Of a DNA stretch of 64,000 nucleotides, positions 1 through 64,000 are shown piece by piece. The stretch is taken from the NCBI RefSeq assembly GCF_019704555.1, contig NZ_AP024745.1, forward strand, positions 289,001-353,000. Reading direction: 5' to 3'. This DNA comes from Actinoplanes sp. L3-i22 (GTDB lineage Bacteria; Actinomycetota; Actinomycetes; Mycobacteriales; Micromonosporaceae). Position numbers and translations under genes: made by a program. The notes beneath the pieces were generated by a model, which did no database searches, was not told the DNA's origin, and saw only the letters and a list, made by a program, of their open reading frames with translations. Numbering within the stretch: position 1 is the first letter of the stretch; each line of letters opens with the position of its first letter.

Positions 1-553
1 CGAGCTCGACGACGTTCGCGCGGGCACGATCACCGACCCGGTCCTGCAGGGTGCCCTGCGGGTCGCCGAGGGGCTCGGCGGCCTGGTCGACCTCTGGCCT
101 CGCGCCCCCCGCCAGGTCCTGGCCAAGCTGCACGTGCTGGCCGCCCGTGGCGTCGTGCACACCGATCACCTCGGCCGGCTCACCGGCGGCGCCGAGCGGA
201 TCGACGCGCTCGCCGCCCTGGTCGCCGGCAACGAGGAGACCCCGCCGCTGCTGCTCGCCGCGATCGTGCACGCCGAGCTGATCACGCTGCGGCCGTTCGA
301 GGGGCCGGCCGGCGTGGTCGCCCGGGCCGCCGCCCGCCTCACCCTGATCGGCCGCGGGTTCGACCCGCGCGGGCTGGTCATGGTCGAGGTCGGCCACCTG
401 TCCCGGGAGCCGGAATACGTCGGCTCGGCCGGCGCCTACGCCACCGGCACCCCCGACGGCCTGCGGTCCTGGCTGCGGCACTACGCGGCGGCGGTCACCG
501 CCGGCGCCGAGGAGATCGCCACAATTGGTGACGCGGTGTTGGCAACCGTCTGA
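1..553 (+). CDS. Fic-like family protein, 3' part only
   Basis: The reading frame is open from the first bases of the window and stops at 551-553, so the N-terminus lies outside. About 183 residues are visible. A segment reading ITLRPFEGPAGVVARAAARL resembles the Fic/DOC core HPFxxGNGR, but His is Arg and the GNGR part is GPAGVVAR, so AMP-transfer activity is doubtful. Similar actinobacterial proteins beside HAD-IB and Tad genes are often labelled oxidoreductase. The neighbourhood suggests a conserved housekeeping protein of unknown reaction. The family placement is moderately sure and the function is unknown. Confidence 0.6.
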   Translation, partial: ELDDVRAGTITDPVLQGALRVAEGLGGLVDLWPRAPRQVLAKLHVLAARGVVHTDHLGRLTGGAERIDALAALVAGNEETPPLLLAAIVHAELITLRPFEGPAGVVARAAARLTLIGRGFDPRGLVMVEVGHLSREPEYVGSAGAYATGTPDGLRSWLRHYAAAVTAGAEEIATIGDAVLATV

Positions 554-586
554 CCCGAGATCATCCGGCCGTCGCATAATTTTTGG

Positions 587-1066
587 GTGGCTGACAACTG
601 GGTGCGCCTGTATGAGCCCGGATCCGGACGCTGGCTGGTCATCGCCTGGGAAGCGTGCGCGCTCGCCCTGCTGAGTTGGGCGACGGTCCGGCAGTTCGAC
701 CTGATGGGGCACGGTGTGCGCGTCGTCGCGTGCCTGCTCGCCGCGGTCTGGGTGGTCGGCGCGTGGCGGATCCTGCAGCTCGGCGTCTACGTCAGCCCGG
801 ACGGCGTGCTCATCCGCGGCCTGCTGCGCTCCCGGGCGATGCGCTGGCGGGAGATCACCGGTGTGCGGTTGCACCGCGCCACACACCGGCTCGGCCCGTT
901 CGAGATCCCGGCCGGCAACACCGTGCTGCTGGACCGGCAGAACGGCGAGACGGTCAACACCGAGTTGTGGGAGCAGGGCGTCGACTTCCACTCCCGACCC
1001 AAGGTCTTCCGCGCGGTCTACCAGGAGATTCGCAACCGCCACCGCCGGGCCGCCACGGGAAATTGA
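587..1066 (+). CDS. PH domain-containing membrane protein
   Basis: A 159-residue protein starting at GTG 587, 33 bases after the preceding stop. Residues about 20-65 form two hydrophobic helices (ALALLSWATV and VVACLLAAVWVVGAW). A compact beta-rich domain follows, with GVYVSPDGVLIRGLLRSRAMRWREITGV, here split as LGVYVSPDGVLIRG and MRWREITGV, which is the usual pattern of bacterial PH (bPH/YdbS-like) domains. Such proteins sit in the membrane with the PH fold on the cytoplasmic face. The exact role is not known. It is likely co-transcribed with the upstream gene, and a hairpin follows its stop. Confidence 0.75.
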   Translation: MADNWVRLYEPGSGRWLVIAWEACALALLSWATVRQFDLMGHGVRVVACLLAAVWVVGAWRILQLGVYVSPDGVLIRGLLRSRAMRWREITGVRLHRATHRLGPFEIPAGNTVLLDRQNGETVNTELWEQGVDFHSRPKVFRAVYQEIRNRHRRAATGN

Positions 1067-1085
1067 GAGCGCGGGAAAATTAAGA

Positions 1086-1112
1086 GCCGGCGTCCCTCGC
1101 GGGGGCGCCGGC
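1086..1112 (+). terminator. GC-rich hairpin after the PH-domain gene
   Basis: A 7-base perfect stem (GCCGGCG / CGCCGGC) with a 13-base loop lies 20 bases after the stop of the PH-domain gene. There is no clear U-run, as is common in actinomycetes. It is probably an intrinsic terminator or 3' stabiliser. Confidence 0.55.
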
Positions 1113-1477
1113 TTCGCGCGTCCGGACCGGGTTATCAAGCGTGCACCTGGGTCGCTGTCGACAGTCCTGGAGCCTGGTGGCGATGATCCCCGTGAAGGCG
1201 GAAGCACCACCTGCGGCTGAGGTCCCGTCGCAACGTGCCTGCCGTGGCTGATCGCGCGTGGGTTCCCGGTGGCCGTGCACGGGGCTCGAACTTCCGGTCA
1301 ACCCGGATCCTCGTTGCCTCCGCGTCTCCTTTTCTACGCCGCTCCCGGCATGATCGCCAGCTTTCAGCGGGGCAAACCTGGCGTACCGCAATTACTCAGA
1401 CCAATGCCATCTGCCCTGGTCATTGCGTTCCGGCCGTTGCATCGCGCCGTAGCACCAGGGCAAATGCAAGATCTTTA
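1113..1477. other. Intergenic stretch without a recognisable gene
   Basis: No frame here has coding character, and the short open frames lack ribosome-binding sites and family motifs. The stretch separates two convergent genes and leads into the dispersed repeat at 1478. Confidence 0.5.
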
Positions 1478-1610
1478 TTGCCTCGGCTGCGGCCAATAAC
1501 TGATCGTCGCTCCCGCGGGGACCCTTCCGGGCTTCGCAGGGCGCTGGCGCGCCCAGAACGCAAAGCCCTCCAGGGCGACGTCCGAGGGTGGTTGCGGTTT
1601 CAAAGGACCC
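1478..1610 (+). repeat. Dispersed non-coding repeat, copy 1
   Basis: First of three copies of a conserved intergenic element; the others are 12849-13014 (reverse) and 28467-28634. All begin TTGCCTCGG after a T-rich run and contain TCGTCGCTCCCGCGGGGACC, then a CAGGGCG block, then a GCCCT-CAGGGCGA inverted segment, ending near AAAGGACCC. Copy 1 has small insertions relative to the others that break every reading frame, so it is not a conserved protein. It lies between convergent genes. Confidence 0.85.
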
Positions 1611-1700
1611 GAAACCCCGGTGACCGGCCCACCCCCACTCCGGTGATCAACTCGCCGTGATGGTCGTCGAGGCTTACCCCAAGATCCGACCCCGCGGGAG

Positions 1701-1726
1701 TTGTCCACACCGATGGTCTGTCCACA
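1701..1726 (+). promoter_or_regulatory. Pair of DnaA-box-like sequences
   Basis: TTGTCCACA at 1701-1709 matches the actinobacterial DnaA box exactly, and CTGTCCACA at 1718-1726 matches with one change. Both face the same way, 17 bases apart. A similar pair is at 3450-3476. Binding is inferred from sequence only. Confidence 0.45.
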
Positions 1727-1862
1727 GGCCACCCGCACGATCTTGGCGAATCGAGCCACAATTACGGCAGAGGCGGTGGCCCCCCTTGGGAAGGGCGGGT
1801 CCTGCTCTTGGGGCGTTTTATGGCGTACCCGAGCAGGGGTTGATCTTCGGTGGGGTTGATCT

Positions 1863-2687
1863 TCAGGCGATGGCGGCGCGGGCTCGGCGGTGGCGGCCGT
1901 AGAGGGCGAAGCCGATGGCGACGCCGACGCCGACGCCCAGGGCGGCGGCGGTGATCGGGACGGCCGGGCGGTCGCGGAGGCGTTTGCCGAGGGCGATCGG
2001 GTGGCGGAACTCCAGGACGGGCCAGCGGCGGTCGACGGCGACGCGGCGCAGGGCGCGGTCCGGGTTGACGACGCTGGGGTGGCCGACCGCCTCGAGCATG
2101 GGCAGGTCGCTGCTGGAGTCCGAGTAGGCGAAGCACTGGCTCAGGTCGTAGCCGCGGGTGGCGGCCAGCTCGCGGATGCCGACGACCTTGGCCGGGCCGG
2201 CCGCGTAGAACTCGACCTGGCCGCTGTACCGCCCGTCGACGATCGCCATCCGGGTGGCGATCACGTCGCGGATGCCCAGCAGCGCGCCGATCGGCCGGAC
2301 CATCTCGTCGCCGGAGGCGGAGACCAGCACCACATCGCGGCCGGCCGCCTGGTGCTCGGCGATCAGCGCGGCGGCCTCGGCGTAGACATAGGGATTGATC
2401 AGCTCGTTGAGCGTCTCGGCGACGATCTGCTGCACCTGCTCGACCCGCCAGCCCTTGCAGAGGGCGGCCAGGTAGTCGCGGGTGCGGGCCATGGCCTGCT
2501 CGTCGGTGCCGCCGCCGAGCCGGAACATCAGCTGGGCATAGGCGGATTTCACCACGTCACGCCGACTGATCAGGCCATCGCGATAGAACGGCCGCCCGAA
2601 GGCCAGTGCGCTGGACTTCGCGATGACGGTCTTGTCTAGGTCGAAAAACGCGGCGCTGGGGCCCACGGGCCGAAAGTGTAGCCGCAA
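1863..2687 (-). CDS. HAD-IB family phosphatase with C-terminal membrane anchor
   Basis: A 274-residue protein of the SerB-like HAD subfamily IB. Motif I is FFDLDKTVIAKSS at residues about 14-26, motif II is VLVSAS near 120, and the acidic motif is AYSDSSSDLPML near 190. The last 35 residues carry a hydrophobic helix (AAALGVGVGVAIGFALYG) followed by Arg-rich residues, suggesting a membrane anchor. Substrates are probably small phosphate esters, but which one is unknown. This type of gene is often found beside ssd/tad genes in actinomycetes, as here. It is convergent with the PH-domain gene. Confidence 0.85.
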   Translation of the reverse strand: MRLHFRPVGPSAAFFDLDKTVIAKSSALAFGRPFYRDGLISRRDVVKSAYAQLMFRLGGGTDEQAMARTRDYLAALCKGWRVEQVQQIVAETLNELINPYVYAEAAALIAEHQAAGRDVVLVSASGDEMVRPIGALLGIRDVIATRMAIVDGRYSGQVEFYAAGPAKVVGIRELAATRGYDLSQCFAYSDSSSDLPMLEAVGHPSVVNPDRALRRVAVDRRWPVLEFRHPIALGKRLRDRPAVPITAAALGVGVGVAIGFALYGRHRRARAAIA

Positions 2688-2900
2688 GGGGCACGGGCGC
2701 GAGTACCCGATTGCCGTGACGCGCTGTGAAAACGGTCAGACGGGCAGAGACCTTGCACCGAGTTACATTCGGTACTCGACTGCTGCCTCAGTCTGAGGCA
2801 GACTTGTGTTTGCGAGCGGGAAGAGTGTTGTTACCGTCGCGTCCCGTAGACCTTGATGATATGGCGCTCGGTGGCCGCGCCCCCCGCGGCTTCCCGAGTT

Positions 2901-2930
2901 GATTCGGCTCGACCCCCCCGGAGCCGAATC
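2901..2930. terminator. Hairpin, 10-base stem
   Basis: GATTCGGCTC and GAGCCGAATC form a perfect 10-base stem with a 10-base loop. It is the outer of two consecutive hairpins downstream of the minus-strand STAS gene. Confidence 0.6.
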
Positions 2931-2935
2931 CCAGG

Positions 2936-2965
2936 ACGACCCCCGTCTCCCCCGGCGGGGGTCGT
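2936..2965 (-). terminator. Hairpin terminator of the STAS gene
   Basis: ACGACCCCCG and CGGGGGTCGT form a perfect 10-base stem with a 10-base loop, ending 6 bases from the stop of the STAS gene. It forms a tandem terminator with the hairpin at 2901-2930. Confidence 0.65.
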
Positions 2966-2970
2966 TCCCT

Positions 2971-3348
2971 TCAGGTCCCGGTTGCCGCTCCGTTGGCGTC
3001 CTTCAGGAGCGCCTCGTCGCCGCTCTCCAGCATCTCGGTGAGCCCGAAGAACTCGCTCAGCCCGGTCACCGTGAGGACACGGCGGAACGTCGGGCTGGGG
3101 TTGATCACCAGATAGCGAACGTTGCTCTCCGTGGCCGCGCGATAACCCTCGATGAGTGCGCCGAGCCCGGTCGAGTCGATGAAGGTCGCGTCGCGGAGAT
3201 CCACGTGGACGGTCGGCGGCGACCAGTCGGCGATGGCATCGCGAATGGCCTCGGCCACCTCGTCGGAGTTGGAGAAGTCGATCTCCCCGACCACCGTGAC
3301 CGTGACCGCGCCGTCATCCGCCAGCGTGGTCCGGATCGAGTTATCCAT
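2971..3348 (-). CDS. STAS-domain anti-sigma factor antagonist
   Basis: A 125-residue single-domain protein of the SpoIIAA/RsbV type. The core DLRDATFIDSTGLGALIEGY carries the Ser (FIDSTGLG, residue near 60) that is phosphorylated by a partner RsbW-type kinase in this family. The frame is open further upstream, but ATG 3348 has a GGGG ribosome-binding site and gives the normal family length. No kinase gene is adjacent, so its partner is elsewhere or is the anti-sigma protein at 12212. Two hairpins follow it. It is divergent from ssd. Confidence 0.85.
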   Translation of the reverse strand: MDNSIRTTLADDGAVTVTVVGEIDFSNSDEVAEAIRDAIADWSPPTVHVDLRDATFIDSTGLGALIEGYRAATESNVRYLVINPSPTFRRVLTVTGLSEFFGLTEMLESGDEALLKDANGAATGT

Positions 3349-3449
3349 GCCAGCCCCATCGGTCCGTGTCGGCACAACATACCCAACTAGGGCCGCTCCA
3401 TACGTCGGTGGCCGGTTCCGGCATAACAGATCCGGCGGCCCCTCGGCGG

Positions 3450-3476
3450 TTGTCCACAGCGTCGAAGTTATCCACA
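3450..3476 (+). promoter_or_regulatory. Pair of DnaA-box-like sequences before ssd
   Basis: TTGTCCACA (3450-3458) and TTATCCACA (3468-3476) lie in direct orientation, 18 bases apart, in the divergent region between the STAS gene and ssd. Both match DnaA box consensus forms. They could couple either promoter to replication. This is inference from sequence. Confidence 0.5.
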
Positions 3477-3560
3477 GCTCGCGAGCCCGCCGATTGCCGG
3501 GGCATGCGCCGGGCCGGGAGGTTGGGCGGGCCCAATCGTGCGCATCCATGGGAGACCGCG

Positions 3561-4631
3561 ATGCCCCTGCCGTCCCGCCCCCTTCTGGTCACCTCCGACG
3601 CCGACCTGCTCGACGACCTGCTGCGGCTGGCCGCGGTGGCCGGCAGCGAGGTCGACGTGGCGCCCGATCCGGCCGCCGCCCGGCCCCGGTTCCCGACCGC
3701 CTCGGTCGCGCTGATCGGCGCGGACCAGGCCGCCGCCTGCGTCCGGGCCCGCCTGCCGCGCCGGCCCCGGGTGATCGTCGTGGCCCGCGGCGCGCCACCC
3801 GACGAGGTCTGGTCCACCGCCGAGCCGCTCGGCGCCGACAACATCGCGGTGCTTCCGCAGGCCGAGGCCTGGCTGATCGAGCAGTTCGCCACCCGGCCCC
3901 GCCCGCCGGTCATCTCCCGCACCCTCGCGGTGATCGGCGGTCGCGGCGGGGCCGGGGCGAGCATCCTGGCCGCCGGTCTCGCCGCGATGTCCGTCGACGC
4001 GGGCCACCGGACCCTGCTGATCGACGCCGACCCGCTCGGCGGCGGCCTCGACCTGGTCCTCGGGCTGGAGCAGGCGGGCGGCCTGCGCTGGCCCGGGCTG
4101 GCCGGCGCCGGTGGGCGGGTCGACCCGCCCACCCTGCTCAGCGCCCTGCCCAGCCGCGGCGACCTGGTGCTGCTCTCCTTCGACCGCAAGGAGCTCGGCG
4201 GCGTGCCGGTCGAGGCGATGGCGGCCACCCTGGACGCCGCCCAGCGCGGCCGTGACGTGATCGTCGCCGACCTGCCCCGCCAGGTCGACGACGCCGCGGT
4301 GCTCGCCCTGCAGGCCGCCACCCGGACGCTGCTGGTGGTCCCGGCCGAGCTGCGGGCCACCGCGGCCGCGGCGCGCACACTCGCCCAGATCCGGCCGCAC
4401 TGCGACGAGATCGGGGTGGTCGTCCGCGGCCCGGCGCCCGGAAAGCTGCAGCCACGGCAGATCGCTCAGGCGCTCGGGCTGCCGCTGGCCGGCGCGTTGC
4501 GTCCGGAGCCGGCGATGTGTCAGGCCCTCGAGCGCGGCACGCCGCCGACCGAGGGCGGCCGAGGGCACCTCGCCGACCTGTGTAAACGGCTGATCGACGA
4601 GCTGATGAGCGCCCCGGCGGTGCCGGCATGA
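3561..4631 (+). CDS. ssd: Septum site-determining protein Ssd (CpaE-like, MinD superfamily)
   Basis: A 355-residue protein. Residues 1-110 form a receiver-like N-terminal domain without clear phosphorylation residues. The rest is a MinD/ParA-type ATPase fold. The P-loop reads GGRGGAGASILAAGLA near residue 128 and lacks the lysines of a standard deviant Walker motif, as in CpaE/Ssd relatives, so hydrolysis is uncertain. LLIDADPLGGGLD is the Asp-containing switch. ATG 3561 has a GGGAGA site; the frame is open upstream. The stop overlaps the tadA start in ATGA. CpaE proteins position Tad pilus machinery, and the mycobacterial homologue affects septation. Confidence 0.88.
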   Translation: MPLPSRPLLVTSDADLLDDLLRLAAVAGSEVDVAPDPAAARPRFPTASVALIGADQAAACVRARLPRRPRVIVVARGAPPDEVWSTAEPLGADNIAVLPQAEAWLIEQFATRPRPPVISRTLAVIGGRGGAGASILAAGLAAMSVDAGHRTLLIDADPLGGGLDLVLGLEQAGGLRWPGLAGAGGRVDPPTLLSALPSRGDLVLLSFDRKELGGVPVEAMAATLDAAQRGRDVIVADLPRQVDDAAVLALQAATRTLLVVPAELRATAAAARTLAQIRPHCDEIGVVVRGPAPGKLQPRQIAQALGLPLAGALRPEPAMCQALERGTPPTEGGRGHLADLCKRLIDELMSAPAVPA

Positions 4632-5782
4632 GCGTGGCGGATCGGGTGCGACGGCAGTTCGCGTACGACGGGGTCGAGGCGACCCCGGCCGCCGTGGTGA
4701 GCGCGGTGCGCAGTGAGGTGCTCGGCGACCGGGCCGTGCTGCGCCTCGCCGACCGGGTGCGCGACGAGCTGATCGGGGCGGGGCCGCTGGCGCCGCTGCT
4801 CGCCGACCAGTCGGTGACCGACGTGCTGGTCAACGGGGTCCAGGTGTGGGTGGATCGCGGGGCCGGGCTACAACGGGCGGCGGTCCGGCTCGGCGAGGCG
4901 GAGGACGTCCGCCGGCTGGCGCAGCGGCTCGTCGCGGCGTGCGGACGGCGGCTCGACGACGGGCAGCCGTATGCGGACGCCCGCCTGCCGGACGGGACCC
5001 GGCTGCACGCGGTGCTGCCGCCGGTGGCGACCCAGGGGCCGTACCTGTCGCTCCGGACCTTCCGGCAGCGGCCGTTCAGCCTCGGGGACCTGGTCACGCA
5101 CGGGACGGTGCCGGGGCCGGTGGCGCCGGTGCTGGAGGCGATCGTGGCGGCGCGGTTGGCGTACCTGGTCACCGGCGGCACCGGCAGTGGCAAGACCACG
5201 CTGCTGGCGACCCTGCTCGGACTGGTGCCACCGACCGAGCGGATCGTGCTGGTCGAGGACGCCGCCGAGCTGCGCCCGGTGCATCCGCACGTGGTCGCGC
5301 TGCAGGCACGGACCGCGAACGTGGAGGGCGCCGGCGTGGTCGGACTGACCGATCTGGTCCGGCAGGCGCTCCGGATGCGGCCCGACCGGCTCGTCGTCGG
5401 CGAGTGCCGGGGCGCGGAGATCGTCGACCTGCTCGGCGCGCTCAACACCGGGCACGACGGCGGCGCCGGGACCCTGCACGCCAACGCGCCCGGCGACGTG
5501 CCGGCCCGGCTGGAGGCGCTCGGGATGCTCGGCGGGCTGCCCCGGGCGGCGCTGCACGCGCAGGTGCTGGCGGCGCTGCAGGTGGTGCTCCAGGTCCGGC
5601 GGACCGCGAGCGGGCGGGTGCTGGAGTCGATCAGCCTGCTCGTGCCGTCGGGGGAGTCCCGGCTGACGAGCGTGCTGCCGGCCTGGGACCGGCTCACCGG
5701 CGCCGGGCCAGGAGCCCGGGTGTTGGGCCGGATGCTGCGCGAGCGCGGCGTCGGCGTGCCGCCGGCACTGGGGCCGGCGTGA
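4628..5782 (+). CDS. tadA: TadA/CpaF family secretion ATPase
   Basis: A 384-residue hexameric traffic ATPase of the Tad pilus system. It has an N-terminal all-beta/alpha region, a Walker A GGTGSGKTT near residue 184, a Walker B with RPDRLVVGECRGAE near 255 and a HANAPGDVPARLEAL segment near 285. These are all hallmarks of the CpaF/TadA family. It powers assembly of the pilin encoded downstream through the TadB/TadC membrane platform. It is translationally coupled to ssd (4-base overlap) and to tadB (GTGA overlap at 5779). Confidence 0.93.
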   Translation: MSVADRVRRQFAYDGVEATPAAVVSAVRSEVLGDRAVLRLADRVRDELIGAGPLAPLLADQSVTDVLVNGVQVWVDRGAGLQRAAVRLGEAEDVRRLAQRLVAACGRRLDDGQPYADARLPDGTRLHAVLPPVATQGPYLSLRTFRQRPFSLGDLVTHGTVPGPVAPVLEAIVAARLAYLVTGGTGSGKTTLLATLLGLVPPTERIVLVEDAAELRPVHPHVVALQARTANVEGAGVVGLTDLVRQALRMRPDRLVVGECRGAEIVDLLGALNTGHDGGAGTLHANAPGDVPARLEALGMLGGLPRAALHAQVLAALQVVLQVRRTASGRVLESISLLVPSGESRLTSVLPAWDRLTGAGPGARVLGRMLRERGVGVPPALGPA

Positions 5783-6513
5783 TCGGGGTGCTGGCCGCGG
5801 GCCTGCTGCTGGGCTGTGTGGCGGTGCTCGCGTGGCCGCGCCCCGGAGTGATGACGCGCCTCGCCGGCGAGCGCCCGGCGTTCCGGCTCGGCGGGCTGCC
5901 GCGGCTGCGGATGCCGGTGACGGCGCTCGGGCGCCGGGGCGTGTTCGGGGTTGCCGGGCTGGCCGCCCTGGTGGGACTGCTGCTGGGCGGGCCGGTGGCG
6001 GCGCTCGTCGGGGCCGTCTACGGCGGGCTCGGGATGGCCGAGGTGGTCCGGCGGGCCGGTCGCAAGCAGGTCGCGGCCCGGCGCTCGGCCGCGCTCGACG
6101 GGCTGTCCGCGCTGGTCGGGGACCTGCGGGCGGGCCTGCCGCCGCTGCTGGTCGCCTCGGGCGGGGCGTTGGACGGGGACCGGCGGCTCGCTCAGCTGTC
6201 CGGTGCGGTGTGGCGGCTCGCCGAGCACACCGGGGCGCCGGCGGCGGATCTGCTCGAACGGATCGAGGCGGACGCCCGCGCCGCGGATCGGTCGGCGGCC
6301 ACGGCGGCCGCCCAGGCAGCCGGGGCTCAGGCGACGGCGTTGCTGCTGGCGGCGTTGCCGCTGGGCGGGATCGGCCTGGGTTACTCGATCGGGGCGGATC
6401 CACTTCAGGTGCTCTTTCGTACGCGGGTGGGGGCGGCCTGTGCGGTCGGGGCACTGCTGTTGCAGTTCGGTGGGCTGCAGTGGGCGCGGCATCTCGTGGA
6501 CGGGGCGCGCTGA
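5779..6513 (+). CDS. tadB: TadB-like type II secretion F-domain membrane protein
   Basis: A 244-residue inner-membrane platform protein. GTG 5779 overlaps the tadA stop. It has N-terminal membrane segments, a pair near residues 55-90 (FGVAGLAALVGLLLGGPVAA), a cytoplasmic F-domain (LDGLSALVGDLRAGLPPLLV) and a C-terminal hydrophobic pair (LLAALPLGGIGLGYSIGA and AVGALLLQFGGLQ). Its order between TadA and TadC and its length fit actinobacterial TadB. It works with TadC as the membrane base on which the pilin is polymerised. Confidence 0.85.
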   Translation: MIGVLAAGLLLGCVAVLAWPRPGVMTRLAGERPAFRLGGLPRLRMPVTALGRRGVFGVAGLAALVGLLLGGPVAALVGAVYGGLGMAEVVRRAGRKQVAARRSAALDGLSALVGDLRAGLPPLLVASGGALDGDRRLAQLSGAVWRLAEHTGAPAADLLERIEADARAADRSAATAAAQAAGAQATALLLAALPLGGIGLGYSIGADPLQVLFRTRVGAACAVGALLLQFGGLQWARHLVDGAR

Positions 6514-6728
6514 TGGGGTCGTCGTGTGGAGCGGCCGCCGTGCTGCGGCCCGGTGGGCCGGTGCGGGTGCCGTTGCGGGAGTGCTGTGTGGCGGCGCTGG
6601 TCGGGGCGCGATCAGCGTCGAGCTCCTGTCCAGTGGCTGATCTGGAGGTGCCGGACGTGGTTCCGCCGACTCCCGTCGGTGCCGCCGCCTCCGGGGCGCG
6701 GGATGCGGAGGTCGAGTCATGGCCGTGA
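6513..6728 (+). CDS. Possible 71-residue coupling ORF between tadB and tadC
   Basis: ATG 6513 overlaps the tadB stop in TGATG and the stop at 6726-6728 overlaps the tadC start by 10 bases, so this frame bridges the two genes. The product is Cys-, Gly- and Ala-rich with no recognised domain. The arrangement would fit a small coupled protein, but it may only be a decayed segment, because in many Tad loci tadB and tadC abut. Low confidence. Confidence 0.3.
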   Translation: MGSSCGAAAVLRPGGPVRVPLRECCVAALVGARSASSSCPVADLEVPDVVPPTPVGAAASGARDAEVESWP

Positions 6729-7453
6729 CCGTGGTTCTCCTGCTGGCGGCCGGGCTGGCGCTGGTGGCGCCCGTGTTGCGCCGGCGGTTGCCCGGGCGAC
6801 GACTGAAACGGATCGGTGTGCCGTCCGAGAACACCGGCACCACCGCGGATCGGCGTCGTGACCGGCGGAAACAGATCCTGATCGCGGTGGTGGCCGGCAT
6901 CGGGGTGGCCGGGTTGATCGGAGGCTGGTGGGGTCTGCCGGTCGGGGTGGCGGCCGGGATCGGGGTGGAGCGGTTCCTGCGTACCCGGGAACCGGCCGAG
7001 GTCCGGGAGGAGCGCAAGGCGACGCTGGCCGACCTGCCGCTCGGCGCGGACCTGCTGGCCGCGGCACTGCGGGCCGGGGCACCGGTGGACCGGGCGGCGG
7101 CCGCGGTGGCCGACGCGCTCGGTGGTCCGCTCGGGGCGCGCATGCAGCGGACCGCGCGGTCACTGCGGCTCGGGGCCGGGCCGGCCGAGGCCTGGGCGCA
7201 CCTGGCCGACGTGGCCGGCGCCGAACGGCTGGCCGCGGCGGCGGTTCGATCCAGTGCCAGCGGGGGCGCGCTCGCGGGGGCGCTCGAACGGCTCGCCGGT
7301 GACCTGCGGGCGGACCGTGCGGTGGCGGTCGAGGCGGCTGCGCAGCGGGCCGGGGTGCTGATCGTGTTGCCGCTCGGGCTCTGCTTCCTGCCCGCCTTTC
7401 TACTTGCCGGCCTGATGCCGGTGCTGGTCGCCGTTCTCGGCGACGTCCTGTGA
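6719..7453 (+). CDS. tadC: TadC-like type II secretion F-domain membrane protein
   Basis: A 244-residue second platform protein of the Tad system. It has an N-terminal helix (VTVVLLLAAGLALVAPVL), a second pair near residues 50-80 (ILIAVVAGIGVAGLIGGWWG), a cytoplasmic F-domain (LADLPLGADLLAAALRAGAP) and a C-terminal pair (LIVLPLGLCFLPAFLLAGLM). ATG 6719 is 206 bases past the tadB start of the small bridging frame. The stop TGA lies inside the first unit of a 32-base tandem array. Confidence 0.87.
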   Translation: MAVTVVLLLAAGLALVAPVLRRRLPGRRLKRIGVPSENTGTTADRRRDRRKQILIAVVAGIGVAGLIGGWWGLPVGVAAGIGVERFLRTREPAEVREERKATLADLPLGADLLAAALRAGAPVDRAAAAVADALGGPLGARMQRTARSLRLGAGPAEAWAHLADVAGAERLAAAAVRSSASGGALAGALERLAGDLRADRAVAVEAAAQRAGVLIVLPLGLCFLPAFLLAGLMPVLVAVLGDVL

Positions 7454-7608
7454 GACCCCAGCGCGGCGTTCGCGTCGTGTTGTGAGACCCCAGCGCGGCG
7501 TCCGCGTCGTGTTGTGAGGCCCGAGCGCGGCGTTCGCGTCGTGTTGTGAGGCCTGAGCGCGGCGTTCGCGTCGCGCTGTGGGGCCGGGAGCGCGGCGTCG
7601 ATGTCGTG
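7449..7608 (+). repeat. Tandem array, five 32-base units, at the tadC stop
   Basis: Units start at 7449, 7481, 7513, 7545 and 7577, each beginning TGTGAG or TGTGGG and sharing an AGCGCGGCGTTCGCGTCGTG core. There are no spacers. The first unit contains the tadC stop codon, so the array probably arose by tandem duplication of the gene tail. The unit length is not a multiple of three. Confidence 0.9.
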
Positions 7609-7799
7609 CTCCTGAGCCTCGGGATGCGGCTCAAACGCTGTGTTCCGAAGCCCCGGGATGCGGCTCAGTGCCGTGTTCCAGGGACCGGATTGCGAGTTTT
7701 TCGCGGCCGGGAACCGGGCTGGGGCATCGGGGTCGATGTCGCGGGCCGGGAGTTGGGTGGGCGCGACGCCGGGTCGCGCCCTGGAACGAGGAGGGTCAC
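7609..7799 (+). repeat. Two degenerate 34-base units and the pilin gene leader
   Basis: GGGATGCGGCTCA recurs at 7621 and 7655, each followed by a TGTTCC segment. It may be a diverged continuation of the preceding array. The remainder to 7799 is non-coding and ends with an AGGAGG ribosome-binding site for the pilin-like gene. Confidence 0.6.
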
Positions 7800-7985
7800 G
7801 TGGAACCAGTCGTCGTAGCGTTTCGGCGCCTACGCATCGCAGCGGCCGACGCCGGGATGAGCACCGCGGAGTACGCGGTGGGCACTTTCGCCGCCGTCGC
7901 GTTCGCGGGCCTCCTGCTCAAGGTAGTGACCAGCCCGGGCGTGCAGACCGCGCTGTCCGCGCTGATCACCAAAGCGCTGAAGTGA
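7800..7985 (+). CDS. DUF4244 family Flp pilin-like peptide
   Basis: A 61-residue peptide from GTG 7800 with a strong AGGAGG site. It has a charged N-terminus (FRRLRIAAADAGMSTAEYAVG) split here as RRLRIAAADAG and MSTAEYAVGTFAAVAFAG, a Glu-Tyr pair five residues into the hydrophobic helix as in type IV and Flp pilins, and a single hydrophobic segment. By position it is the main pilin-like substrate of the TadA/B/C machine. Actinobacterial proteins of this kind are called DUF4244. Cleavage before the hydrophobic part is inferred. Confidence 0.85.
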   Translation: MEPVVVAFRRLRIAAADAGMSTAEYAVGTFAAVAFAGLLLKVVTSPGVQTALSALITKALK

Positions 7986-8053
7986 CGAGTGTTGAAGAAA
8001 TGGATGCTGAAGTGACGAGTCGAGAGCCCGCCGTGACCGGGACTCCGCGGTGA
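7982..8053 (+). CDS. Possible 23-residue coupling ORF
   Basis: GTG 7982 overlaps the pilin stop (GTGA) and its own stop at 8051-8053 overlaps the GTG start of the TadE gene (GTGA at 8050). The peptide is VTSVEEMDAE followed by VTSREPAVTGTPR. The segment contains a short direct duplication (GCTGAAGTGACGAG near 7976 and 8009). It could relay ribosomes from the abundant pilin message to tadE. No protein function is claimed. Confidence 0.3.
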   Translation: MTSVEEMDAEVTSREPAVTGTPR

Positions 8054-8400
8054 GACGGCGCCGGCGGCCCGGCCGGGACCGGGGTGCGTTCACCGCCGAA
8101 CTCGCGGCCGGGCTGCCGGCGCTCATGGTGCTGCTCTTCGCCGGGATCGCGGCGGTCTCGGCGGTGGTGGCCAAGGCACAGTGCCTGGACGCTGCCCGGG
8201 AAGCGGCGCTGGCCGAGGCCCGCGGCGAGACCACGGCGGTGGCGTCCCGGGTGGCGCCGGAGGGCGCCGACATCCGGATCAGCGGCGACCGGGAGAGCGT
8301 CACGGCGGTCGTGTCCGTGCGGGTCAGCGTGCTCGGCGGACACCTGCCGGGCATCTCGGTCTCGGCGTCCGCAGTGGCGGCCCGCGAGCCCACCAACTGA
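8050..8400 (+). CDS. tadE: TadE family minor pilin
   Basis: A 116-residue protein from GTG 8050. The basic N-terminus RRRRRPGRDRGAFTAELAAG with a Glu followed by a hydrophobic helix (LPALMVLLFAGIAAVSAVV) is the TadE pseudopilin pattern. The periplasmic part is short. TadE proteins are minor components of the Tad pilus and are processed by a prepilin peptidase, which is not encoded in this window. Confidence 0.82.
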   Translation: MRRRRRPGRDRGAFTAELAAGLPALMVLLFAGIAAVSAVVAKAQCLDAAREAALAEARGETTAVASRVAPEGADIRISGDRESVTAVVSVRVSVLGGHLPGISVSASAVAAREPTN

Positions 8401-8450
8401 GCGGTCGCCGCCGGCGGTCGCGTGAACACTTCGGAGGAGAGGAGGCTGCG

Positions 8451-8804
8451 ATGAGGGCGGGGCACGACCGGGGAGCGGCATCGATTTTCGTGCTGGCGGT
8501 CGGGTTGTTTCTGGTCGCGGGCGGGGTTGCCGGTGCCATGGTGGCGTCCGCCCGGGTGGCTCGGCACGCCGCCCGGAACGCTGCCGACCTGGCCGCGCTG
8601 GCGGCGGCGGGCCGCGCGATCGAGGGAGCCGGGCCGGCGTGTGCGGCGGCTCGGAGGTACGCCGAGGCCAACGGTGCACAACTGACGTCCTGCGAGGTCA
8701 GCGGCCTGGAGGTGATCGTCCGGACGAGGGTGCCGGTCCGCTCGTCGGCGCTGGCCGCCACAGCCGCCGCCCGCGCCGGCCCGGTCACCCCCATCGGCCC
8801 CTGA
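8451..8804 (+). CDS. Rv3654c-like TadE-type secreted protein
   Basis: A 117-residue protein starting at ATG 8451 with a GGAGG site. It begins RAGHDRGAASIFVLAVGLFL, a short basic leader and one hydrophobic helix, then NAADLAALAAA and two Cys. This matches the helicase/secretion-neighbourhood TadE-like family (mycobacterial Rv3654c type). Its position beside a DEAH helicase on the opposite strand is the defining context. It is probably an extracytoplasmic minor pilin-like subunit. Confidence 0.8.
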   Translation: MRAGHDRGAASIFVLAVGLFLVAGGVAGAMVASARVARHAARNAADLAALAAAGRAIEGAGPACAAARRYAEANGAQLTSCEVSGLEVIVRTRVPVRSSALAATAAARAGPVTPIGP

Positions 8805-8940
8805 CACCTTCGCGCCGGGCGCGGGCGCGGGCTCGGGCTCGGGTGATGGGAGTGCGGGGCAGGAAGGGGCTCGGGGCGACCGCGGAAACATTCTGGCCCG
8901 GCTCACGCAGCGAGCCATCGACCCGGGCGAGGTCTGGAGG

Positions 8941-9100
8941 TGCGGGCACGGGGCCGTGGGGCCGCGGGCCGCAGGGCACGGGGCTGCGGTGCGTGGGTCG
9001 CAGGGCGCGGGGCTGCGGTGCGTGGGTCGCAGGGCGCGGGGCTGTGGGGCTGCGGACCGCAGGGCGTGGCGCCGCGGGCTGCGAGGGCGTGCGGCGGCGG
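8941..9100 (+). repeat. Tandem array of 29-30 base units between tadE-like gene and helicase
   Basis: Units begin near 8970, 8999, 9028 and 9058 (CGCAGGGC followed by a GGGGCTGCGG core), with a degenerate copy before them. There are no spacers. With the preceding GC-rich 8805-8940 it fills the space between the convergent secretion and helicase genes. Nothing else is seen there. Confidence 0.85.
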
Positions 9101-9113
9101 GGTGTGGCGGGCT

Positions 9114-11510
9114 CTACTCGGGGATGGCGGCGAGGACTGTGTCCAGGACCTTGACGGCGCCGGGCTTGTCGAGGGGGTTGTTGCCGTTTCCGCACTTGGG
9201 GGACTGGACGCAGGACGGGCAGCCGGTCTCGCAAGCGCACGACGCGATCGCCTCGCGAGTGGCGCGGAGCCATGCCGCGGCGGTGCCGTAGGCGCGTTCG
9301 GCGAAGCCGGCGCCGCCCGGGTGACCGTCGTAGACGAAGACCGTGGGGGTCTCGGTGTCCGGGTGGTTCGCGGTGGACAGACCGCCGATGTCCCACCGGT
9401 CGCACGTCGCGATCAACGGCAGCAGGCCGATGCCGGCGTGCTCGGCGGCGTGCAGCGCACCCGGTACGTCGGCCGCCTCGACGCCGGCCGTGGACAGGGC
9501 CTGCGGCGAGACGGTGAACCAGACCGCGACCGTGCGCAGCTCGCGGACCGGGAGGTCCAGCGGCCGGGTGTCGATCACCTCGCCGCTGCCGAGCCGGCGC
9601 CGCTGGTACGACACGACCTGGCTGGTCACGTCCACGTCGCCGAGGAACAGCCCGACCGGACCGGCGTCGACGTAGGACCGCACCCGCACCACCGACACGT
9701 CCGTCACGTCCCGGGCGTGGGTGGTCCAGTCCGGCTCCTCCTGGTGCACCAGGGCGATCGCGTCGTCCAGGTCCAGCCCGTCGACCAGGTACGTCACGCC
9801 CTGGTGCAGGTAGACCGCGCCCTCGTGCAGCATGACGTGCGACGAACCCTGGTCGACCGTGCCCAGCAGCCGGCCGGTGGCCGCCTCCACCACCTGGACC
9901 GGTGCGCCGCCGGTGCCGCGCAGGTCCACGTCCGGGCGGCCCCGCTCGGTCCAGTACCAGCCGGACGGACGTTTCCGCAGCGCACCCTGCTCGACCAGGG
10001 CCTGGACCGTGGCGCGGGCCTGGTCGCCGCCGAACAGCTCGAGATCAGTTTCGGTCAGCGGGGCTTCGGAGGCGGCGCAGCAGAGTTGCGGGCCGAGGAC
10101 GTACGGGTTCGCCGGGTCCAGCACGGTCGCCTCCACCGGCCGCCCGAACAGCGCCTCCGGGTGGTGCACCAGGTAGGTGTCCAGCGGATCGTCCCGCGCG
10201 ACCAGCACCGCGAGCGCCTCCCCGCCGGCCCGTCCGGCGCGACCGGCCTGCTGCCACAGCGACGCCCGGGTGCCCGGCCAGCCGCAGATCAGCACCGCGT
10301 CCAGCCCGGCCAGGTCGACGCCGAGCTCCAGCGCGTTCGTCGAGGCCAGCCCGAGCAGCTCACCGGAGAGCAGCGCACGTTCGATCGCGCGACGGTCCTC
10401 GCGCAGGTAGCCGCCCCGGTACGCGGCGACCCGCGAGCCGAGTCCGGGCACCGCCTCGTCCAGGGAGCGGCGGGCGATGCTGGCCACCACCTCGGCGCCG
10501 CGCCGGGAGCGGATGAAGGCGAGCGTGCGGGTACCGGCGACGACGGCGTCGGTGAGCAGGTCAGCGGTCTCCCGCAGCGCGGACCGCCGAATCGGCGGCA
10601 TGTTCTCGACATCGAGGCCGGCGGAGGAAGGAGAAGCGGAAAAGGCAGAAGAATTGGGCGTACGGGCGGATGGAACGAACGTCGGCGGCTCAGTCACCTC
10701 GGGTGGGAGCAACGGCGGCTCCCACAGCGCGAACGTCATCGCACCCCGCGGCGAAGCATCCTCGGTCACCGCCGTGACCGGCGCCCCGATCAGCCGCGAC
10801 GCACTCCCGGCCGGATCCCCGGAGGTCGCCGACGCCAGCACGAACGTCGGCGTGCTGCCGTATCGGGCGGCCACCCGCCGCAACCGCCGCAGCACATGCG
10901 ACACGTGCGAGCCGAACACCCCGCGATACGCGTGGCACTCGTCGACCACCACGTAGGACAGCCGCCGGAAGAAGATCGACCAGCGGCTGTGCGCCGGCAG
11001 CAGGGCGTGATGCAGCATGTCCGGGTTGGTCAGCACGAACCGCGAGTACTGCCGGATCCACTCGCGCTCCTCGCGCTGGGTGTCGCCGTCGAGCGTGGCC
11101 GGGCGCACCCCGTCCAGGCCGAGCCGGGTCAGGCTGCGCAACTGGTCGGCGGCGAGCGCCTTGGTCGGCGCGAGGTAGAGCACGGTCGCCTTCGGATCGG
11201 CGGCCAGCCGGGTGAGCGCGGGCAACTGGTACGCCAGCGACTTGCCGGAGGCCGTCCCGGTGGCCAGCACCACGTGGGTGCCCTGCCAGGCGAGGGTCGC
11301 GGCGGTCGCCTGGTGCTCCCACGGCGCGGTGATGCCCTGCTCGACGAGGGCGTCGCGGGCGGCCGGGTCCGCCCACCCGGGCCAGTCCGCGACCCGGCCC
11401 TTCCGGGCGGTGACCTGCTCGATGTGCGTGATCGGGGACTGCGCGGCGGCGCTGCTCCGGGCTCGCAGGCGGTGCAGCAGCTCAGCGGGCCCGAAAGCGG
11501 TGGCAGTCAC
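9114..11510 (-). CDS. DEAD/DEAH-box helicase with DUF1998-type C-terminus
   Basis: A 798-residue superfamily 2 helicase. It has Walker A ATGTASGKS near residue 80, motif II DECH (VVDECHAYRG) near 185, motif III SATS, a helicase C domain with QQAGRAGRAG near 410 and a C-terminal Cys cluster CETGCPSCVQSPKCGNGNNP near 770, as in the Hrq1/YprA-MrfA group. GTG 11510 gives the family length; the frame upstream is only a tandem array. It is convergent with the Tad genes, and the pair is conserved in actinobacteria. It likely acts in DNA repair. A role in secretion is unproven. Confidence 0.88.
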   Translation of the reverse strand: MTATAFGPAELLHRLRARSSAAAQSPITHIEQVTARKGRVADWPGWADPAARDALVEQGITAPWEHQATAATLAWQGTHVVLATGTASGKSLAYQLPALTRLAADPKATVLYLAPTKALAADQLRSLTRLGLDGVRPATLDGDTQREEREWIRQYSRFVLTNPDMLHHALLPAHSRWSIFFRRLSYVVVDECHAYRGVFGSHVSHVLRRLRRVAARYGSTPTFVLASATSGDPAGSASRLIGAPVTAVTEDASPRGAMTFALWEPPLLPPEVTEPPTFVPSARTPNSSAFSASPSSAGLDVENMPPIRRSALRETADLLTDAVVAGTRTLAFIRSRRGAEVVASIARRSLDEAVPGLGSRVAAYRGGYLREDRRAIERALLSGELLGLASTNALELGVDLAGLDAVLICGWPGTRASLWQQAGRAGRAGGEALAVLVARDDPLDTYLVHHPEALFGRPVEATVLDPANPYVLGPQLCCAASEAPLTETDLELFGGDQARATVQALVEQGALRKRPSGWYWTERGRPDVDLRGTGGAPVQVVEAATGRLLGTVDQGSSHVMLHEGAVYLHQGVTYLVDGLDLDDAIALVHQEEPDWTTHARDVTDVSVVRVRSYVDAGPVGLFLGDVDVTSQVVSYQRRRLGSGEVIDTRPLDLPVRELRTVAVWFTVSPQALSTAGVEAADVPGALHAAEHAGIGLLPLIATCDRWDIGGLSTANHPDTETPTVFVYDGHPGGAGFAERAYGTAAAWLRATREAIASCACETGCPSCVQSPKCGNGNNPLDKPGAVKVLDTVLAAIPE

Positions 11511-11530
11511 GCCAAGCACTCTGACACCAC

Positions 11531-11680
11531 GAGCCCACCCAGCCCAAACGAGGAACGCCACGAGCCCACCCGGCCCAAACGAGGAACGCCGCGAGCCCAC
11601 CGAGCCCAAACGAGGAACGCCGCGAGCCACCGAGCCCGAACGAGCAACATGACGAGCCTGAACGAGCAACCCGACGAGCG
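11531..11680 (+). repeat. Tandem array of about 31-base units before the helicase start
   Basis: Units start at 11531, 11562, 11593, 11624 and about 11654 (GAGCCCACC with AAACGAGGAACGCC), decaying to the right. There are no spacers. It sits within 21 bases of the helicase start codon, so any helicase promoter lies in or beyond it. Confidence 0.85.
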
Positions 11681-11858
11681 CACCGAGCCAAACGACGGCA
11701 CCGCGAGGAACACTCGGCGGGGCTGCGAAACCCAACCGCGATTCCGAAACTGGACAACGGGATGATGGAAGGCCCAAACGGGTAGGACGGTGGGTGCCAC
11801 GCGTCGCCCGCCACCGGTCGGTGGTTAGATTCGCGGGGGAGATCAGGGAGGAGGACCG
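11681..11858 (+). promoter_or_regulatory. Leader of bldG with likely promoter elements
   Basis: A CCACC-GGTC-GGTGG inverted repeat at 11811-11824 abuts TTAGAT (11824-11829), a possible -10 element. GGGAGGAGGA before 11859 is a strong ribosome-binding site. No gene is seen in 11681-11810. Confidence 0.4.
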
Positions 11859-12215
11859 ATGGAGCTGTCGCTGGCGACCCGGACCGTCGCTGAGCACACG
11901 GTGCTCGAAGTCGGTGGCGAGGTCGACGTTTACACCGCTCCCCGGCTGCGTGAGCGCCTGATCGAGCTGGTCGACGCCGGTGCGCGGGACGTGGTGGTCG
12001 ATCTGGAGCGGGTCGAGTTCCTCGACTCGACCGGGCTCGGCGTGCTCGTCGGCGCGCTGAAACGGCTGCGGACCGCGCAGGGGACCTTCGGCTTGGTCTG
12101 TGCCAAGGAGCCCCTTCTCAAGATTTTCCGGATCACCGCGCTGGATCAGGTTTTCCCGATCTTCCCGACCGTCGAGGCTGCCACGAAACGCGACGGCAGC
12201 GGTCCAGCTTCGTGA
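11859..12215 (+). CDS. bldG: BldG-like anti-sigma factor antagonist
   Basis: A 118-residue STAS protein. The start [20 protein letters not shown], the [14 protein letters not shown] stretch, the phosphorylation site [12 protein letters not shown] (Ser near residue 57) and the [16 protein letters not shown] segment match streptomycete BldG closely as recalled. Here it is followed, as in Streptomyces, by an anti-sigma gene and hppA. It would release sigma factors by binding the anti-sigma protein when unphosphorylated and is needed for differentiation in Streptomyces. It overlaps the next gene by 4 bases. Confidence 0.9.
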
Positions 12216-12652
12216 TGGCCACGGTTCGGCTGTCCTTCTCGCCGGCGCCGGTGCACGTTCGCACCGCCCGCCTGGTCGGTGTGGCGGTCGCCCGGCGGGC
12301 CGGGGTCGACGAGGCGCTGCTGGACGAGGTGCGCCTGGCGATCGGCGAGGCCTGCACCCGGGCGGTCGCCCTGCACCGGCAGTACGGTCTGACCGATCTT
12401 GTCACGGTTGAGATGTCGGATTCCGGTTCGTACACCGTCCGGGTCATCGACCATGCCCCGATCGAGGCCAGCATCGGCCTGACCAAGCTGCCACCGGACG
12501 AGTTGTCCTCCGAGTCGCTCACCGAGGACGATCTGACGACCGGTGTCGGTTTCGCCCTGCTCGCCGGCTTCGTCGACGACCTCCAGGTGCGCCCGGTCGA
12601 AGACGGCCCAGGCACCGAGGTCTGCATGGTCTGGCCCGTCACCCGCCGCTAA
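12212..12652 (+). CDS. RsbW/ApgA-like anti-sigma factor (HATPase fold)
   Basis: A 146-residue protein coupled to bldG. GTG 12212 or ATG 12215 are both possible. The fold is the GHKL type, with N-box region [14 protein letters not shown] near residue 50 and G-box [15 protein letters not shown] near 115. In active RsbW-type kinases the N-box has Asn where this protein has Arg (EACTRA instead of EACTNA), so Mg-ATP binding and kinase activity may be impaired. By context it is the partner of BldG, equivalent to SCO3548. The target sigma factor is not identified. Confidence 0.85.
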
Positions 12653-12848
12653 ACCCCCATAAAAGCGGAAAAATCCCCCTGGGTACGGCGGTAGCCCACG
12701 CCCCGCACCCACCCAGCCGCGAACCAGCGGCCGCCCCCGCGACCTGGGCCCACGCACACCCCCTGGCCCTGCCCTGCCCGGTGTTCACCCCCGTTTCAGG
12801 GTTTTTCGGGCGCCGAAGGCGGCCTTTAATGCCCGCCGGGACCGCGAA
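12653..12848. other. Intergenic stretch without a recognisable gene
   Basis: No coding signal or strong hairpin was found. It separates the anti-sigma gene from repeat copy 2. Confidence 0.5.
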
Positions 12849-13014
12849 GCGCGGCTGGGCCGGAAGTCGCCGCCGGCTTGCGCGGGTCCTTTTAAACCGC
12901 AACCCCCCACGGACATCGCCCTGGAGGGTTTTGCGTTCTGGGCGCCCCGCGCCCTGCAAAGCCCGCAAGGGTCCCCGCGGGAGCGACGATCTGTACCCCG
13001 GCGGACCGAGGCAA
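12849..13014 (-). repeat. Dispersed non-coding repeat, copy 2
   Basis: Reverse-oriented copy of the element at 1478-1610 and 28467-28634. The core is 12884-13014, and similarity with copy 3 continues to about 12849 (GCCCAGCCGCGC on the minus strand). It lies between two genes of the same direction, upstream of the hppA promoter. Confidence 0.85.
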
Positions 13015-13230
13015 AAAAGATCTTCAGGGTGAAAGCCCGCCCCCAGCGGCGCGCGAGCAAAGATGATCTCCCACTTCGCCCCTATCCTCAATTCCGGCAT
13101 TTCGCCAAATTTCCGAATGGTTGTGCGAGGCCGTGGCCCACCAGGCAAAAGATCAACCGCTCCGGATGCCCCAGCCGGGCGCCTGGCTAACACAGCGGTG
13201 AACATCATCGCGACACGGCCGGGTCGCCGT

Positions 13231-13258
13231 GTGACGATCGCCACGCGGGACCTATACA
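13231..13258 (+). promoter_or_regulatory. Likely hppA promoter
   Basis: GTGACG (13231-13236) and TATACA (13253-13258) are separated by 16 bases, a fair match to a vegetative actinobacterial promoter. Transcription would start near 13265 and give a leader of about 120 bases containing two strong inverted repeats. Confidence 0.5.
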
Positions 13259-13283
13259 GTACGCGAGTTGTCAGCTACTCGCT

Positions 13284-13332
13284 GGACCCGCGGCCGCGGG
13301 TCCGGTCGTTGTTCCCCGGCTCCCCGGGGAAC
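13284..13332 (+). promoter_or_regulatory. Two strong inverted repeats in the hppA leader
   Basis: A perfect 20-base palindrome (GGACCCGCGG and its complement, 13284-13303) is followed by a 9-base stem with a 4-base loop (GTTCCCCGG / CCGGGGAAC, 13311-13332). Together they could form an RNA control structure or a protein site before the AGGAGG at 13377. No U-run follows, so simple termination is less likely. Confidence 0.5.
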
Positions 13333-13388
13333 GCGCTCGGTGGTCTCGTCCGCCGCCGGGTGCGGTCGGTGTGTGTAGGAGGACATTG

Positions 13389-15791
13389 ATGTCCGGGACC
13401 TCACTAAACCTCGCCGCCGAAGGCGGCGGAGTGTCCCTCAGCGGATCCAACGTCGTATTCGTCATCGTCGCTCTGGTGTTCGCCCTGATCGCGCTGGGCT
13501 TCGCCGCGATGTTCGTCCAGTCGGTGCTGCGCGCCGGCCGGGGCACCAAGAGCATGCAGGAGATCGCCGGCGCCGTGCAGGAAGGCGCGTCGGCCTATCT
13601 CTTCCGGCAGTTCAAGACGCTCGCCGTGTTCGTGGTGATCGCGGTCGTGCTGCTGTTCCTGTTGCCGGTGCACGACACCGACAACGAGACCTGGGTGAAG
13701 ATCGGAAGATCGCTCTTCTTCATCGTCGGAGCGGTGTTCAGCTCGTTCATCGGCGGCGCCGGTATGGCTCTGGCGACGCGCGCCAACCTCCGGGTGGCCG
13801 CGGCGGCGGGTGAGCCCGGCGGTCGCGAGACCGCGATGGGCATCGCCTTCCGCACCGGCGGTGTGGTCGGCTTCCTCACCGTGGGTCTGGGACTGTTCGG
13901 CGGCGCCCTGGTGGTGCTGATCTTCACCACCGACGCACCGACCGTGCTGGAGGGCTTCGGCTTCGGCGCCGCGCTGCTCGCGATGTTCATGCGGGTCGGC
14001 GGCGGCATCTTCACCAAGGCCGCGGATGTCGGCGCCGACCTGGTCGGCAAGGTCGAGCAGGGCATTCCGGAGGACGACCCGCGCAACCCGGCGACGATCG
14101 CCGACAACGTGGGCGACAACGTCGGCGACTGTGCCGGCATGGCCGCCGACCTGTTCGAGTCGTACGCGGTGACCCTGGTCGCCGCCCTGATCCTGGGCCA
14201 GGTCGCGTTCGGCCAGGACGGCCTGATCTTCCCGCTGATCGTCTCCACGATCGGTGTGGTGATCGCGATCCTGGGCGTCTTCATCACCCGGCTGCGCCCG
14301 TCCGACCGCAACGGCCTGACCGCGATCAACCGGGCGTTCTACATCTCCGCCGTGGTGTCGGCGGTCGCGGTGGCCGTGGTCACCTTCCTCTACCTGCCGG
14401 ACACCTTCGCCGGGTTCGGCGACGCGGGGATCGACAAGGGCGTGATCGCCAGCGGGCAGAACCCGCAGTTCGTGGCGATCGGCGCGGTGGTCATCGGGAT
14501 CGTGCTGGCCGCCGCCATCCAGGCGCTGACCGGCTACTTCACCGAGACCAACAAGCGTCCGGTGCAGGACATCGGCAAGTCGTCGGCGACCGGCGCGGCG
14601 ACCGTGGTGCTGGCCGGCATCAGCGTCGGCCTGGAGTCCGCGGTCTACTCGGCGCTGCTGATCGGCGCCGGCGTGTACGGCGCGTTCCTGCTCGGCGGCA
14701 CGTCGCTGACCCTGTCGCTGTTCGCGGTGGCGCTGGCCGGCACCGGCCTGCTCACCACGGTCGGCGTCATCGTCGCGATGGACACGTTCGGCCCGATCTC
14801 GGACAACGCGCAGGGCATCGCGGAGATGTCCGGTGACGTCGACGAGAAGGGCGCGCAGATCCTGACCGAGCTCGACGCGGTGGGCAACACCACCAAGGCG
14901 ATCACCAAGGGCATCGCGATCGCGACGGCCGTGCTGGCCGCCACGGCGCTGTTCGGGTCGTACACGAACAGCCTGGTCAGCTCGCTGACCGACGCCAAGG
15001 TCGCGGATGTGCAGGGCGAGATCTACCAGCTGCTGAACATCGCGAACCCGCGCAGCCTGGTCGGCCTGCTGATCGGCGCGGCGGTGGTGTTCCTCTTCTC
15101 CGGTCTGGCGATCAACGCGGTGTCCCGCTCGGCGGGCGCGGTGGTCATGGAGGTGCGCCGGCAGTTCCGGGAGCACCCCGGGATCATGGACCGCACCGAG
15201 CGGCCGGAGTACGGCCGGGTCGTCGACATCTGCACCCGGGACGCGCAGCGCGAGCTGCTCACACCCGGTCTGCTGGCGATCCTGGCGCCGATCGCGGTCG
15301 GTTTCGGACTGGGCGCGGGCGCGCTGGCGGCGTACCTGGCCGGCGCGATCGGCACCGGCACGCTGATGGCGGTCTTCCTGGCCAACTCCGGTGGGGCCTG
15401 GGACAACGCCAAGAAGCTGGTCGAGGACGGCGCCTACGGTGGCAAGGGCTCCGAGGCGCACGCGGCCACGGTCATCGGCGACACCGTCGGTGACCCGTTC
15501 AAGGACACCGCCGGCCCGGCCATCAACCCGCTGCTCAAGGTGATGAACCTGGTCTCGCTGCTGATCGCCCCGGCCGTCGTGACCTGGAGCATCGGCGCCG
15601 ACGCGAACACCCCGTTGCGGGTGACCATCGCGCTGGTGGCGTTCGCGATCGTGGCCGCCGCGGTGGTCTGGAGCAAGAGCAAGGCGATCTCGATGGGCGA
15701 CGATCCGACGGAGGCGGCCGCGGCCGGCGCCTCGGACACCGCCCGTGCCGCGCAGGAGGAACAGGCGCGGATCAAGGACAACGTGGGCTGA
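13389..15791 (+). CDS. hppA: Membrane proton-translocating pyrophosphatase
   Basis: An 800-residue integral membrane pump coupling pyrophosphate hydrolysis to H+ export, with about 16 membrane helices. The substrate site has the GADLVGKVE motif (near residue 218), the DDPRNPATIADNVGDNVGD acidic stretch and a C-terminal NSGGAWDNAKK. GNTTKAITKG carries Lys at the position that distinguishes K+-independent enzymes, which have Lys instead of Ala. ATG 13389 follows an AGGAGG site. The position after bldG and its anti-sigma partner is conserved in Streptomyces. Confidence 0.95.
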   Translation: MSGTSLNLAAEGGGVSLSGSNVVFVIVALVFALIALGFAAMFVQSVLRAGRGTKSMQEIAGAVQEGASAYLFRQFKTLAVFVVIAVVLLFLLPVHDTDNETWVKIGRSLFFIVGAVFSSFIGGAGMALATRANLRVAAAAGEPGGRETAMGIAFRTGGVVGFLTVGLGLFGGALVVLIFTTDAPTVLEGFGFGAALLAMFMRVGGGIFTKAADVGADLVGKVEQGIPEDDPRNPATIADNVGDNVGDCAGMAADLFESYAVTLVAALILGQVAFGQDGLIFPLIVSTIGVVIAILGVFITRLRPSDRNGLTAINRAFYISAVVSAVAVAVVTFLYLPDTFAGFGDAGIDKGVIASGQNPQFVAIGAVVIGIVLAAAIQALTGYFTETNKRPVQDIGKSSATGAATVVLAGISVGLESAVYSALLIGAGVYGAFLLGGTSLTLSLFAVALAGTGLLTTVGVIVAMDTFGPISDNAQGIAEMSGDVDEKGAQILTELDAVGNTTKAITKGIAIATAVLAATALFGSYTNSLVSSLTDAKVADVQGEIYQLLNIANPRSLVGLLIGAAVVFLFSGLAINAVSRSAGAVVMEVRRQFREHPGIMDRTERPEYGRVVDICTRDAQRELLTPGLLAILAPIAVGFGLGAGALAAYLAGAIGTGTLMAVFLANSGGAWDNAKKLVEDGAYGGKGSEAHAATVIGDTVGDPFKDTAGPAINPLLKVMNLVSLLIAPAVVTWSIGADANTPLRVTIALVAFAIVAAAVVWSKSKAISMGDDPTEAAAAGASDTARAAQEEQARIKDNVG

Positions 15792-15808
15792 GTCCCGCTC
15801 TGTCCACG

Positions 15809-15839
15809 ACGGGCGCCCGGCGACGAGCCGGGCGCCCGT
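15809..15839 (+). terminator. Terminator of hppA
   Basis: A perfect 13-base stem (ACGGGCGCCCGGC and complement) with a 5-base loop is followed by TCGTTTG. It lies 18 bases after the hppA stop. Confidence 0.85.
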
Positions 15840-15884
15840 TCGTTTGCCACCTATCGAGGCGTGTGGAGTGTCCGGCGGAAGCCG

Positions 15885-15890
15885 TACGCT
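15885..15890 (+). promoter_or_regulatory. -10 element of a likely leaderless transcript
   Basis: TACGCT ends 6 bases before ATG 15897 and no ribosome-binding site is present, the typical layout of an actinobacterial leaderless gene. Confidence 0.5.
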
Positions 15891-15896
15891 GCTCCC

Positions 15897-16427
15897 ATGC
15901 GCGCGGTCCGAACGATCTCCCTCGCTCTTGTCCTCGTGCTCGCCGTTCCGCTGGCCGCCTGTTCCTCCGGGCACAATGCCGAGGCCTGGGCCGCGTCGGT
16001 GTGCACCGCGCTGGCCCCCTGGCGCAGTGAGATCAGCACCCTGACCACCCGCACCCAGCAGCAGATGACCACGCGGACCACGCCCGGTCAGGCGAAGGAG
16101 AATCTGGCCCGGCTCTTCGACGGCGCCCGCACCTCGAGCGAGACGGCCCGGGCCGGTGTCGAGCGGGCCGGCGTGCCCGATGTCGACGACGGCAAGCGGA
16201 TCGCCGCCGCGTTCGTCGGCTCGCTGGCCGGCATGCGGGACGCCTACGGGACCGCGCACGACGGCATCGAGTCGCTGGCCACCGCGCCGTCCAGCGCGTT
16301 CTACACCGAGGTCGGCAAGGTCGTCGACCGGCTCAACACGGAGTATGAGAAGAGTGGCCTGGACACCTCCCGGCTCGACTCGGTCGAGCTGAAGGACGCC
16401 TTCGAGTCCCTGCCCGAATGCCAGTGA
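15897..16427 (+). CDS. Secreted lipoprotein of unknown function
   Basis: A 176-residue protein with signal sequence RAVRTISLALVLVLAVPL and lipobox LAAC at residues about 19-22, so lipidation at the Cys and anchoring on the outer face of the membrane is expected. The mature part is mainly helical, with a C-terminal Cys (LPECQ). No known domain was recognised. A start at 15861 is open but would put residues before the signal; ATG 15897 fits the signal and the -10 element. It may be co-transcribed with the next gene, 4 bases away. Confidence 0.8.
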   Translation: MRAVRTISLALVLVLAVPLAACSSGHNAEAWAASVCTALAPWRSEISTLTTRTQQQMTTRTTPGQAKENLARLFDGARTSSETARAGVERAGVPDVDDGKRIAAAFVGSLAGMRDAYGTAHDGIESLATAPSSAFYTEVGKVVDRLNTEYEKSGLDTSRLDSVELKDAFESLPECQ

Positions 16428-16431
16428 TGCG

Positions 16432-17160
16432 ATGAGCGAGACCGGGTGGCCGCTGATCCCGCGGGAGACCCTGCCTCCGCCGATACCGGTGGAGCGCCGG
16501 TCCCACCCGCGCGACACGCCCAGACGCCCGGACGGGCGGCAGCTGTCGATGTTCGGCGCGGAGACCACCGAGCCGTCGCCGGCCGATCTCGCCGGGCTGC
16601 TCGCCGGGCCCGGCCGGCTGGGCCGGATCGGCGGCACGGCCCGGGTGTCGGTGATCGTCGACGACGCCTGGCGGGTGCACGTGCTGGTCGCCGAGTTCGT
16701 CGCCCGGGGCCTCTCCGCTACCTGGGCCCCGGTGATCGAGGAACCCCGGCAACAGAGTGAGCCGCCCGACACTCCGGAAGAGATTCTCGACACTCCCGAG
16801 GAACCGCCCCCGCCCCGCTTCGAAGTGCGGACCGCGTACTCCCGTCGGTTGAACGCCCTCGCGACGGCGTGGCCGGCGGTCGCCGCCGAGCTCTTCCTCT
16901 CCGGCCCCCGCCTGCGCCTGTGGGTCGCCGCCGCCGGCCGGCCCCGTCCGGGCGGCTTCCGCCTGGGGCTGGACCCGGCGAAAGACCCGGTCGAGGTGGA
17001 CGCCGCGCTGGTCCGGGTGGGTCTGGCCGGCCGGGTGTCGGATGACGGACGGTGGTATCTGATCGCCGGCCGCCGGCGGCTGACCAGGCTCGCCGAGCTG
17101 GTCGGGGAACTGCCCGAGGCGGCCCCGCCCGAGATGTGGCCCGGTGGCGCAGGTGCGTGA
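16432..17160 (+). CDS. Conserved actinobacterial protein (Rv3647c-like)
   Basis: A 242-residue soluble protein. Its N-terminal half holds a DAWRVHVLVAEFVARGLSA segment, a Pro- and Glu-rich linker follows near residue 110-130, and the C-terminal half reads VRTAYSRRLNALATAWPAV. A gene of this kind sits immediately upstream of topA in many actinobacteria, for example Rv3647c in Mycobacterium, which is the main reason for the call. The biochemical function is unknown. ATG 16432 follows the lipoprotein stop by 4 bases. Confidence 0.7.
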   Translation: MSETGWPLIPRETLPPPIPVERRSHPRDTPRRPDGRQLSMFGAETTEPSPADLAGLLAGPGRLGRIGGTARVSVIVDDAWRVHVLVAEFVARGLSATWAPVIEEPRQQSEPPDTPEEILDTPEEPPPPRFEVRTAYSRRLNALATAWPAVAAELFLSGPRLRLWVAAAGRPRPGGFRLGLDPAKDPVEVDAALVRVGLAGRVSDDGRWYLIAGRRRLTRLAELVGELPEAAPPEMWPGGAGA

Positions 17161-17360
17161 TCTTCCCGGATTGTGTCCGACATAACAGTGTCCTCCCGGT
17201 GTACGGTGTCGCGGTCGGACGCAAGCGGTGGCCGGACCGTTACCATCCGACTGCGGGGCTTACCGGGAATGAGTGCTCGTCCGGCGCGTTACGTTGAACA
17301 TCTGTGCCTCGCCGGGTGCGACGACGGGGAGCGCCGAGGACCGAACCAAATGGGAGTGCC

Positions 17361-20186
17361 GTGCCGAGTGACGCCAGGTTGACCCGTCTGGTCATCGTCG
17401 AGTCTCCGTCGAAGGCCAAGACGATCGCCGGTTACCTGGGCCCCGACTATCTCGTCGAGGCCTCCGTCGGCCATATCCGTGACCTGCCGCGTAACGCGGA
17501 CGAGGTGCCGGAGGAGTTCAAGGGCCAGGCCTGGGCCCGGCTCGGGGTCGACGTCGACAACGGTTTCCACGCCCTCTACGTGATCTCCGAGGGCCGAAAG
17601 CAGCAGGTGGCGAAGCTACGCCGGCTGGCCAAGGAGGTCGACGAGATCTTCCTCGCCACCGATGAGGACCGCGAGGGCGAGGCCATCGCCTGGCACCTGG
17701 TCGAGACGATCAAGCCCAAGGTGCCGGTCAAGCGGATGGTCTTCCACGAGATCACCAAGCCGGCCATCCAGGCCGCGGTGGCCAACCCGCGCGACATCGA
17801 CCGTTCCCTGGTCGACGCGCAGGAGGCCCGCCGCATCCTGGACCGGCTGTACGGCTACGAGGTCAGCCCGGTCCTGTGGAAGAAGGTCATGCGTGGCCTC
17901 TCCGCCGGCCGCGTGCAGTCCGTCGCCACCCGGATCGTGGTCGAGCGTGAGCGCCAGCGGATGGCCTTCCGCTCCGCGGAGTACTGGGACATCCTGGCCC
18001 AGCTCTCGATCGTGGGCCCGGCCGAGGGCGCCCGGTCCTTCCAGGCGACGCTGATCGCGCTGGACGGCGACCGGATCGCCACCGGCAAGGACTTCGAGCC
18101 CACCACCGGGCAGCTGAAGACCGGCTCGGGCGCGGTCCAGCTGGACGGCGCCGGCGCCCGCGGGCTGGCCGCCCGTCTGGAGGGCCGCCCGTTCACGGTC
18201 ACCCGGGTCGAGGAGAAGCCGTACCGGCGTAAGCCGTACGCGCCGTTCATCACCTCGACGCTGCAGCAGGAGGCGGCCCGCAAGCTGCGCCTCTCCTCGA
18301 AGCAGACGATGAGCGTGGCGCAGAGCCTGTACGAAAAGGGCTACATCACCTACATGCGTACCGACTCGGTGAACCTCTCCGAGACCGCCATCGCGGCCGC
18401 CCGCCGGCAGATCGGCGAGCTCTACGGGGCGAACAATGTGCCGCCGCAGCCGCGCCGCTACACCACCAAGGCGAAGAACGCGCAGGAGGCGCACGAGGCG
18501 ATCCGCCCGTCCGGGGACAACTTCCGGACCCCCGGCGAGGTCGCCAAGGAGCTGAACTCGGAGGAGTTCCGCCTCTACGAGCTGATCTGGCGCCGGACCA
18601 TCGCGTCCCAGATGACCGACGCGGTCGGCAACTCGGTGAGCGTCCGGATCCGGGCGATCACCACCTCGAACGAGGAGGCCGACTTCTCGGCGTCCGGCAA
18701 GACGATCACCGACCCCGGCTTCCTCCGGGCGTACGTGGAGTCCTCCGACGACGAGAACGCCGAGGCCGAGGACGCCGAGCGCCGCCTGCCGAACCTGGTG
18801 AAGGACCAGCCGCTGACCGCCGACGAGCTGAACGCGCTGGGCCACCACACCATCCCGCCGGCCCGGTACACGGAGGCCTCGCTGGTCAAGGCGCTGGAGG
18901 AGCTCGGCATCGGCCGCCCCTCCACGTACTCGTCGATCATGCAGACCATCCAGGACCGCGGGTACGTGGAGAAGCGCGGCCAGGCGATGATCCCGTCGTT
19001 CCTGGCGTTCGCGGTGATCGGTCTGCTCGAAGGGCACTACCCACAGCTGGTGGACTACAACTTCACCGCCGCGATGGAGGGCCAGCTCGACGACATCGCC
19101 GCCGGTGACGGCACCCAGCTGGACTTCCTCACCTCGTTCTACTTCGGCAGCCAGGCGCCCGGTGCGGACAAGGAGATCGCCCGGGCCGGCGGCCTGAAGA
19201 AGATGGTCACCGAGAACCTCAGCGCGATCGACGCGCGGGAGGTCAACTCGATCCCGCTCTTCACCGACGAGGAGAACCGTCAGGTCCTCGTCCGGGTCGG
19301 CAAGTTCGGGCCGTACCTGCAGCGCAAGGCGGCCGTGATCGCCGAGGGCGAGGAGGAGCCGGCCGAGGACCGCGCCTCGATCCCGGAGGGCGTGGCCCCC
19401 GACGAGCTCACCCCGGAGAAGGTGGCCGAGCTCTTCCTCGCCGGCAACGGCGACAAGGCGCTCGGCGACGACCCGGCGACCGGCGAGGCGGTGGTGGTCA
19501 AGTCCGGCCGCTACGGGGCGTACGTGCAGAGCGGCGAGCGCAGCTCGTCCCTGTTCGCCTCGCAGTCGCCGCAGACGCTGACGCTCGAGCAGGCGCTGCA
19601 GCTGCTCACGCTGCCCCGGACGGTCGGCAAGGACGCCGAGGGCAACGAGATCGTCGCGCGCAATGGGCGGTACGGGCCGTACATCTCCCGGCTGAAGGAC
19701 TCGCGCTCGCTGGATAGCGAGGACCGGCTCTTCACGGTCACGCTGGACGAGGCGCTGGCCCTGCTGGCCGAGCCGAAGACCCGGGGTCAGCGGGGTGCGG
19801 CCAAGCCGCCGCTGCGGGACCTGGAGGGCGTCGACCCGGTGTCGGAGAAGCCGCTGGTGGTCAAGGACGGCCGCTTCGGGCCGTACGTGACCGACGGCGA
19901 GACGAACGTGACGCTGCGGCGCGGTCAGACCCCCGAGGAGCTGACCCTCGCGCAGGCGATCGAGATGATCGCCGAGAAGCGGGCGAAGGGTCCGGCGCCG
20001 AAGAAGACCACGGCGCGCAAGACCACGGCGAAGAAGGCCGAGCCGGCCAAGAAGGCGGCCGCGACCAAGAAGGCCACCCCGGCGAAGAAGGCGGCGCCGG
20101 CCAAGAAGGCCGCCGCGGCGAAGAAGGCGGCGCCGGCCAAGAAGACGACCGCCGCGGCCAAGAAAGCCGCGGCGTCCGCCGAGTAA
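17361..20186 (+). CDS. topA: DNA topoisomerase I
   Basis: A 941-residue type IA topoisomerase that relaxes negative supercoils. TOPRIM starts at LVIVESPSKAKTIAGYLG, with the acidic DEDREGEAIAWH motif near residue 100. The catalytic Tyr is in GYITYMRTDSVNLS, residue about 331. Several C-terminal GRYGPY-type repeats (GKFGPYLQ, GRYGAYVQ, GRYGPYIS, GRFGPYVT) replace the zinc fingers of E. coli TopA. The last 60 residues are Lys/Ala repeats (AKKAAPAKKA), as in Streptomyces and mycobacteria, which increase processivity. GTG 17361 is chosen because the protein then begins just before TOPRIM. Confidence 0.96.
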   Translation: MPSDARLTRLVIVESPSKAKTIAGYLGPDYLVEASVGHIRDLPRNADEVPEEFKGQAWARLGVDVDNGFHALYVISEGRKQQVAKLRRLAKEVDEIFLATDEDREGEAIAWHLVETIKPKVPVKRMVFHEITKPAIQAAVANPRDIDRSLVDAQEARRILDRLYGYEVSPVLWKKVMRGLSAGRVQSVATRIVVERERQRMAFRSAEYWDILAQLSIVGPAEGARSFQATLIALDGDRIATGKDFEPTTGQLKTGSGAVQLDGAGARGLAARLEGRPFTVTRVEEKPYRRKPYAPFITSTLQQEAARKLRLSSKQTMSVAQSLYEKGYITYMRTDSVNLSETAIAAARRQIGELYGANNVPPQPRRYTTKAKNAQEAHEAIRPSGDNFRTPGEVAKELNSEEFRLYELIWRRTIASQMTDAVGNSVSVRIRAITTSNEEADFSASGKTITDPGFLRAYVESSDDENAEAEDAERRLPNLVKDQPLTADELNALGHHTIPPARYTEASLVKALEELGIGRPSTYSSIMQTIQDRGYVEKRGQAMIPSFLAFAVIGLLEGHYPQLVDYNFTAAMEGQLDDIAAGDGTQLDFLTSFYFGSQAPGADKEIARAGGLKKMVTENLSAIDAREVNSIPLFTDEENRQVLVRVGKFGPYLQRKAAVIAEGEEEPAEDRASIPEGVAPDELTPEKVAELFLAGNGDKALGDDPATGEAVVVKSGRYGAYVQSGERSSSLFASQSPQTLTLEQALQLLTLPRTVGKDAEGNEIVARNGRYGPYISRLKDSRSLDSEDRLFTVTLDEALALLAEPKTRGQRGAAKPPLRDLEGVDPVSEKPLVVKDGRFGPYVTDGETNVTLRRGQTPEELTLAQAIEMIAEKRAKGPAPKKTTARKTTAKKAEPAKKAAATKKATPAKKAAPAKKAAAAKKAAPAKKTTAAAKKAAASAE

Positions 20187-21485
20187 CTACTTGCCGAGCA
20201 CCCGGTCCAGGTATTCGTTGGTGAAGACCCGGGCCGGGTCGAGGCGGTCCCGCACGGCCCGGAAGTCGTCGAAGCGGGGGTACGCCGGCCGCAGGTCAGC
20301 CGCGGTCCGATAGTGCAGCTTGCCCCAGTGCGGCCGCCCGCCCAGCGGCTCGCAGAGCGCCTCGAGCGCCTTGAAGTAGGGCTCGTACGGCACGCCGAGG
20401 TACTGGTGCACGGCGATGTAGGCGGATTCCCGGCCGTACCCGTGCGACAGCCACAGGTCGTCCGGCCCGGTGAACCGCACCTCGACCGGGAAGAGCACCT
20501 TGAACGGCAGCGAGTCGATCAGCCGGGGGAGCGCGTCGATCACGTCGGGCAGGGCGGCGCGCGGGATCTCGTACTCCATCTCGGTGAAGCGGACCCGGCG
20601 GGAGCTGCAGAAGACGTGGTCGGAGCGGCCGGTGTAGGTGCGGGCGCTCAGTGCGCGGGCCGCGATCGAGCTGAGCCCGGGCACCGCCCGCGGGAACTTT
20701 CGTCCGATTTTGCAGACACCTTCAAAAACGGTGTTGGACAGAAACTCGTCATCGAGCCAACTGCGGAACTTCGGCAGCGGCCGGTCGTGCTCCTCGACCC
20801 GCTTGTTGAGCTTCAGGCTGGCCCGATCGGTGTACGGATACCAGTAGAACTCCACGTGGTCGTTGGCCGGGATCCAGTCCGCGAGCCCGGCCAGCACGTC
20901 GGCCAGGGACATCGGCCGCTCGTCGGCGAGCAGCACGAACTCCGGCACGCACCGCAGGGTGACCTGGACAATCACGCCGAGCGCGCCCAGCCCGACGACC
21001 ACGGCGTGGAACTCGGGGGACTCCCGGTCGTACCGCTCGATCTTGCCGTCGGCGGTGACCATGGTGACCGCCTCCACGCACGAGGCGAGGGTGGCGTGCT
21101 GGATCCCGGTCCCGTGGGTGGCCGTGGCGATCGCGCCGGCCACCGTCTGCGTGTCGATGTCGCCCAGGTTGGGCATGGCCAGGCCGTGCTGGGCCAGCAC
21201 CGCGTTCAGCTCGGCCAGCCGCATCCCGGCCTGGACGGTGACCAGCGGACCGTCCACGGCGACCAGTTGATCGAGCCGGTGCAGCAACATCCGCTGGTCA
21301 TCGGCGACCGCGATGGCGGTGAACGAGTGCCCGCTGCCGACCGTCTTGATCCGGCGGCCGGCCTCGGCGGAGGCGCTGACCATGGCCGCGACCTCGTCGA
21401 TGCTTGCGGGGGCGAGGACCTCGGCGACGGACTGCTGGTTCTGTCCCCAGTTGGTCCACCGGCGGGAGTTAACGGGTGTAGTCAT
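20187..21485 (-). CDS. FAD-linked sugar-lactone oxidase (D-arabinono-1,4-lactone oxidase family)
   Basis: A 432-residue flavoprotein with an N-terminal FAD_binding_4 domain (VGSGHSFTAIAVADD near residue 50; GDIDTQTVAGAIATATHGTG near 110 includes the His region used for flavin attachment) and a C-terminal ALO domain ending in HWGKLHY and FRAVRDRLDPARVFTNEYL. It oxidises an aldonolactone or polyol with O2 or another acceptor; the substrate cannot be told from sequence. ATG 21485 has a GGAGGA site. It is divergent from the TetR gene that may control it. Confidence 0.88.
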   Translation of the reverse strand: MTTPVNSRRWTNWGQNQQSVAEVLAPASIDEVAAMVSASAEAGRRIKTVGSGHSFTAIAVADDQRMLLHRLDQLVAVDGPLVTVQAGMRLAELNAVLAQHGLAMPNLGDIDTQTVAGAIATATHGTGIQHATLASCVEAVTMVTADGKIERYDRESPEFHAVVVGLGALGVIVQVTLRCVPEFVLLADERPMSLADVLAGLADWIPANDHVEFYWYPYTDRASLKLNKRVEEHDRPLPKFRSWLDDEFLSNTVFEGVCKIGRKFPRAVPGLSSIAARALSARTYTGRSDHVFCSSRRVRFTEMEYEIPRAALPDVIDALPRLIDSLPFKVLFPVEVRFTGPDDLWLSHGYGRESAYIAVHQYLGVPYEPYFKALEALCEPLGGRPHWGKLHYRTAADLRPAYPRFDDFRAVRDRLDPARVFTNEYLDRVLGK

Positions 21486-21600
21486 TCCGGCTTTTGTCCT
21501 CCGTCCGAGGGGACACCACCACCTGGCGTCCCGTCGATGTGCCTCGCTCGTTGATCCGAGTAACGTTCGATTTATCACTGCTGAGAGGGAGTGGCGACGC

Positions 21601-22230
21601 GTGTCGACACCAACCGTCAGCACCGGACCGCTGAGGCGGGTTCCGGTGCAGGGCAGAAGCGTTGCCCGGGTACAACGCATGCTCGATGCCTGCGCCGAGC
21701 TGGTGGACGAGGTGGGCTATGAGGGCCTGACCACGACACTGCTCGCCGAGCGGGCCGAGGTCGCCATCGGCTCGGTCTACCAGTTCTTCCCGGACAAACG
21801 GGCCATCGTCCAGGCCCTGGCGCTGCGCAACATGGACGCCTACCTGCAGAGCCTCTCCGACCGCTTCGCGGCGGAGACGTTCCAGCACTGGTGGGACGCG
21901 GTGGATGCGGCCATAGACGGTTACATTCACATGCACCGCAGCGTGCCGGGCTTCCGGACGCTGCACTTCGGCGACGTGGTCGACCTGCACCTGCTCGACT
22001 CGGACCGGGACAACAACGCGGTCATCGCCGAGCGCCTGGCCGAGCTGCTGACCGACCAGTTCAAGCTGGTCGACCGGAACCGGGTGCGGTTCGCGCTGCA
22101 GATCTCGGTGGAGGCCGCCGACGCGCTGATCAAGCTGGCGTTCCGGCGCGACCCGGCCGGTGACGAGGCGGTGCTGACCGAGGTCAAGGCCCTGATCCGG
22201 GAGTATCTGCACCGGCACGTGCACGCCTGA
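21601..22230 (+). CDS. TetR family transcriptional regulator
   Basis: A 209-residue regulator from GTG 21601. The N-terminal HTH reads RVQRMLDACAELVDEVGYEG then TTTLLAERAEVAIGSVYQFFPDKRAIV, the standard TetR pattern. The C-terminal ligand domain is all-helical and unassigned. It is divergent from the lactone oxidase. AACGTT with flanking GAGTAACGTTCGATTT near 21557-21572 in the shared region is a candidate operator. It probably regulates the oxidase and perhaps the deaminase/aldolase that follows convergently. Confidence 0.88.
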   Translation: MSTPTVSTGPLRRVPVQGRSVARVQRMLDACAELVDEVGYEGLTTTLLAERAEVAIGSVYQFFPDKRAIVQALALRNMDAYLQSLSDRFAAETFQHWWDAVDAAIDGYIHMHRSVPGFRTLHFGDVVDLHLLDSDRDNNAVIAERLAELLTDQFKLVDRNRVRFALQISVEAADALIKLAFRRDPAGDEAVLTEVKALIREYLHRHVHA

Positions 22231-22246
22231 GCCGGCTCGCCGGGGC

Positions 22247-23452
22247 TCAGCCCAGGAACGCATGGCCCTCTCCCCGGTACGTCGGGGCCGGCGTCGCGGT
22301 GCTGCCGTCGATCAACTGCAACTCGTTGACGTGCTCGCACAGCTCGCCGGCCTTGGCGTGGCGGAACCAGACCCGGTCACCCGGGCGCAGCTGCTCGGCG
22401 GCGTCGCCGAGCAGCGGGGTCTGCACCTCGCCGGGGCCCTCGTCGCCCTTGAACGACAGCCCCTCGGGCAGGAACGGCAGGGGCAGCCGGGACGCCTCGG
22501 CCGGGCCGGAGGCGATCCAGCCGCCGCCGAGCACGGTCGCGATCCGCGGGGCCGGGCGGCGGACCACGGAGAGCGCGAAGAACGCGGCCGGGGTGGGCTG
22601 CCAGTTCCGGTACGAGTCGAACAGCGTCGGGCCGTAGAGCCCGGAGCCGGCGGTGACCTCGGTGACCGCCGGGTCCGCGCTGGTCGCGGCGACACTGCCG
22701 GTGCCGCCGCCGTTCACGTACGCCAGGTCGGCGTGTTCGCGGACCGCCCGGACCGCGGCGGCCCGGCGGTTGAGCAGCTCCGGGAAGGCCCGGCTCTGCA
22801 TCAGCCGGATGGCCCGGCCGCGCAGCGCACGGCCCGGCGGGTCGTCGCCGACCCCGGCGATGTGCGCCTCGTAGGACATCAGCCCGACCAGCCGGAACCC
22901 CGGCCGACCGGCGATCTTGCGGGCGAGCGTGCCGGCCTGCACGGCCGAGTGCACGGGGGAGCGGCGGACCCCGACGTGCAGCGAGCCGGCCGGTTTCCAG
23001 GAGGCGTCCAGATCCATGCACAGCCGGACCGTGGCCCGCTCCTCCGGCGGCGACACCTGGTCGACCAGGTCGAGCTGGGCGGTGTGGTCCACCATGATCG
23101 AGATCGCGGCGGCCAGCTTCTCGTCGCCGGCCAGTTCCCGCAGCGCGGCGCGGTTCGCGGTCGGGTACGCCACCAGCACGTCGTCGGTCACGCCGGAGCG
23201 GACCAGCCAGATCGCCTCCGGAAGTGTGTAGGCCATCACACCGTGCCACCCGGGGCGGGCCAGGACCCGTTCCAGCAGGGCTCGGCACCGCACCGATTTG
23301 GTCGCCACCCGGATCGGCTTGCCCGCCGCGCGCGTGGTCAACCGGTCCGCGTTGTCGTCGAACGCGGCCAGGTCGATCACCGCGGTCGGCGTCTCCAGGT
23401 GATCGGTGGCCTTCTCCAGTCGCTGGCGCAGAGCATTGCGGTCGGTGAGCAC
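22247..23452 (-). CDS. PLP-dependent amino acid deaminase/aldolase (alanine racemase N-terminal fold)
   Basis: A 401-residue protein of the D-threonine aldolase/D-serine dehydratase-like fold type III group. PTAVIDLAAFDDNADRL opens the barrel, and RVATKSVRCRALLERVL holds the PLP Lys (ATKS, near residue 52). YVNGGGTGSV is the phosphate loop, and a C-terminal beta domain has GDRVWFRHAKAGELCEH with a conserved His and Cys that may bind metal. GTG 23452 is the start. A gene like this next to a sugar-lactone oxidase is a recurring actinobacterial pair. The natural substrate is unknown. Confidence 0.82.
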   Translation of the reverse strand: MLTDRNALRQRLEKATDHLETPTAVIDLAAFDDNADRLTTRAAGKPIRVATKSVRCRALLERVLARPGWHGVMAYTLPEAIWLVRSGVTDDVLVAYPTANRAALRELAGDEKLAAAISIMVDHTAQLDLVDQVSPPEERATVRLCMDLDASWKPAGSLHVGVRRSPVHSAVQAGTLARKIAGRPGFRLVGLMSYEAHIAGVGDDPPGRALRGRAIRLMQSRAFPELLNRRAAAVRAVREHADLAYVNGGGTGSVAATSADPAVTEVTAGSGLYGPTLFDSYRNWQPTPAAFFALSVVRRPAPRIATVLGGGWIASGPAEASRLPLPFLPEGLSFKGDEGPGEVQTPLLGDAAEQLRPGDRVWFRHAKAGELCEHVNELQLIDGSTATPAPTYRGEGHAFLG

Positions 23453-23584
23453 ACCGGCACGCTATCCCGATCCGAAGCAACGCGAAAGACATTCATCTCT
23501 CTTGCACTCGATGGTGCGAACCCCCGATGACCTGGGCGGGCCGGATACAGTGCTCCGAGCAGTGACCACGGGGAGGTAGGGGCC

Positions 23585-25798
23585 ATCAACACGGAAAGCC
23601 GCCAGGAGACTGCGCCGGTCGACCTTTCGGGTGCCGCCGCACTCCGCTCCGTCCTCCGGATCAGACCGTTCCGCCGCCTGTGGCTGGTGCTCGGCGCCGC
23701 CTCGTTCGGTGACTGGATCGGCCTGCTGGCCACCAGCATCTTCACCGCGGCGCAGTTCAAGCAGCCGGCCGCGCAGGGGGTGGCGTTCGGCGCCACGATC
23801 GCCGTGCGCCTGTTGCCGGCGTTGTTCCTCGGCCCGATCGCCGGCGTCTTCGCCGACCGGTTCGACCGCCGCTGGACGATGATCATCACCGACCTGTTGC
23901 GGTTCGTGATCTACGGCTCGATCCCGCTCGTGCCGGTGTTCGGCGGGTCACCCGGCCTCACCGCGATCTGGGCCACCATCGCCACGCTGCTCGGCGAGAC
24001 GATCACGCTGATCTGGATCCCGGCCAAGGAAGCCGCGGTTCCGAACCTGATCCCGAAGTCCCGGATCGAGGTCTCCAACCAGCTCACCCTGGTCACGACG
24101 TACGGCATCACGCCGATCCTGGCCGCCCTGAGCCTCTCCGCGCTGACCGCCGGCCTGCAGCAGTCCGGCGCCTCGCTGCCGGACTGGGCGCAGCCGGTGC
24201 AGATCGCGCTCTACCTGAACGCGCTGTCCCGGCTGGCCACCGCGCTCGTGGTGTTCTTCGGCATCCGCGAGATCGGCGGTCGCAGCGCCGAGCGCGCGCA
24301 CGCCGCCGAGCAGACGATGACCCGGCAGTTCCTCGACGGCTGGAAGTACATCGGCAAGACCCCGCTGGTCCGCGGCCTGGTGCTGGGCATCTTCGGCGCG
24401 TTCGCGGCCGGTGGCGTGGTGATCGGCGCGGCGAAGACGTACGCGGTCTCGCTGGGCGCCGGTGAGGCCGCCTTCTCGCTGCTCTTCGGCGTGATCTTCC
24501 TGGGCCTGGCGTGCGGCATCGGGCTCGGCCCGATGATCGTCCGGGACCTGTCCCGTCGCCGCTGGTTCGGCATGAGCATCGTGCTGTCCAGCGGCTCGGT
24601 GATGTTCCTCGGCGTGGCCTTCCACCTGTCCATGGCGCTGTTCGGCGCGCTGCTGGTCGGCGCCGGCGCCGGCATGGCCTTCCTGGCCGGCACCACGCTG
24701 CTCTACGGCGAGGTCGCCGACGAGGTCCGCGGCCGGGTCTTCGCCGTGGTGCAGATCGGCGTCCGGATGGTGCTGCTGGCCGCGATCACCCTGGCCGGCG
24801 TGCTGGTCGGCCTGGGCAGTTCGCGCCGGGTCCAGCTCGGCTCGGTGCACTTCGACGTCTCGTCCACCCGGGTGCTGCTGCTGGTCGGCGGCGCGCTCGG
24901 GATCTGGGTCGGCATCGGCGCGTTCCGGCAGATGGACGACAAGAAGGGCGTGCCGGTCCTGGCCGACCTGATCGGCTCGGTCCGCGGGCGCCCGCTCGCC
25001 CCGGCCGAGGAGTTCGTCCGCAGCGGGCTGTTCGTGGTCTTCGAGGGCGGCGAGGGCGCCGGCAAGTCGACCCAGCTGAACCTGCTGGCCGAGGCGCTGC
25101 GCGCGGAGGACCGGGACGTGGTGGTCACCCGGGAGCCGGGCGCCACCGACCTCGGCGGCCGGATCCGCAAGCTGGTGCTGGACCACTCGTCGGACGGGCC
25201 GTCGCCGCGCGCCGAGGCGCTGCTCTACGCGGCCGACCGGGCGCATCACGTGGCCACGCTGGTCCGGCCGGCGCTGGCCCGCGGCGCGGTGGTGATCAGC
25301 GATCGGTACGTGGATTCCTCGCTGGCCTACCAGGGCGCCGGGCGGACCCTGCCGGTGCAGGAGATCTCCTGGCTCTCGTCGTGGGCGACCGGTGGCCTCA
25401 AGCCGGACCTGGTGGTCCTGCTCGACGTGGACCCCGGCGTCGGGCTGGACCGGGTCGGCGCCCGGGGCGTGGGTGCCGATCGGCTGGAGAGCGAGTCGCT
25501 GGCGTTCCACGAGCGGGTGAGGTACGCGTTCCTGGACCTCGCCGCGGCTGATCCGAAGCGGTACCTGGTGCTGGACGCGGCCCGGCCGGCCGCGGAGCTC
25601 GCGGGCGCGGTGACCGCTCGGCTCGCCGACGTCCTACCCGAACCTCCCGAACCGGGCGCGGCTCCGTCCGTACCGTCGGAATCGTCGCCCGGCCCGAGTG
25701 CCGCGACCTCGCCGGAAAAGCCCGCCCCGACCCCGGCCGAAGCTCCGGTCGAGGAGCTGGCCGAGGCCTTCGGCCTCGACGAAACGCCTAAATCTTAA
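23585..25798 (+). CDS. tmk: MFS transporter-thymidylate kinase fusion
   Basis: About 737 residues. An N-terminal major facilitator domain of about 12 helices (residues 35-440) opens with FRRLWLVLGAASFGDWIGLL. The C-terminal thymidylate kinase has P-loop GGEGAGKST near residue 488, DRYVDSSLAYQGAGR and a LID-like segment, and phosphorylates dTMP. Such fusions are known in actinomycetes. The first GTG (23687) lies inside helix 1 and would truncate it. The only start with a ribosome-binding site (GGGAGG at 23571) is ATC 23585, an unusual codon giving INTESRQ. The Pro/Ala-rich tail overlaps the next gene by 11 bases. Confidence 0.9.
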   Translation: MNTESRQETAPVDLSGAAALRSVLRIRPFRRLWLVLGAASFGDWIGLLATSIFTAAQFKQPAAQGVAFGATIAVRLLPALFLGPIAGVFADRFDRRWTMIITDLLRFVIYGSIPLVPVFGGSPGLTAIWATIATLLGETITLIWIPAKEAAVPNLIPKSRIEVSNQLTLVTTYGITPILAALSLSALTAGLQQSGASLPDWAQPVQIALYLNALSRLATALVVFFGIREIGGRSAERAHAAEQTMTRQFLDGWKYIGKTPLVRGLVLGIFGAFAAGGVVIGAAKTYAVSLGAGEAAFSLLFGVIFLGLACGIGLGPMIVRDLSRRRWFGMSIVLSSGSVMFLGVAFHLSMALFGALLVGAGAGMAFLAGTTLLYGEVADEVRGRVFAVVQIGVRMVLLAAITLAGVLVGLGSSRRVQLGSVHFDVSSTRVLLLVGGALGIWVGIGAFRQMDDKKGVPVLADLIGSVRGRPLAPAEEFVRSGLFVVFEGGEGAGKSTQLNLLAEALRAEDRDVVVTREPGATDLGGRIRKLVLDHSSDGPSPRAEALLYAADRAHHVATLVRPALARGAVVISDRYVDSSLAYQGAGRTLPVQEISWLSSWATGGLKPDLVVLLDVDPGVGLDRVGARGVGADRLESESLAFHERVRYAFLDLAAADPKRYLVLDAARPAAELAGAVTARLADVLPEPPEPGAAPSVPSESSPGPSAATSPEKPAPTPAEAPVEELAEAFGLDETPKS

Positions 25799-27041
25799 AA
25801 AGCCGCAGCGGTACGGCGGTGGCCATCGCCAGCATCCCCGCGTCGTTGGGGTGCAGGTGGTCGCCACTGTCGTACGCCGGGTTCAGCCGCAGCGGGTCCG
25901 CCGGATCGCGCACCGCCGCGTCGAAATCGATCACCCCGTCATACTCTCCGGAGGTCCGGATCCACCGGTTCAGCACGGACCGTTTCCGCTCGTTCTCCGC
26001 GCTGTAGAACCCCAGCGTGTCGTCCTTGAACGGCAGCACCGTCGCACCGTAGGCGCGCAGCCCGGCCAGGTGCGCCCGCGCGATCAACTGGCGATGCCCC
26101 CAGATCAGATCGTCCGCGCCGACCACCTCGTCCGGCGGCGCCGACGTCCCAGGATGACCGAGATCGTTCACCCCGAGCAGGACCACCAGGAACTCCGCGC
26201 CGGGCTGGGCCACCACTTCCCGGTCGAAGCGCCGCAGCGCGCTCTGCCCGAAATACGCCGCATACCCGACGGCCGGACTGCCGGCCGGCGGATTCGGATC
26301 GTGCAACAGCCGGTTACCGGAGACGCCGACGTTGGCCACCCCGAGGCTGCCCTTCAGCCGCGCCGAGAGCAGATCGGGCCAGCGGTGATTGGCGTTCGCC
26401 GCGGTGTTCGCCCCGTTGGTGATCGAGTCACCGAGCGTGACGATCGACCCGCCGGAGGCGTGCACGCTCACCCCGGACAGGAACAGGTACTGCTGGATCA
26501 CGCTGGTCGCCGTGACCGTTCGTGCCCCGGTCACGTTCCCGGCGGCGATCACGTTGTCCTGGAACGCGAACGCGGCAAGCGTCGTGACCGGCGTGGCCTG
26601 CGGTAGGTAGACACTGATCACCAGGTCCTGCCCGGCGGCGACGCGCAGGCCGACCGGATCGCTGACGATCGGCGCCCCGGCCGGCACGGTGACCGAGCCC
26701 CGGCCGCCGAACGTGACCCGGTGATCGGTTCCGGACACCGCGTCGGTGCTGGCACCGCTTCCCGACCGGCGTGCCACGTGCACCTCGCCGATCCGCAGCG
26801 GGGTCTCGCCGAACTCGTTCGTCAGCCGGATCCGCAGCTGATCGCCGCCGATGCTCAGGTGGACCACGTGCCGGACGGTCTGATCGGTCAGCACCAGGGG
26901 CGGGGCGGGCGGAATGGTGGTCGGAACCGCGGCCCACGAGGCGACCCAGCGTTTCTCATGCGCCTGCGCCGGGCTTTCGTAGAGCATGCCGGCGGCCGCG
27001 GCGCCGGCGGAGACGGCGAGGAGCTGACGTCTGGTGGACAT
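25788..27041 (-). CDS. Secreted SGNH/GDSL hydrolase
   Basis: A 417-residue esterase. A twin-arginine-like leader STRRQLLAVSAGAAAAGML ends near AQA, so export by Tat is likely. The GDS block is IVTLGDSITNGA near residue 204, block II GVSGNRLL, block III GVNDLGHP and block V SGDHLHPND, giving the Ser-Asp-His triad. A jelly-roll domain precedes the hydrolase. It is divergent from a xylanase with a shared palindrome, so it may remove acetyl or other side groups from xylan. The 3' end overlaps the tmk fusion by 11 bases. Confidence 0.88.
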   Translation of the reverse strand: MSTRRQLLAVSAGAAAAGMLYESPAQAHEKRWVASWAAVPTTIPPAPPLVLTDQTVRHVVHLSIGGDQLRIRLTNEFGETPLRIGEVHVARRSGSGASTDAVSGTDHRVTFGGRGSVTVPAGAPIVSDPVGLRVAAGQDLVISVYLPQATPVTTLAAFAFQDNVIAAGNVTGARTVTATSVIQQYLFLSGVSVHASGGSIVTLGDSITNGANTAANANHRWPDLLSARLKGSLGVANVGVSGNRLLHDPNPPAGSPAVGYAAYFGQSALRRFDREVVAQPGAEFLVVLLGVNDLGHPGTSAPPDEVVGADDLIWGHRQLIARAHLAGLRAYGATVLPFKDDTLGFYSAENERKRSVLNRWIRTSGEYDGVIDFDAAVRDPADPLRLNPAYDSGDHLHPNDAGMLAMATAVPLRLFKI

Positions 27042-27049
27042 GGCACCCT

Positions 27050-27062
27050 CCGAAAGTTTCGG
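27050..27062. promoter_or_regulatory. Operator-like palindrome between SGNH hydrolase and xylanase genes
   Basis: CCGAAA-G-TTTCGG is a perfect inverted repeat 9 bases before the SGNH start. It resembles the CGAA-type palindromes I recall from streptomycete xylanase control regions (LacI-family repressors). On the minus strand it runs directly into the GGAGGG ribosome-binding site. Confidence 0.6.
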
Positions 27063-27214
27063 AAATCCGCAGGACAGATCTCCGTAACGTAGAGCCGTCC
27101 ATCTATGTCGTCAAGGGCGGAACATCCGCTGCTGCGCCATGCGAACGCTCGGATGGTCATCAATGGACACCGTTGACGGAGTCGACCAAGGTGCATAACG
27201 TTTCGGCTTGTCCC

Positions 27215-27228
27215 CGTAACTTTCGGAG
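27215..27228. promoter_or_regulatory. Half-palindrome overlapping the xylanase ribosome-binding site
   Basis: CCGTAAC-TTTCGG continuing into GGAGG repeats the arrangement at 27050 with a weaker left arm. Both genes therefore share AACTTTCGGAGG before their starts. Confidence 0.45.
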
Positions 27229-27237
27229 GCACCACAG

Positions 27238-28293
27238 ATGAGAATTGGTCGCATCGCCGCGTTCCTCGCGGTCAGCCTTGCCGTGGCCGGCTCCGCACCG
27301 GCCAGCGCCCACCCGTCCCCCGCCCACGACGACGGCTCGCTGCGGGCCGCCGCGCACGGCTCCGGCGTGCGGATCGGCACCGCGGTCGACATGGCCGCGC
27401 TCGCCGCAGACGCCCCCTACCAGGCCGCGGTGGCCCGCGAGTTCGACACGGTCACCCCGGAGAACGTGATGAAGTGGGAGGTCGTCGAGCCACAGCCCGG
27501 CGTCTACGACTGGACCGCCGCCGACCGGCTCGTCGACTTCGCGCGGAAGAACGGGCAGCTCGTCCGCGGCCACACCCTGGTCTGGCACAGCCAGAACCCG
27601 GCCTGGCTGACCGAGGCCGCGTACACCCCCGCACAATTGCGGGTCCTGCTGCGCAAACACATCTTCGACGAGGTCGGCCATTTCAAAGGCCGGGTCTGGG
27701 CGTGGGACGTCGCGAATGAGATCTTCAACGACGACGGCACGCTCCGCGACACGATCTGGCTGCGCGCGCTCGGCCCGGACTACATCGCCGACGCATTCCG
27801 CTGGGCGCACCAGGCCGACCCCAAGGCGCTGCTGTTCCTCAACGATTACAACAACGAGGGCGTGAACGCGAAGAGCGATGCCTACTATGCGCTGACGAAA
27901 CGGTTGCGCGCGGCCGGCGTCCCGGTGCAGGGTTACGGCATGCAGGGCCACCTCGGCGTGCAATACGGCTTCCCCGGCGACGTCCTGGAAAATGTCCGCC
28001 GATTCGACCAGCTCGGCGTCTCGACCGCGTTCACCGAAGTCGACGTGCGGATGGTGTTGCCGCCGGACACCGCAAAGGTGCAGGCCCAGGCCGAGGGATT
28101 CGGATTGCTCCTGCGAGCCTGCCTGATCGTGAAGCATTGTGTGTCGTACACGGTGTGGGGATTCACCGACAAGTATTCGTGGGTGCCGGGCTTCTTCGAC
28201 GGCCAGGGATCGGCGACCCCGCTCGACGAGAATCTGCAGCCGAAACCGGCTTATGACACGCTTCGGGAGACCTTCCTGCTGGTCCGGCGCTGA
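27238..28293 (+). CDS. Endo-1,4-beta-xylanase, GH10
   Basis: A 351-residue secreted enzyme. Signal peptide RIGRIAAFLAVSLAVAGSA ends near ASA at residue 24. The single GH10 barrel has FDTVTPENVMKWE, the GHTLVWHSQ strand, the acid/base Glu161 in WDVANEIF and the nucleophile Glu267 in FTEVDVRM. VWGFTDKYSW closes the site. It cuts xylan backbones outside the cell. No carbohydrate-binding module is attached. ATG 27238 has GGAGG. A hairpin terminator follows. Confidence 0.94.
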   Translation: MRIGRIAAFLAVSLAVAGSAPASAHPSPAHDDGSLRAAAHGSGVRIGTAVDMAALAADAPYQAAVAREFDTVTPENVMKWEVVEPQPGVYDWTAADRLVDFARKNGQLVRGHTLVWHSQNPAWLTEAAYTPAQLRVLLRKHIFDEVGHFKGRVWAWDVANEIFNDDGTLRDTIWLRALGPDYIADAFRWAHQADPKALLFLNDYNNEGVNAKSDAYYALTKRLRAAGVPVQGYGMQGHLGVQYGFPGDVLENVRRFDQLGVSTAFTEVDVRMVLPPDTAKVQAQAEGFGLLLRACLIVKHCVSYTVWGFTDKYSWVPGFFDGQGSATPLDENLQPKPAYDTLRETFLLVRR

Positions 28294-28315
28294 TTCCGGA
28301 CCCGACCGAGAACCA

Positions 28316-28346
28316 GGCTGCGCCGGCACCGTCCGCCGGCGCAGCC
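28316..28346 (+). terminator. Terminator of the xylanase gene
   Basis: A perfect 12-base stem (GGCTGCGCCGGC and complement) with a 7-base loop is followed by TCTCCGTCTCC, 22 bases after the stop. Confidence 0.8.
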
Positions 28347-28466
28347 TCTCCGTCTCCGTCGCGGCCCGCTTCCGGATTTCCCGCGCTTCTGCCTTCTCGC
28401 GCCCCCCGGCTTTCTTGGGCTTCCGGCTTTCCTGCCTTCGGCGATTTCAGAGAGTCAAATTCTTCA

Positions 28467-28634
28467 TTGCCTCGGTCCGCTGGGGTACAGATCGTCGCTC
28501 CCGCGGGGACCCTTCCGGGCCTCGCAGGGCGCGGGGCGCCCAAAACGCGAGGCCCTACAGGGCGACGTCCGAGGGCGGGCACGGTTCAAAAGAACCCACG
28601 CAACCCGCCGCCCGGGTCAAGGCCCAGCCGCGCC
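28467..28634 (+). repeat. Dispersed non-coding repeat, copy 3
   Basis: Same orientation as copy 1. The core runs 28467-28597, and similarity to copy 2 continues to the holB stop at 28635. It again lies between convergent genes. The 28347-28466 stretch before it is T-rich at its end and holds no gene. Confidence 0.85.
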
Positions 28635-29834
28635 TCAGCCTTTCCAGAGGTTGAGCATCATGGCCTCGACGGCGATCTCCGGCTTGACGTTCTGATTGAT
28701 CGACTCGCGGCAGGCCAGCACCGCCTCCAGCCGGCGCAGCGCACTTTCCGGCGTCCACTTCCGCGCCGCCGCCTCGGACTGCGGCGACACGTCCCCGTGC
28801 ACCACCGCCACCGGCGCCCGCAACGCCGTGATCAGCACGTCCCGGTAGAACCCGGCCAGGTCGACCAGCGACCGATCGAGCGCGTCCCGCTGCGCCCGGG
28901 TGGCCCGCGACTTCTGCCGCTTCTCCAGATCCTTGATCTGCCCGGCCGCCCCGCGCATCGCCCCGGCCGCCCCGCGCCCGGTGCCACCCGCGCCCAGCGC
29001 CTGCTCCAGCGCCGAACGCTCGGCGGCGTCCGAATCCACCACGCCGGCCGCCGCCTCCGCCTTGGCCGAGGCCACCAGCGCCGCCGCCACCTCGAACGCG
29101 GCGCCCACTCCGGTCAGCCGCTTCGGCACCGCGAGCACCGCGTCCCGCCGGGACCGCGCCTCCGGATCGGCGGCCAGCAGCCGGGCCCGGACGATGTCGC
29201 CCTGAGCCGCCGCGGCCGCCCAGGTGGCGGTCTCCGAGGCGAGCCCGTCCCGCTCCATCAGCGCCGCCGCGACCGCGTCCGCCGGCGCCTGCCGCAGCGG
29301 CACGAGCCGGCACCGGGAGCGGATCGTCACCGAGATGTCGTCCGGGTGGGTCGACGGCGTGCAGAGCAGGAAGACCGTCCGCGGCGGCGGCTCCTCGATC
29401 GCCTTGAGCAGCGCATTCCCCGCGGCCTCGGTGAGCCGGTCGGCGTCCTCGATCACCACGACCTGCCAGCGCCCGCCGGACGGCGCGGTCGCCGCGCGCA
29501 GCACCAGCGCCCGCATCTCGCCGACGCCGATCGAGAGGCCTTCCGGGGCGACGAACCGTACGTCGGCATGGGTCTTCCCGAGCACCGTGCGGCAGCCGTG
29601 GCACTCACCGCAGCCGGCCCCGTCCCGCTCACACTCCAGCGCCGCCGCGAACGCCCGGGCCGCCAGCGACCGCCCGGACCCGGGTGGCCCGGTGAAGATC
29701 CAGGCATGGGTCATCGCCCCGCTGCCGACCTGCTCCCCGGCGACGACACGCGAAGCCGCCCGCGCGGCCCGCCGCAGCGTCTCGACCGTCTCGTCCTGCC
29801 CGACCAGGTCGGAGAACACCCCATCCCGAATCAC
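28635..29834 (-). CDS. holB: DNA polymerase III subunit delta prime
   Basis: A 399-residue clamp-loader subunit. It starts VIRDGVFSDLVGQDETVETL. The P-loop-like FTGPPGSGRS is near residue 45, the zinc module is CERDGAGCGECHGC, then VVVIEDADRLTEAAGNALLKAIEEPP and a sensor SRC motif (TIRSRCRLVPL). Delta prime acts as the stator of the loader that places the sliding clamp on DNA. GTG 29834 puts the start at the conserved VFSDLVGQ. The gene order tmk-holB is conserved in actinobacteria, here interrupted by the hydrolase and xylanase genes. Confidence 0.93.
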   Translation of the reverse strand: MIRDGVFSDLVGQDETVETLRRAARAASRVVAGEQVGSGAMTHAWIFTGPPGSGRSLAARAFAAALECERDGAGCGECHGCRTVLGKTHADVRFVAPEGLSIGVGEMRALVLRAATAPSGGRWQVVVIEDADRLTEAAGNALLKAIEEPPPRTVFLLCTPSTHPDDISVTIRSRCRLVPLRQAPADAVAAALMERDGLASETATWAAAAAQGDIVRARLLAADPEARSRRDAVLAVPKRLTGVGAAFEVAAALVASAKAEAAAGVVDSDAAERSALEQALGAGGTGRGAAGAMRGAAGQIKDLEKRQKSRATRAQRDALDRSLVDLAGFYRDVLITALRAPVAVVHGDVSPQSEAAARKWTPESALRRLEAVLACRESINQNVKPEIAVEAMMLNLWKG

Positions 29835-29892
29835 CCACCGATGGTATTGCCCACCCCTGACAACCTCCGGACCGGTTGTCCCCTCCCGCCGC

Positions 29893-30050
29893 CACCACCC
29901 CGCATCCGTCGCCGCAACTCGTCCTCCGCCGCCCCCGCATCCGCCGCCGCGGCGCTTCCTCCACCGCCCCGCGTTTGCCGCCGGCTTTCCTCCGCCGCCC
30001 CCCATTCGCGGCGTGCCGCCGTCTTCTGCCGCGGCCCGGTCCGTCGCGCC
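29893..30050 (+). repeat. Degenerate tandem array, about 31-35 base units
   Basis: CCCCGCATCCG-like segments recur near 29901, 29936, 29970 and 30003, each followed by a CCGCCG block and CTCC. About four diverged units lie upstream of holB. Flanking 29835-29892 and 30051-30217 show no gene. Confidence 0.65.
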
Positions 30051-30217
30051 GTGCCGCCGCGCTATCGCGGCCAGTCCCTCTCGCCGCCTGCTTTCTGCGT
30101 GTGCTTTTGGCGCCCGGCCGACGCCCACCCCTCGCATCGCCTTCGCCCGCCTCTCCAGCGCTGACGCAGGGTGATGATCAACGGGGATCTTGGTGACGCT
30201 GTGTTCAGCCGGGAAAG

Positions 30218-30226
30218 TTATCCACA
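30218..30226 (+). promoter_or_regulatory. DnaA-box-like sequence
   Basis: TTATCCACA, an exact DnaA box form, lies 85 bases before the YbaB-like gene. Binding is inferred. Confidence 0.4.
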
Positions 30227-30310
30227 GAGGACACCAAGGAGGTCGGGATGCCGGTAGATTCGGATTCCGGAACGCGACGGCGACATGACGCGCGGTGAGG
30301 AGCCTGGTGC

Positions 30311-30637
30311 ATGGCCCGGGAGATCGACGAGGCGTGGATCGATGATGCGATCGATCGATATAAACGTGTCGAGGGCCTGCGCGCCGAGTTCGACAAGGCT
30401 GTGGCGGCGCATCAGGTAACGGTGCACTCGCCCGACCAGTCGATCGAGGTCGTGGTGTCCGCCGCCGGCGACATTCTCGACGTCCGGGTCCACGGTGCCC
30501 TGGCCCGGCGGGACGCCGTCGAGTTCGCCCGCGAGCTGAAGGCCGTCGTCACCAGCGCCACCGAGGCGGCCCGCTGGGCGCGGGAAAAGCTGCACGCCGA
30601 GGTTTTCGGTTCGTTCCGCTCCCTGGAGGCCTACTGA
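30311..30637 (+). CDS. YbaB/EbfC-like protein of a type VII-associated operon
   Basis: A 108-residue protein with the YbaB-like pattern: an N-terminal helix, a central beta hairpin (HSPDQSIEVVVSAAGDILDV) and a C-terminal helix rich in Ala and charged residues. YbaB proteins are dimers that bind DNA. In actinobacteria divergent copies such as EspL occur next to type VII (ESX) genes. Here it precedes two WXG100-superfamily genes by 1 base, so a role as a chaperone or partner of these substrates is possible. Confidence 0.7.
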   Translation: MAREIDEAWIDDAIDRYKRVEGLRAEFDKAVAAHQVTVHSPDQSIEVVVSAAGDILDVRVHGALARRDAVEFARELKAVVTSATEAARWAREKLHAEVFGSFRSLEAY

Positions 30638-30638
30638 C

Positions 30639-30935
30639 ATGGACCGGCTCGCTGACCAGATCGATCAGGCGGCCGCCACGCTGACCACGATGGACCGGCG
30701 GGTGCCGCGGCTGCGCCCGGCCGCCGACGCGTTCGGCGCCGACGACACCGGCCGTCCCGGCCGGCTCGGGCGCCGGCTGCACGAGAGCTTGGTCGCGGCG
30801 CTCCAGGCCCGCGCCGACGAGGCGGCCGATCTGTCCCAGCGCCTGTCCGATCTGGCCCATTCAGTCCGCACCAACGCGCGGGACTACGCCGCGACCGACG
30901 AGACCGTCCAGCGCCGCTTCCTGAAGGGCCTCTGA
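30639..30935 (+). CDS. EspC/WXG100-superfamily small helical protein
   Basis: A 98-residue helix-turn-helix protein with no signal peptide. The C-terminal half, LAHSVRTNARDYAATDETVQ, with a Tyr and Asp three residues apart, resembles the EspC-type ESX secretion tail (YxxxD/E). It begins 1 base after the YbaB-like gene, and its stop overlaps the next start in TGATG. It is probably exported by a type VII system encoded elsewhere. No ESX ATPase or channel gene is in the window. Confidence 0.68.
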   Translation: MDRLADQIDQAAATLTTMDRRVPRLRPAADAFGADDTGRPGRLGRRLHESLVAALQARADEAADLSQRLSDLAHSVRTNARDYAATDETVQRRFLKGL

Positions 30936-31543
30936 TGGACCGCCTCGATCATCTCCTCACCGCCGCCGAGCCGCTGCTGAGCCGGGTCGACCAGGTGCTC
31001 TCCGCGGTCGGCGCGCCCGAGGGCCACGAGGTCTGGCCCGAGCTGCGCCGGGTCCGGTTGCTCCCGGGCGACGCCGCCCGCGCGGTCGCCGCCCTGCACC
31101 CGGCCGCCGTCGCCGACGCGGCCCCCGAGCTCCGCGCCCAGGCCCAGGCCTGCACGGACACGGCGGACACCCTCCCGCTGGCGACCGGTTGGACCGGCGA
31201 CGCCGCCAACGCCTACGAATCCGCCCGCCGCCGCGCCGCCGAGCAGCTGACCGCCGCCCCGGACAGCCTGTCCCGCCGGATGACCGCCACCGCCGACCTG
31301 GCCGACGCCTTGACCGACTGGATGACCCGCACCCGGGGCGACCTCGCCGGCGCGCTGGCCGGCGTCCTGATCTCAGCCGAGGCCCTCACCCTGACCGCCG
31401 GAGCCGGCTTCCCCCAGCCGGGCGAGACCCACGCCGCCGCCGACGTCGCAGCCCTCCTGCTCCGCACCGTCGGCGACAGCTACGACCAGGCCGAAGACCT
31501 ACTGGCCGACGCCCTCTCCTTGAAGTCCCCCCAGCCAGCCTGA
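30935..31543 (+). CDS. WXG100-like domain protein
   Basis: A 202-residue, mainly helical protein. The Trp-x-Gly turn is in ATGWTGDAANAYESARR near residue 88, matching the WXG motif between two helices, followed by a YxxxD-like segment near the end (SYDQAEDLLAD). It is probably a secretion substrate or partner of the EspC-like protein, translationally coupled to it. The N-terminal 80 residues are an extra helical part. A 15-base tandem array begins at its stop. Confidence 0.72.
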   Translation: MDRLDHLLTAAEPLLSRVDQVLSAVGAPEGHEVWPELRRVRLLPGDAARAVAALHPAAVADAAPELRAQAQACTDTADTLPLATGWTGDAANAYESARRRAAEQLTAAPDSLSRRMTATADLADALTDWMTRTRGDLAGALAGVLISAEALTLTAGAGFPQPGETHAAADVAALLLRTVGDSYDQAEDLLADALSLKSPQPA

Positions 31544-31550
31544 TCCAGCC

Positions 31551-31640
31551 GGCTCGGTCCGGCTCGGCTCGGTCCGGCTCGGCTCGGTCCGGCTCGGCTC
31601 GGTCCGGCTCGGCTCGGTCCGGCTTGGCTTGGCTCGGTCC
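31551..31640 (+). repeat. Tandem array of 15-base units
   Basis: GGCTCGGCTCGGTCC recurs about five times, then decays to GGCTTGGCTTGG. The array is flanked by a direct repeat TGATCCAGCCGG (31541 and about 31649). It starts directly after the WXG100-like gene. Confidence 0.88.
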
Positions 31641-31781
31641 GGTCCGGTCTGATCCAGCCGGGCTGGCCGAGCAGCCTGATCAACCGGCGTGACCCCGCAG
31701 CCCGGCCCGGCCGATTCCCGGCAGTTCGGTCCCGCGCGGGTTGCCTGGCCGGACGGCGGGCTCTGCGGGTGTTGTGACCGA

Positions 31782-31787
31782 TATTGT
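31782..31787 (+). promoter_or_regulatory. -10 element of a likely leaderless transcript
   Basis: TATTGT ends 6 bases before ATG 31794 and there is no ribosome-binding site. Confidence 0.5.
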
Positions 31788-31793
31788 TCTTCG

Positions 31794-32312
31794 ATGCCGT
31801 TGAATAATCCCTGGCTGGCGGGACCTACGCCGACTCGCCGGTTGCCGCTCGATCGGCTCGAGGAGCGGATCCGGAATCTGCTTTCCGGGCACAACATGTG
31901 CGTGCTGGCCACCGCCGGGACGGACGGGCCGCTGGCCACACCGGTGCGGTACTACTCGCTGGATCTCGCGGTGATGTTCACCGCCTCGCCACGGTCGCCC
32001 AAGATGCGCAACATCGCCGCTGACCCGCGGGGCTCGATCGGGATCTTCGCGCCGCTGGTCGGCCTGGCCAGCAGCCGTGGCGCCCAGCTATTCGGCCGTG
32101 CGCGGGTGCTCGGCCCGGACGACCCGGAGCAGGTCCCGTACTGGTCGGCGTTCCGCTGGGAGAACGAGCACGCCGAACGCGGCCGTCCGCTCACCGAGCC
32201 ACCGGCCGAGACGCTGGTCGTCCTCGAACCCGACCGCATCGTCTACACCGAGCACTGGCTGCGCCGCGACGGTTTCGCGCCACGGCAAACCTGGCGCCGC
32301 GACAAACCGTGA
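31794..32312 (+). CDS. PPOX-class flavin/F420 split-barrel protein
   Basis: A 172-residue single-domain protein of the pyridoxamine-phosphate-oxidase-like barrel. The LLSGHNMCVLATAGTDGPLAT strand, VRYYSLDLAVMFTASPRSPK and RNIAADPRGSIGIFAP mark the cofactor-binding fold. Members use FMN, F420 or heme; which one cannot be decided. It may be an oxidoreductase acting on small molecules. It is apparently leaderless, and a very long hairpin follows the stop. Confidence 0.78.
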   Translation: MPLNNPWLAGPTPTRRLPLDRLEERIRNLLSGHNMCVLATAGTDGPLATPVRYYSLDLAVMFTASPRSPKMRNIAADPRGSIGIFAPLVGLASSRGAQLFGRARVLGPDDPEQVPYWSAFRWENEHAERGRPLTEPPAETLVVLEPDRIVYTEHWLRRDGFAPRQTWRRDKP

Positions 32313-32343
32313 CCTCAATCGTCCGATGTGGTCACTAAAGGTA

Positions 32344-32410
32344 GCCGGCGGCTGGTGGTCGCCTACCGAACCGGCCCGATCCGGCCGATAGGCGACCACC
32401 AGCCGCCGGC
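32344..32410. terminator. Hairpin with a perfect 22-base stem
   Basis: The arms at 32344-32365 and 32389-32410 are fully complementary (GCCGGCGGCTGGTGGTCGCC and two more bases) with a 23-base loop. It lies between the convergent PPOX and LPXTG genes, so it can terminate both. The right arm is the seed of the following tandem array. Confidence 0.85.
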
Positions 32411-32530
32411 ACCCAGCCGCCGGCACCCAGCCGCCGGCACCCAGCCGCCGGCACCCAGCCGCCAGCACCCAGCCGCCGGCACCCAGCGCGGGCACCCAGC
32501 GCGGGCACCCAGCGCGGGCACCCAGCGCGA
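32400..32530 (+). repeat. Tandem array of 14-base then 13-base units
   Basis: AGCCGCCGGCACCC recurs about six times, followed by three to four AGCGCGGGCACCC units, directly continuing the right arm of the hairpin. There are no spacers. It ends about 38 bases before the LPXTG gene stop. Confidence 0.88.
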
Positions 32531-32568
32531 GGCCCAGTGCGGGGCCCGGCGCTGGCCCAGCGCGCGGG

Positions 32569-34692
32569 TCAGTGCGTGCGACGGCGACGCAGGGCGCCGA
32601 GCAGGAAGGCGCACACCCCGCCGACCAGCAGGCTCGCGCCGGTGACGAAGACCGGAGCCATCCGCGGGCCGGTGAGCGGCAGCGTCCCGTCCTGGACGCC
32701 GGACTCGATCGCGTGCCGGCCCTGCTCCGGGGCGACCGCGGCCGCCTCCAGCACACCGATGCCGAGGTCGGCGACCACTGCGGACGGTTCGTACCCGGCC
32801 TTGCCCCGGTCCGCGGACCCGGCGGCCGGGCGCAGCACCGACACCTTGATCGCGGTGGCGCGGGCGGCCACCGCGTGACCCTTCGACGCCTGCCGGACGT
32901 CACCGAGCGACACCCGCACGATCACCTTCCCGCCGGCCAGGGCACTCTCGGCCACCGGCGCCCCGATGCCGAAACCCTTCGACGGCACGGACGCCTCGTC
33001 CCCAGATCCACCCAACGACAGGGCCGTCCCACTGCCGGAACCGCCCGGCGACGCGGACGTCCCACTGCCGGAACCGCCCGGCGACGCGGGCGTCCCGTTG
33101 CCGGATCCGCCGAGCGATGCAGGCAGCCCGTTGCCGGAACCGCCCGGCGATGAGGGTGCGGAACTGCCCGGCGATGCGGGCGTCCCACCGTCGGCGCCGT
33201 CCGACGGTGCGGGCAGGCCGGGGATCGACGGAAGCGGTGACCCCTGGGACGGCAGGACCGGAACGGTCGCGGACTCGGTGACCTGCCCAGCGTCACTCAC
33301 CGTGACGTCAACTTGCTCACTCGCGGTGTTCAACGTCGTACGCGGAAGGTTTTTGCCGGAAACCTCGACCACCGCGGGCCGATAGCGAACCTCGGCGCCC
33401 TTGGCGGCGGACATGCCGACCCGCAGGGTCGGCGCGCGCAACACCCGGATCCGCACCTCGCCGCCGGCCAGCTCGATCCGCCCCGCGGTCACCGTCGCCG
33501 AGGCGATCGCGACCGCGCCGCTTCCGCGCCCACTCATGGCGGTGCTGCTCAGGCTCGAGATCTTGTCCGGTACGCGGATCAGGCCGCCGTTCAACGTGAC
33601 GCGCTCGAGCCGGGTGGCGGAGTCGGAGACCTGGCCGGCCGCGCCCGCGCACCCCATCGCCGGATCCCAGCGAGCGTGTGCGGACATCGCCCCGGCGCCG
33701 ACCTGGATCGGGCCGAACCGCCTGGCCCCGCTGTGCTGCTCGGTCGGCTTGGGATGCGACGGCGGCGCCTGCTGCAGTACCTGCTCGGCGGCGGGCGCCC
33801 CGGCGACCCGGCCGTCCAGCACCAGCCCGGCCGCCGCCGACTTCACCGGCGCGTCCGCGATCATGACGCTTCGCGCGTCGCCGACCCCGACGCCGCTGAT
33901 CACCTGGCTCGGGTCGCCGGTCGGACCGCCGACGACCTCGGCGTCGGCCGCGCCGGGCTTGCCGAGTTCGGTGCGGTCATCCCCACCTGCGCGCAAAGCT
34001 GCGGTCCGGATGCCCGTACCCGGGAAATTTGCGGAATGGAAGGCCGCAGCCTGGAATGTCGCAGCCCCGGAGCCCGCCGCGGTCTCGCCGGACCGATCGG
34101 CCGCCGGAACCAGGCCGCCCAGAAGGTGACCGATTCCGCCCAGCAGCCCCTTCGACTCCGCCGCGGACTCCGGCGTCCCACCCTTGCCGGAGCTGTCCGG
34201 CGCGCTGTTCGCGGTGGTCTTGCCGGAATCGGATGTCTTGCCAGTTCCGGTTGCGATTTGATCGGCCTTGTCGGAATCGTCGGTGTCCGCGACCTTCCCC
34301 GAATCCGACCCGCTCCCCGGGTCCGTGTCGGCTTTGTCCTTCGCCGGGCCGGAGTCCCCAGTCGGCTTCGGCGTCGACGGGATGCCGTCGAGCTGCTTCA
34401 ACACGTCCCCGGCGGGCTCGGGCGCCGAGACCGACGGCCGCTCCCCGCTGTCCCGCTTGGTGACGCCCGCCCCGTGCTCCCGCTTCTCCCCGCCCCGGAG
34501 GTCGAGCCGCTCGATCCGCAGGAACTCCGCCTCGGCCTGCGCCGCCCACCGTTCGGCCCGTTCGCAGGGGGCCGGCGCGGCGTGCGCGAGGATCGAAGTG
34601 CGCGATGCGGCGAGGGCCGGCAGCGGCACGGTGATCGTGCTCGCGAACCCGAGCGCAGCGACACTGGCGGCCAGCGACCTGGCGGGTGTCAT
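32569..34692 (-). CDS. LPXTG-anchored cell-surface protein with a repeat region
   Basis: A 707-residue exported protein. The signal peptide ends near PALAA (residue about 29). A long Ser/Asp/Lys/Gly-rich low-complexity region covers residues about 70-190. Two beta-rich stretches follow (near 300-460). A GGSGNGTPAS-type 11-residue repeat region spans about 510-560, and the C-terminus has sorting signal LPLTG, a hydrophobic helix and RRRR. Sortase would link it to peptidoglycan; no sortase gene is in the window. ATG 34692 fits the signal peptide. The function is probably surface adhesion or structure; this is inferred. Confidence 0.85.
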   Translation of the reverse strand: MTPARSLAASVAALGFASTITVPLPALAASRTSILAHAAPAPCERAERWAAQAEAEFLRIERLDLRGGEKREHGAGVTKRDSGERPSVSAPEPAGDVLKQLDGIPSTPKPTGDSGPAKDKADTDPGSGSDSGKVADTDDSDKADQIATGTGKTSDSGKTTANSAPDSSGKGGTPESAAESKGLLGGIGHLLGGLVPAADRSGETAAGSGAATFQAAAFHSANFPGTGIRTAALRAGGDDRTELGKPGAADAEVVGGPTGDPSQVISGVGVGDARSVMIADAPVKSAAAGLVLDGRVAGAPAAEQVLQQAPPSHPKPTEQHSGARRFGPIQVGAGAMSAHARWDPAMGCAGAAGQVSDSATRLERVTLNGGLIRVPDKISSLSSTAMSGRGSGAVAIASATVTAGRIELAGGEVRIRVLRAPTLRVGMSAAKGAEVRYRPAVVEVSGKNLPRTTLNTASEQVDVTVSDAGQVTESATVPVLPSQGSPLPSIPGLPAPSDGADGGTPASPGSSAPSSPGGSGNGLPASLGGSGNGTPASPGGSGSGTSASPGGSGSGTALSLGGSGDEASVPSKGFGIGAPVAESALAGGKVIVRVSLGDVRQASKGHAVAARATAIKVSVLRPAAGSADRGKAGYEPSAVVADLGIGVLEAAAVAPEQGRHAIESGVQDGTLPLTGPRMAPVFVTGASLLVGGVCAFLLGALRRRRTH
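33026..33165 (-). repeat. In-frame 33-base repeats in the LPXTG gene
   Basis: Four to five 33-base units (at 33026, 33059, 33092, 33125) encode 11-residue Pro/Ser/Gly units. The unit length preserves frame, so copy number can vary without breaking the protein. Confidence 0.85.
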
Positions 34693-34835
34693 GGCAAGTC
34701 CTTTCGGCACGAGGCGCCGGGGCGGCGCTTCCGGGACTGGCCAACGAAGGTCGATTAGGGCGGTTGCGCGGCATCTATGCGACAACCCTCGCGGGTAGTT
34801 CAAAACCGGCATTTGGTACGGCTTGTCGAACGTCG

Positions 34836-34841
34836 TAGGGT
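34836..34841 (+). promoter_or_regulatory. -10 element of a likely leaderless transcript
   Basis: TAGGGT ends 7 bases before ATG 34849, with TTGGTA 17 bases upstream as a possible -35. There is no ribosome-binding site. Confidence 0.5.
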
Positions 34842-34848
34842 TGATCGC

Positions 34849-35703
34849 ATGGGCATGCTGTGCGCGGTCAGCTTCAACCGGTACGGCCGTCTCTACTACC
34901 TCGATCCGGGTGAGTTCACCCCGTCCGTCGGCGACCGCGTTCTGGTCCCGACCGACGACGGCCCCGAGGTGGCGGAGTGCGTCTGGGCGCCGCAATGGGT
35001 CAGCGAGGACACCGACGGTTTCCCCAAGATCGTGGGGCTGGCCGTCGACGACGACATGCGCCGCGACGAGACGCTCCGCAAACGCAAGGCCGAGGCGAAG
35101 GTCGCCGCCAAAAAGCTGATCAAGGCGCACGAGCTGCCGATGAAGGTCGTCGCCGTCGACCACGTGCTGGACCCGTCCGGCGGCAACGGCGACCGCACCA
35201 CGATCTATTTCACCGCCCCGCACCGGGTCGACTTCCGTTCCCTGGTCCGCGACCTGGGCGCCACCCTGCACTGCCGGGTCGAGCTCCGCCAGCTGTCCGC
35301 CCGGGACTCGGCCCGCGTCCAGGGCGGCATCGGCTCGTGCGGCCGCGACCTGTGCTGCGCGACCTTCCTGACCGATTTCGAGCCGGTCACCATCCGGATG
35401 GCGAAGGATCAGGACCTACCCCTGAACCCGCTGCGGATCTCCGGCGCCTGCGGCCGCCTGATGTGCTGCCTCAAGTACGAACACCCGCTGTACCAGAACT
35501 TCCAGGCATCCGCCCCGGCCATCGGCAGTCGCGTCACGACCCCCGAGGGCGACGGCCGGGTCGTCGCGCACAGCGTCCCGAAGGACTCGGTCGTCGTCCG
35601 CCTGGACACCGACGGCTCCCGCTGCTCCTGCTCCCGCGCCTCGGTCTGCGCCCCACGCCAGGCCCACGACGCCGAGTACAACAGCCCAGAGACGCCGGCC
35701 TGA
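34849..35703 (+). CDS. PSP1 domain protein (YaaT/RicT-like)
   Basis: A 284-residue soluble protein. The N-terminal beta domain starts LCAVSFNRYGRLYYLDPGE, the PSP1 C-terminal domain contains KVVAVDHVLD and RVDFRSLVRDLG, and a Cys-rich part has IGSCGRDLCCATFL and GACGRLMCCLKYEH, the metal/iron-sulfur Cys set of RicT proteins. In Bacillus RicT (YaaT) works with RicA/RicF and RNase Y in RNA maturation. In actinobacteria the gene sits close to holB, as here, and its role is unproven. Confidence 0.88.
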   Translation: MGMLCAVSFNRYGRLYYLDPGEFTPSVGDRVLVPTDDGPEVAECVWAPQWVSEDTDGFPKIVGLAVDDDMRRDETLRKRKAEAKVAAKKLIKAHELPMKVVAVDHVLDPSGGNGDRTTIYFTAPHRVDFRSLVRDLGATLHCRVELRQLSARDSARVQGGIGSCGRDLCCATFLTDFEPVTIRMAKDQDLPLNPLRISGACGRLMCCLKYEHPLYQNFQASAPAIGSRVTTPEGDGRVVAHSVPKDSVVVRLDTDGSRCSCSRASVCAPRQAHDAEYNSPETPA

Positions 35704-35829
35704 GAAGCCAACCGTTCCGCACCGGAACGGGCGGGGCGCGGTATCGGATCTGCCGACGATGATGCGTCGATCGGGGAATTGAGATGTCAGGCGCCGTCAT
35801 CAGCTCGCCTTCGAGGCCGCGGAGCGACG

Positions 35830-36288
35830 ATGGCGCTTGGTGAGCGGAACCGCCGGGTCGTGATCGTCGGGTGGGGACTGACCGGTCTCGGGCTGCTGAT
35901 CACGGTGGTGTGGTTCGGCCTGGTCGGTGTCGCCTACGCCGGTTCCTATCGCGCGGAGCAGGCACTGCGAGCCGGCCCGGCCTTCCTCAACGGCGGTGTT
36001 CGTGATCATGCCCGGACCTGCGCGATGACCTCGGCGGACGGGCCGGAACGGCAGGTCCGGGTGCCGGCCATGCCGAAACGCGGCGTGCACCTCTCCGGTG
36101 TCCGGGTCGACGTGCCCTCGGCCGGCTCACGAATCACCTGCGACGGCGCCGTCCACGTCACGCAGGGATTTCCCGCCCGGCTGCTGGTGATCGCCGAGCA
36201 GTGGGCCGTGCTCTTCTGCGGGCTGGCGGTCGGGGCGGTCGGGTTGCACCGCCTCGGACTGTTCCGGAATGTCTCCCGTTATCCGTAG
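35830..36288 (+). CDS. Small membrane protein of unknown function
   Basis: A 152-residue protein with two membrane helices, residues about 10-40 (VVIVGWGLTGLGLLITVVWFG) here shown in part as LTGLGLLITVVWFG, and 120-140 (WAVLFCGLAVGAVGL). The outer loop between them has two Cys (ARTCAMTS, SRITCDGA) that may form a disulfide. No family was recognised. ATG 35830 has a GGAG site; an upstream in-frame ATG at 35779 lacks one. It is convergent with the metallophosphoesterase. Confidence 0.6.
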   Translation: MALGERNRRVVIVGWGLTGLGLLITVVWFGLVGVAYAGSYRAEQALRAGPAFLNGGVRDHARTCAMTSADGPERQVRVPAMPKRGVHLSGVRVDVPSAGSRITCDGAVHVTQGFPARLLVIAEQWAVLFCGLAVGAVGLHRLGLFRNVSRYP

Positions 36289-36297
36289 GTGGCCGGA

Positions 36298-38091
36298 TCA
36301 CCAGGTCTGGGGTGGGCGGTCGACGAGGGTGATCGGTGGTTCGATGCGGTGGGCGGCCAGTGGCTTCTCCGGGCGGAGCCAGGGCGCGTGGGCCTCGCCG
36401 TCCGGGTCGGCGGACCACTGGTGGCAGATGCGGTCGACGCCGAGCGGATGGATCGTCAGGGTGCCGTCCGCGGCGATGTGCATCCGCAGGAAGCTTTTCG
36501 CGTCCTCGATGCCCTGCCCGGCGTACAGCTCGTTGTGGTTGACGTCGAAAGCGGCCGCGACCAGCAGATAAAGCGCAACCACCTGGGTGGCCAGCGCGGC
36601 GATCACCGGGCCGTAGAGGACCGCCGCGACGACGAACGACCCCGGCCACTGCCAGTCGTGGAACGGCAGGTGCAGCCAGACCCAGGCGCCGGCGGCGGCG
36701 AGGGCGATGTGGGCGATGCCGTGCGACAGGCCGATGATCCAGTGCCGGGCGTGTTTCGCCGACGCCGCGCCCGGCGGTTTCGCGAACAGGACCGTGCCGA
36801 TCAGGATCAGCGCGACCATCAGCAGCAGCGGGATGCTGAACAGGCGTTTGATGTTGTCGGCCTGCCGGACCGCGCTGGACATCGGCAGCATGGTCAGGGT
36901 GTGGATGATGCCGAGCATGGTGGCGAACCCGGCGTTGCGCCGCGGCACCCGGTGGAAGACGCCCCAGCCCAGCTTGCGGGAGGCCGCCGCGTCCGGAAAG
37001 CGGGCCGCCAGCTGGTATTTCCGGCTGAGGCTGCGGCTGCGGGTCAGCGTCTCCTTCGGCGGCACGGTCAGTGTGTCCGGCAGGTTCTGCGTGCCGAGCA
37101 GGTAGGCCCCGCCCCCGCCGCAGGTGATCAGCTCCCGGTCCTCGCCGGTGTAGCGGGCGTAGTGGTGCAGGTCGCCGGAGACCAGCACCCGGACCTGCGC
37201 CTGGGTGGGGGCCAGGATGGTCCGGATGAAGTAGTCGACGGCGTCGTACACCTCGGGGTCGTCCTTCGCCTTGACCCAGGTCGGCGATGGGGTCATCAGG
37301 ATGATCCGGTCGTCCGGCCCGACCTCGCGGGCGGCCTTCTCGAAGTAGAGCAGCTGCGGGTCGTCGATGTACGCCCCGAACTGCTCGTCGACCGCGAACA
37401 GCCACCAGTTCTGCGGCAGCTTGACGGCGAAGTACGACCGGCGCTGCTCGGTGCGCCAGCCGCCGATGTGACCGTCCTTGCGGCGCGCGAACAGGCGCAG
37501 GAACGCGGTCAGCCCGTCATACCAGTCATGGTTTCCCGGCAGTGCGAAGAGCGTGGGCCGCGGCTCCCCGGCCGGCGCCTCGGGCAGCGCCGCGCGGTAC
37601 GGCCCCTTCATCCGGCTCTCGTAGCCGTCGCCACTGGCCAGCGGATAGACCTGATCGCCACCCATCAGCAGCAGCCGCCCGCGGGGCAGGGCCGCGCCGT
37701 CGACCGTCAGCGACGGCTGGGCCAGCAGCCAGGCGATCGAATACGTCGCGTCGAAGCCGTCGCCCAGGTCGGCGACGTAGTCCAGCCAGAGCTCGCCGTC
37801 GGCGGTCCGCGAATGGTCGAAGTAGTCGTCGTCCAGCGCGTTCTGCAGCTCGCGCTTGTCCATGTACGCCCCGAAGAGGATCGCCAGCAGCGCGCGCAGC
37901 CCGGTGCTCAGCAGCAGGAGCGGCGCGAGCCAGCCGATCGGCTGCTTCCGGGTGAAGCCGAGCTCCTGCGGATCGAGGCTGGTGGGCCGGGTCGGCATGG
38001 TGTGTTCCGCCCCTGAGTAGCCGACCGGGGCAATGACAGGCTTCGTTTGATCGTCCGTCACAAAAGGCACACTAGTGCCGAGGTGTGACAT
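36298..38091 (-). CDS. Membrane-bound metallophosphoesterase
   Basis: A 597-residue protein. One N-terminal membrane helix (WLAPLLLLSTGLRALLAILFG) precedes a calcineurin-like domain with LMGGDQVYP, ALPGNHDWYDG and VSGDLHHYARY metal-binding motifs. The C-terminal third has several membrane helices (IPLLLMVALILIGTVLFA, HIALAAAGAWVWL, VVAAVLYGPVIAAL). ATG 38091 has a GGGAG site; ATG 37998 is an alternative. The substrate is unknown. Related large membrane phosphoesterases are frequent in Actinoplanes-like genomes. Confidence 0.8.
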   Translation of the reverse strand: MSHLGTSVPFVTDDQTKPVIAPVGYSGAEHTMPTRPTSLDPQELGFTRKQPIGWLAPLLLLSTGLRALLAILFGAYMDKRELQNALDDDYFDHSRTADGELWLDYVADLGDGFDATYSIAWLLAQPSLTVDGAALPRGRLLLMGGDQVYPLASGDGYESRMKGPYRAALPEAPAGEPRPTLFALPGNHDWYDGLTAFLRLFARRKDGHIGGWRTEQRRSYFAVKLPQNWWLFAVDEQFGAYIDDPQLLYFEKAAREVGPDDRIILMTPSPTWVKAKDDPEVYDAVDYFIRTILAPTQAQVRVLVSGDLHHYARYTGEDRELITCGGGGAYLLGTQNLPDTLTVPPKETLTRSRSLSRKYQLAARFPDAAASRKLGWGVFHRVPRRNAGFATMLGIIHTLTMLPMSSAVRQADNIKRLFSIPLLLMVALILIGTVLFAKPPGAASAKHARHWIIGLSHGIAHIALAAAGAWVWLHLPFHDWQWPGSFVVAAVLYGPVIAALATQVVALYLLVAAAFDVNHNELYAGQGIEDAKSFLRMHIAADGTLTIHPLGVDRICHQWSADPDGEAHAPWLRPEKPLAAHRIEPPITLVDRPPQTW

Positions 38092-38143
38092 CGGCACTCC
38101 CGCCGAGTCCGTCCCCCGCCGTCCAGGGGGTCCGGGGGTGTCG

Positions 38144-38149
38144 TACACT
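38144..38149 (+). promoter_or_regulatory. -10 element of the tRNA-Thr gene
   Basis: TACACT lies 11 bases before the mature tRNA 5' end, the expected distance. The -35 region is poorly conserved. Confidence 0.45.
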
Positions 38150-38160
38150 TAGTCACCGTT

Positions 38161-38234
38161 GCCGCCTTAGCTCAGTCGGCTAGAGCGACGCACTCGTAAT
38201 GCGTAGGTCGACGGTTCGATTCCGTCAGGCGGCT
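38161..38234 (+). tRNA. tRNA-Thr (anticodon CGT)
   Basis: A complete 74-base cloverleaf. Acceptor GCCGCCT pairs with AGGCGGC (38227-38233) and the discriminator is T. The D arm contains CTCAGTCGG. The anticodon stem ACGCA/TGCGT holds loop CTCGTAA with CGT at 38195-38197, and the T arm has GGTTCGATTCC. It decodes ACG codons. CCA is not encoded. A strong terminator follows directly. Confidence 0.96.
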
Positions 38235-38239
38235 CCGTG

Positions 38240-38279
38240 TGAAGCCCCAGGTCAAACGGCCTGGGGCTTCAGCTTTTCC
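38240..38279 (+). terminator. Terminator of tRNA-Thr
   Basis: A perfect 12-base stem (TGAAGCCCCAGG and complement) with an 8-base loop is followed by GCTTTTCC. It also overlaps the last codons and stop of the minus-strand LysR fragment. Confidence 0.9.
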
Positions 38280-38563
38280 AGGGCCGGGAAGCCAGCCGGG
38301 CATCGCCCGTCGCAGGCGGCGGCGCTGCGGATCGATGCGGCCGTCTCGAGGGCGGCCCGTGCCACGTCCAACGCATTCACCCCGGCCTTGGTCAACGCCA
38401 CATGATGCCGGCTGCGCTCGAACAACGGCTGACCCAACTCCCGCTCCAGCGCCTGAACCGTCCGGGACACCGCCGACTGCGCGATCCGCAACCGGAAAGC
38501 GGCCCGGGAGAAGCTGCGCTCCTCGGCCACCGCAACGAACGCGTGCAGGTGACGTAACTCCAC
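38252..38563 (-). CDS. Truncated LysR family regulator (HTH domain only)
   Basis: 103 residues, about a third of a normal LysR protein. The HTH domain is complete (ELRHLHAFVAVAEERSFSRA, then IAQSAVSRTVQALERELGQPLFERSR), but the sequence changes after VALTKAGVNALDVARAALET and ends inside the tRNA terminator hairpin. The effector domain is missing. GTG 38563 lies 1 base after the CGNR gene stop, so the two are likely co-transcribed. It is either a pseudogene cut at the tRNA boundary or a stand-alone DNA-binding protein. Confidence 0.7.
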   Translation of the reverse strand: MELRHLHAFVAVAEERSFSRAAFRLRIAQSAVSRTVQALERELGQPLFERSRHHVALTKAGVNALDVARAALETAASIRSAAACDGRCPAGFPALEKLKPQAV

Positions 38564-38564
38564 G

Positions 38565-39044
38565 TCAGGAAGCCTTTCGCCGGTTCCGGTAGGCGCGCAT
38601 GGACGCCTGGGACGAGCAGGCCGGGCTGCAGTAGAGCCCGGCCGTGTTGCGGGTCTTGTCGAAGAATCCGCGATGGCAGCCGTCGTTCTTGCAGACCTTC
38701 AGCCGGGGCCAGGCCCCCCGGTACCCGAGCTCGGCGGCCGCCCCGAGCACCCGTGCGAACAGGCCGAACGCGCCGTCGTGGACCGGCTCCAGGGTGCTGC
38801 CGGCCGCGCCGATCACCGGGACGAGCGGGTAGCGCACGGCGACCCGGTGCAGGTACGCCTCGGCGGCCGGGACCGCGCCCGGGTCGAGCGAGCAGCCGGA
38901 ATGCTCCCGCAGCAGGGTGACCAGGCTGTCCCGCAGTTCCGCGGCGGCGGCGAGATCGGAGCCGGCGAGCGACGGCGGCGGGTCGTTGACGAACGACAGC
39001 ACCAGGTCACTGGCCGCGCAGGTCGACGGTGAGCATTCCTCCAT
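38565..39044 (-). CDS. CGNR zinc-finger (ABATE) regulator
   Basis: A 159-residue protein with an N-terminal helical ABATE domain and a C-terminal zinc finger LKVCKNDGCHRGFFDKTRNT then YCSPACSSQASMRAYRNRRK. The Cys pattern CxxxxC plus CxxxC and the basic end fit the CGNR group, thought to bind DNA and stress ligands. It is somewhat shorter than usual. It is divergent from the DJ-1/PfpI gene, which is the likely target. Confidence 0.85.
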   Translation of the reverse strand: MEECSPSTCAASDLVLSFVNDPPPSLAGSDLAAAAELRDSLVTLLREHSGCSLDPGAVPAAEAYLHRVAVRYPLVPVIGAAGSTLEPVHDGAFGLFARVLGAAAELGYRGAWPRLKVCKNDGCHRGFFDKTRNTAGLYCSPACSSQASMRAYRNRRKAS

Positions 39045-39153
39045 GCAGCGAGCATAGCCAACACGCTAATAACCAGGATGCCCAGAAAGCATAACGAGGT
39101 TGGGAGCTAAGCCAATACGGTCATCACATCACCCCAACCGCAAGGAGCAACTG

Positions 39154-39828
39154 ATGACCCAGAAAGTCCTGCTCGTCCTCTCCGGCGCCCGCTTCTGGAC
39201 CCAGAAGGACGGCGTCCAGCGCCCCACCGGCTTCTGGGCCGAGGAGTTCACCACGCCGTACCGGGCGCTCACCGGGGCCGGCGTCGAAGTCACGATCGCG
39301 ACACCCGGCGGACGGGTCCCGGTCGCGGACGTGGTCAGCCTCGATGACGAGCAGAAGGCGTACCTCAAGGAAATTGATCTGGAAAATCCGGCTCGGCTCG
39401 ACGCGGTCGACCCGGGGGACTTCGACGCCGTGCTGATCCCCGGTGGGCACGGGCCGATGCAGGATCTCGCGGTCGACCCGGACATCGCCCGGATCCTGGA
39501 GGCGATGGTGCCGGACGAGTCGAAGACGGTCGTCGCGCTCTGCCACGGGGTCGCCGCGTTCCTGCCGGCCGGTGCCCCGGACGGTGGCTGGCTGTTCCGT
39601 GGCCGCCGGATCAACTCGTTCACCGACGTCGAGGAGGAGCAGGTCGGGCTGGCCGCGAACGCTCCCTGGCTGCTGGAGTCGCGGCTGCGCGCGGCCGGTG
39701 CGGCGTACGAGAGCGGCCCGGTCTTCGGTTCCTACGTCGTCGTCGACGGCAACCTGATCACCGGCCAGAATCCGCAGTCGGCGGGAGCGGCCGCGGAGGC
39801 GCTGCTGAAAGCACTGGCAGCGGCTTGA
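39154..39828 (+). CDS. DJ-1/PfpI superfamily protein
   Basis: A 224-residue class I glutamine amidotransferase-like protein. The nucleophile elbow is ALCHGVAAF (Cys near residue 130), with GGHGPMQDL and a conserved Glu near residue 30 (FWAEEFTTPY). Members act as glyoxalase III, deglycase-like enzymes or chaperones; which applies is unclear. ATG 39154 has AAGGAG. It is divergent from the CGNR regulator. Its 3' end overlaps the MFS gene on the other strand by 71 bases. Confidence 0.88.
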   Translation: MTQKVLLVLSGARFWTQKDGVQRPTGFWAEEFTTPYRALTGAGVEVTIATPGGRVPVADVVSLDDEQKAYLKEIDLENPARLDAVDPGDFDAVLIPGGHGPMQDLAVDPDIARILEAMVPDESKTVVALCHGVAAFLPAGAPDGGWLFRGRRINSFTDVEEEQVGLAANAPWLLESRLRAAGAAYESGPVFGSYVVVDGNLITGQNPQSAGAAAEALLKALAAA

Positions 39829-40975
39829 GCGCGGACGACAGCAGGACCGAGAGGATCAGGAGGACGCCGACCGCGAGCAGCCCGCGCGCCACGGTGACGT
39901 GGTCGCCGAGGAAGCCGATCAGCGGCGGTCCGCCGAGGAACGCCACGTAACCGACCGAAGCCACCACGCTGACCCGGGGCGCTGCCTTGGCGGGGTCGTC
40001 GGCGGCCGCGCTCATCCCGACCGGGAAGCCGAGCGAGGCGCCGACGCCCCAGAGCAGTGCCCCGGCGAAGGCCGCGGCCGGGTGCGAGCCGAACGAGAAG
40101 AGCAGTAGGCCGCCCAGGCTGATCACGGCGAGTGCCCGGACCACCGGGACGCGGCCGTGCCGGTCCAGCAGGCCGGGGCCGTACCAGCGGCCGACCGTCA
40201 TCGCGGCCAGGAACACGGCGAACGCGAGCGTGCCGACCGACGCCGAGGTGCCGTAGTCATCGATCATGGAGACGCTGATCCAGTCGATGCCGGCGCCCTC
40301 GGTGAACGCGAAGGCCAGCACGAACACCCCGATCAGCAGGGTCCGGGGCTCCCGCCAGAAGGCCAGGGTCTCGCGAAAGCCGGACTCTTCGGAAAATTCA
40401 GAATCCGGACCAAATTTTTGTACGGCGATGGCCACCACCACCGCCGACGCCACAATCATGATCACCATGTGCACGGTGACCGAGATCCCCACCGCCACCG
40501 CACCGGCCCCGATCAGCGCCCCGGCCACCGTGCCCACGCTGTACCCGGCGTGGAACCGCGGCATGATCGCCCGTCCGAGCCGCTGCTCCACGACCGCGCC
40601 CTGCACGTTCATCGCCACGTCCCACGCGCCGGTCGCGAAGCCGTAGACGTAGAGGCCGACCACCACCGGCGCCACCCCGAACCGGTAGCCGACGCCGACC
40701 GCGCTCAGCGCCACCCCGAGCAGCAGGGCCATCACGGTCACCGTCCGCCGGGAGCCGAACCGCCCGACGATGTGCCCGGCCAGCGGCAGTGACGTGATCG
40801 AGCCGACCGCGGTGGCCAGCAGCACCAGCCCGAGCCGGGACGGGCTGAGCCCGAGCGAGTCGCGGATCTGCGGGATCCGGGCCGCGAAGCTGGCCATCGC
40901 GACGCCCAGGAAGATGAAGGCGAGATAGACCGCGCGGGTGGCCGCGGGCAGATCGCGGTCGCTGGTGGTGATCAC
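39758..40975 (-). CDS. MFS transporter
   Basis: A 405-residue, 12-helix major facilitator. RAVYLAFIFLGVAMASFAAR opens helix 1, and GHIVGRFGSRRTVTVMAL is the loop 2-3 signature. AWDVAMNVQGAVVEQRLGR resembles the fucose/sugar or FsrR-like exporter group. The substrate is unknown. The open frame extends beyond GTG 40975, but no helix is encoded there. The C-terminal 24 residues lie over the DJ-1 gene. It is divergent from the flavoprotein. Confidence 0.85.
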   Translation of the reverse strand: MITTSDRDLPAATRAVYLAFIFLGVAMASFAARIPQIRDSLGLSPSRLGLVLLATAVGSITSLPLAGHIVGRFGSRRTVTVMALLLGVALSAVGVGYRFGVAPVVVGLYVYGFATGAWDVAMNVQGAVVEQRLGRAIMPRFHAGYSVGTVAGALIGAGAVAVGISVTVHMVIMIVASAVVVAIAVQKFGPDSEFSEESGFRETLAFWREPRTLLIGVFVLAFAFTEGAGIDWISVSMIDDYGTSASVGTLAFAVFLAAMTVGRWYGPGLLDRHGRVPVVRALAVISLGGLLLFSFGSHPAAAFAGALLWGVGASLGFPVGMSAAADDPAKAAPRVSVVASVGYVAFLGGPPLIGFLGDHVTVARGLLAVGVLLILSVLLSSALKPLPVLSAAPPRPLPPTADSGR

Positions 40976-41001
40976 CGACAGGACGGTACCGGGCGGCTGT
41001 C

Positions 41002-41007
41002 TAGACT
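41002..41007 (+). promoter_or_regulatory. -10 element of a likely leaderless transcript
   Basis: TAGACT ends 7 bases before GTG 41015, with no ribosome-binding site between. Confidence 0.5.
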
Positions 41008-41014
41008 TCAGGCC

Positions 41015-42175
41015 GTGCTGGTGGAACCGGATTGGGACGTCGCGGTGATCGGGGCGGGCCCGGCCGGGCTGGCGGCCGCGGTCGCCGCCGCGTCGGCGGG
41101 CGCGCGGGTCGTGGTGCTGGAGCGGGCCGAGCACCCGCGGTACAAGACGTGCGGCGGTGGCCTGCTCGGCAGCTCGCTGCGGCTGAGCGAGGAGCACCTG
41201 CCGGCGGTCCCGGTGCGGGACACGATCTCCAGTCTGACCTTCACCCTGGACGGGCGCCGGGAGTTCACCCGCAGCTCGGAGCGGCCGCTGCTGGCGCTGG
41301 TCCGGCGGGACGACTTCGACCTCGCCTGGTGCGCGGCGGCGGCGAAGGCCGGCGCGGTCATCCGGCCGAATACCCAGGTCCGCGCGCTGGCGCAGGACGA
41401 GCACGGGGTCACCGTGACGCTGAACGACGGCGCGACGGTGACCGCGCGGGTGGCGATCGGCGCGGACGGTTCGGCCGGCATCACCAGCCGCCACGTCGGC
41501 GTCGTCTTCGAGCAGCAGGACCTCGGGCTGGAGGTCGAACTCGCGGCCACCGCGGCGGATCAGGAGCGCTGGCGCGGACGGGTGCTGCTGGACTGGGGCC
41601 CGCACCCCGGGTCCTACGGGTGGTTGTTCCCGAAAGAGGACCAGTTGACCGTCGGCGTGATCATGGCCAAGGGCCGGGGCGCCGACACCAAGCGCTACCT
41701 GCACGATCTCGTCGAGCGCCTGGGCCTGTCCGGCCGCACCGTGCTGCACGACTCCGGCCACCTGACCCGCTGCCGCGCCGCGGGCTCACCGCTGCGTAGG
41801 GGCCGGGTGCTGGTCGCCGGCGACGCCGCGGGCCTGCTCGAGCCGTGGACCAGGGAGGGCATCAGCTATGCGCTCCGGTCCGGCCTGTGGGCGGGCCAGG
41901 TCGCCGCGGAAGATCAAGACCTTTCGGCGTACGACGTGCAGGTCGCCGCCGAGCTCGAACCCGAGATGATCGCCGGCCGCCGGCTGCTCGGCGTCTTCGC
42001 GGGCCATCCGTCGATCGTGCACACCGCGATGTCCAGCCCGCTCGGCTGGCGGGCGTTCAGCGGTTTCTGCCGCGGCGACTTCTCGATGGCCGGCGCCCTG
42101 GGCCGCCCGACCGTGAAGGCCGCGCTGCGCCTGCTCGGCAGCCGGTCGGTGCGGGTCCAACCGGCTGCCGGCTAG
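41015..42175 (+). CDS. Geranylgeranyl reductase family flavoprotein
   Basis: A 386-residue FAD-dependent oxidoreductase. The dinucleotide fold starts DVAVIGAGPAGLAAAVAAAS, followed by a KTCGGGLLG segment, the GADGSAG motif and GRVLVAGDAAGLLEPWTREG near residue 265, all typical of the GGR/ChlP-like family, which saturates isoprenoid chains. The true target, for example menaquinone or lipid side chains, is not known. It appears to be leaderless, from GTG 41015. Confidence 0.87.
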   Translation: MLVEPDWDVAVIGAGPAGLAAAVAAASAGARVVVLERAEHPRYKTCGGGLLGSSLRLSEEHLPAVPVRDTISSLTFTLDGRREFTRSSERPLLALVRRDDFDLAWCAAAAKAGAVIRPNTQVRALAQDEHGVTVTLNDGATVTARVAIGADGSAGITSRHVGVVFEQQDLGLEVELAATAADQERWRGRVLLDWGPHPGSYGWLFPKEDQLTVGVIMAKGRGADTKRYLHDLVERLGLSGRTVLHDSGHLTRCRAAGSPLRRGRVLVAGDAAGLLEPWTREGISYALRSGLWAGQVAAEDQDLSAYDVQVAAELEPEMIAGRRLLGVFAGHPSIVHTAMSSPLGWRAFSGFCRGDFSMAGALGRPTVKAALRLLGSRSVRVQPAAG

Positions 42176-42185
42176 CGGGTAGGGA

Positions 42186-42704
42186 TCAGGAACGCACCTG
42201 CCACGGCCCCCATTGCACCGGTGCGGCGAAACCGTCGCGCCGGGCCTCGCGGGCGCCGGCCGCGGAGAGGGGTCCTTCCCGATCGGCCTGGACCCCCACA
42301 CCGATCAGTCGGGCCTCGAACCACGATCCGCTCAGGCCGCGCCGCACTCGTTCCCACAGACCGCCCTCGACCAGGGCGCACGTGTGGCAGCGCAGTTGCG
42401 CGGAGAGCTGTTCGGGGTCCTCGGCACAGGTGTCGCACCCGCACTGCGGCAGGTTCTCCAGCCACCACCGGCCGAAACGCAGGTGCAGGCCGGTGGCGGT
42501 GAACCGGACTTCCAGCGGCGCGGCCGCCGGGGTACGGGGGATGAGCCGGACGGTCCGCGCGAGTGCCTCGTCGTGCCCGAGCGGTTCCTTGCTCTCCCGG
42601 CGCTCCACCTGGTAGCGCTCGGTGAGCTCGTCCAGCAGGGTGTCGGCCGCCTCGTGCAGGGTGGCGAAGCGGTCCGGATCGGTGGCGTGCTGACGGCCGT
42701 CCAC
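42186..42704 (-). CDS. DUF6226-like protein
   Basis: A 172-residue soluble protein from GTG 42704. ATLHEAADTLLDELTERYQV is followed by RFGRWWLENLPQCGCDTCAE with a CxCxxC cluster and LRCHTCALVEGGLW with CxxC, suggesting bound zinc. The family assignment DUF6226 is from memory of this Cys pattern and is moderately sure. No function is known. It lies tail to tail with the flavoprotein gene. Confidence 0.65.
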   Translation of the reverse strand: MDGRQHATDPDRFATLHEAADTLLDELTERYQVERRESKEPLGHDEALARTVRLIPRTPAAAPLEVRFTATGLHLRFGRWWLENLPQCGCDTCAEDPEQLSAQLRCHTCALVEGGLWERVRRGLSGSWFEARLIGVGVQADREGPLSAAGAREARRDGFAAPVQWGPWQVRS

Positions 42705-42760
42705 CAGAGCAGTATGCCGCGCTCGGCCCGCGGCACCCGGACGCTCCGGTGGGATCGGAT

Positions 42761-42961
42761 TCACGCGTGGCCGAATTCGTCGGACTTGACTCCGGCCAGG
42801 AAGTTCTCCCAGGCCTCCCGGTCGAAGGCCAGGGGTGCGCCGTCGGGATTCTTCGAGTCCCGGATCAGGTAGCGATCCTCGACCTGGGCGACCTCGACGC
42901 ACGCGCCGGTGGAGCAGCGTTTGCTCCGACGCCAGTGGTTTGCCTCGTTCGCTTTGATCAT
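42761..42961 (-). CDS. DUF397 protein 1
   Basis: A 66-residue protein: a short N-terminus (NHWRRSKRCSTGACVEVAQV), RYLIRDSKNPDGAPLAFDRE and a final WENFLAGVKSDEF. This W-R-K-S plus RDSKNP pattern is the DUF397 family, which accompanies XRE/DUF5753 regulators in streptomycetes and relatives, where such partners affect development or antibiotic production. An 8-base inverted repeat overlaps its ribosome-binding site. It is a paralogue of the gene at 43162. Confidence 0.88.
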   Translation of the reverse strand: MIKANEANHWRRSKRCSTGACVEVAQVEDRYLIRDSKNPDGAPLAFDREAWENFLAGVKSDEFGHA

Positions 42962-42973
42962 GTCTGTACACCT

Positions 42974-42996
42974 CCGTGGTAGTTCGAATACCACGG
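42974..42996 (-). promoter_or_regulatory. Inverted repeat covering the ribosome-binding site of DUF397 gene 1
   Basis: CCGTGGTA and TACCACGG flank a 7-base loop. On the transcript the second arm runs into ACGGAGGTG, so the hairpin would hide part of the GGAGG site. It may also be a protein-binding site. Confidence 0.5.
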
Positions 42997-43059
42997 TAAG
43001 TGATTGGAACAGATACGGAAGGTCACCGGCATGAATGAAAAAGAAGGGACGCCACATAT

Positions 43060-43074
43060 CTCACGAATTGTGAG
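43060..43074. promoter_or_regulatory. Inverted repeat in the AT-rich spacer between DUF397 genes
   Basis: CTCAC-GAATT-GTGAG lies in an unusually AT-rich stretch (about 43030-43120) upstream of DUF397 gene 1. It is a candidate operator of one of the XRE regulators. Confidence 0.4.
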
Positions 43075-43122
43075 TTATGCGGCGTAGATTGTGACTGGAA
43101 TATGTACTTTGCGTATTTTTGA

Positions 43123-43151
43123 GCGACCCGCTCCAGGCTGGAGCGGGTCGC
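43123..43151 (-). terminator. Hairpin after DUF397 gene 2
   Basis: A 13-base perfect stem (GCGACCCGCTCCA and complement) with a 3-base loop lies 11 bases beyond the stop of the DUF397 gene at 43162. Confidence 0.8.
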
Positions 43152-43161
43152 CCGCAAGTCT

Positions 43162-43356
43162 TCAGAAGCGGAACTCGCCCGCGGTCACGCCCTCGACGAA
43201 CGCTTCCCATTCCGCCTTCGTGAAGGACAGGGCGGCGGCCTCGGGATTCTTCGAGTCACGGATCATGTAGGTTTCGTCGATCTTCGCGACCTCGACGCAG
43301 GTCGACGTGCCGCAGCGGCTGCTCTTCCGCCATGCGGGCGCGTTCATGTTCTCCAT
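43162..43356 (-). CDS. DUF397 protein 2
   Basis: A 64-residue protein from ATG 43356, chosen because GGAGAG lies 7 bases upstream. It reads MNAPAWRKSSRCGTSTCVEV and TYMIRDSKNPEAAALSF, ending EWEAFVEGVTAGEF, so it is a DUF397 protein like its neighbour. It lies 61 bases downstream of the XRE gene stop, in the same direction, the usual XRE-DUF397 pair arrangement. A partner or antagonist role towards the regulator is inferred from characterised pairs. Confidence 0.9.
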   Translation of the reverse strand: MENMNAPAWRKSSRCGTSTCVEVAKIDETYMIRDSKNPEAAALSFTKAEWEAFVEGVTAGEFRF

Positions 43357-43417
43357 TTGGGGACTCTCCACGGTCTTGTTGCCGCACCCTTTCTTCTCGG
43401 GGTCCGACGGGAAACGG

Positions 43418-44329
43418 TTATCTGTGCACCCGGGGGAAACGGTGCTGTTCACCGTTTTCCAGGATGGCTATCTCGTGTCGGATGAAGGCGATCGTGTCTT
43501 CTTCGTCCGCGGCTTCGTGCCAGACCTTGTCGAACCGCGCGCGATGTTTCGCGGTGGCTTCTCGGTCCTCGATCATCTCGTCGCCGAGACCGGTCTCGCG
43601 GTACAGCACTTCCCCCTCGCCGAAGGCGAGCAGGTCGAAACTGGCGTTGTTGGTGACCGCCGCGTCGAGGCGGAACGGGACCATCCGCATACGAATGGTG
43701 CCGTTGGCGGCGAGCCCGGCCAGATCGCCGAGCTGCTCGGCGAAGACCTCCGGACCGCCGATGGTGCGTAGCAGGACCGACTCGTCCACCATCACCTGGA
43801 TCTCCGCCTGCCCGGACGCGGCCCGCGGCAGCAGCGCCTCCCGGCGCAGCCTGCGAGCCTCTATGCGCCGGCTGATCTGCTCGGCGCTCAGCTCGTCGAC
43901 GAACCGGGACATCAGGGCGGAGGCGTAACCGGGCGTCTGCAAATGGCCCGGCACGTAATAGATCGAATACGAGCGGAGCTCGCTGGACTCGTTCTCGTAC
44001 TCCACGAGTTTGCGGGTCGCGTCGGTGAGGTTCTCCCGGAACGCGGGAGTCTGGTACCACGCCTGACGTCGTTGGATCCGCGCGATCCGGGTGTCCGCGA
44101 CCAGGGAGTTGACCTGATCCCGGTCCCGCACGCCCAGGAGGCTCAGCAGTGGCCGCAAGTCATTCGGGGAGATCGACACGTCGCCGTTCTCGATCCGGAT
44201 GACCTTGCTGAGTGACCACTCCATCTCCTCGGCGACATGGAGTTGGGTGAAATCGGCCCGCTCCCGCCATTCGCGGAGCACGAGCCGCACGCGTCGGCGC
44301 GCGACAGTGGGTGAGTCACCCTCAGCCAT
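43418..44329 (-). CDS. XRE family regulator with DUF5753 domain, paralogue 1
   Basis: A 303-residue protein. The N-terminal HTH starts RVRLVLREWRERADFTQLHV with EEMEWSLSKVIRIENGDVSI. The DUF5753 C-terminal domain contains RSYSIYYVPGHLQTPGYASA and TNNASFDLLAFGEGEVLYRE. This layout is the Scr1/WhiJ-like regulator type. The protein is clearly related to the one at 45881 over its full length. ATG 44329 has GAAGG. The upstream 17-base motif at 44445 is shared with the paralogue. Confidence 0.92.
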   Translation of the reverse strand: MAEGDSPTVARRRVRLVLREWRERADFTQLHVAEEMEWSLSKVIRIENGDVSISPNDLRPLLSLLGVRDRDQVNSLVADTRIARIQRRQAWYQTPAFRENLTDATRKLVEYENESSELRSYSIYYVPGHLQTPGYASALMSRFVDELSAEQISRRIEARRLRREALLPRAASGQAEIQVMVDESVLLRTIGGPEVFAEQLGDLAGLAANGTIRMRMVPFRLDAAVTNNASFDLLAFGEGEVLYRETGLGDEMIEDREATAKHRARFDKVWHEAADEEDTIAFIRHEIAILENGEQHRFPRVHR

Positions 44330-44444
44330 GGGACCTTCATCGTTGAAGTAGTCGAACCGAGTCTGCGGTGGAGCCCTGATCACTAGTCACTTTGCTACCT
44401 CGCTGACTGCCAGTTGGCACTCAGCGAGGTCGCGGACATCCTAG

Positions 44445-44461
44445 TACTGTCCTATCAGAAC
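44445..44461 (-). promoter_or_regulatory. 17-base motif shared by both XRE gene leaders, site 1
   Basis: TACTGTCCTATCAGAAC (plus-strand reading) is identical to 46835-46851. It lies 116 bases before the start of XRE gene 1, while flanking DNA differs. It is probably a promoter core or an autoregulatory operator. Confidence 0.6.
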
Positions 44462-44532
44462 GAGACGTAGCGGGTGGAGTTTTGGTTCGATTCCCCCGTG
44501 TCACCCGTTCGGAAAAATGCTGTCCTACCTGG

Positions 44533-44979
44533 TCAGGCCGCAGCGAGTCCGTAACCCCAGGGAGTACGGCGACCGTCTTCCATGGCTCGGCGCAGCGCCC
44601 GGCCGACCTGGTTGAAAACCCGGACATCGGTGGACGAGTAGAGCACGACGGCGGCGCCCTGGTACTGCGCGTGGAGTTCCCAGCGGCGTGGCTCGCGCCA
44701 GAAATAGGCGAGGATCGGGCCGGTGATCGCGAGAAGACCGACTACGTAGAGTGTCGGATGCGCCAGCAGGGTCCACGCGCCGGCGAGGGCCAGCAGCACG
44801 CCGGCGGCGATGTGCGGAGCGTATGGGCGGGTCCGCGCGGGGGACTGCACCAGCCCGACGTGGCGGAGCTCCGCGATGGCGAAGATCAATGTCTCCGGGG
44901 TGGTGCGCCACGTGAACAGAGCGTCGGTGACCTCGGCGTCCGATCCGATGTAGTAGGTGCGTGTGCCGCGTGTGCTCAT
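44533..44979 (-). CDS. DUF6232-like membrane protein
   Basis: A 148-residue protein. The N-terminal beta part is RTYYIGSDAEVTDALFTWRT, two membrane helices follow (PHIAAGVLLALAGAWTLLA and LYVVGLLAITGPILAYFW), and the C-terminal part is LHAQYQGAAVVLYSSTDVRV. This matches the DUF6232 layout as recalled, which often accompanies regulatory or sensing genes in actinomycetes. Location between two XRE paralogues suggests it belongs to their circuit. No function is known. Confidence 0.7.
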   Translation of the reverse strand: MSTRGTRTYYIGSDAEVTDALFTWRTTPETLIFAIAELRHVGLVQSPARTRPYAPHIAAGVLLALAGAWTLLAHPTLYVVGLLAITGPILAYFWREPRRWELHAQYQGAAVVLYSSTDVRVFNQVGRALRRAMEDGRRTPWGYGLAAA

Positions 44980-45126
44980 GGCGCACTCCTTCTCGCGTTA
45001 CCTTGCGAGGGGGAGACGGCCGGGGCCACCATTGGCGCGTAGAACCAACCCCGCCTCGCTCGTGCAGCACTGGAACTTCTCGCGATGGGAACGTCGGACA
45101 GGTACGAGGTGCTGGAGAGAGCGGAC

Positions 45127-45262
45127 AACGGCACCCGTTTGCCGCCGGGTGCCGTTGTGGTGTCTCTCCCTCCAACTCCGCCCTTGGTGCTCTACGCTCA
45201 GTGAAGCACGCCACGTATCCCTCCGCCACAGGGCAGACTGCCATGTTGCAGATTACGGGGAA
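45127..45262. repeat. Diverged duplicated element, copy A (hairpin plus conserved block)
   Basis: An 11-base stem hairpin (AACGGCACCCG / CGGGTGCCGTT, loop 8, 45127-45156) is followed after a spacer by AGCACGC, CTCCGCCA and TGCCATGTTGCAG (to 45253). The same order occurs at 46941-47068. The rest of 44980-45390 holds no gene. Confidence 0.6.
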
Positions 45263-45390
45263 CCAGGCGACGGACGGAGCGTGTGGCGCCCGGCACGGGC
45301 GATGGCGTTTCATCGCCGGAAGGACCGGGCAAGCCAACCGAGGAAGCCGCGACAAACCTGTATTTACGCAGGTAGGAAGGGCGAATCCGG

Positions 45391-45855
45391 ATGGAGAGCC
45401 GTTTGAGTGTGGCGGGGCAGACCGTACAACCGGTGCTGGTCATGTTCCCGCTGGGCCTGTTCGCAATGGCCGTTTTGTTCGATCTTGCCGATTTGCTCGG
45501 CGGGCCTACGATCCTTGGCGCGCTGGCCTACTGGAACATCGCCGCCGGACTGGTCGTCGGCGTGCTGGTCGCGGTGGCCGGTGCGGTCGACGTGCTGTTC
45601 CTGCGCCGCCCCCAGGCCCGTCGGCTGGGCGCGCTGCGCACCCTGATCAATATCGGCGTGCTGGTCGCCTTCGCGGTGATCATGATGATCCGCGTGCGGG
45701 CCCCGGAGCGGGTGGCCGGCGTGGGCCTGTTCCTGATCGAGGTGCTCGCACTCGGCCTGGCCGGCTTCGGCGCCTGGTTCGCCGGGCAGCTCGCCAACGG
45801 CCACACCCCGGCCTTCGCCCGGGCTGCCGCGAGCGCCGGAGTCCGCGAGTACTGA
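45391..45855 (+). CDS. DUF2231-like four-helix membrane protein
   Basis: A 154-residue protein with four membrane helices: VLVMFPLGLFAMAVLFDLA, NIAAGLVVGVLVAVAGAVDV, LINIGVLVAFAVIMMIRV and GVGLFLIEVLALGLAGFGAW. The opening QTVQPVLVMFPLGL (usually HP in the family) and the charged loop with RRPQARRLGALR fit DUF2231. The function is unknown. ATG 45391 follows a GGAAGGG segment. It ends 25 bases before the convergent XRE gene 2. Confidence 0.78.
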   Translation: MESRLSVAGQTVQPVLVMFPLGLFAMAVLFDLADLLGGPTILGALAYWNIAAGLVVGVLVAVAGAVDVLFLRRPQARRLGALRTLINIGVLVAFAVIMMIRVRAPERVAGVGLFLIEVLALGLAGFGAWFAGQLANGHTPAFARAAASAGVREY

Positions 45856-45880
45856 CGCCCGCGGTTGTCGGCAGCGGCCG

Positions 45881-46765
45881 TCAGAAGTGGCCGTTGGGGT
45901 TCTGGATCTGGCGGTCGATGAAGGCGAGCGTCCGCTCCTCGTCGGCGACCTCGCTCCAGACCTTGTCGTACCGGGCGCCGTGCTTCGCGGTCGCGTCCCG
46001 ATCCTCGATCATCTCGTCGCCGAGGCCGGTCTCCCGGTAGAGCACCTCGCCCTCGCCGAGGACGAGCAGGTCGAAGCTGGCGTTGTTGGTGACCGAGGCG
46101 TCCATCGCGAACGGCACCATCCGCATCGTGATGGTGCCGGTGGTGATCAGGCGGCGCAGCTCCCGTAGCTGGTCGACGTAGACCGTGGTGCCGCCGATGG
46201 TGCGCCGCAGGACCGACTCGTCCAGCATCACCAGGATCCGCACGTGACCGGCCTCGGCCCGTTCGAGCAGTGACTCGCGGCGCAGCCGGCGGGCCTCGAT
46301 GCGCCGGTCGATCTGGTCGGCGGTGAGCTCGTCCTCGAACCGGGTCATCAGGGCCTTCGCGTACTCCGACGTCTGCAGCGGGCCGGGCACGTAGTACACC
46401 GAGTACGACCGGATCTGGGACGCCTCGTGCTCGTACTCGATCAGCTTGCGGGTGGCGTCGGTCAGGTTCTCCCGGAACTCGGGGTTCTGGAACCAGAGCT
46501 TGCGCTGCCGGGTACGGGCGATCCGGGTGTCCGCGATCAGCGCGTTGACCTGCTCCTTGTCCCGGATACCGAGCATGCCGAGCAGCGGCCGCAGGTCGTT
46601 CTGCGAGATGGAGACGTCGCCGTTCTCGATCCGGATGACCTTGCTGAGCGACCACTCCATCTCCTCGGCGACCTGCGCCTGGGTCAGGTCGGCCCGCTCG
46701 CGCGCCTCGCGCAGCGCGAGCCGGACGCGCCGGCGTGCGACGGTCGGTGAATCGCCCTCAGGCAT
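45881..46765 (-). CDS. XRE family regulator with DUF5753 domain, paralogue 2
   Basis: A 294-residue paralogue of the protein at 43418 with the same start (EGDSPTVARRRVR), HTH (AEEMEWSLSKVIRIENGDVS) and DUF5753 features (VYYVPGPLQTSEYAKALM; TNNASFDLLVLGEGEVLYRE). By eye roughly two thirds of positions agree. No DUF397 gene lies directly beside it, unlike paralogue 1, so it may share one of the tandem DUF397 proteins. ATG 46765 was chosen by alignment with paralogue 1. Confidence 0.92.
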   Translation of the reverse strand: MPEGDSPTVARRRVRLALREARERADLTQAQVAEEMEWSLSKVIRIENGDVSISQNDLRPLLGMLGIRDKEQVNALIADTRIARTRQRKLWFQNPEFRENLTDATRKLIEYEHEASQIRSYSVYYVPGPLQTSEYAKALMTRFEDELTADQIDRRIEARRLRRESLLERAEAGHVRILVMLDESVLRRTIGGTTVYVDQLRELRRLITTGTITMRMVPFAMDASVTNNASFDLLVLGEGEVLYRETGLGDEMIEDRDATAKHGARYDKVWSEVADEERTLAFIDRQIQNPNGHF

Positions 46766-46834
46766 GGAACCTTCATCGGTTGAGATCGTCGGGTTTCCCG
46801 GGCAGGCGGGCGCCCACAAGGGTCTACCCCTAAT

Positions 46835-46851
46835 TACTGTCCTATCAGAAC
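46835..46851 (-). promoter_or_regulatory. 17-base motif shared by both XRE gene leaders, site 2
   Basis: Identical to 44445-44461 and 70 bases upstream of XRE gene 2. It is the only long identity between the two leaders apart from the ribosome-binding region (GATGAAGGT). Confidence 0.6.
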
Positions 46852-46940
46852 AGCTAACGCAAGCGCACGGTAGTGACAACCGCACGCCGAGTGCGGTTGA
46901 TCATCCCTGCCCGGACTACCGGCTCGCTCCAGAAATGGAA

Positions 46941-47068
46941 CAGGCACCCGGTTGCCGCCGGGTGCCGAACTGCTCCCCGCTACGCATCCGCCCGCGTAGC
47001 GCCGTAATCCAAGTCAAGCACGCTAATTGGCTGTCCGCCAGCAGACAGAGTGCCATGCTGCAGGTTGC
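46941..47068. repeat. Diverged duplicated element, copy B
   Basis: An 8-base stem hairpin (GGCACCCG / CGGGTGCC, 46943-46966), then AAGCACGC and TGCCATGCTGCAG match copy A at 45127-45262 in order and spacing. Here the block overlaps the last codons of the LysR gene, giving it an unusual tail (GNLQHGTLSAGGQP). Confidence 0.55.
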
Positions 47069-47948
47069 CTGGCGGCTGATCTCCCCCGGACGGGTGAGCC
47101 GAGGCGGCCACCGCGCTACAGACCCGGACGAAAGCCGCGACCGCGGGGGAGCGGCTGTCCTGCGGCCAGGCCACCATCAGGGTGCTCGGCGCGAGGTCGC
47201 GCACCGGGCGGTAGGCGATCGTCGGCCGCTGGTGCCGGTGGGTCACCGACACCGGGACGAACAGCACCATGGTGCCGATCTCGATCAGGTTGAAGATCTG
47301 CGACAGGTCGAGCTGGCGGCCCGGCGGCGCGCCGACGGTGTCCTCCCGGTCGGCCGGCGCGCCGTTCGGCAGCGCGCGGCCGGCGAAATCGGCCAGGCCC
47401 AGCTCGGTGTGCGCGGCGAGCGGATCGTTCGCCGCGAGCGCGGCCACCCGGGGCTCGGTGAGCAGCGGCTCGGTGTCCAGGCCGCGCTCGTCGAACGGGC
47501 GGGGCATCAGCGCCACGTCGGCCCGGCCGGCGCGCATCGCCGTCACCTGCTCGCCCCGGCCGCCGAGCAGCACCTCGACCGGGAGCGCGGCCGGATCCCG
47601 CCGGAACTCCTCGAGGATCCGGGGCAGCAGGCCGGCGTCGAAGTCCGCCTTGAGTGCCACCCGCAGCATCGGTTGCGGCCGCCCGGCGTTGCGGGCCCGG
47701 CTCGCGGCGGCCTCGACCGCGTCCAGCGCGATCCGGGCGTCGTGCAGCAGGGTCTCGCCGGCCGGGGTCAGCGTGACCTGGCGGGTGGTGCGCTCCAGCA
47801 GGGCGACGCCGAGCTGGCGCTCCAGCTCCTTGATCGCGCGGGAGAGCGGGGGCTGGGCCATGCCGAGACGCTCGGCGGCGCGACCGAAGTGCAGCTCCTC
47901 GGCGACGGCGACGAAGTACCGGAACTGGCGCACCTCCACGTCACTCAT
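46980..47948 (-). CDS. LysR family transcriptional regulator
   Basis: A 322-residue protein. The HTH is VRQFRYFVAVAEELHFGRAA followed by MAQPPLSRAIKELERQLG, and the effector domain starts MLRVALKADFDAGLLPRIL. The last 35 residues extend past the normal domain end and derive from a duplicated intergenic block. It is divergent from the NmrA-like gene with a 105-base shared region, the usual arrangement for LysR control of its neighbour. Confidence 0.9.
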   Translation of the reverse strand: MSDVEVRQFRYFVAVAEELHFGRAAERLGMAQPPLSRAIKELERQLGVALLERTTRQVTLTPAGETLLHDARIALDAVEAAASRARNAGRPQPMLRVALKADFDAGLLPRILEEFRRDPAALPVEVLLGGRGEQVTAMRAGRADVALMPRPFDERGLDTEPLLTEPRVAALAANDPLAAHTELGLADFAGRALPNGAPADREDTVGAPPGRQLDLSQIFNLIEIGTMVLFVPVSVTHRHQRPTIAYRPVRDLAPSTLMVAWPQDSRSPAVAAFVRVCSAVAASAHPSGGDQPPGNLQHGTLSAGGQPISVLDLDYGATRADA

Positions 47949-48053
47949 ACCGCCACGGTATCAATGCTGCCCGGATCGGTCCTTCACGGTCGGGCGGGCT
48001 GCGGGTTGACTAATGAGCAAGTAGCCCGTACGGGAAATTTGGGGTAAATCGTA

Positions 48054-48935
48054 ATGATCGTTGTCACCGCGCCCACCAGCAACATCGGCTCGCAGCTCCT
48101 CGACCGCCTGATCGCCGCCGACGCCGAGGTCCGGGTGATCGCCCGCGATCCCGGGCGGATGCGCCCGGAGGTGCGCGACCGCGTCGACGTCGTGACCGGC
48201 TCGCACGGCGACGCGGACGTCGTGAACGCCGCGTTCGCCGGCGCCGAGTCGGTCTTCTGGCTGGCCCCGCCGAACGACCGGGCGGACAACCTGCGCAGCG
48301 TCTACCTGGACTTCCTGGAGCCGGCGCTGGCCGCGTTCGGCAAGCAGGGGGTGTCCCGGGTGGTCGGCGTCTCCGCGCTCGGCCGTGGCACGCCGATGGC
48401 GGCCCACGCCGGGCACGTCACGCTGTCGCTGGAGATGGACGACCGGATCGCGGCGAGCGGCGTCGCCTATCGGGCGCTGACCATGCCGTCCTTCATGGAC
48501 AATCTGCTCAACCAGGCCGGACCGCTGCGGAACGGGATGTTCTTCTCGGCGATCCCCGGTGATCTGAAAGTGCCGACGTGCGCGACCGCGGACATCGCCG
48601 CGGTGGCCGCGCGGGTCCTGCTCGAGCCGGACTGGACCGGCTTCGCCGAGGTGCCGGTGCTCGGGCCGGCGGACCTGTCGAACGAGGACCAGGCTCGCAT
48701 CCTGTCCGAGGTGCTCGGGCGGCCGATCCGGTTCCAGCACGTGCCGGTCGACGCGTTCCGGGACAACCTGATCGCCAACGCCGGGATGTCCGAGGCGGTC
48801 GCGACCGGGATGGCCGAGATGATGGCGGCCAAGGCGGCCGGCCTGGACAACGCCGAGCCGCGCACGCCGGCCGGCACCACGCCGACCACGTTCCGTCACT
48901 GGTGCGAGACGGTGCTGGTCCCGGCTCTGGCCTGA
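48054..48935 (+). CDS. NmrA-like NAD(P)-binding protein
   Basis: A 293-residue atypical short-chain dehydrogenase-like protein. The fold starts IVVTAPTSNIGSQLLDRLIA (a variant of GxxGxxG), followed by VRVIARDP and SVFWLAPP. It lacks a Tyr-xxx-Lys pair, so it may be an NAD(P)H:quinone or azo reductase-like enzyme or a redox sensor. It is divergent from the LysR gene, which probably controls it. A strong hairpin follows. Confidence 0.87.
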   Translation: MIVVTAPTSNIGSQLLDRLIAADAEVRVIARDPGRMRPEVRDRVDVVTGSHGDADVVNAAFAGAESVFWLAPPNDRADNLRSVYLDFLEPALAAFGKQGVSRVVGVSALGRGTPMAAHAGHVTLSLEMDDRIAASGVAYRALTMPSFMDNLLNQAGPLRNGMFFSAIPGDLKVPTCATADIAAVAARVLLEPDWTGFAEVPVLGPADLSNEDQARILSEVLGRPIRFQHVPVDAFRDNLIANAGMSEAVATGMAEMMAAKAAGLDNAEPRTPAGTTPTTFRHWCETVLVPALA

Positions 48936-48942
48936 CCGAAAA

Positions 48943-48969
48943 GCGCCGGGCCCGTGGTGGGCCCGGCGC
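48943..48969. terminator. Bidirectional terminator
   Basis: An 11-base perfect stem (GCGCCGGGCCC and complement) with a 5-base loop and A's on its left side lies between the convergent NmrA-like and Ig-like genes. Confidence 0.85.
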
Positions 48970-49005
48970 CATTCACAACCTTTCAAACCCTGCTTCGGTA
49001 CGACG

Positions 49006-50397
49006 TCAGCGGTGCCAGACCCGGGTGGGCACGGCGACCACGTTGCCGGCTCGGTCGTACGCCCGAATGGCGATCTTGATCGTCTTGCCGTATTTCGCGG
49101 TGTTGATCGAGAACGCGTAGCCGGCCTTGGTGTCGGTGGCGACCACCTTGCCGTTGACCAGCAGTTGCACCTTGGCGATGCCGTTCTTGTCGGCCGCCTT
49201 GGCGCCGATCTTGACGGTGCCCTTGACCTTGGCGCCGTTCTTCGGGCCGGACGAGACCGTCAGCGTGGGCTTGGTGTTGTCCACGATGACGTTCTGGTAG
49301 ACGATGGTCTGGTTGCTGAAGCCGTCCTCGACGAACCACTTGAGGATCTGCCGGCCGTCCTTGCCGAGTTTGAACTTGCCGGTGAACGGCGCTTCCTGAT
49401 CGAGACCGGTCAGGCCGTGGATCGGGATGACGTTCCACACCCCGACCTCGTCGGCGAGCACGACCGAGGCGTTCACGCTGGTGCCGCGGACCAGGGTGCC
49501 GTTGGCCGGAGTGTTCGAGACCAGGGTCGGCGCGTCGGCGTCGACCCGCAGCTGGAACGGCGTGACGGAGCCGTGGCCGTTCCGGTCCCACGCCTTGATC
49601 ACGACGTCGAGGGTGTCGCTGGACTCGCCGAAGTCGTAGTTGAGCGTCTCCGCGGAGGAGGCCAGGACCCCGTCCACCCACCACTCGACCCGGTCCACGC
49701 CGGACGGGTCGGAGAACCGCGCGTCGAGCGTGTGCCGCCCGTGCCAGGTGATCCGGTCGACGTCGACCGACGGGCCGGCGTTGTCGACGGTGAAGTGACC
49801 GTAGGTCGTGGTGATGTTGCCACCCCGGTCGATCACCTGGAGCGTGACCACCGAGGTCACCGGGGACCCGGCGGTGTCCCAGGTCAGCTGCCACGGGGCG
49901 GCGGTCGCCCGGCTGATCTCGGTGCCGGCCCGGGAGAGGACCACGGCCGCGACGTCGTCGGACTGCGGCGTGGCGGTGATCGTGGTGGTGTCGTGCACGA
50001 GCCCGCCGACCGGCGTGAACGTGGCGGTCGGCGCGACGAAGTCGGTGTGCACCTTGGTGGTCAGGTCGGTGTGCACGTTCGGCGCGGTGTAGAACTCCAC
50101 CGTGACCTCGGCGTCGGTGTCGTCGGCGACGCCGGTGAAGTTGGCCATGACGCCCGTGTCACGCGCCCGGTCGGCGGTGGTGAAGTACGGGTAGGCGCCG
50201 TTGACCAGCGTCCGGACGGCGAGGATGTCGTCGCCGAACGTGGGCTTGAAGTAGACGGAGCGGCCCAGCGGCTGCCCCTCGGTGAGGCCGGTCGAGTTGG
50301 CGACCGCCTCGGTGGTGTCGGCCAGCGCCGGCATGCCACCCATGAGAATCATCGAACTGGAAAGTGCCGCGATCGCGGCAGCACGAAGCGTCTTCAA
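49006..50397 (-). CDS. Secreted Ig-like multi-domain protein, paralogue 1
   Basis: About 463 residues with a signal peptide (LRAAAIAALSSSMILMGG to ALA) and four or so beta-sandwich repeats. Each repeat has phrases such as LDVVIKAWDRNGHGSVTPF and KVQLLVNGKVVATDTKAGYA, typical of Ig-like domains of surface proteins. TTG 50397 is preferred because it aligns with the GTG start of the paralogue at 55278 and follows GGGGGA; ATG 50412 is in frame but has no such site. It is probably extracellular with a structural or binding role; the ligand is unknown. Confidence 0.8.
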   Translation of the reverse strand: MKTLRAAAIAALSSSMILMGGMPALADTTEAVANSTGLTEGQPLGRSVYFKPTFGDDILAVRTLVNGAYPYFTTADRARDTGVMANFTGVADDTDAEVTVEFYTAPNVHTDLTTKVHTDFVAPTATFTPVGGLVHDTTTITATPQSDDVAAVVLSRAGTEISRATAAPWQLTWDTAGSPVTSVVTLQVIDRGGNITTTYGHFTVDNAGPSVDVDRITWHGRHTLDARFSDPSGVDRVEWWVDGVLASSAETLNYDFGESSDTLDVVIKAWDRNGHGSVTPFQLRVDADAPTLVSNTPANGTLVRGTSVNASVVLADEVGVWNVIPIHGLTGLDQEAPFTGKFKLGKDGRQILKWFVEDGFSNQTIVYQNVIVDNTKPTLTVSSGPKNGAKVKGTVKIGAKAADKNGIAKVQLLVNGKVVATDTKAGYAFSINTAKYGKTIKIAIRAYDRAGNVVAVPTRVWHR

Positions 50398-50498
50398 CGC
50401 CGCATCCCCCATGCTGGTGCCAATGTGGACACGATACGACGGGTGATCAAGAGCGTCGATCAGCTTTTCAGCCGCAGGATTGCCAGGCCGGCGGCTTT

Positions 50499-51800
50499 TC
50501 AGGCGGAGGCGGCCCGGGCGTCGGCGGTCGCGGCCCACTCGGCGTCGGCCGCCTCCTTGAGCGCCACGCCGTGCTCGCCGTCGTAGCGGACGAACTTGGG
50601 CAGCGCCGCCGCCAGTGCCAGGCTGCCGGCCACGCACAGGGCGCCGCCGACCCAGATCGCCCCGCCGACGCCGAGCGACGTACGGGCCATCAGGCCGGAG
50701 CGGAGCTGACCCAGCAGCGGGCCGGTGGTGTACGACAGCATCTCGATCCCGCCCAGCCGCCCGCGCAGGTGATCGGGGATGGTCTGGTTCCAGATGATCA
50801 TGCGGAACAGGCCGGAGACCATGTCCGCGGCGCCCGCGAAGGCCAGGCAGAACAGGGTCAGCCAGAGCATGTGGGAGAGGCCGACGCCGATGATGCCGAC
50901 GCCCCAGAACGCGGCCGCGATGATCACCATCAGGCCGTGCCGGTGCACCCGCTGGGTCCAGCCGGAGCCGACCGTGGCCAGCAGCGAGCCAACCGCCGGG
51001 GCGGCGTAGAGCAGGCCGAGCACCTGCGGACCGCCGAGCCGCTCGGCCAGGAACGGGTAGAGCGCGGACGGCATGCCGAAGAACATCGCGTTGATGTCGA
51101 CCAGGTAGGTGCCGAGCAGTTCGGGCCGGGACTTCGCGTACTTCAGCCCGGTGACCACGCTGTTCAGCGACGGACGGTCGGCGGCCGGGGGCGGCGGGAC
51201 CGCCTTGACCATGGTCAGGAAGACCAGCGAGACCGCGAAGGTGAGCAGGTCGAACAGGTAGACCCAGTGCAGGTCGAGCGAGGCGATCAGCAGGCCGGCC
51301 AGGGACGGGCCGATCAGCTGGGAGAACTGCATGCTCAGCGAGGACAGGGCCATCGCGGCCGGCAGCTCCTCCGAGCGCACCAGCCGGGGCAGCATCGCGC
51401 TCATCGCCGGCCGTTGCAGGCCGGCGACCGCCGCGGTGAGGAACGCGCAGACGTAGAGCAACCACAGGTGCGGCTCGTCGGAGAGCGAGTTGAGCAGCAG
51501 CAGCCCGCAGATCAGCGCGAGCGCCGCCTCGCTGCCCCGGACCAGCAGCCGCCGGTCCACGTAGTCGGCGAGCGCGCCACCGACGAACGCCATGATCAGG
51601 ATCGGGGCCAGCTCGCAGACCCCGATCAGGCCGACCATCAGCGGATCGTCGGTCAGCTTCGCCACCTGGTACGGAATGGTGACGTAACTGATGAACGACC
51701 CGAAACTGGTCACCGCGCCGCTGAGGAAGACGAGCCGGAAATCCCGGGAGGTGCGTAACGGGGTGAGATCCACGCTCAGTCGGCGTTTGCGGTCAGACAT
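50499..51800 (-). CDS. MFS transporter (MFS_3, enterobactin-exporter-like)
   Basis: A 433-residue 12-helix transporter. RDFRLVFLSGAVTSFGSFIS opens helix 1, with YQVAKLTDDPLMVGL and GALADYVDRRLLVRGSE at loop 2-3. RPAMSAMLPRLVRSEELPAAMAL is typical of the MFS_3 group with EntS. The exported compound is unknown. The NUDIX gene starts the same strand run and may be co-transcribed. Confidence 0.88.
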   Translation of the reverse strand: MSDRKRRLSVDLTPLRTSRDFRLVFLSGAVTSFGSFISYVTIPYQVAKLTDDPLMVGLIGVCELAPILIMAFVGGALADYVDRRLLVRGSEAALALICGLLLLNSLSDEPHLWLLYVCAFLTAAVAGLQRPAMSAMLPRLVRSEELPAAMALSSLSMQFSQLIGPSLAGLLIASLDLHWVYLFDLLTFAVSLVFLTMVKAVPPPPAADRPSLNSVVTGLKYAKSRPELLGTYLVDINAMFFGMPSALYPFLAERLGGPQVLGLLYAAPAVGSLLATVGSGWTQRVHRHGLMVIIAAAFWGVGIIGVGLSHMLWLTLFCLAFAGAADMVSGLFRMIIWNQTIPDHLRGRLGGIEMLSYTTGPLLGQLRSGLMARTSLGVGGAIWVGGALCVAGSLALAAALPKFVRYDGEHGVALKEAADAEWAATADARAASA

Positions 51801-51824
51801 GATCAGCCATCCTGCCGAACCCGG

Positions 51825-52313
51825 TTACTTCATCACCAGGCGGCCGGTTGTGTTGAAGATCTCCAGGTCGGCCAGCGCCTCGTCGATCACGAACGACTTG
51901 CCGCCGGGCAGCTCGTCCAGCGGGAACCAGCCGGCGTCCACGCTCTCGTCGGTGACCCGGAGCAGCTCACCCTCCCAGGTGTGCACCACGAACGTCATCA
52001 GCACCTGCTGGTACGTGTGCCCGTAGTCGTTGGTGTACGTGTACGCCGTGTAGAACGCGTACGGCGTCAGCGAGGTCGCCCGCAGCCCGGTCTCCTCCCA
52101 GAGCTCCCGGATCGCGCAGTCCGCCATGCTCTCGCCGAGCTCCATCGCCCCGGCCGGGATCGCCCAGCGGTGATTGTCCGAGCGCTGGATGAGCAGGATC
52201 CGGCCCTGCTCGTCGAGCACCAGGGTGCGCGCGCCGACGAAGAAGATCGTGTCGGTGTCGCCGACACTCGCGCGCACCTTGCCCAGGTACGACTCAGCCC
52301 ATGTCAATGCCAC
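51825..52313 (-). CDS. NUDIX hydrolase
   Basis: A 162-residue pyrophosphohydrolase. The Nudix box is GAMELGESMADCAIRELWEE then TGL at residues about 54-76, matching GX5EX7REUXEEXGU with all catalytic Glu residues. Substrate choice (nucleotide, sugar or cofactor diphosphate) cannot be told. It lies in the same direction as the MFS gene, 24 bases upstream of it. The last residues (FNTTGRLVMK) are not conserved. Confidence 0.92.
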   Translation of the reverse strand: MALTWAESYLGKVRASVGDTDTIFFVGARTLVLDEQGRILLIQRSDNHRWAIPAGAMELGESMADCAIRELWEETGLRATSLTPYAFYTAYTYTNDYGHTYQQVLMTFVVHTWEGELLRVTDESVDAGWFPLDELPGGKSFVIDEALADLEIFNTTGRLVMK

Positions 52314-52365
52314 TGAACCACCCCGCGGGGGAAGACCCGAGAAAAACCCATGGGGGGAAGACTAC

Positions 52366-53259
52366 TTACGCGGACTTCTTCGCGGCCTTCGTCGCACGTG
52401 GCGTGGCTTTTTTCGCTGGAGTGGCCTTCTTCACGGCCTTCTTGACCGGCTTTTCCGGCTTCGCCTCGGCCTCCGCCTCGCCGCGCGCCTTCTTGGCCCG
52501 CTCGACCGACGCCTTCAGCGCCGCCATCAGGTCGATCGCCGCCGGCGCGGCCTCCTCGGCCTCCTCCGGCTGGACCACCTCGCGGCCCTCGACCTTGGCG
52601 TCGATGACCTCCTGGAGCGCCGACCGGTAGTTGTCGGTGAACTCGTCCGGCTGGAAGTCGGCGGCCATCGAGTCGATCAGCGAGCTCGCCATGGCGAGCT
52701 CGGCCGGCCGGGTCTCGATGTCCTCGTCGAGGAAGCCGAACTCCGGGGTACGCACCTCGTCCGGCCAGAGCATGGTGTTGAGGACCAGCACGTCGTCCCG
52801 GACCCGCAGGGTGGCCAGCTGCTCCCGCTGCCGGATGGCGATCTTGACGATGGCCACCCGGTCGGCGTCCCGCAGGGCGTCGCGGAGCAGCACGTACGGC
52901 TTCGTCGCCTGCCCGTCCGGCTCCAGGTAATACGCCTTGGCGAACAGGATCGGGTCGATCTGCTCGGCCGGCACGAATTCCAGCACGTCAATGGCGCGGG
53001 ACGTGCTCAACGGAAGATCGGCGAAATCCTCATCCGTCAAGATCACCATTTCGCCGCCACCGATGTCGTATCCCTTGGCGATGTCGTCGAAACTGACCAC
53101 CTCGCCGTCGACCGAGCAGGTGCGCTGGTATTTGATCCGGCCCCCGTCGGTGCGATGGACCTGGTGAAAGCGGATGTCCTTCTCCTCGGTCGCGGAGAAC
53201 AGCCGCACGGCGATCGACACCAGGCCGAACGAGACCGCACCTTTCCAGATCGCTCGCAT
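52366..53259 (-). CDS. ku: Non-homologous end-joining protein Ku
   Basis: A 297-residue bacterial Ku. RAIWKGAVSFGLVSIAVRLF starts the DNA-end-binding ring, with YDIGGGEMVILTDEDF and KAYYLEPDG in the core. After residue 230 comes a Lys/Ala-rich tail (VKKAVKKATPAKKATPRATK) that binds DNA and occurs in Streptomyces and mycobacterial Ku. Homodimers bind broken ends and recruit the ligase. It is divergent from the ligase and polymerase-domain genes. Confidence 0.95.
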   Translation of the reverse strand: MRAIWKGAVSFGLVSIAVRLFSATEEKDIRFHQVHRTDGGRIKYQRTCSVDGEVVSFDDIAKGYDIGGGEMVILTDEDFADLPLSTSRAIDVLEFVPAEQIDPILFAKAYYLEPDGQATKPYVLLRDALRDADRVAIVKIAIRQREQLATLRVRDDVLVLNTMLWPDEVRTPEFGFLDEDIETRPAELAMASSLIDSMAADFQPDEFTDNYRSALQEVIDAKVEGREVVQPEEAEEAAPAAIDLMAALKASVERAKKARGEAEAEAKPEKPVKKAVKKATPAKKATPRATKAAKKSA

Positions 53260-53340
53260 GATCAGCTCCCAAGACGGTCGTCACGGCACTCGATCAGGAT
53301 GGCATCACTGGGACGCCTGCGTAAGGTGAATGCTTTTGCC

Positions 53341-53346
53341 TATGGT
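53341..53346 (+). promoter_or_regulatory. -10 element of a likely leaderless transcript
   Basis: TATGGT ends 6 bases before GTG 53353; no ribosome-binding site is present. Confidence 0.45.
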
Positions 53347-53352
53347 GATCGG

Positions 53353-54291
53353 GTGACAGATACTCCGCTGTCCCCGATGCTCGCGACCGCGGGCGAGCTG
53401 CCCGTGGGCGCGGACTGGAGCTACGAGTTCAAGTGGGACGGGGTTCGCGTTCTCGCACTGTTCAGCGGGGGCGCGCCGCAGTTGTTCGCGCGCTCCGGCG
53501 CGGTGGTGACCGCGGCCTACCCGGAGATCGCCGACCTGCACCTGCCCGAGGGCACCCTGCTCGACGGCGAGATGGTCTGCTTCGACGCGGACGGGCGCCC
53601 CTCGTTCACCGCCCTGGCGGAGCGGATGCACGTACGGGAAAAAAGCCGTGCCGCGCGCCTGGCCGCCGCCCTCCCCGCCACCTATCTGATCTTTGACCTG
53701 CTCTTTCTCGACGGCATCGACTACACCGGGCTGCCCTACCTGGCCCGCCGCGAGCGCCTGGAGGAGCTCGGGCTGGCCGGGCCGCGCTGGATGGTGCCGC
53801 CGTCGTTCGGCGACGGCGCGGCCACCGCGGCCGCCGCCCGGGAGAACCGGCTCGAGGGCGTGATGGCCAAGCGCTCCGACTCGGTCTACCTGGCCGGGCG
53901 CCGCTCCCCGGACTGGATCAAGGTCAAGTTCGACCGCACCGGCGACTACGTGATCGGCGGCTGGCGCCCCGGCGTGCGCAAGCTCGGCGGGCTGCTGATC
54001 GGCGTGCCCACCCCCGACGGCCTGGCCTTTCGCGGGCGGGTCGGCGGCGGGATCGGCGCGGTCGCGGAGAAGGACCTGCTCTCGCGGCTGGCGCCGCTCG
54101 CCGCTCAGGATTCGCCGTTCGCTTCCGGCGCGGTGCCACGCGCGGATGCGAAAGGCGCCCATTGGGTACGACCGGAGCTCGTCGCCGAGATCCGCTACGG
54201 CAACCAGACACCCGACCGCCGGCTCCGGTTCCCGCGTTTCCTGCGGCTCCGCGACGACAAGATGCCGGAAGAGTGCACCGACGATGCCTGA
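53353..54291 (+). CDS. ATP-dependent DNA ligase, NHEJ type (LigC/LigD ligase domain)
   Basis: A 312-residue ligase. The adenylation Lys is in FKWDGVRVL (Lys27), with GTLLDGEMVCFD, LIFDLLFLDG, EGVMAKRSDSVYLAGRRS and WIKVKF forming motifs III-V, then an OB domain (DYVIGGWRPGVRKLGGLLIG). It has only the ligase part, without polymerase or phosphoesterase domains. It seals breaks bound by Ku. An 8-base overlap with the next gene couples it to the polymerase domain. It is apparently leaderless from GTG 53353. Confidence 0.92.
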   Translation: MTDTPLSPMLATAGELPVGADWSYEFKWDGVRVLALFSGGAPQLFARSGAVVTAAYPEIADLHLPEGTLLDGEMVCFDADGRPSFTALAERMHVREKSRAARLAAALPATYLIFDLLFLDGIDYTGLPYLARRERLEELGLAGPRWMVPPSFGDGAATAAAARENRLEGVMAKRSDSVYLAGRRSPDWIKVKFDRTGDYVIGGWRPGVRKLGGLLIGVPTPDGLAFRGRVGGGIGAVAEKDLLSRLAPLAAQDSPFASGAVPRADAKGAHWVRPELVAEIRYGNQTPDRRLRFPRFLRLRDDKMPEECTDDA

Positions 54292-55192
54292 CCGATTCGT
54301 GGTGCACCTGGAGGGCCGGGACCTGGAGCTGTCCAACCTGGACAAGCTGATGTTCCCGGCGGCCGGGTTCACCAAGGGCGAGGTGATCGACTACTACACC
54401 CGGATCGCCCCGGTCCTGCTGCCGCACCTGCGGGACCGCCCGGTGACCCGGATCCGCTACCCGAACGGCGTCGACGGCGTGCACTTCTTCGAGAAGAACA
54501 AGCCCGGCGGCACCCCGGGCTGGGTGCGCCTGGCGACGCTGCCGGTCCCCGGCTCCACGAAGAGCCGGGAGACCATCGACTTCGTCGTCGTCGACGAGCT
54601 GCCCACGCTCGTCTGGCTGGCCAACCTCGCGGCGATCGAGCTGCACACCCCGCAGTGGCGGATCGGGGCCGACCCGGACCTGCTCGTCGTCGACCTGGAC
54701 CCGGGGGCGCCGGCCGGGCTGCGGGAGTGCGGCGCGGTGGCGGTGCTGATGCGTGATCGGCTCGCCGAGGACGGGATCACGGCGTACCCGAAGACCTCGG
54801 GAAAGAAGGGGATGCAGCTCTGCTGCCCGCTCGCCGGCACGCAGAACGCCGAGGTCGTGGCCGGTTACGCCAAGCGGATCGCCGAGGAGCTGGCCCGGCT
54901 GGTGCCCGGCTCGATCACCGCGAAGATGGCCAAGCAGCTGCGCCCCGGCAAGATCTTCATCGACTGGAGTCAGAACAACGCGGCGAAGACGACGGTGACG
55001 CCGTACTCGTTGCGGGCCGGCGCCGCGCCGACCGCCTCGACCCCGCTGACCTGGGCCGAGACCGAGGCGATGGCGACCGGCGAGATCGAGGCCCGCCAGT
55101 TCACCCCGGCCGAGGTCCTGACCCGCGTCGAAACCCACGGCGACCTGCTCGCCGACCTGCGCGAACCCGGCCCACCCGTGCCACATTTGTGA
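54284..55192 (+). CDS. ligD: LigD-type polymerase domain protein
   Basis: A 302-residue archaeo-eukaryotic primase-type polymerase. LSNLDKLMFPAAGFTKGEVI opens the domain, with YPNGVDGVHFFEKNKPGGTP and LLVVDLDPGAP, the catalytic Asp pair, near residue 127. TSGKKGMQLCCPL is the primase His/Lys region variant. It fills gaps at broken ends with nucleotides or ribonucleotides. It is expressed with the ligase. The phosphoesterase domain of full LigD is absent from the window. Confidence 0.92.
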   Translation: MPDRFVVHLEGRDLELSNLDKLMFPAAGFTKGEVIDYYTRIAPVLLPHLRDRPVTRIRYPNGVDGVHFFEKNKPGGTPGWVRLATLPVPGSTKSRETIDFVVVDELPTLVWLANLAAIELHTPQWRIGADPDLLVVDLDPGAPAGLRECGAVAVLMRDRLAEDGITAYPKTSGKKGMQLCCPLAGTQNAEVVAGYAKRIAEELARLVPGSITAKMAKQLRPGKIFIDWSQNNAAKTTVTPYSLRAGAAPTASTPLTWAETEAMATGEIEARQFTPAEVLTRVETHGDLLADLREPGPPVPHL

Positions 55193-55277
55193 CCTTGTAT
55201 GCATCCACTTCGGATCGACGACGTCGAGCCGGGGCCCTATCGTGACCGAGACTGGTTCTCGGCATGGGGGATGCACC

Positions 55278-56426
55278 GTGAGAACGCTCCGCACCGCCGC
55301 GATCGCGGCACTGTCCGTTCTGTTGACGCTCGCCACCGGCACACCGGCCTTCGCCGACGAGCCGGCCGACACGACACCGCCCGAGATCTACTCCACCGGC
55401 CTGGTCGAGGGCCAGTTGCTGGGCCTGTTCGGCCACTTCACCCCGACCTTCGCCGACGACGTCACCTCCGTGACCACGGACGTCGGCGGAAAGACCCGGA
55501 GTCTGAACGCCGCCTGGGTGCGCGAGCATGGGATCGGCGCCTGGCTGTACTCATCGCGCAACGACACCGACGTCGACATCACCGTCCGGGTCTACGACAA
55601 GGCCTTCAACCACAGCGAGCTGACCACCCGGGTGCACATGGAGCTCATCGCACCCACCGCGGTCGTCACGCCGCTGAGCGGGGTCGTGCACGACACCACC
55701 ACGATCAACGTCACGACCCAGGACACCGACGTCGCCGAGGTGACCCTGGAATGGAACAACCAGGTGTACAGCCGCGCCACGTCCGCGCCGTGGACGCTGA
55801 CCTGGGACACCTCGACGTTTCCCCGGACGTTTCCGCATCTCGGCGGGCCGTTCGTGCGGGTGAGCGACAAACCCGGCAACTTCACCGTCTACTCGGGTGA
55901 CTACACGGTCGACAACGTCGGTCCCGAGGTCACGGTCGGCCGGATCACCTCGGGCGGGCGGCACCGGTTCGGCGCCACGTTCACCGACGAATCCGGCGTG
56001 GATCACGTCGAGTGGTGGATCAACGGCGCCCTGGTCTCCACCGCGGCGACCGTCGAGTACGGCTTCGGGCGGTCCCGCCCGCTGGACGTCGTGATCAAGG
56101 CCTGGGACCGGAACGGCCACGGCTCCACCACGCCGGTCACGCTGCAGGTCGACGCGGACGCACCGACGCTGGCGATCAGCTCCGGACCGAGGAACGGGGC
56201 CAAGGTCAAGGGCATCGTCAAGATCGGCGCCAAGGCGGCCGACAAGAACGGCGTCGCCGAGGTGCAGCTGCTGATCAACGGCAAGGTGGTGGCCACCGAC
56301 ACCAGGGCCGGTTACGCCTTCTCGATCAACACCAAGAACTACCCCAAGAAATTCAAGGTCCAACTGCGGGCGTACGACCGGGTCGGCAACGAGGTCGTCA
56401 CCAGCGCCCGCACCTGGCACCGCTGA
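55278..56426 (+). CDS. Secreted Ig-like multi-domain protein, paralogue 2
   Basis: A 382-residue paralogue of the protein at 49006. The signal peptide RTLRTAAIAALSVLLTLATG ends near AFA. LDVVIKAWDRNGHGSTTPVT and the C-terminal segment starting NGAKVKGIVKIGAKAADKNG are almost the same in both. It lacks about one repeat. GTG 55278 is fixed by an upstream in-frame stop and GGGGGA. The two copies face away from each other around the NHEJ genes. Confidence 0.82.
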   Translation: MRTLRTAAIAALSVLLTLATGTPAFADEPADTTPPEIYSTGLVEGQLLGLFGHFTPTFADDVTSVTTDVGGKTRSLNAAWVREHGIGAWLYSSRNDTDVDITVRVYDKAFNHSELTTRVHMELIAPTAVVTPLSGVVHDTTTINVTTQDTDVAEVTLEWNNQVYSRATSAPWTLTWDTSTFPRTFPHLGGPFVRVSDKPGNFTVYSGDYTVDNVGPEVTVGRITSGGRHRFGATFTDESGVDHVEWWINGALVSTAATVEYGFGRSRPLDVVIKAWDRNGHGSTTPVTLQVDADAPTLAISSGPRNGAKVKGIVKIGAKAADKNGVAEVQLLINGKVVATDTRAGYAFSINTKNYPKKFKVQLRAYDRVGNEVVTSARTWHR

Positions 56427-56457
56427 CCGCTGGCGCTCGTCTGGTTGGCTGGCGGGC

Positions 56458-56946
56458 GTGCTGGACTCGGGGGTCGTCTGGGCGGTGGTGAGTCAGCCGC
56501 GGCTGCTGGTGCTGCTCGGGCTGACCGTGCTGGTGGCCGGGCCGATCGGGGTGCGGATCAGTCCGGGGCGGAGACGGCTCGGGGTGCTGTTCGTGCTGAC
56601 GCTCGGGGCGGTGCTGGCGGCGACCGTCACGACCGGGGAGTTTCGGCCGTCATGGGGTGGGATGCGTTCCTATCTGGACGGGTTCGCTCACCCTGCGTAC
56701 GTAATCGGGGGTTTTGGTAGTAGCCGCGAGAAAATCGCGAACCTCGGCCTGTTCCTGCCTCTGGGTTTTCTGGCCGCCCGGCTCTGGCCGCGGCCGCTCG
56801 CCGTGCTCGCCGCCCTGGCCGCGCTGACCTTCGGCATCGAGCTCTGGCAGGCGCTGATCGGCCGCGGCGGGGATGCCGTCGACGTCCTGCACAACACCGT
56901 CGGCGCCCTGGTCGGAGTGGGTGTCGCGCGGCTCTGGAAGCGGTAG
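56458..56946 (+). CDS. VanZ family membrane protein
   Basis: A 162-residue protein with four to five membrane helices. The N-terminal pair is LLVLLGLTVLVAGPIGVRI and FVLTLGAVLAATVTTG. The VanZ signature follows: EKIANLGLFLPLGFLAARLW, LTFGIELWQALIGRGGDAVD and VLHNTVGALVGVGVARL. VanZ-like proteins sit in envelope-related contexts. GTG 56458 is the likely start, although the ribosome-binding site is weak. Confidence 0.88.
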   Translation: MLDSGVVWAVVSQPRLLVLLGLTVLVAGPIGVRISPGRRRLGVLFVLTLGAVLAATVTTGEFRPSWGGMRSYLDGFAHPAYVIGGFGSSREKIANLGLFLPLGFLAARLWPRPLAVLAALAALTFGIELWQALIGRGGDAVDVLHNTVGALVGVGVARLWKR

Positions 56947-56951
56947 ATGGA

Positions 56952-56976
56952 AGTACCTTGCGCCGCAAGGTACTCT
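56952..56976 (+). promoter_or_regulatory. Operator and -10 element of the padR gene
   Basis: AGTACCTTGCG and CGCAAGGTACT are perfect 11-base arms around a single central C (56952-56974). TACTCT (56971-56976) overlaps the right arm and ends 7 bases before ATG 56984. A bound repressor would therefore block its own leaderless promoter. Confidence 0.7.
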
Positions 56977-56983
56977 GTCGTGC

Positions 56984-57328
56984 ATGGCAGAAGGAGCGCA
57001 GTTGGCCTCCGGGCTCCGCCGCGGGACTCTGGAGTTCTGTGTGCTCGCGATGGTGGAGTTCGAGGATCGCTACGGCACCGAGCTCGTCCGGCGGCTCGCC
57101 GAGGAGCAGACGCTCGCGGCGACCGAGGGCACGATCTATCCGTTGCTGTCCCGGCTGCGCCGTGGCGGCATGTTGGACAGCAAGTGGGCCGAGTCGCCGA
57201 GCGGCCCGCCCCGGCGCTACTACAGCCTCACCCCGGCCGGGCGGTCCGCGCTCGCGCACTTCCGCGCCGAATGGGTGTCGTTCCGTCAGACCGTCGACCG
57301 TCTCGTGGGAACCGGTGAGATCGCATGA
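56984..57328 (+). CDS. PadR family transcriptional regulator
   Basis: A 114-residue winged-helix protein. LRRGTLEFCVLAMVEFEDRY then GTELVRRLAEEQTLAATEGTIYPLLSRLRRGGML and PPRRYYSLTPAGRSAL form the PadR fold. It is probably an autorepressor binding the palindrome on its -10 element. It overlaps the next gene in ATGA, and such PadR-HAAS pairs are common; the membrane protein may modulate the regulator. Confidence 0.93.
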   Translation: MAEGAQLASGLRRGTLEFCVLAMVEFEDRYGTELVRRLAEEQTLAATEGTIYPLLSRLRRGGMLDSKWAESPSGPPRRYYSLTPAGRSALAHFRAEWVSFRQTVDRLVGTGEIA

Positions 57329-57870
57329 AGCCCAGCCAGCCCGACCTGGTCGGGGAGTACCTGCACGAGGTGGACCTGCGCCTGAGCGGCCTGCCGCTGC
57401 TGCAGCGCCGGGAGTTGCTGGCCGACCTGGCCGCGCACATCGCCACCGAGCGGACCGAGCGGAACGTGCGGAGCGAGGAGCAGCTGATCGAGATCCTCGA
57501 GCGGCTGGGCAGCCCGGAGGTGGTGGCCGCGGCGGCCTATGAGGAGGCCGGCGCGCCGCGGATGGCCGCGACGCCGCCATCGGCAGCGCCCTATGCGCCG
57601 CCGTTCGCCGCCATGCCGCCGCCGCCCGACTCGCCGTTCGGCGCGCAGCAGCCGTTCAGTTCGCCGCCGCCCCCGCCGCCCCCGCCGCCCGCGAAGCCGG
57701 CCCGCGGGCCCCGCATCGGCCTCGTGCTCGTCGTGGTGCTGGGGATCGTCGGCTTCCTGATCTTCATCTGCGGCTTCTTCGCGCTGAGCCGGAGCAGCAA
57801 CGAGCCGCCGCAGCCGGCCGAGGCGCCGGCCGCCCCGACCGCCCCGGCCGCACCGTCGGCGACGCCCTAG
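57325..57870 (+). CDS. HAAS-domain membrane protein
   Basis: A 181-residue protein. The N-terminal HAAS domain reads LVGEYLHEVDLRLSGLPLLQ then RRELLADLAAHIATER and LIEILERLGSPEVVAAAAYEE. A Pro-rich linker (PPPPPPPPPAKP) precedes one membrane helix (IGLVLVVVLGIVGFLIFIC) and a Pro/Ala tail outside. HAAS proteins pair with PadR regulators and may act as sensors or anti-regulators. It overlaps the helicase gene stop by 4 bases. Confidence 0.85.
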   Translation: MKPSQPDLVGEYLHEVDLRLSGLPLLQRRELLADLAAHIATERTERNVRSEEQLIEILERLGSPEVVAAAAYEEAGAPRMAATPPSAAPYAPPFAAMPPPPDSPFGAQQPFSSPPPPPPPPPAKPARGPRIGLVLVVVLGIVGFLIFICGFFALSRSSNEPPQPAEAPAAPTAPAAPSATP

Positions 57871-59528
57871 TCCACCTGCGGGATGGGCGGGCCGAGCACG
57901 TCGTCCGCGTCCACGATCTTGTATGCGTACCCCTGCTCGGCCAGGAACCGCTGCCGGTGCGCGGCGTACTCGGTGTCGATGGTGTCCCGGGACACCACGG
58001 TGTAGAAGTGCGCCTGCCGCCCGTCGCCCTTGGGCCGCAGCACCCGGCCGAGCCGCTGCGCCTCCTCCTGCCGGGAGCCGAACGTGCCGGAGACCTGGAT
58101 CGCCACCGCCGCCTCGGGCAGGTCGATGGAGAAGTTCCCGACCTTCGACAGCACCAGGGTCTTCAGCTCACCGGAGCGGAACGCGTCGAACAGCCGCTCC
58201 CGCTCCTTGTTCGTGGTGGAGCCCTCGACGATCGGGGCGTCCAGGTACTCGCCGAGGGTGTGCAACTGGTCCAGGAAGCCGCCGATGACCAGCACCTGCT
58301 CGTTCGGATGCTTCTCGACCAGCGCTTTCACGACCGGCAATTTGGTACGGGCGGTGGCCGCCATCCGGTACCGCTCCTCGGCCTCGGCGACCGCGTACGA
58401 CATCCGCTCCGCCTCGGTCAGGGTGACCCGGACCTCGACGCACTCCGCCGGCGCGATCCAGCCCTGCGCCTCGATGTCCTTCCACGGCGCGTCGTAGCGC
58501 TTCGGGCCGATCAGCGAGAAGACGTCGCCCTCGCGGCCGTCCTCCCGGACCAGGGTCGCGGTCAGGCCGAGCCGCCGGCGGGCCTGCAGGTCCGCGGTGA
58601 ACCGGAAGATCGGCGCCGGCAGCAGGTGCACCTCGTCGTAGATGACCAGGCCCCAGTCCCGTGCGCCGAACAGGTCCAGGTGGGTGAACGCGCCACCCCG
58701 GCGGGACGTCAGCACCTGGTACGTCGCGATGGTGACCGGGCGGATCTCCTTGCGCTCGCCGCTGTACTCCCCGATCTCCTCCTCGGTCAGCGACGTGCGC
58801 GCGATCAGCTCCCGCTTCCACTGCCGCCCGGCGACCGTGTTCGTCACCAGGATCAGCGTGGTCGCCTTGGCGGTCGCCATCGCGGCCGCGCCGACCAGGG
58901 TCTTGCCCGCGCCGCAGGGGAGCACCACCACGCCGGAGCCGCCGGCCCAGAAGCCGTCGACCGCCTCCTGCTGGTACGACCGCAGCGTCCAGCCGTCCTC
59001 GGCCAGGCTGATCTCGTGCGCCTCGCCGTCCACGTACCCGGCCAGGTCCTCGGCCGGCCAGCCGAGCTTGAGCAGGGCCTGCTTGAGCCGGCCGCGCTCG
59101 GAGCCGTGCACCGCGATGTTCTCGTCGTCGATCCGCGCGCCGAGCATGCCGGCCAGCTTCTTCGACTTCGACACCTCGAGCAGCACGATCTTGTCGAGCC
59201 CGCGCAGGACCAGCCCGTGCACCGGGTCGTTGACCAGCTGGAGCCGGCCGTACCGATCCATCGTCTCGGCGACGTCGACCAGCAGCGCGTGCGGCACCGG
59301 GTAGCGGGAGAACTTGAGCAGCGAGTCGACCACGCTCTCCGCGTCGTGCCCGGCGGCCCGCGAGTTCCACAGGCCGAGCGGGGTCAGCCGGTACGTGTGC
59401 ACGTGCTCCGGCGACCGCTCCAGCTCGGCGAACGGCGCGATCGCCATCCGGCAGGCCTGCGCGTCCGGGTGATCGACTTCGAGTAGCAGGGTCTTGTCCG
59501 ACTGCACGATCAGTGGTCCGTTGGTCAC
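57867..59528 (-). CDS. XPB/Ssl2-like DNA repair helicase
   Basis: A 553-residue superfamily 2 helicase. An N-terminal domain precedes Walker A VLPCGAGKTLVG near residue 205, DEVH (IYDEVHLLPAP) near 300, SRxQEEAQRLGRVLRPKG near 490, and a thumb-like insert. This is the bacterial XPB family known from Mycobacterium, which unwinds DNA 3' to 5'. GTG 59528 has AAGGA 7 bases upstream. The next gene upstream encodes its conserved partner. A transcription-coupled repair role is inferred. Confidence 0.9.
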   Translation of the reverse strand: MTNGPLIVQSDKTLLLEVDHPDAQACRMAIAPFAELERSPEHVHTYRLTPLGLWNSRAAGHDAESVVDSLLKFSRYPVPHALLVDVAETMDRYGRLQLVNDPVHGLVLRGLDKIVLLEVSKSKKLAGMLGARIDDENIAVHGSERGRLKQALLKLGWPAEDLAGYVDGEAHEISLAEDGWTLRSYQQEAVDGFWAGGSGVVVLPCGAGKTLVGAAAMATAKATTLILVTNTVAGRQWKRELIARTSLTEEEIGEYSGERKEIRPVTIATYQVLTSRRGGAFTHLDLFGARDWGLVIYDEVHLLPAPIFRFTADLQARRRLGLTATLVREDGREGDVFSLIGPKRYDAPWKDIEAQGWIAPAECVEVRVTLTEAERMSYAVAEAEERYRMAATARTKLPVVKALVEKHPNEQVLVIGGFLDQLHTLGEYLDAPIVEGSTTNKERERLFDAFRSGELKTLVLSKVGNFSIDLPEAAVAIQVSGTFGSRQEEAQRLGRVLRPKGDGRQAHFYTVVSRDTIDTEYAAHRQRFLAEQGYAYKIVDADDVLGPPIPQVD

Positions 59529-59611
59529 GCGTATGTCCTTCACTGAACGGGCGGATGGGCAGGTGTTTTGTCCGGTCCGAGGTCGAGAAGCCAACCATTC
59601 AGTGTGCCACG

Positions 59612-59728
59612 GTTTACTCGTCGGTGGCGGCCGCGGTGATCCGGTGCCGAGCTCACTCCTCGGTGACCGCCGCCGTGATTCGGTGCTGGGCTCACTCCTC
59701 GGTGACCGCCGCGGTGATCCGGTGCAGG
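59612..59728 (-). repeat. Three tandem 39-base copies of a gene tail
   Basis: Copies at 59690-59728, 59651-59689 and 59612-59650. Each encodes HRITAA followed by a short acidic end and a stop codon. The first is the real end of the gene at 59692; the other two are silent because translation stops first. Confidence 0.85.
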
Positions 59729-62088
59729 GCGAAGGTGTGCAGGCTCTCGCCGCGCTCGTCCTCGGCCCGCAGGTAGCCGGCGCTCAGCGAGACCGGCCGG
59801 ACCAGCCGGGACAGCGTGGCGCCGTGCGAGTCCACGTACCCCACCCAGACCTTGGCCCGGTCCCGGACCGCCTGCTGGAGCACCGCCATCGCCTGGCTGT
59901 GCTGCTGCACCGCGGTCAGCCCGGGCACCGCCTGGCCGTGCGCGGCCCGGACGGTCACCGGCGCCCGCCGCGCCGCCCGGGTCGCGACGTCACCGCGCCG
60001 CAGCTGCTCCACCACGCCGGCCAGGCGCGGCCCGAACAGCGCCGGCGGGCCGGTCGGCTCGACGATCCGCGGCGTACGGGTCGGCGCCCGTCGCGCCTTC
60101 GGCCTGGTCAGCACGGCCGCGCCGCCGGCGTCCTCGGCGACCGGGGCGAAGCCGGCCTCCCGCAGGGCGCCGAGCAGCCGGGTCACCGGGCGCGGGCTGA
60201 CCAGCACGGTCGGCGCGATCCGGCGCAGGTCGAGACCGGTCAGCCGGCGCTCGGAGAGCACCTCGGCGATCAGCGCCTCGTCGTCGCTGCGCAGGTACGA
60301 CCCGGCCGACCCACTGCGCAGCCCGCCGTGCTTGCGGGCCGCGTCGTCGATCAGGTACTCCAGCGTCTGCGGCACCGGGGTCCGGGACCGGCGGCGGAAC
60401 ACCGCGTGCAGGTCGCCGGCGGTGTAGCCGACGTCCAGCGCGCGCCGCACGCTGGCCGGGGTGACCCGGAAGACGCTGGCCCCGCCGACCGACTCGGGCT
60501 CGGCGAGCACGTCCAGCTCGGCGGCGAGCTCCGGCTCGGGCGGGCCGGGCACGACCACGGTCAGGTCGGCCTGGACCAGGATGTGGTCGACCGGGGCCGG
60601 CAGCAGCACGTCCAGGGCCCGGACGGCGTCCGCGGGCGTCTCGTCCGGGTGCAGGCCGAGCGGATCGTTCTCGGTCAGCTCCGGGTCGGCGACCATCAGC
60701 CGGCCGTACGACGTGAGCGCCCCCAACCCGGTGATCCCGAGCAGCGCGGCCCCCGCGTACCCGTCCCGGTGCCCGACCTCGCGCCCGCGCGCCCGCCGCG
60801 GCGCCTGCCAGGACAGCAGTGCGAGCAGGTCGTCGACGGCCGGAGCGGCGCCCGGCTCCAGGCCGGCGAACGCGTCCAGGGCCTCGCGCCGGGCCTGCGG
60901 GGCGCCGGCCCGCTCGGCGTCCGGGGCGAGCGCGTTGATCGGCCGGTCCCGCTCGTCCCGCCGGCCGACCAGGCCGGGCTGGCGGGTCATGGCGAGCCAG
61001 GCGCGGGCCAGCACGGTCCAGCGGTGGGCCATGCCGGCCGCGCGCCACAGGTCGTACGCCCCGGTGGGCAGGAAGATGTCCTGGACCGCACCGGGGGCGC
61101 GGTGCACCGACGTCTCGGACTCGCCGAGCAGGCCGGCCGCGTACGCCACCTCGACCAGCAGCGCCGCCCCGGCCTCGTCCACACCGGCCGCCCGGGCCAG
61201 CCGCTTCAGGTCGCGGACGCCCAGCCCGCCGGTCTTGAGCATCGGGGCCGGCTCGGCGGCGAGCGCCTCCAGCATCGACTCGACGGCCCGGACCGCCTCC
61301 ATGGTCTGCCCGGCGCCGGCCGAGTCGACCGCTTTCGGGTCGCGTGCGGTCGCCGCCGGGATCGGCGGGGCCGGGCGCAGCGGGCCCAGCGGCCCGGTGT
61401 CCCGCCGCAGCAGCAGGCCCACCTCGCGGGGCAGCTCGACCAGCTCGCCGTCCGGGCGCGGGGCCCGGCCGGCCTCCGAGATCGGCACCAGCACGTGCTG
61501 CTCGACCAGCCAGCGGATCGGCTCGGCGGCCTCGCCGGCGTTCCGGCTGAGCGAGCCGACCGGCGGGCCCGCGGCGAGCCGGTCCAGCACCGCGCGGGCG
61601 CCGGGCGGCGCGGCCAGCACGGTACGCCGCAGTTTCGCCCGATCGGTGACCAGCGCGGCGGCGTGCGGGTCCAGGTAGTCGGCGGGGCGGCCGAGGCCGG
61701 CCGGGTACGGCGAGGTGACCTCGTCGACCGCACCCACCACCTGCAGCGCCTCGGGCGGGCCGTGCAGCAGGAAACGCACCCGGAGGCGGTCGATCGCGAC
61801 CTGCACGTCATCGTCCGCGGCGGCCTCGCCGGCCAGCTCCAGGATGGCGTGCACCGAGGTGAGAGCGGTGTCGGCGGCCCGGGTGACCCGGGCCGCGTCG
61901 AGGATCGTGAGGGTGAACTCGTCCAGCCCGTCCAGACAGCGGGCGACCGATCCGCGCGACTGCGCGCGAACGGCCAGCGCCGAGATGTCGGCGGGCACCG
62001 GAACGACCAGGTCAGGGCGCAGCTGAAGGAGCGCGCCCAGCGCCTCGTCGGGCAGCGACCGGAGTTGATCCGCAAATGTGGTGGCCAT
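59692..62088 (-). CDS. Helicase-associated domain protein (helicase_C_3 type)
   Basis: A 798-residue protein without a helicase motor. ATG 62088 or TTG 62097 (MKTM) are possible starts. Helical repeats and winged-helix-like parts fill the first 500 residues. The C-terminal part has VDHILVQADLTVVVPGPPEP, the helicase_C_3/XPB C-terminal-like core, and ends in WVGYVDSHGATLSRLVRPVSL then GYLRAEDERGESLHTFALHRI, a WYL-like beta barrel. It is the regular neighbour of XPB in actinobacteria and may load or regulate it. Confidence 0.85.
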   Translation of the reverse strand: MATTFADQLRSLPDEALGALLQLRPDLVVPVPADISALAVRAQSRGSVARCLDGLDEFTLTILDAARVTRAADTALTSVHAILELAGEAAADDDVQVAIDRLRVRFLLHGPPEALQVVGAVDEVTSPYPAGLGRPADYLDPHAAALVTDRAKLRRTVLAAPPGARAVLDRLAAGPPVGSLSRNAGEAAEPIRWLVEQHVLVPISEAGRAPRPDGELVELPREVGLLLRRDTGPLGPLRPAPPIPAATARDPKAVDSAGAGQTMEAVRAVESMLEALAAEPAPMLKTGGLGVRDLKRLARAAGVDEAGAALLVEVAYAAGLLGESETSVHRAPGAVQDIFLPTGAYDLWRAAGMAHRWTVLARAWLAMTRQPGLVGRRDERDRPINALAPDAERAGAPQARREALDAFAGLEPGAAPAVDDLLALLSWQAPRRARGREVGHRDGYAGAALLGITGLGALTSYGRLMVADPELTENDPLGLHPDETPADAVRALDVLLPAPVDHILVQADLTVVVPGPPEPELAAELDVLAEPESVGGASVFRVTPASVRRALDVGYTAGDLHAVFRRRSRTPVPQTLEYLIDDAARKHGGLRSGSAGSYLRSDDEALIAEVLSERRLTGLDLRRIAPTVLVSPRPVTRLLGALREAGFAPVAEDAGGAAVLTRPKARRAPTRTPRIVEPTGPPALFGPRLAGVVEQLRRGDVATRAARRAPVTVRAAHGQAVPGLTAVQQHSQAMAVLQQAVRDRAKVWVGYVDSHGATLSRLVRPVSLSAGYLRAEDERGESLHTFALHRITAAVTEE

Positions 62089-62168
62089 CGTCTTCAACGC
62101 TAACGTTCATGGGACGATGGTGACGGGTCCGGGCGTGGCCGGACCTCTTTTCGCAAGGAGGACCGAAC

Positions 62169-62336
62169 GTGGCGTCGAAGGCCAAGAACCAGGAGAGCCC
62201 GGCTCTGAAGGGGCACCTCCAGGTGTCCGAGCTGGTCTCTGACCGGGCCGCCGCCCCGTCGCCGTTCGGCGACGACCAGACGTTCCCGCTGCCGCTCGAG
62301 CGGCTGCGGCACCTGCCGGAGTCGCAGGCGCATTGA
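62169..62336 (+). CDS. Small conserved-looking protein of 55 residues
   Basis: GTG 62169 has a strong AAGGAGGA site and encodes a basic start (ASKAKNQESPALKGHLQVSE), then SPFGDDQTFPLPLERLRHLP and a final ESQAH. Codon use is typical. The stop overlaps the HAD gene start in TTGA, so the two are coupled. It lacks a known domain. Its divergent position from the helicase-associated gene suggests a real regulatory or structural peptide, but no function is claimed. Confidence 0.6.
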   Translation: MASKAKNQESPALKGHLQVSELVSDRAAAPSPFGDDQTFPLPLERLRHLPESQAH

Positions 62337-62959
62337 TTCCGGCGGTCGGTTTCGACCTGGACATGACCTTGATCGACTCCCGGCCGGGGATCGCGGCGGC
62401 GTACCGCGCGCTCACCGCCCGGACCGGCGTCTTCGTCGACGCCGATCTGGCGGTCTCCCGGCTCGGCCCGCCGCTGCGGCACGAACTGCGCGAGTGGTTC
62501 CCGGCCGAGGACGTCGAGGAAGCGGTCACCACGTACCGGGGGCTCTATCCGGATCATGCGATCGAGCCGTCCGTCCCGACCGCGGGCGCCGTCGAGGCGC
62601 TCGCCGCGGTCCGTTCGGCCGGTCTGCGCGTCGTCGTGGTGACCTCGAAACTGGACCGGCTGGCGCGGTTGCATCTCGATCATCTGGGGCTGCCGTACGA
62701 CCGGCTCGCCGGTGACCTGTTCGCCGAGGGCAAGGCATCCGCGCTGGTGGAGCACGGTGTGCGGTGGTACGTCGGGGACCACGTCGCGGACATGGTGGCG
62801 GCCCGGACAGCCGGGGTCCCGGGGATCGGCGTGACCACCGGCCCGTGCCCGGCGGACGACCTCCGCGCGGCCGGCGCCACGTACGTCCTGTCCGACTTGA
62901 CCGCCTTCCCGGCTCTGCTGGATGAGATTGCAGTTGGGTCCGGGCCCTCGGCTGGATAG
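62333..62959 (+). CDS. HAD family hydrolase
   Basis: A 208-residue phosphatase of the beta-phosphoglucomutase/phosphoglycolate type. Motif I is VGFDLDMTLIDSRPG, with Met where many have Gly or Lys. Motif II is VVVTSKLDRL, and the acidic motif is WYVGDHVADMVAA. A cap domain lies between residues 15 and 80. TTG 62333 overlaps the previous stop; no other start is close. The substrate is unknown. Confidence 0.85.
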   Translation: MIPAVGFDLDMTLIDSRPGIAAAYRALTARTGVFVDADLAVSRLGPPLRHELREWFPAEDVEEAVTTYRGLYPDHAIEPSVPTAGAVEALAAVRSAGLRVVVVTSKLDRLARLHLDHLGLPYDRLAGDLFAEGKASALVEHGVRWYVGDHVADMVAARTAGVPGIGVTTGPCPADDLRAAGATYVLSDLTAFPALLDEIAVGSGPSAG

Positions 62960-63005
62960 GCTCCCCGTGAGCAGTTGTGTCCATTGAGTGAAGTTGAGGT
63001 CAGCG

Positions 63006-63404
63006 GTGCCCACGGGTCGAGTGAAGTGGTACGACGCGACGAAGGGATTCGGATTCGTCACCAGTGATGAGGGCGGCGACGTGTTCCTGCCCAAGGGTGC
63101 GCTGCCGGCGGGGGTCACCGACCTGAAAACCGGTCAGAAGATCGAGTTCGGTGTGGTGGACAGTCGCAAGGGCGCCCAGGCGCTCGGGGTGAAGCTGTTG
63201 GACGCCCCGCCGTCGCTGGCTCTGCGGGACGCCGAGGCGCGCCGCCGTCCGGCGGAGGAGACCGCCAGCATGATCGAAGACATGATCAAGGTGCTGGAGA
63301 ACACCGTGCAGCCCACGTTGCAGCGCGGCCGTTACCCGGACAAGAAGACCGCACTGAAGATCGCACAGCTGCTGCATGCGATCGCCGGCGAGTTCGAGAT
63401 TTAG
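63006..63404 (+). CDS. Cold-shock domain protein with C-terminal extension
   Basis: A 132-residue protein. The cold-shock domain starts VPTGRVKWYDATKGFGFVTS (RNP1) and has DVFLPKGALP (RNP2 region). The extra 60 residues (ETASMIEDMIKVLENTVQPT) are helical, as in actinobacterial long CspA-like proteins. It binds single-stranded RNA or DNA. GTG 63006 follows AGGT. Its end overlaps the mqnD gene by 4 bases. Confidence 0.9.
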   Translation: MPTGRVKWYDATKGFGFVTSDEGGDVFLPKGALPAGVTDLKTGQKIEFGVVDSRKGAQALGVKLLDAPPSLALRDAEARRRPAEETASMIEDMIKVLENTVQPTLQRGRYPDKKTALKIAQLLHAIAGEFEI

Positions 63405-64000
63405 GCTCGTCCGGCCTGGATCAAGGACGGCACCGCAGGCGTGAGACCCGCCGCCGCCGCGCGCCCGAGCAGGGCGTCGGCGGCGGCGAGTCCGTCTTCG
63501 CCCAGGTTCAGGGTGAACTCGTTGACGTAGAGCTCGATGTGCTGCTTCACCACGGCCGGCTCCATCTCCTGCGCGTTGGCGAGGATGAAGTCCTGGCTGG
63601 CGGCCGGGTCGAGCCAGCCCTGGCGCAGCGAGTCGCGGATCCACTCGGCCGCCTGCGCCGGGTCGACGGTTCCCTTCCGGGCCAGGATCGCGCCGAGCGG
63701 GATCGGCAGGCCGGTGTCCGACTCCCACCACTCGCCGAGGTCGGCGAGGGCGGTCAGCCCGTACCGCTGGTAGGTGAACCGGGCCTCGTGGATGACCAGG
63801 CCGGCGTCGAACTTCCCGGCGGCGACCCCGGGCATGATCTGGTGGAACGGGACCACCTCGATCTTCGCCGGCGGGTTCTCGGCCGACCAGAGACGCATCA
63901 GAAGGTACGCCGTGGTCCGGTCCCCGGGCACCGCCACCGTCGCGCCGGCCAGGTTCGCGCGCTGCTCCCGGGCCAGCACCAGCGGCCCGCAGCCCCGCCC
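63401..64000 (-). CDS. mqnD: 1,4-dihydroxy-6-naphthoate synthase, partial
   Basis: The C-terminal 200 residues of a protein whose start lies past 64000. AGATVAVPGDRTTAYLLMRL, HQIMPGVAAGKFDAGLVIHE and RYGLTALADLGEWWE, then LPIPLGAILARKG, match the MqnD solute-binding-like fold with its conserved His. The enzyme acts in the futalosine route to menaquinone, forming dihydroxynaphthoate from cyclic dehypoxanthine futalosine. Other mqn genes are not in the window. The family call is firm. Confidence 0.9.
   Translation of the reverse strand, partial: GRGCGPLVLAREQRANLAGATVAVPGDRTTAYLLMRLWSAENPPAKIEVVPFHQIMPGVAAGKFDAGLVIHEARFTYQRYGLTALADLGEWWESDTGLPIPLGAILARKGTVDPAQAAEWIRDSLRQGWLDPAASQDFILANAQEMEPAVVKQHIELYVNEFTLNLGEDGLAAADALLGRAAAAGLTPAVPSLIQAGRA

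Follow-up and report, generated by a model that had tools for sequence, protein, structure and literature searches.

A repeat at three junctions

What kind of element is a non-coding repeat that occurs three times in 64 kb of an Actinoplanes chromosome: a device at the ends of genes, a small RNA, a site that organizes the chromosome, or a mobile element? The window (the whole stretch of DNA analysed, 64,000 nt) spans positions 289001-353000 of contig C1 in genome G000, a one-contig genome of 12,014,766 bases (12.01 Mb). The answer favoured here, with a probability of about one half (0.48), is a non-autonomous mobile element that carries a strand-specific hairpin and recurrently enters the same tolerant junctions; for this reading we infer both the mobility and its mechanism.

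An earlier note on this DNA had described three copies with a common core. All three are where it placed them and the core aligns; its boundaries need adjustment, as the starts fall some 11 bases inside the core and two ends reach into the tail. The core of copy 1 lies at 1467..1602 (+; 146.4 bits with the covariance model described below), and carries 5' block type A (CTGCGGCCAATAACT); its convergent neighbours end at 1066 (+) and 1863 (-). Copy 2, at 12892..13025 (-; 139.9 bits; block type B, TCCGCCGGGGTACA), lies between tandem + strand genes, one ending at 12652 and the other starting at 13431, and is antisense to both. Copy 3, at 28456..28589 (+; 146.4 bits; type B), again has convergent neighbours, ending at 28293 (+) and 28635 (-), and is followed by a 3' tail, 28590..28634 (+), with the GGCCCAGCCGCGCCTC motif. 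Gene context comes from our own coding-potential gene caller, a simple script; in the window it agrees with the two convergent settings and the one near a promoter region that had been proposed. Length changes of 1 nt at the hairpin tip are in line with the claim that coding does not constrain the repeat. Two known RNAs also lie in the window: a 6C RNA at 2898-2970 (+; RF01066, 62.9 bits against a gathering threshold of 47), a known actinobacterial motif, and a tRNA gene at 38161-38234 (+; Rfam, 71 bits).

The conserved core measures about 135 nt; it contains several helices and is built around hairpin P3-P5. The order of parts is a start (AAGATCAANTTC..TTGCC), a 5' block, the best-conserved stretch (CGTCGCTCCCGCGGGGACC and variants), P3-P4-P5, the segment CGTCCGNGGGTGGNNNCGG, which may form a further hairpin, P6, and a variable tail. 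The 5' block, about 20 nt long, falls into discrete types. G000 copies have CTGCGGCCAATAACT or TCCGCCGGGGTACA, A. cyaneus copies CTCCGCTGTGGTCCG, those of G010, G035 and G216 TCCGCGCTGATCACT, and many others GCGGGGTGGTGGGTACA. The tail type with GGCCCAGCCGCGCCTC is carried by 26 of 68 G000 copies and, at a different offset, by a single copy among the 54 of the A. cyaneus set.

Size and distribution of the family

The expectation of a genome-wide family is amply borne out. The 25-mer GATCGTCGCTCCCGCGGGGACCCTT, allowing at most 3 mismatches, occurs in the whole of G000 at 95 forward and 99 reverse sites (194 core sites, far more than the three in the window); the same 25-mer read backwards, as a control, occurs at none. 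Neither of the findings proposed as decisive against a family, a total of only three copies or a perfect match to an annotated transposon end, refutes it. A DNA search of G000 with the repeat returned at least 40 matches at 90-100% identity, from 215 first-look candidates. With covariance model R1 (135 positions, 33 pairs, built from 77 copies), all of the 150 best candidates scored in G000 match, the worst at E 1.7e-28.

In other genomes the 25-mer matches 9 of 35 of the same genus and none of 24 of other genera. An exact 22-mer scan of named genomes matched Actinoplanes cyaneus NBRC 14990 in 49 stretches and A. liguriensis NRRL B-16723 in 2, 51 in all. Model R1, run over 200 genomes of the bacterial family with 16 candidates scored in each, matches 33 at E <= 1e-4: at this depth 30 of 36 listed same-genus genomes (G000 included) are positive and 6 have no match, and outside the genus there are weak matches in 3 genomes of two other genera (E 1e-5 to 1e-7). 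Where 150 candidates were scored in each, there are at least 87 matches in G035, 41 in G022, 64 in G010 and 96 in G216; between congeners, copy number runs from 0 to about 200. The analysis confirms that folded, non-coding DNA elements of this kind form a large family in Actinoplanes, a genus of soil bacteria, where they lie mostly between gene ends.

The samples used below differ in composition. The A. cyaneus set consists of exact 22-mer matches and is therefore biased toward conserved copies; it includes the A. liguriensis copy L104 in the mosaic and shared-junction analyses, and the arm-linkage analysis omits L104 and L109. Alignment A2 holds 39 G000 copies, one of G022 (L069, counted as G000), 30 of A. 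cyaneus and 7 others, with eight rows common to A3. One intermediate G000 set lacked copies with identical cores (51 as against 68); the shared-junction and later analyses were keyed by flanks.

Some matches depart from the common type. Model scores in G035, G022 and G216 split into those above about 85 bits and those of about 54-70 bits, which suggests coexisting subfamilies; at G035:208777 a divergent type occupies the junction where G000 carries the common one. A weak homologue in another genus (L197, genome G146) has the conserved flanks and a short stem, without the P5 tip.

A hairpin under selection

Selection acts on the pairing of hairpin P3-P5. The covariation test drew on 33 genomes, which gave 85 model hits, 81 of them distinct, in an alignment fitted to the model. 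Among the 85 hits, 86.6% of cells pair, against 73.1 in shuffles; double changes were seen in 21 of 33 pairs against 16.4, mainly in P3-P5, and in 300 cells against 95, with slid controls far lower. Helices P1 and P2 covary little and are tentative. Compensatory changes of this sort are those by which a structured RNA is recognized, and they would look the same in RNA or in single-stranded DNA.

A further test, free both of phylogeny and of model fitting, comes from copies within one genome. Sites more than 15 apart are nearly independent there (median r2 0.016 among 53 A. cyaneus copies, 0.019 among 68 of G000); the copies are thus nearly freely recombined, so that linkage between the arms tests the structure without phylogeny. 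Within single genomes, sites in the arms of P4 are linked with r2 of 1.00 (four site pairs) and 0.93; the other distant pairs listed at the top ranks for G000 fall within columns 2-30, in the 5' part.

Which strand folds

Tolerated mispairs, counted as species-by-pair events, differ between the helices. P3 and P4 together show 47 A.C and 2 G.U; P1, P2 and P6 show 84 G.U and 38 A.C, a lean toward wobble on the sense strand; P5 shows 1 of each. An A.C on one strand is a G.U on the other, and by this mark selection seems to act on the P3-P4 hairpin as folded from the antisense (bottom) strand, whether RNA or single-stranded DNA. Opposite wobble signs among helices are not what an element-wide mutation bias would produce. 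The pattern appears in every gene context, with A.C:G.U cells of 58:0 at convergent junctions, 14:0 at -/-, 17:1 at +/+ and 5:0 at divergent ones.

In the window, the P3-P4-P5 hairpin of copy 1 is accordingly drawn on the strand that tolerates G.U pairing, at 1523..1575 (-), an antisense match to model positions 55-107 with the wobble pattern of the family. That of copy 2, again an antisense match to positions 55-107, lies on the element's antisense strand at 12919..12970 (+); that of copy 3, read from the sequence with the model-alignment columns, does so at 28511..28561 (-). As whole sequences the three window copies fold barely better than shuffles (z -0.19 to -2.72).

The strand signature could stem from antisense RNA, which would count against mobility: a multicopy family of small RNAs, each copy yielding a folded bottom-strand transcript, would show A.C on the sense strand as G.U on the antisense, in the observed 47 to 2. 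The mean folding z-score over 152 sequences, with 20 shuffles each, leans the same way (-2.74 antisense, -1.91 sense). Mean folding energy, however, is equal on the two strands, and the antisense is the more stable in 76 of the 152; P1, P2 and P6 lean toward wobble on the sense strand; the antisense side, inspected by eye, shows nothing conserved that resembles a promoter; and Rfam gives no credible match to the copies, with nothing at the gathering threshold and only E 4.5 at a relaxed level. Such an RNA family is improbable. The earlier guess of a structured RNA thus survives in the pairing of the central hairpin, which is well supported, and falters as an RNA gene, given the near-even orientation at tandem junctions (12 sense, 8 antisense in G000).

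Under the mobile-element reading the signature takes another meaning. Whatever its neighbours do, the hairpin is apparently read on the antisense strand; this suggests that, as the element is copied, the hairpin is recognized as a folded nucleic acid, either single-stranded DNA or RNA.

Placement between genes

Among copies with both neighbouring genes called, the convergent share is 44 of 66 for G000, 29 of 50 for the A. cyaneus set and 48 of 80 for the remaining genomes (p 7e-17, 2e-9 and 1e-15 against a background of 0.193). The background shares are from G000 only, where 124 junctions measure 60 bp or more, 19 of them convergent, and convergent junctions make up 19% of intergenic length. 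Divergent junctions are rarely occupied (2 of 66, 3 of 50 and 4 of 80), and that many copies lie behind a co-directional gene follows mostly from the convergent preference.

The main rival to mobility takes its start here. It supposes old functional gene-end elements, whose RNA fold would separate convergent transcripts by termination, pausing or 3' protection, with sites inherited and copies homogenized within species by gene conversion. The convergent preference speaks for it, as do the linked hairpin arms, the conservation of the core where flanks are unalignable, and the arrangement of close pairs in G000, 5 of 5 of them tail-to-tail. Against it, the ratio of sense to antisense at tandem junctions is near even: 12:8 in G000, 11:7 in the A. 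cyaneus set and 13:15 elsewhere, 36 to 30 in total. The P3-P4 wobble, moreover, marks in all contexts a strand that the neighbours need not transcribe. A sense-strand role in the 3'-UTR, once favoured, is weakened by the same two observations. Displacement of U-tract terminators by the element was rejected as well: these terminators are commoner at junctions with the element (25 of 121) than at element-free ones (7 of 98), which also tells against the gene-end reading, as does the lack of a match in 6 of the 36 listed genus genomes. Weighing these with the evidence of shared junctions below, we regard a gene-end function as doubtful, though it keeps a real share of the probability.

Two other gene-end signals were considered and dropped: GATCAA as a general signal, present at only 5 of the 121 gene ends in a 250-kb part of G000, and a C-rich Rho-type stretch, to which its profile gave no clear support. 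At L219:1347-1666 (genome G237), two facing copies lie on either side of a perfect U-tract hairpin terminator, a feature seldom met at copies elsewhere.

Over the chromosome, the spread in G000 is uneven, denser toward the presumed origin: 20 of the 150 best matches fall in 4-8 Mb, where 50 are expected (p 3e-8), and in G035, among the matches listed, 7 of 48 fall in the middle third (p 0.005). A chromosome-organizing or segregation site, the third guess of the earlier note, might be distributed in this way. Against it, the 150 best matches in G000 show no replication-strand bias (82 of 150, p 0.29, with the origin assumed at position 0), congeners carry from 0 to about 200 copies, and a duplex binding site would not predict selection on pairing; this guess is very improbable.

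Shared junctions, inheritance and mosaics

Among 204 located copies there are 48 cross-species pairs with both neighbours orthologous and the same orientation, and 21 with the opposite orientation; many of these 21 (of 69) come from junctions that hold two facing copies. A comparison of 240 kb of G035 with the syntenic 250 kb of G000 places 4 of 4 G035 elements at G000 element junctions, and 6 of 10 G000 elements have no model match there. G035 has an element at the junction of window copy 3; at that of copy 1 it has a remnant at best. At two junctions G000 has element-sized extra DNA and G035 none. One is a copy-bearing stretch of 347 bp, G000 401520-401866, that starts at the stop codon of the upstream gene and is absent from G035; a copy at 236.4 kb is likewise without counterpart. 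Inspected by eye, the 347-bp stretch shows no terminal inverted repeats at its two termini, which are provisional as ends of the element, and no target duplication was seen at this single site; at other sites the flanks have diverged.

Occupation of the same junctions in several species, and the 4 of 4, are as gene-end elements would have it, and so is the constancy in close species: G029 and G030 keep copies in position and sequence (0.86-0.96). G216, G010 and G022 have copies at one junction that agree with each other at 0.89-0.92; the G216 and G022 copies are less like their own paralogs (0.77, 0.62). In these close species the likeness looks like plain inheritance, and, with the four G035 elements, it counts against mobility. 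Between G000 and A. cyaneus the relation is reversed: copies that share a junction have identity 0.66-0.76, ranking 4 to 50 of 54 and in one pair 48 of 68, whereas the same copies are 0.79-0.89 identical to their own paralogs. By this comparison, element sequences in G000 and A. cyaneus are species-specific.

Strict site inheritance was favoured on the strength of shared junctions, then weakened by the distance from stop codon to element, generally unconserved at shared junctions, which also tells against gene-end elements: in 41 shared-junction pairs the median difference is 28 nt, against 40 at random (p 0.12), and 4 pairs agree within 6 nt where 5.2 are expected. Species thus appear to have junctions in common, but mostly not insertion points.

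Copies in both high-copy genomes are mosaics. In G000, r2 falls from 0.51 at 1-3 bp to 0.03-0.05 beyond 25 bp, with short-range linkage mainly in the 5' block, and 86-91% of site pairs beyond 50 bp show all four gametes; A. cyaneus is similar. Recurrent insertion at preferred junctions, with exchange between copies, would account for most of these evolutionary patterns. Inheritance with gene conversion may account for them too, as the intergenic DNA between these species is near unalignable.

Two further kinds of repetition were seen in this comparison. G035 has a second palindromic repeat type, CTGGCACCCACGGTGGT..ACCACC..GACCAGCC, at G035:C1 ~355500-355790 and at the junctions of window copy 2 and of G000 396589, with several tandem units where G000 holds the element or other DNA. 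At G000:C1:195788-197728, matches to G035 are staggered in steps of about 276 bp, as if a gene or region contained internal tandem repeats.

How the element might move

In the preferred reading, the family would consist of non-autonomous miniature intergenic elements, with a core of about 135 nt and often a tail, that repeatedly enter the same tolerant junctions, chiefly between convergent genes, and swap short blocks; repeated entry and block exchange would together give each high-copy species its own set. A single-stranded intermediate and an enzyme would be parts of the mechanism, and any benefit to the host, for example in keeping convergent transcripts apart, would be secondary. The wide variation of copy number in the genus supports this (at least 41-96 in four genomes; 0 in 6 of 36 listed). 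Also in its favour are the preference for convergent junctions, the near-even orientation at tandem ones, the extra DNA at two G000 junctions, the unconserved stop distances, the 21 of 69 shared-junction pairs in opposite orientation, the mosaics and the P3-P4 mispairs. Of the three guesses in the earlier note, the non-autonomous element fits best, its movement being deduced and not directly seen: sharp ends, terminal inverted repeats and target duplication are not established and no strain-level gain was seen, which counts against mobility.

Candidate mobilizers were sought in two enzyme families and among recurring neighbours, and none was found, which also counts against mobility. The Y1 transposase family PF01797 is absent from the copy-rich genomes G000, G035, G022 and G216; it is present in G010 and G014, and in 15 of 60 genus genomes overall. 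Reverse transcriptase (PF00078) has one match in G000 and is absent from the element-bearing G010, G022, G001, G234 and G204. Since G022, with at least 41 copies, has neither, neither a Y1 (RAYT-type) transposase nor a reverse transcriptase is needed; a RAYT/REP system and a retroelement (group II intron, retron) were rejected on these absences. An autonomous partner in the flanks was set aside as well, the same-genome neighbour matches being few and none recurrent (the highest-ranked one pairs A. liguriensis L104, mislabelled, with A. cyaneus), and so was carriage by phage or plasmid, with no plasmid or phage match; seven pattern hits in viral contigs reached a best E of only 0.0096 with the covariance model. 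A bolder version of the mobile-element reading, rather unlikely as a whole, is that copies spread through a folded bottom-strand nucleic acid, without Y1 transposase or reverse transcriptase, by a class of enzyme not yet linked to such repeats, and swap discrete 5' blocks of about 20 nt.

Relation to known repeats

Nearest in behaviour among known kinds, by analogy of description, would be BOX, RUP and SPRITE of Streptococcus pneumoniae and ERIC of enterobacteria. As portrayed in the relevant passages of PMC3049150, the pneumococcal repeats are high-copy, non-coding, folded, mostly shorter than 200 bp and enriched between convergent genes, and BOX is modular and sometimes provides stop codons. 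The Actinoplanes element is likened to them by description: it too is high-copy, folded, non-coding and enriched at convergent genes, but it is G+C-rich, has a covariation-supported hairpin and species-wide mosaics, and shows no boxB-type tandem modules. ERIC (IRU, RU-1), at 127 bp intergenic, folded and high in copy, carries inverted repeats at its termini and shows TA target duplications in the account excerpted from PMC2229807; the Actinoplanes element is of similar length, but neither feature was found at its provisional ends.

REP repeats, in the parts of PMC3733652 drawn on, are high-copy, folded sequences of 20-40 bp downstream of genes and at convergent junctions, the GTAG types tied to RAYT genes and the CGTC types not; the Actinoplanes core is much longer, with several helices, and G000 has no Y1 transposase match. 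STAR repeats of staphylococci are interspersed intergenic repeats that, in the comparison across the genus excerpted from PMC3532100, differ in location by species while loci keep distinct sequences; in Actinoplanes, species have junctions in common and copies within a high-copy genome resemble each other. MITEs are A+T-rich, whereas ten G000 copies have G+C of 0.65-0.69. Integron attC sites, which are marked by R'/R'' boxes and cassette arrays, came into view because of the bottom-strand hairpin at gene ends; the copies here are dispersed and form no arrays.

The repeat, non-coding and intergenic passages of the SE50/110 genome paper mention no such family (PMC3364876), and the portion of PMC7516140 on terminators in an Actinoplanes vector has no bearing on the element. 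No description of the family was listed in searches of the open-licence PMC literature; subscription papers were outside the search.

Implications

The family adds a genus-wide, high-copy repeat constrained by pairing to a G+C-rich lineage of natural-product bacteria, and the linkage of hairpin arms within a genome provides a test of structure, free of phylogeny, of a kind that is rare. If the strand signature reflects a folded single-stranded intermediate, the mobilizer would be something other than RAYT or reverse transcriptase. Should the copies act between convergent genes, they would offer ready-made sites for studying transcript collision.
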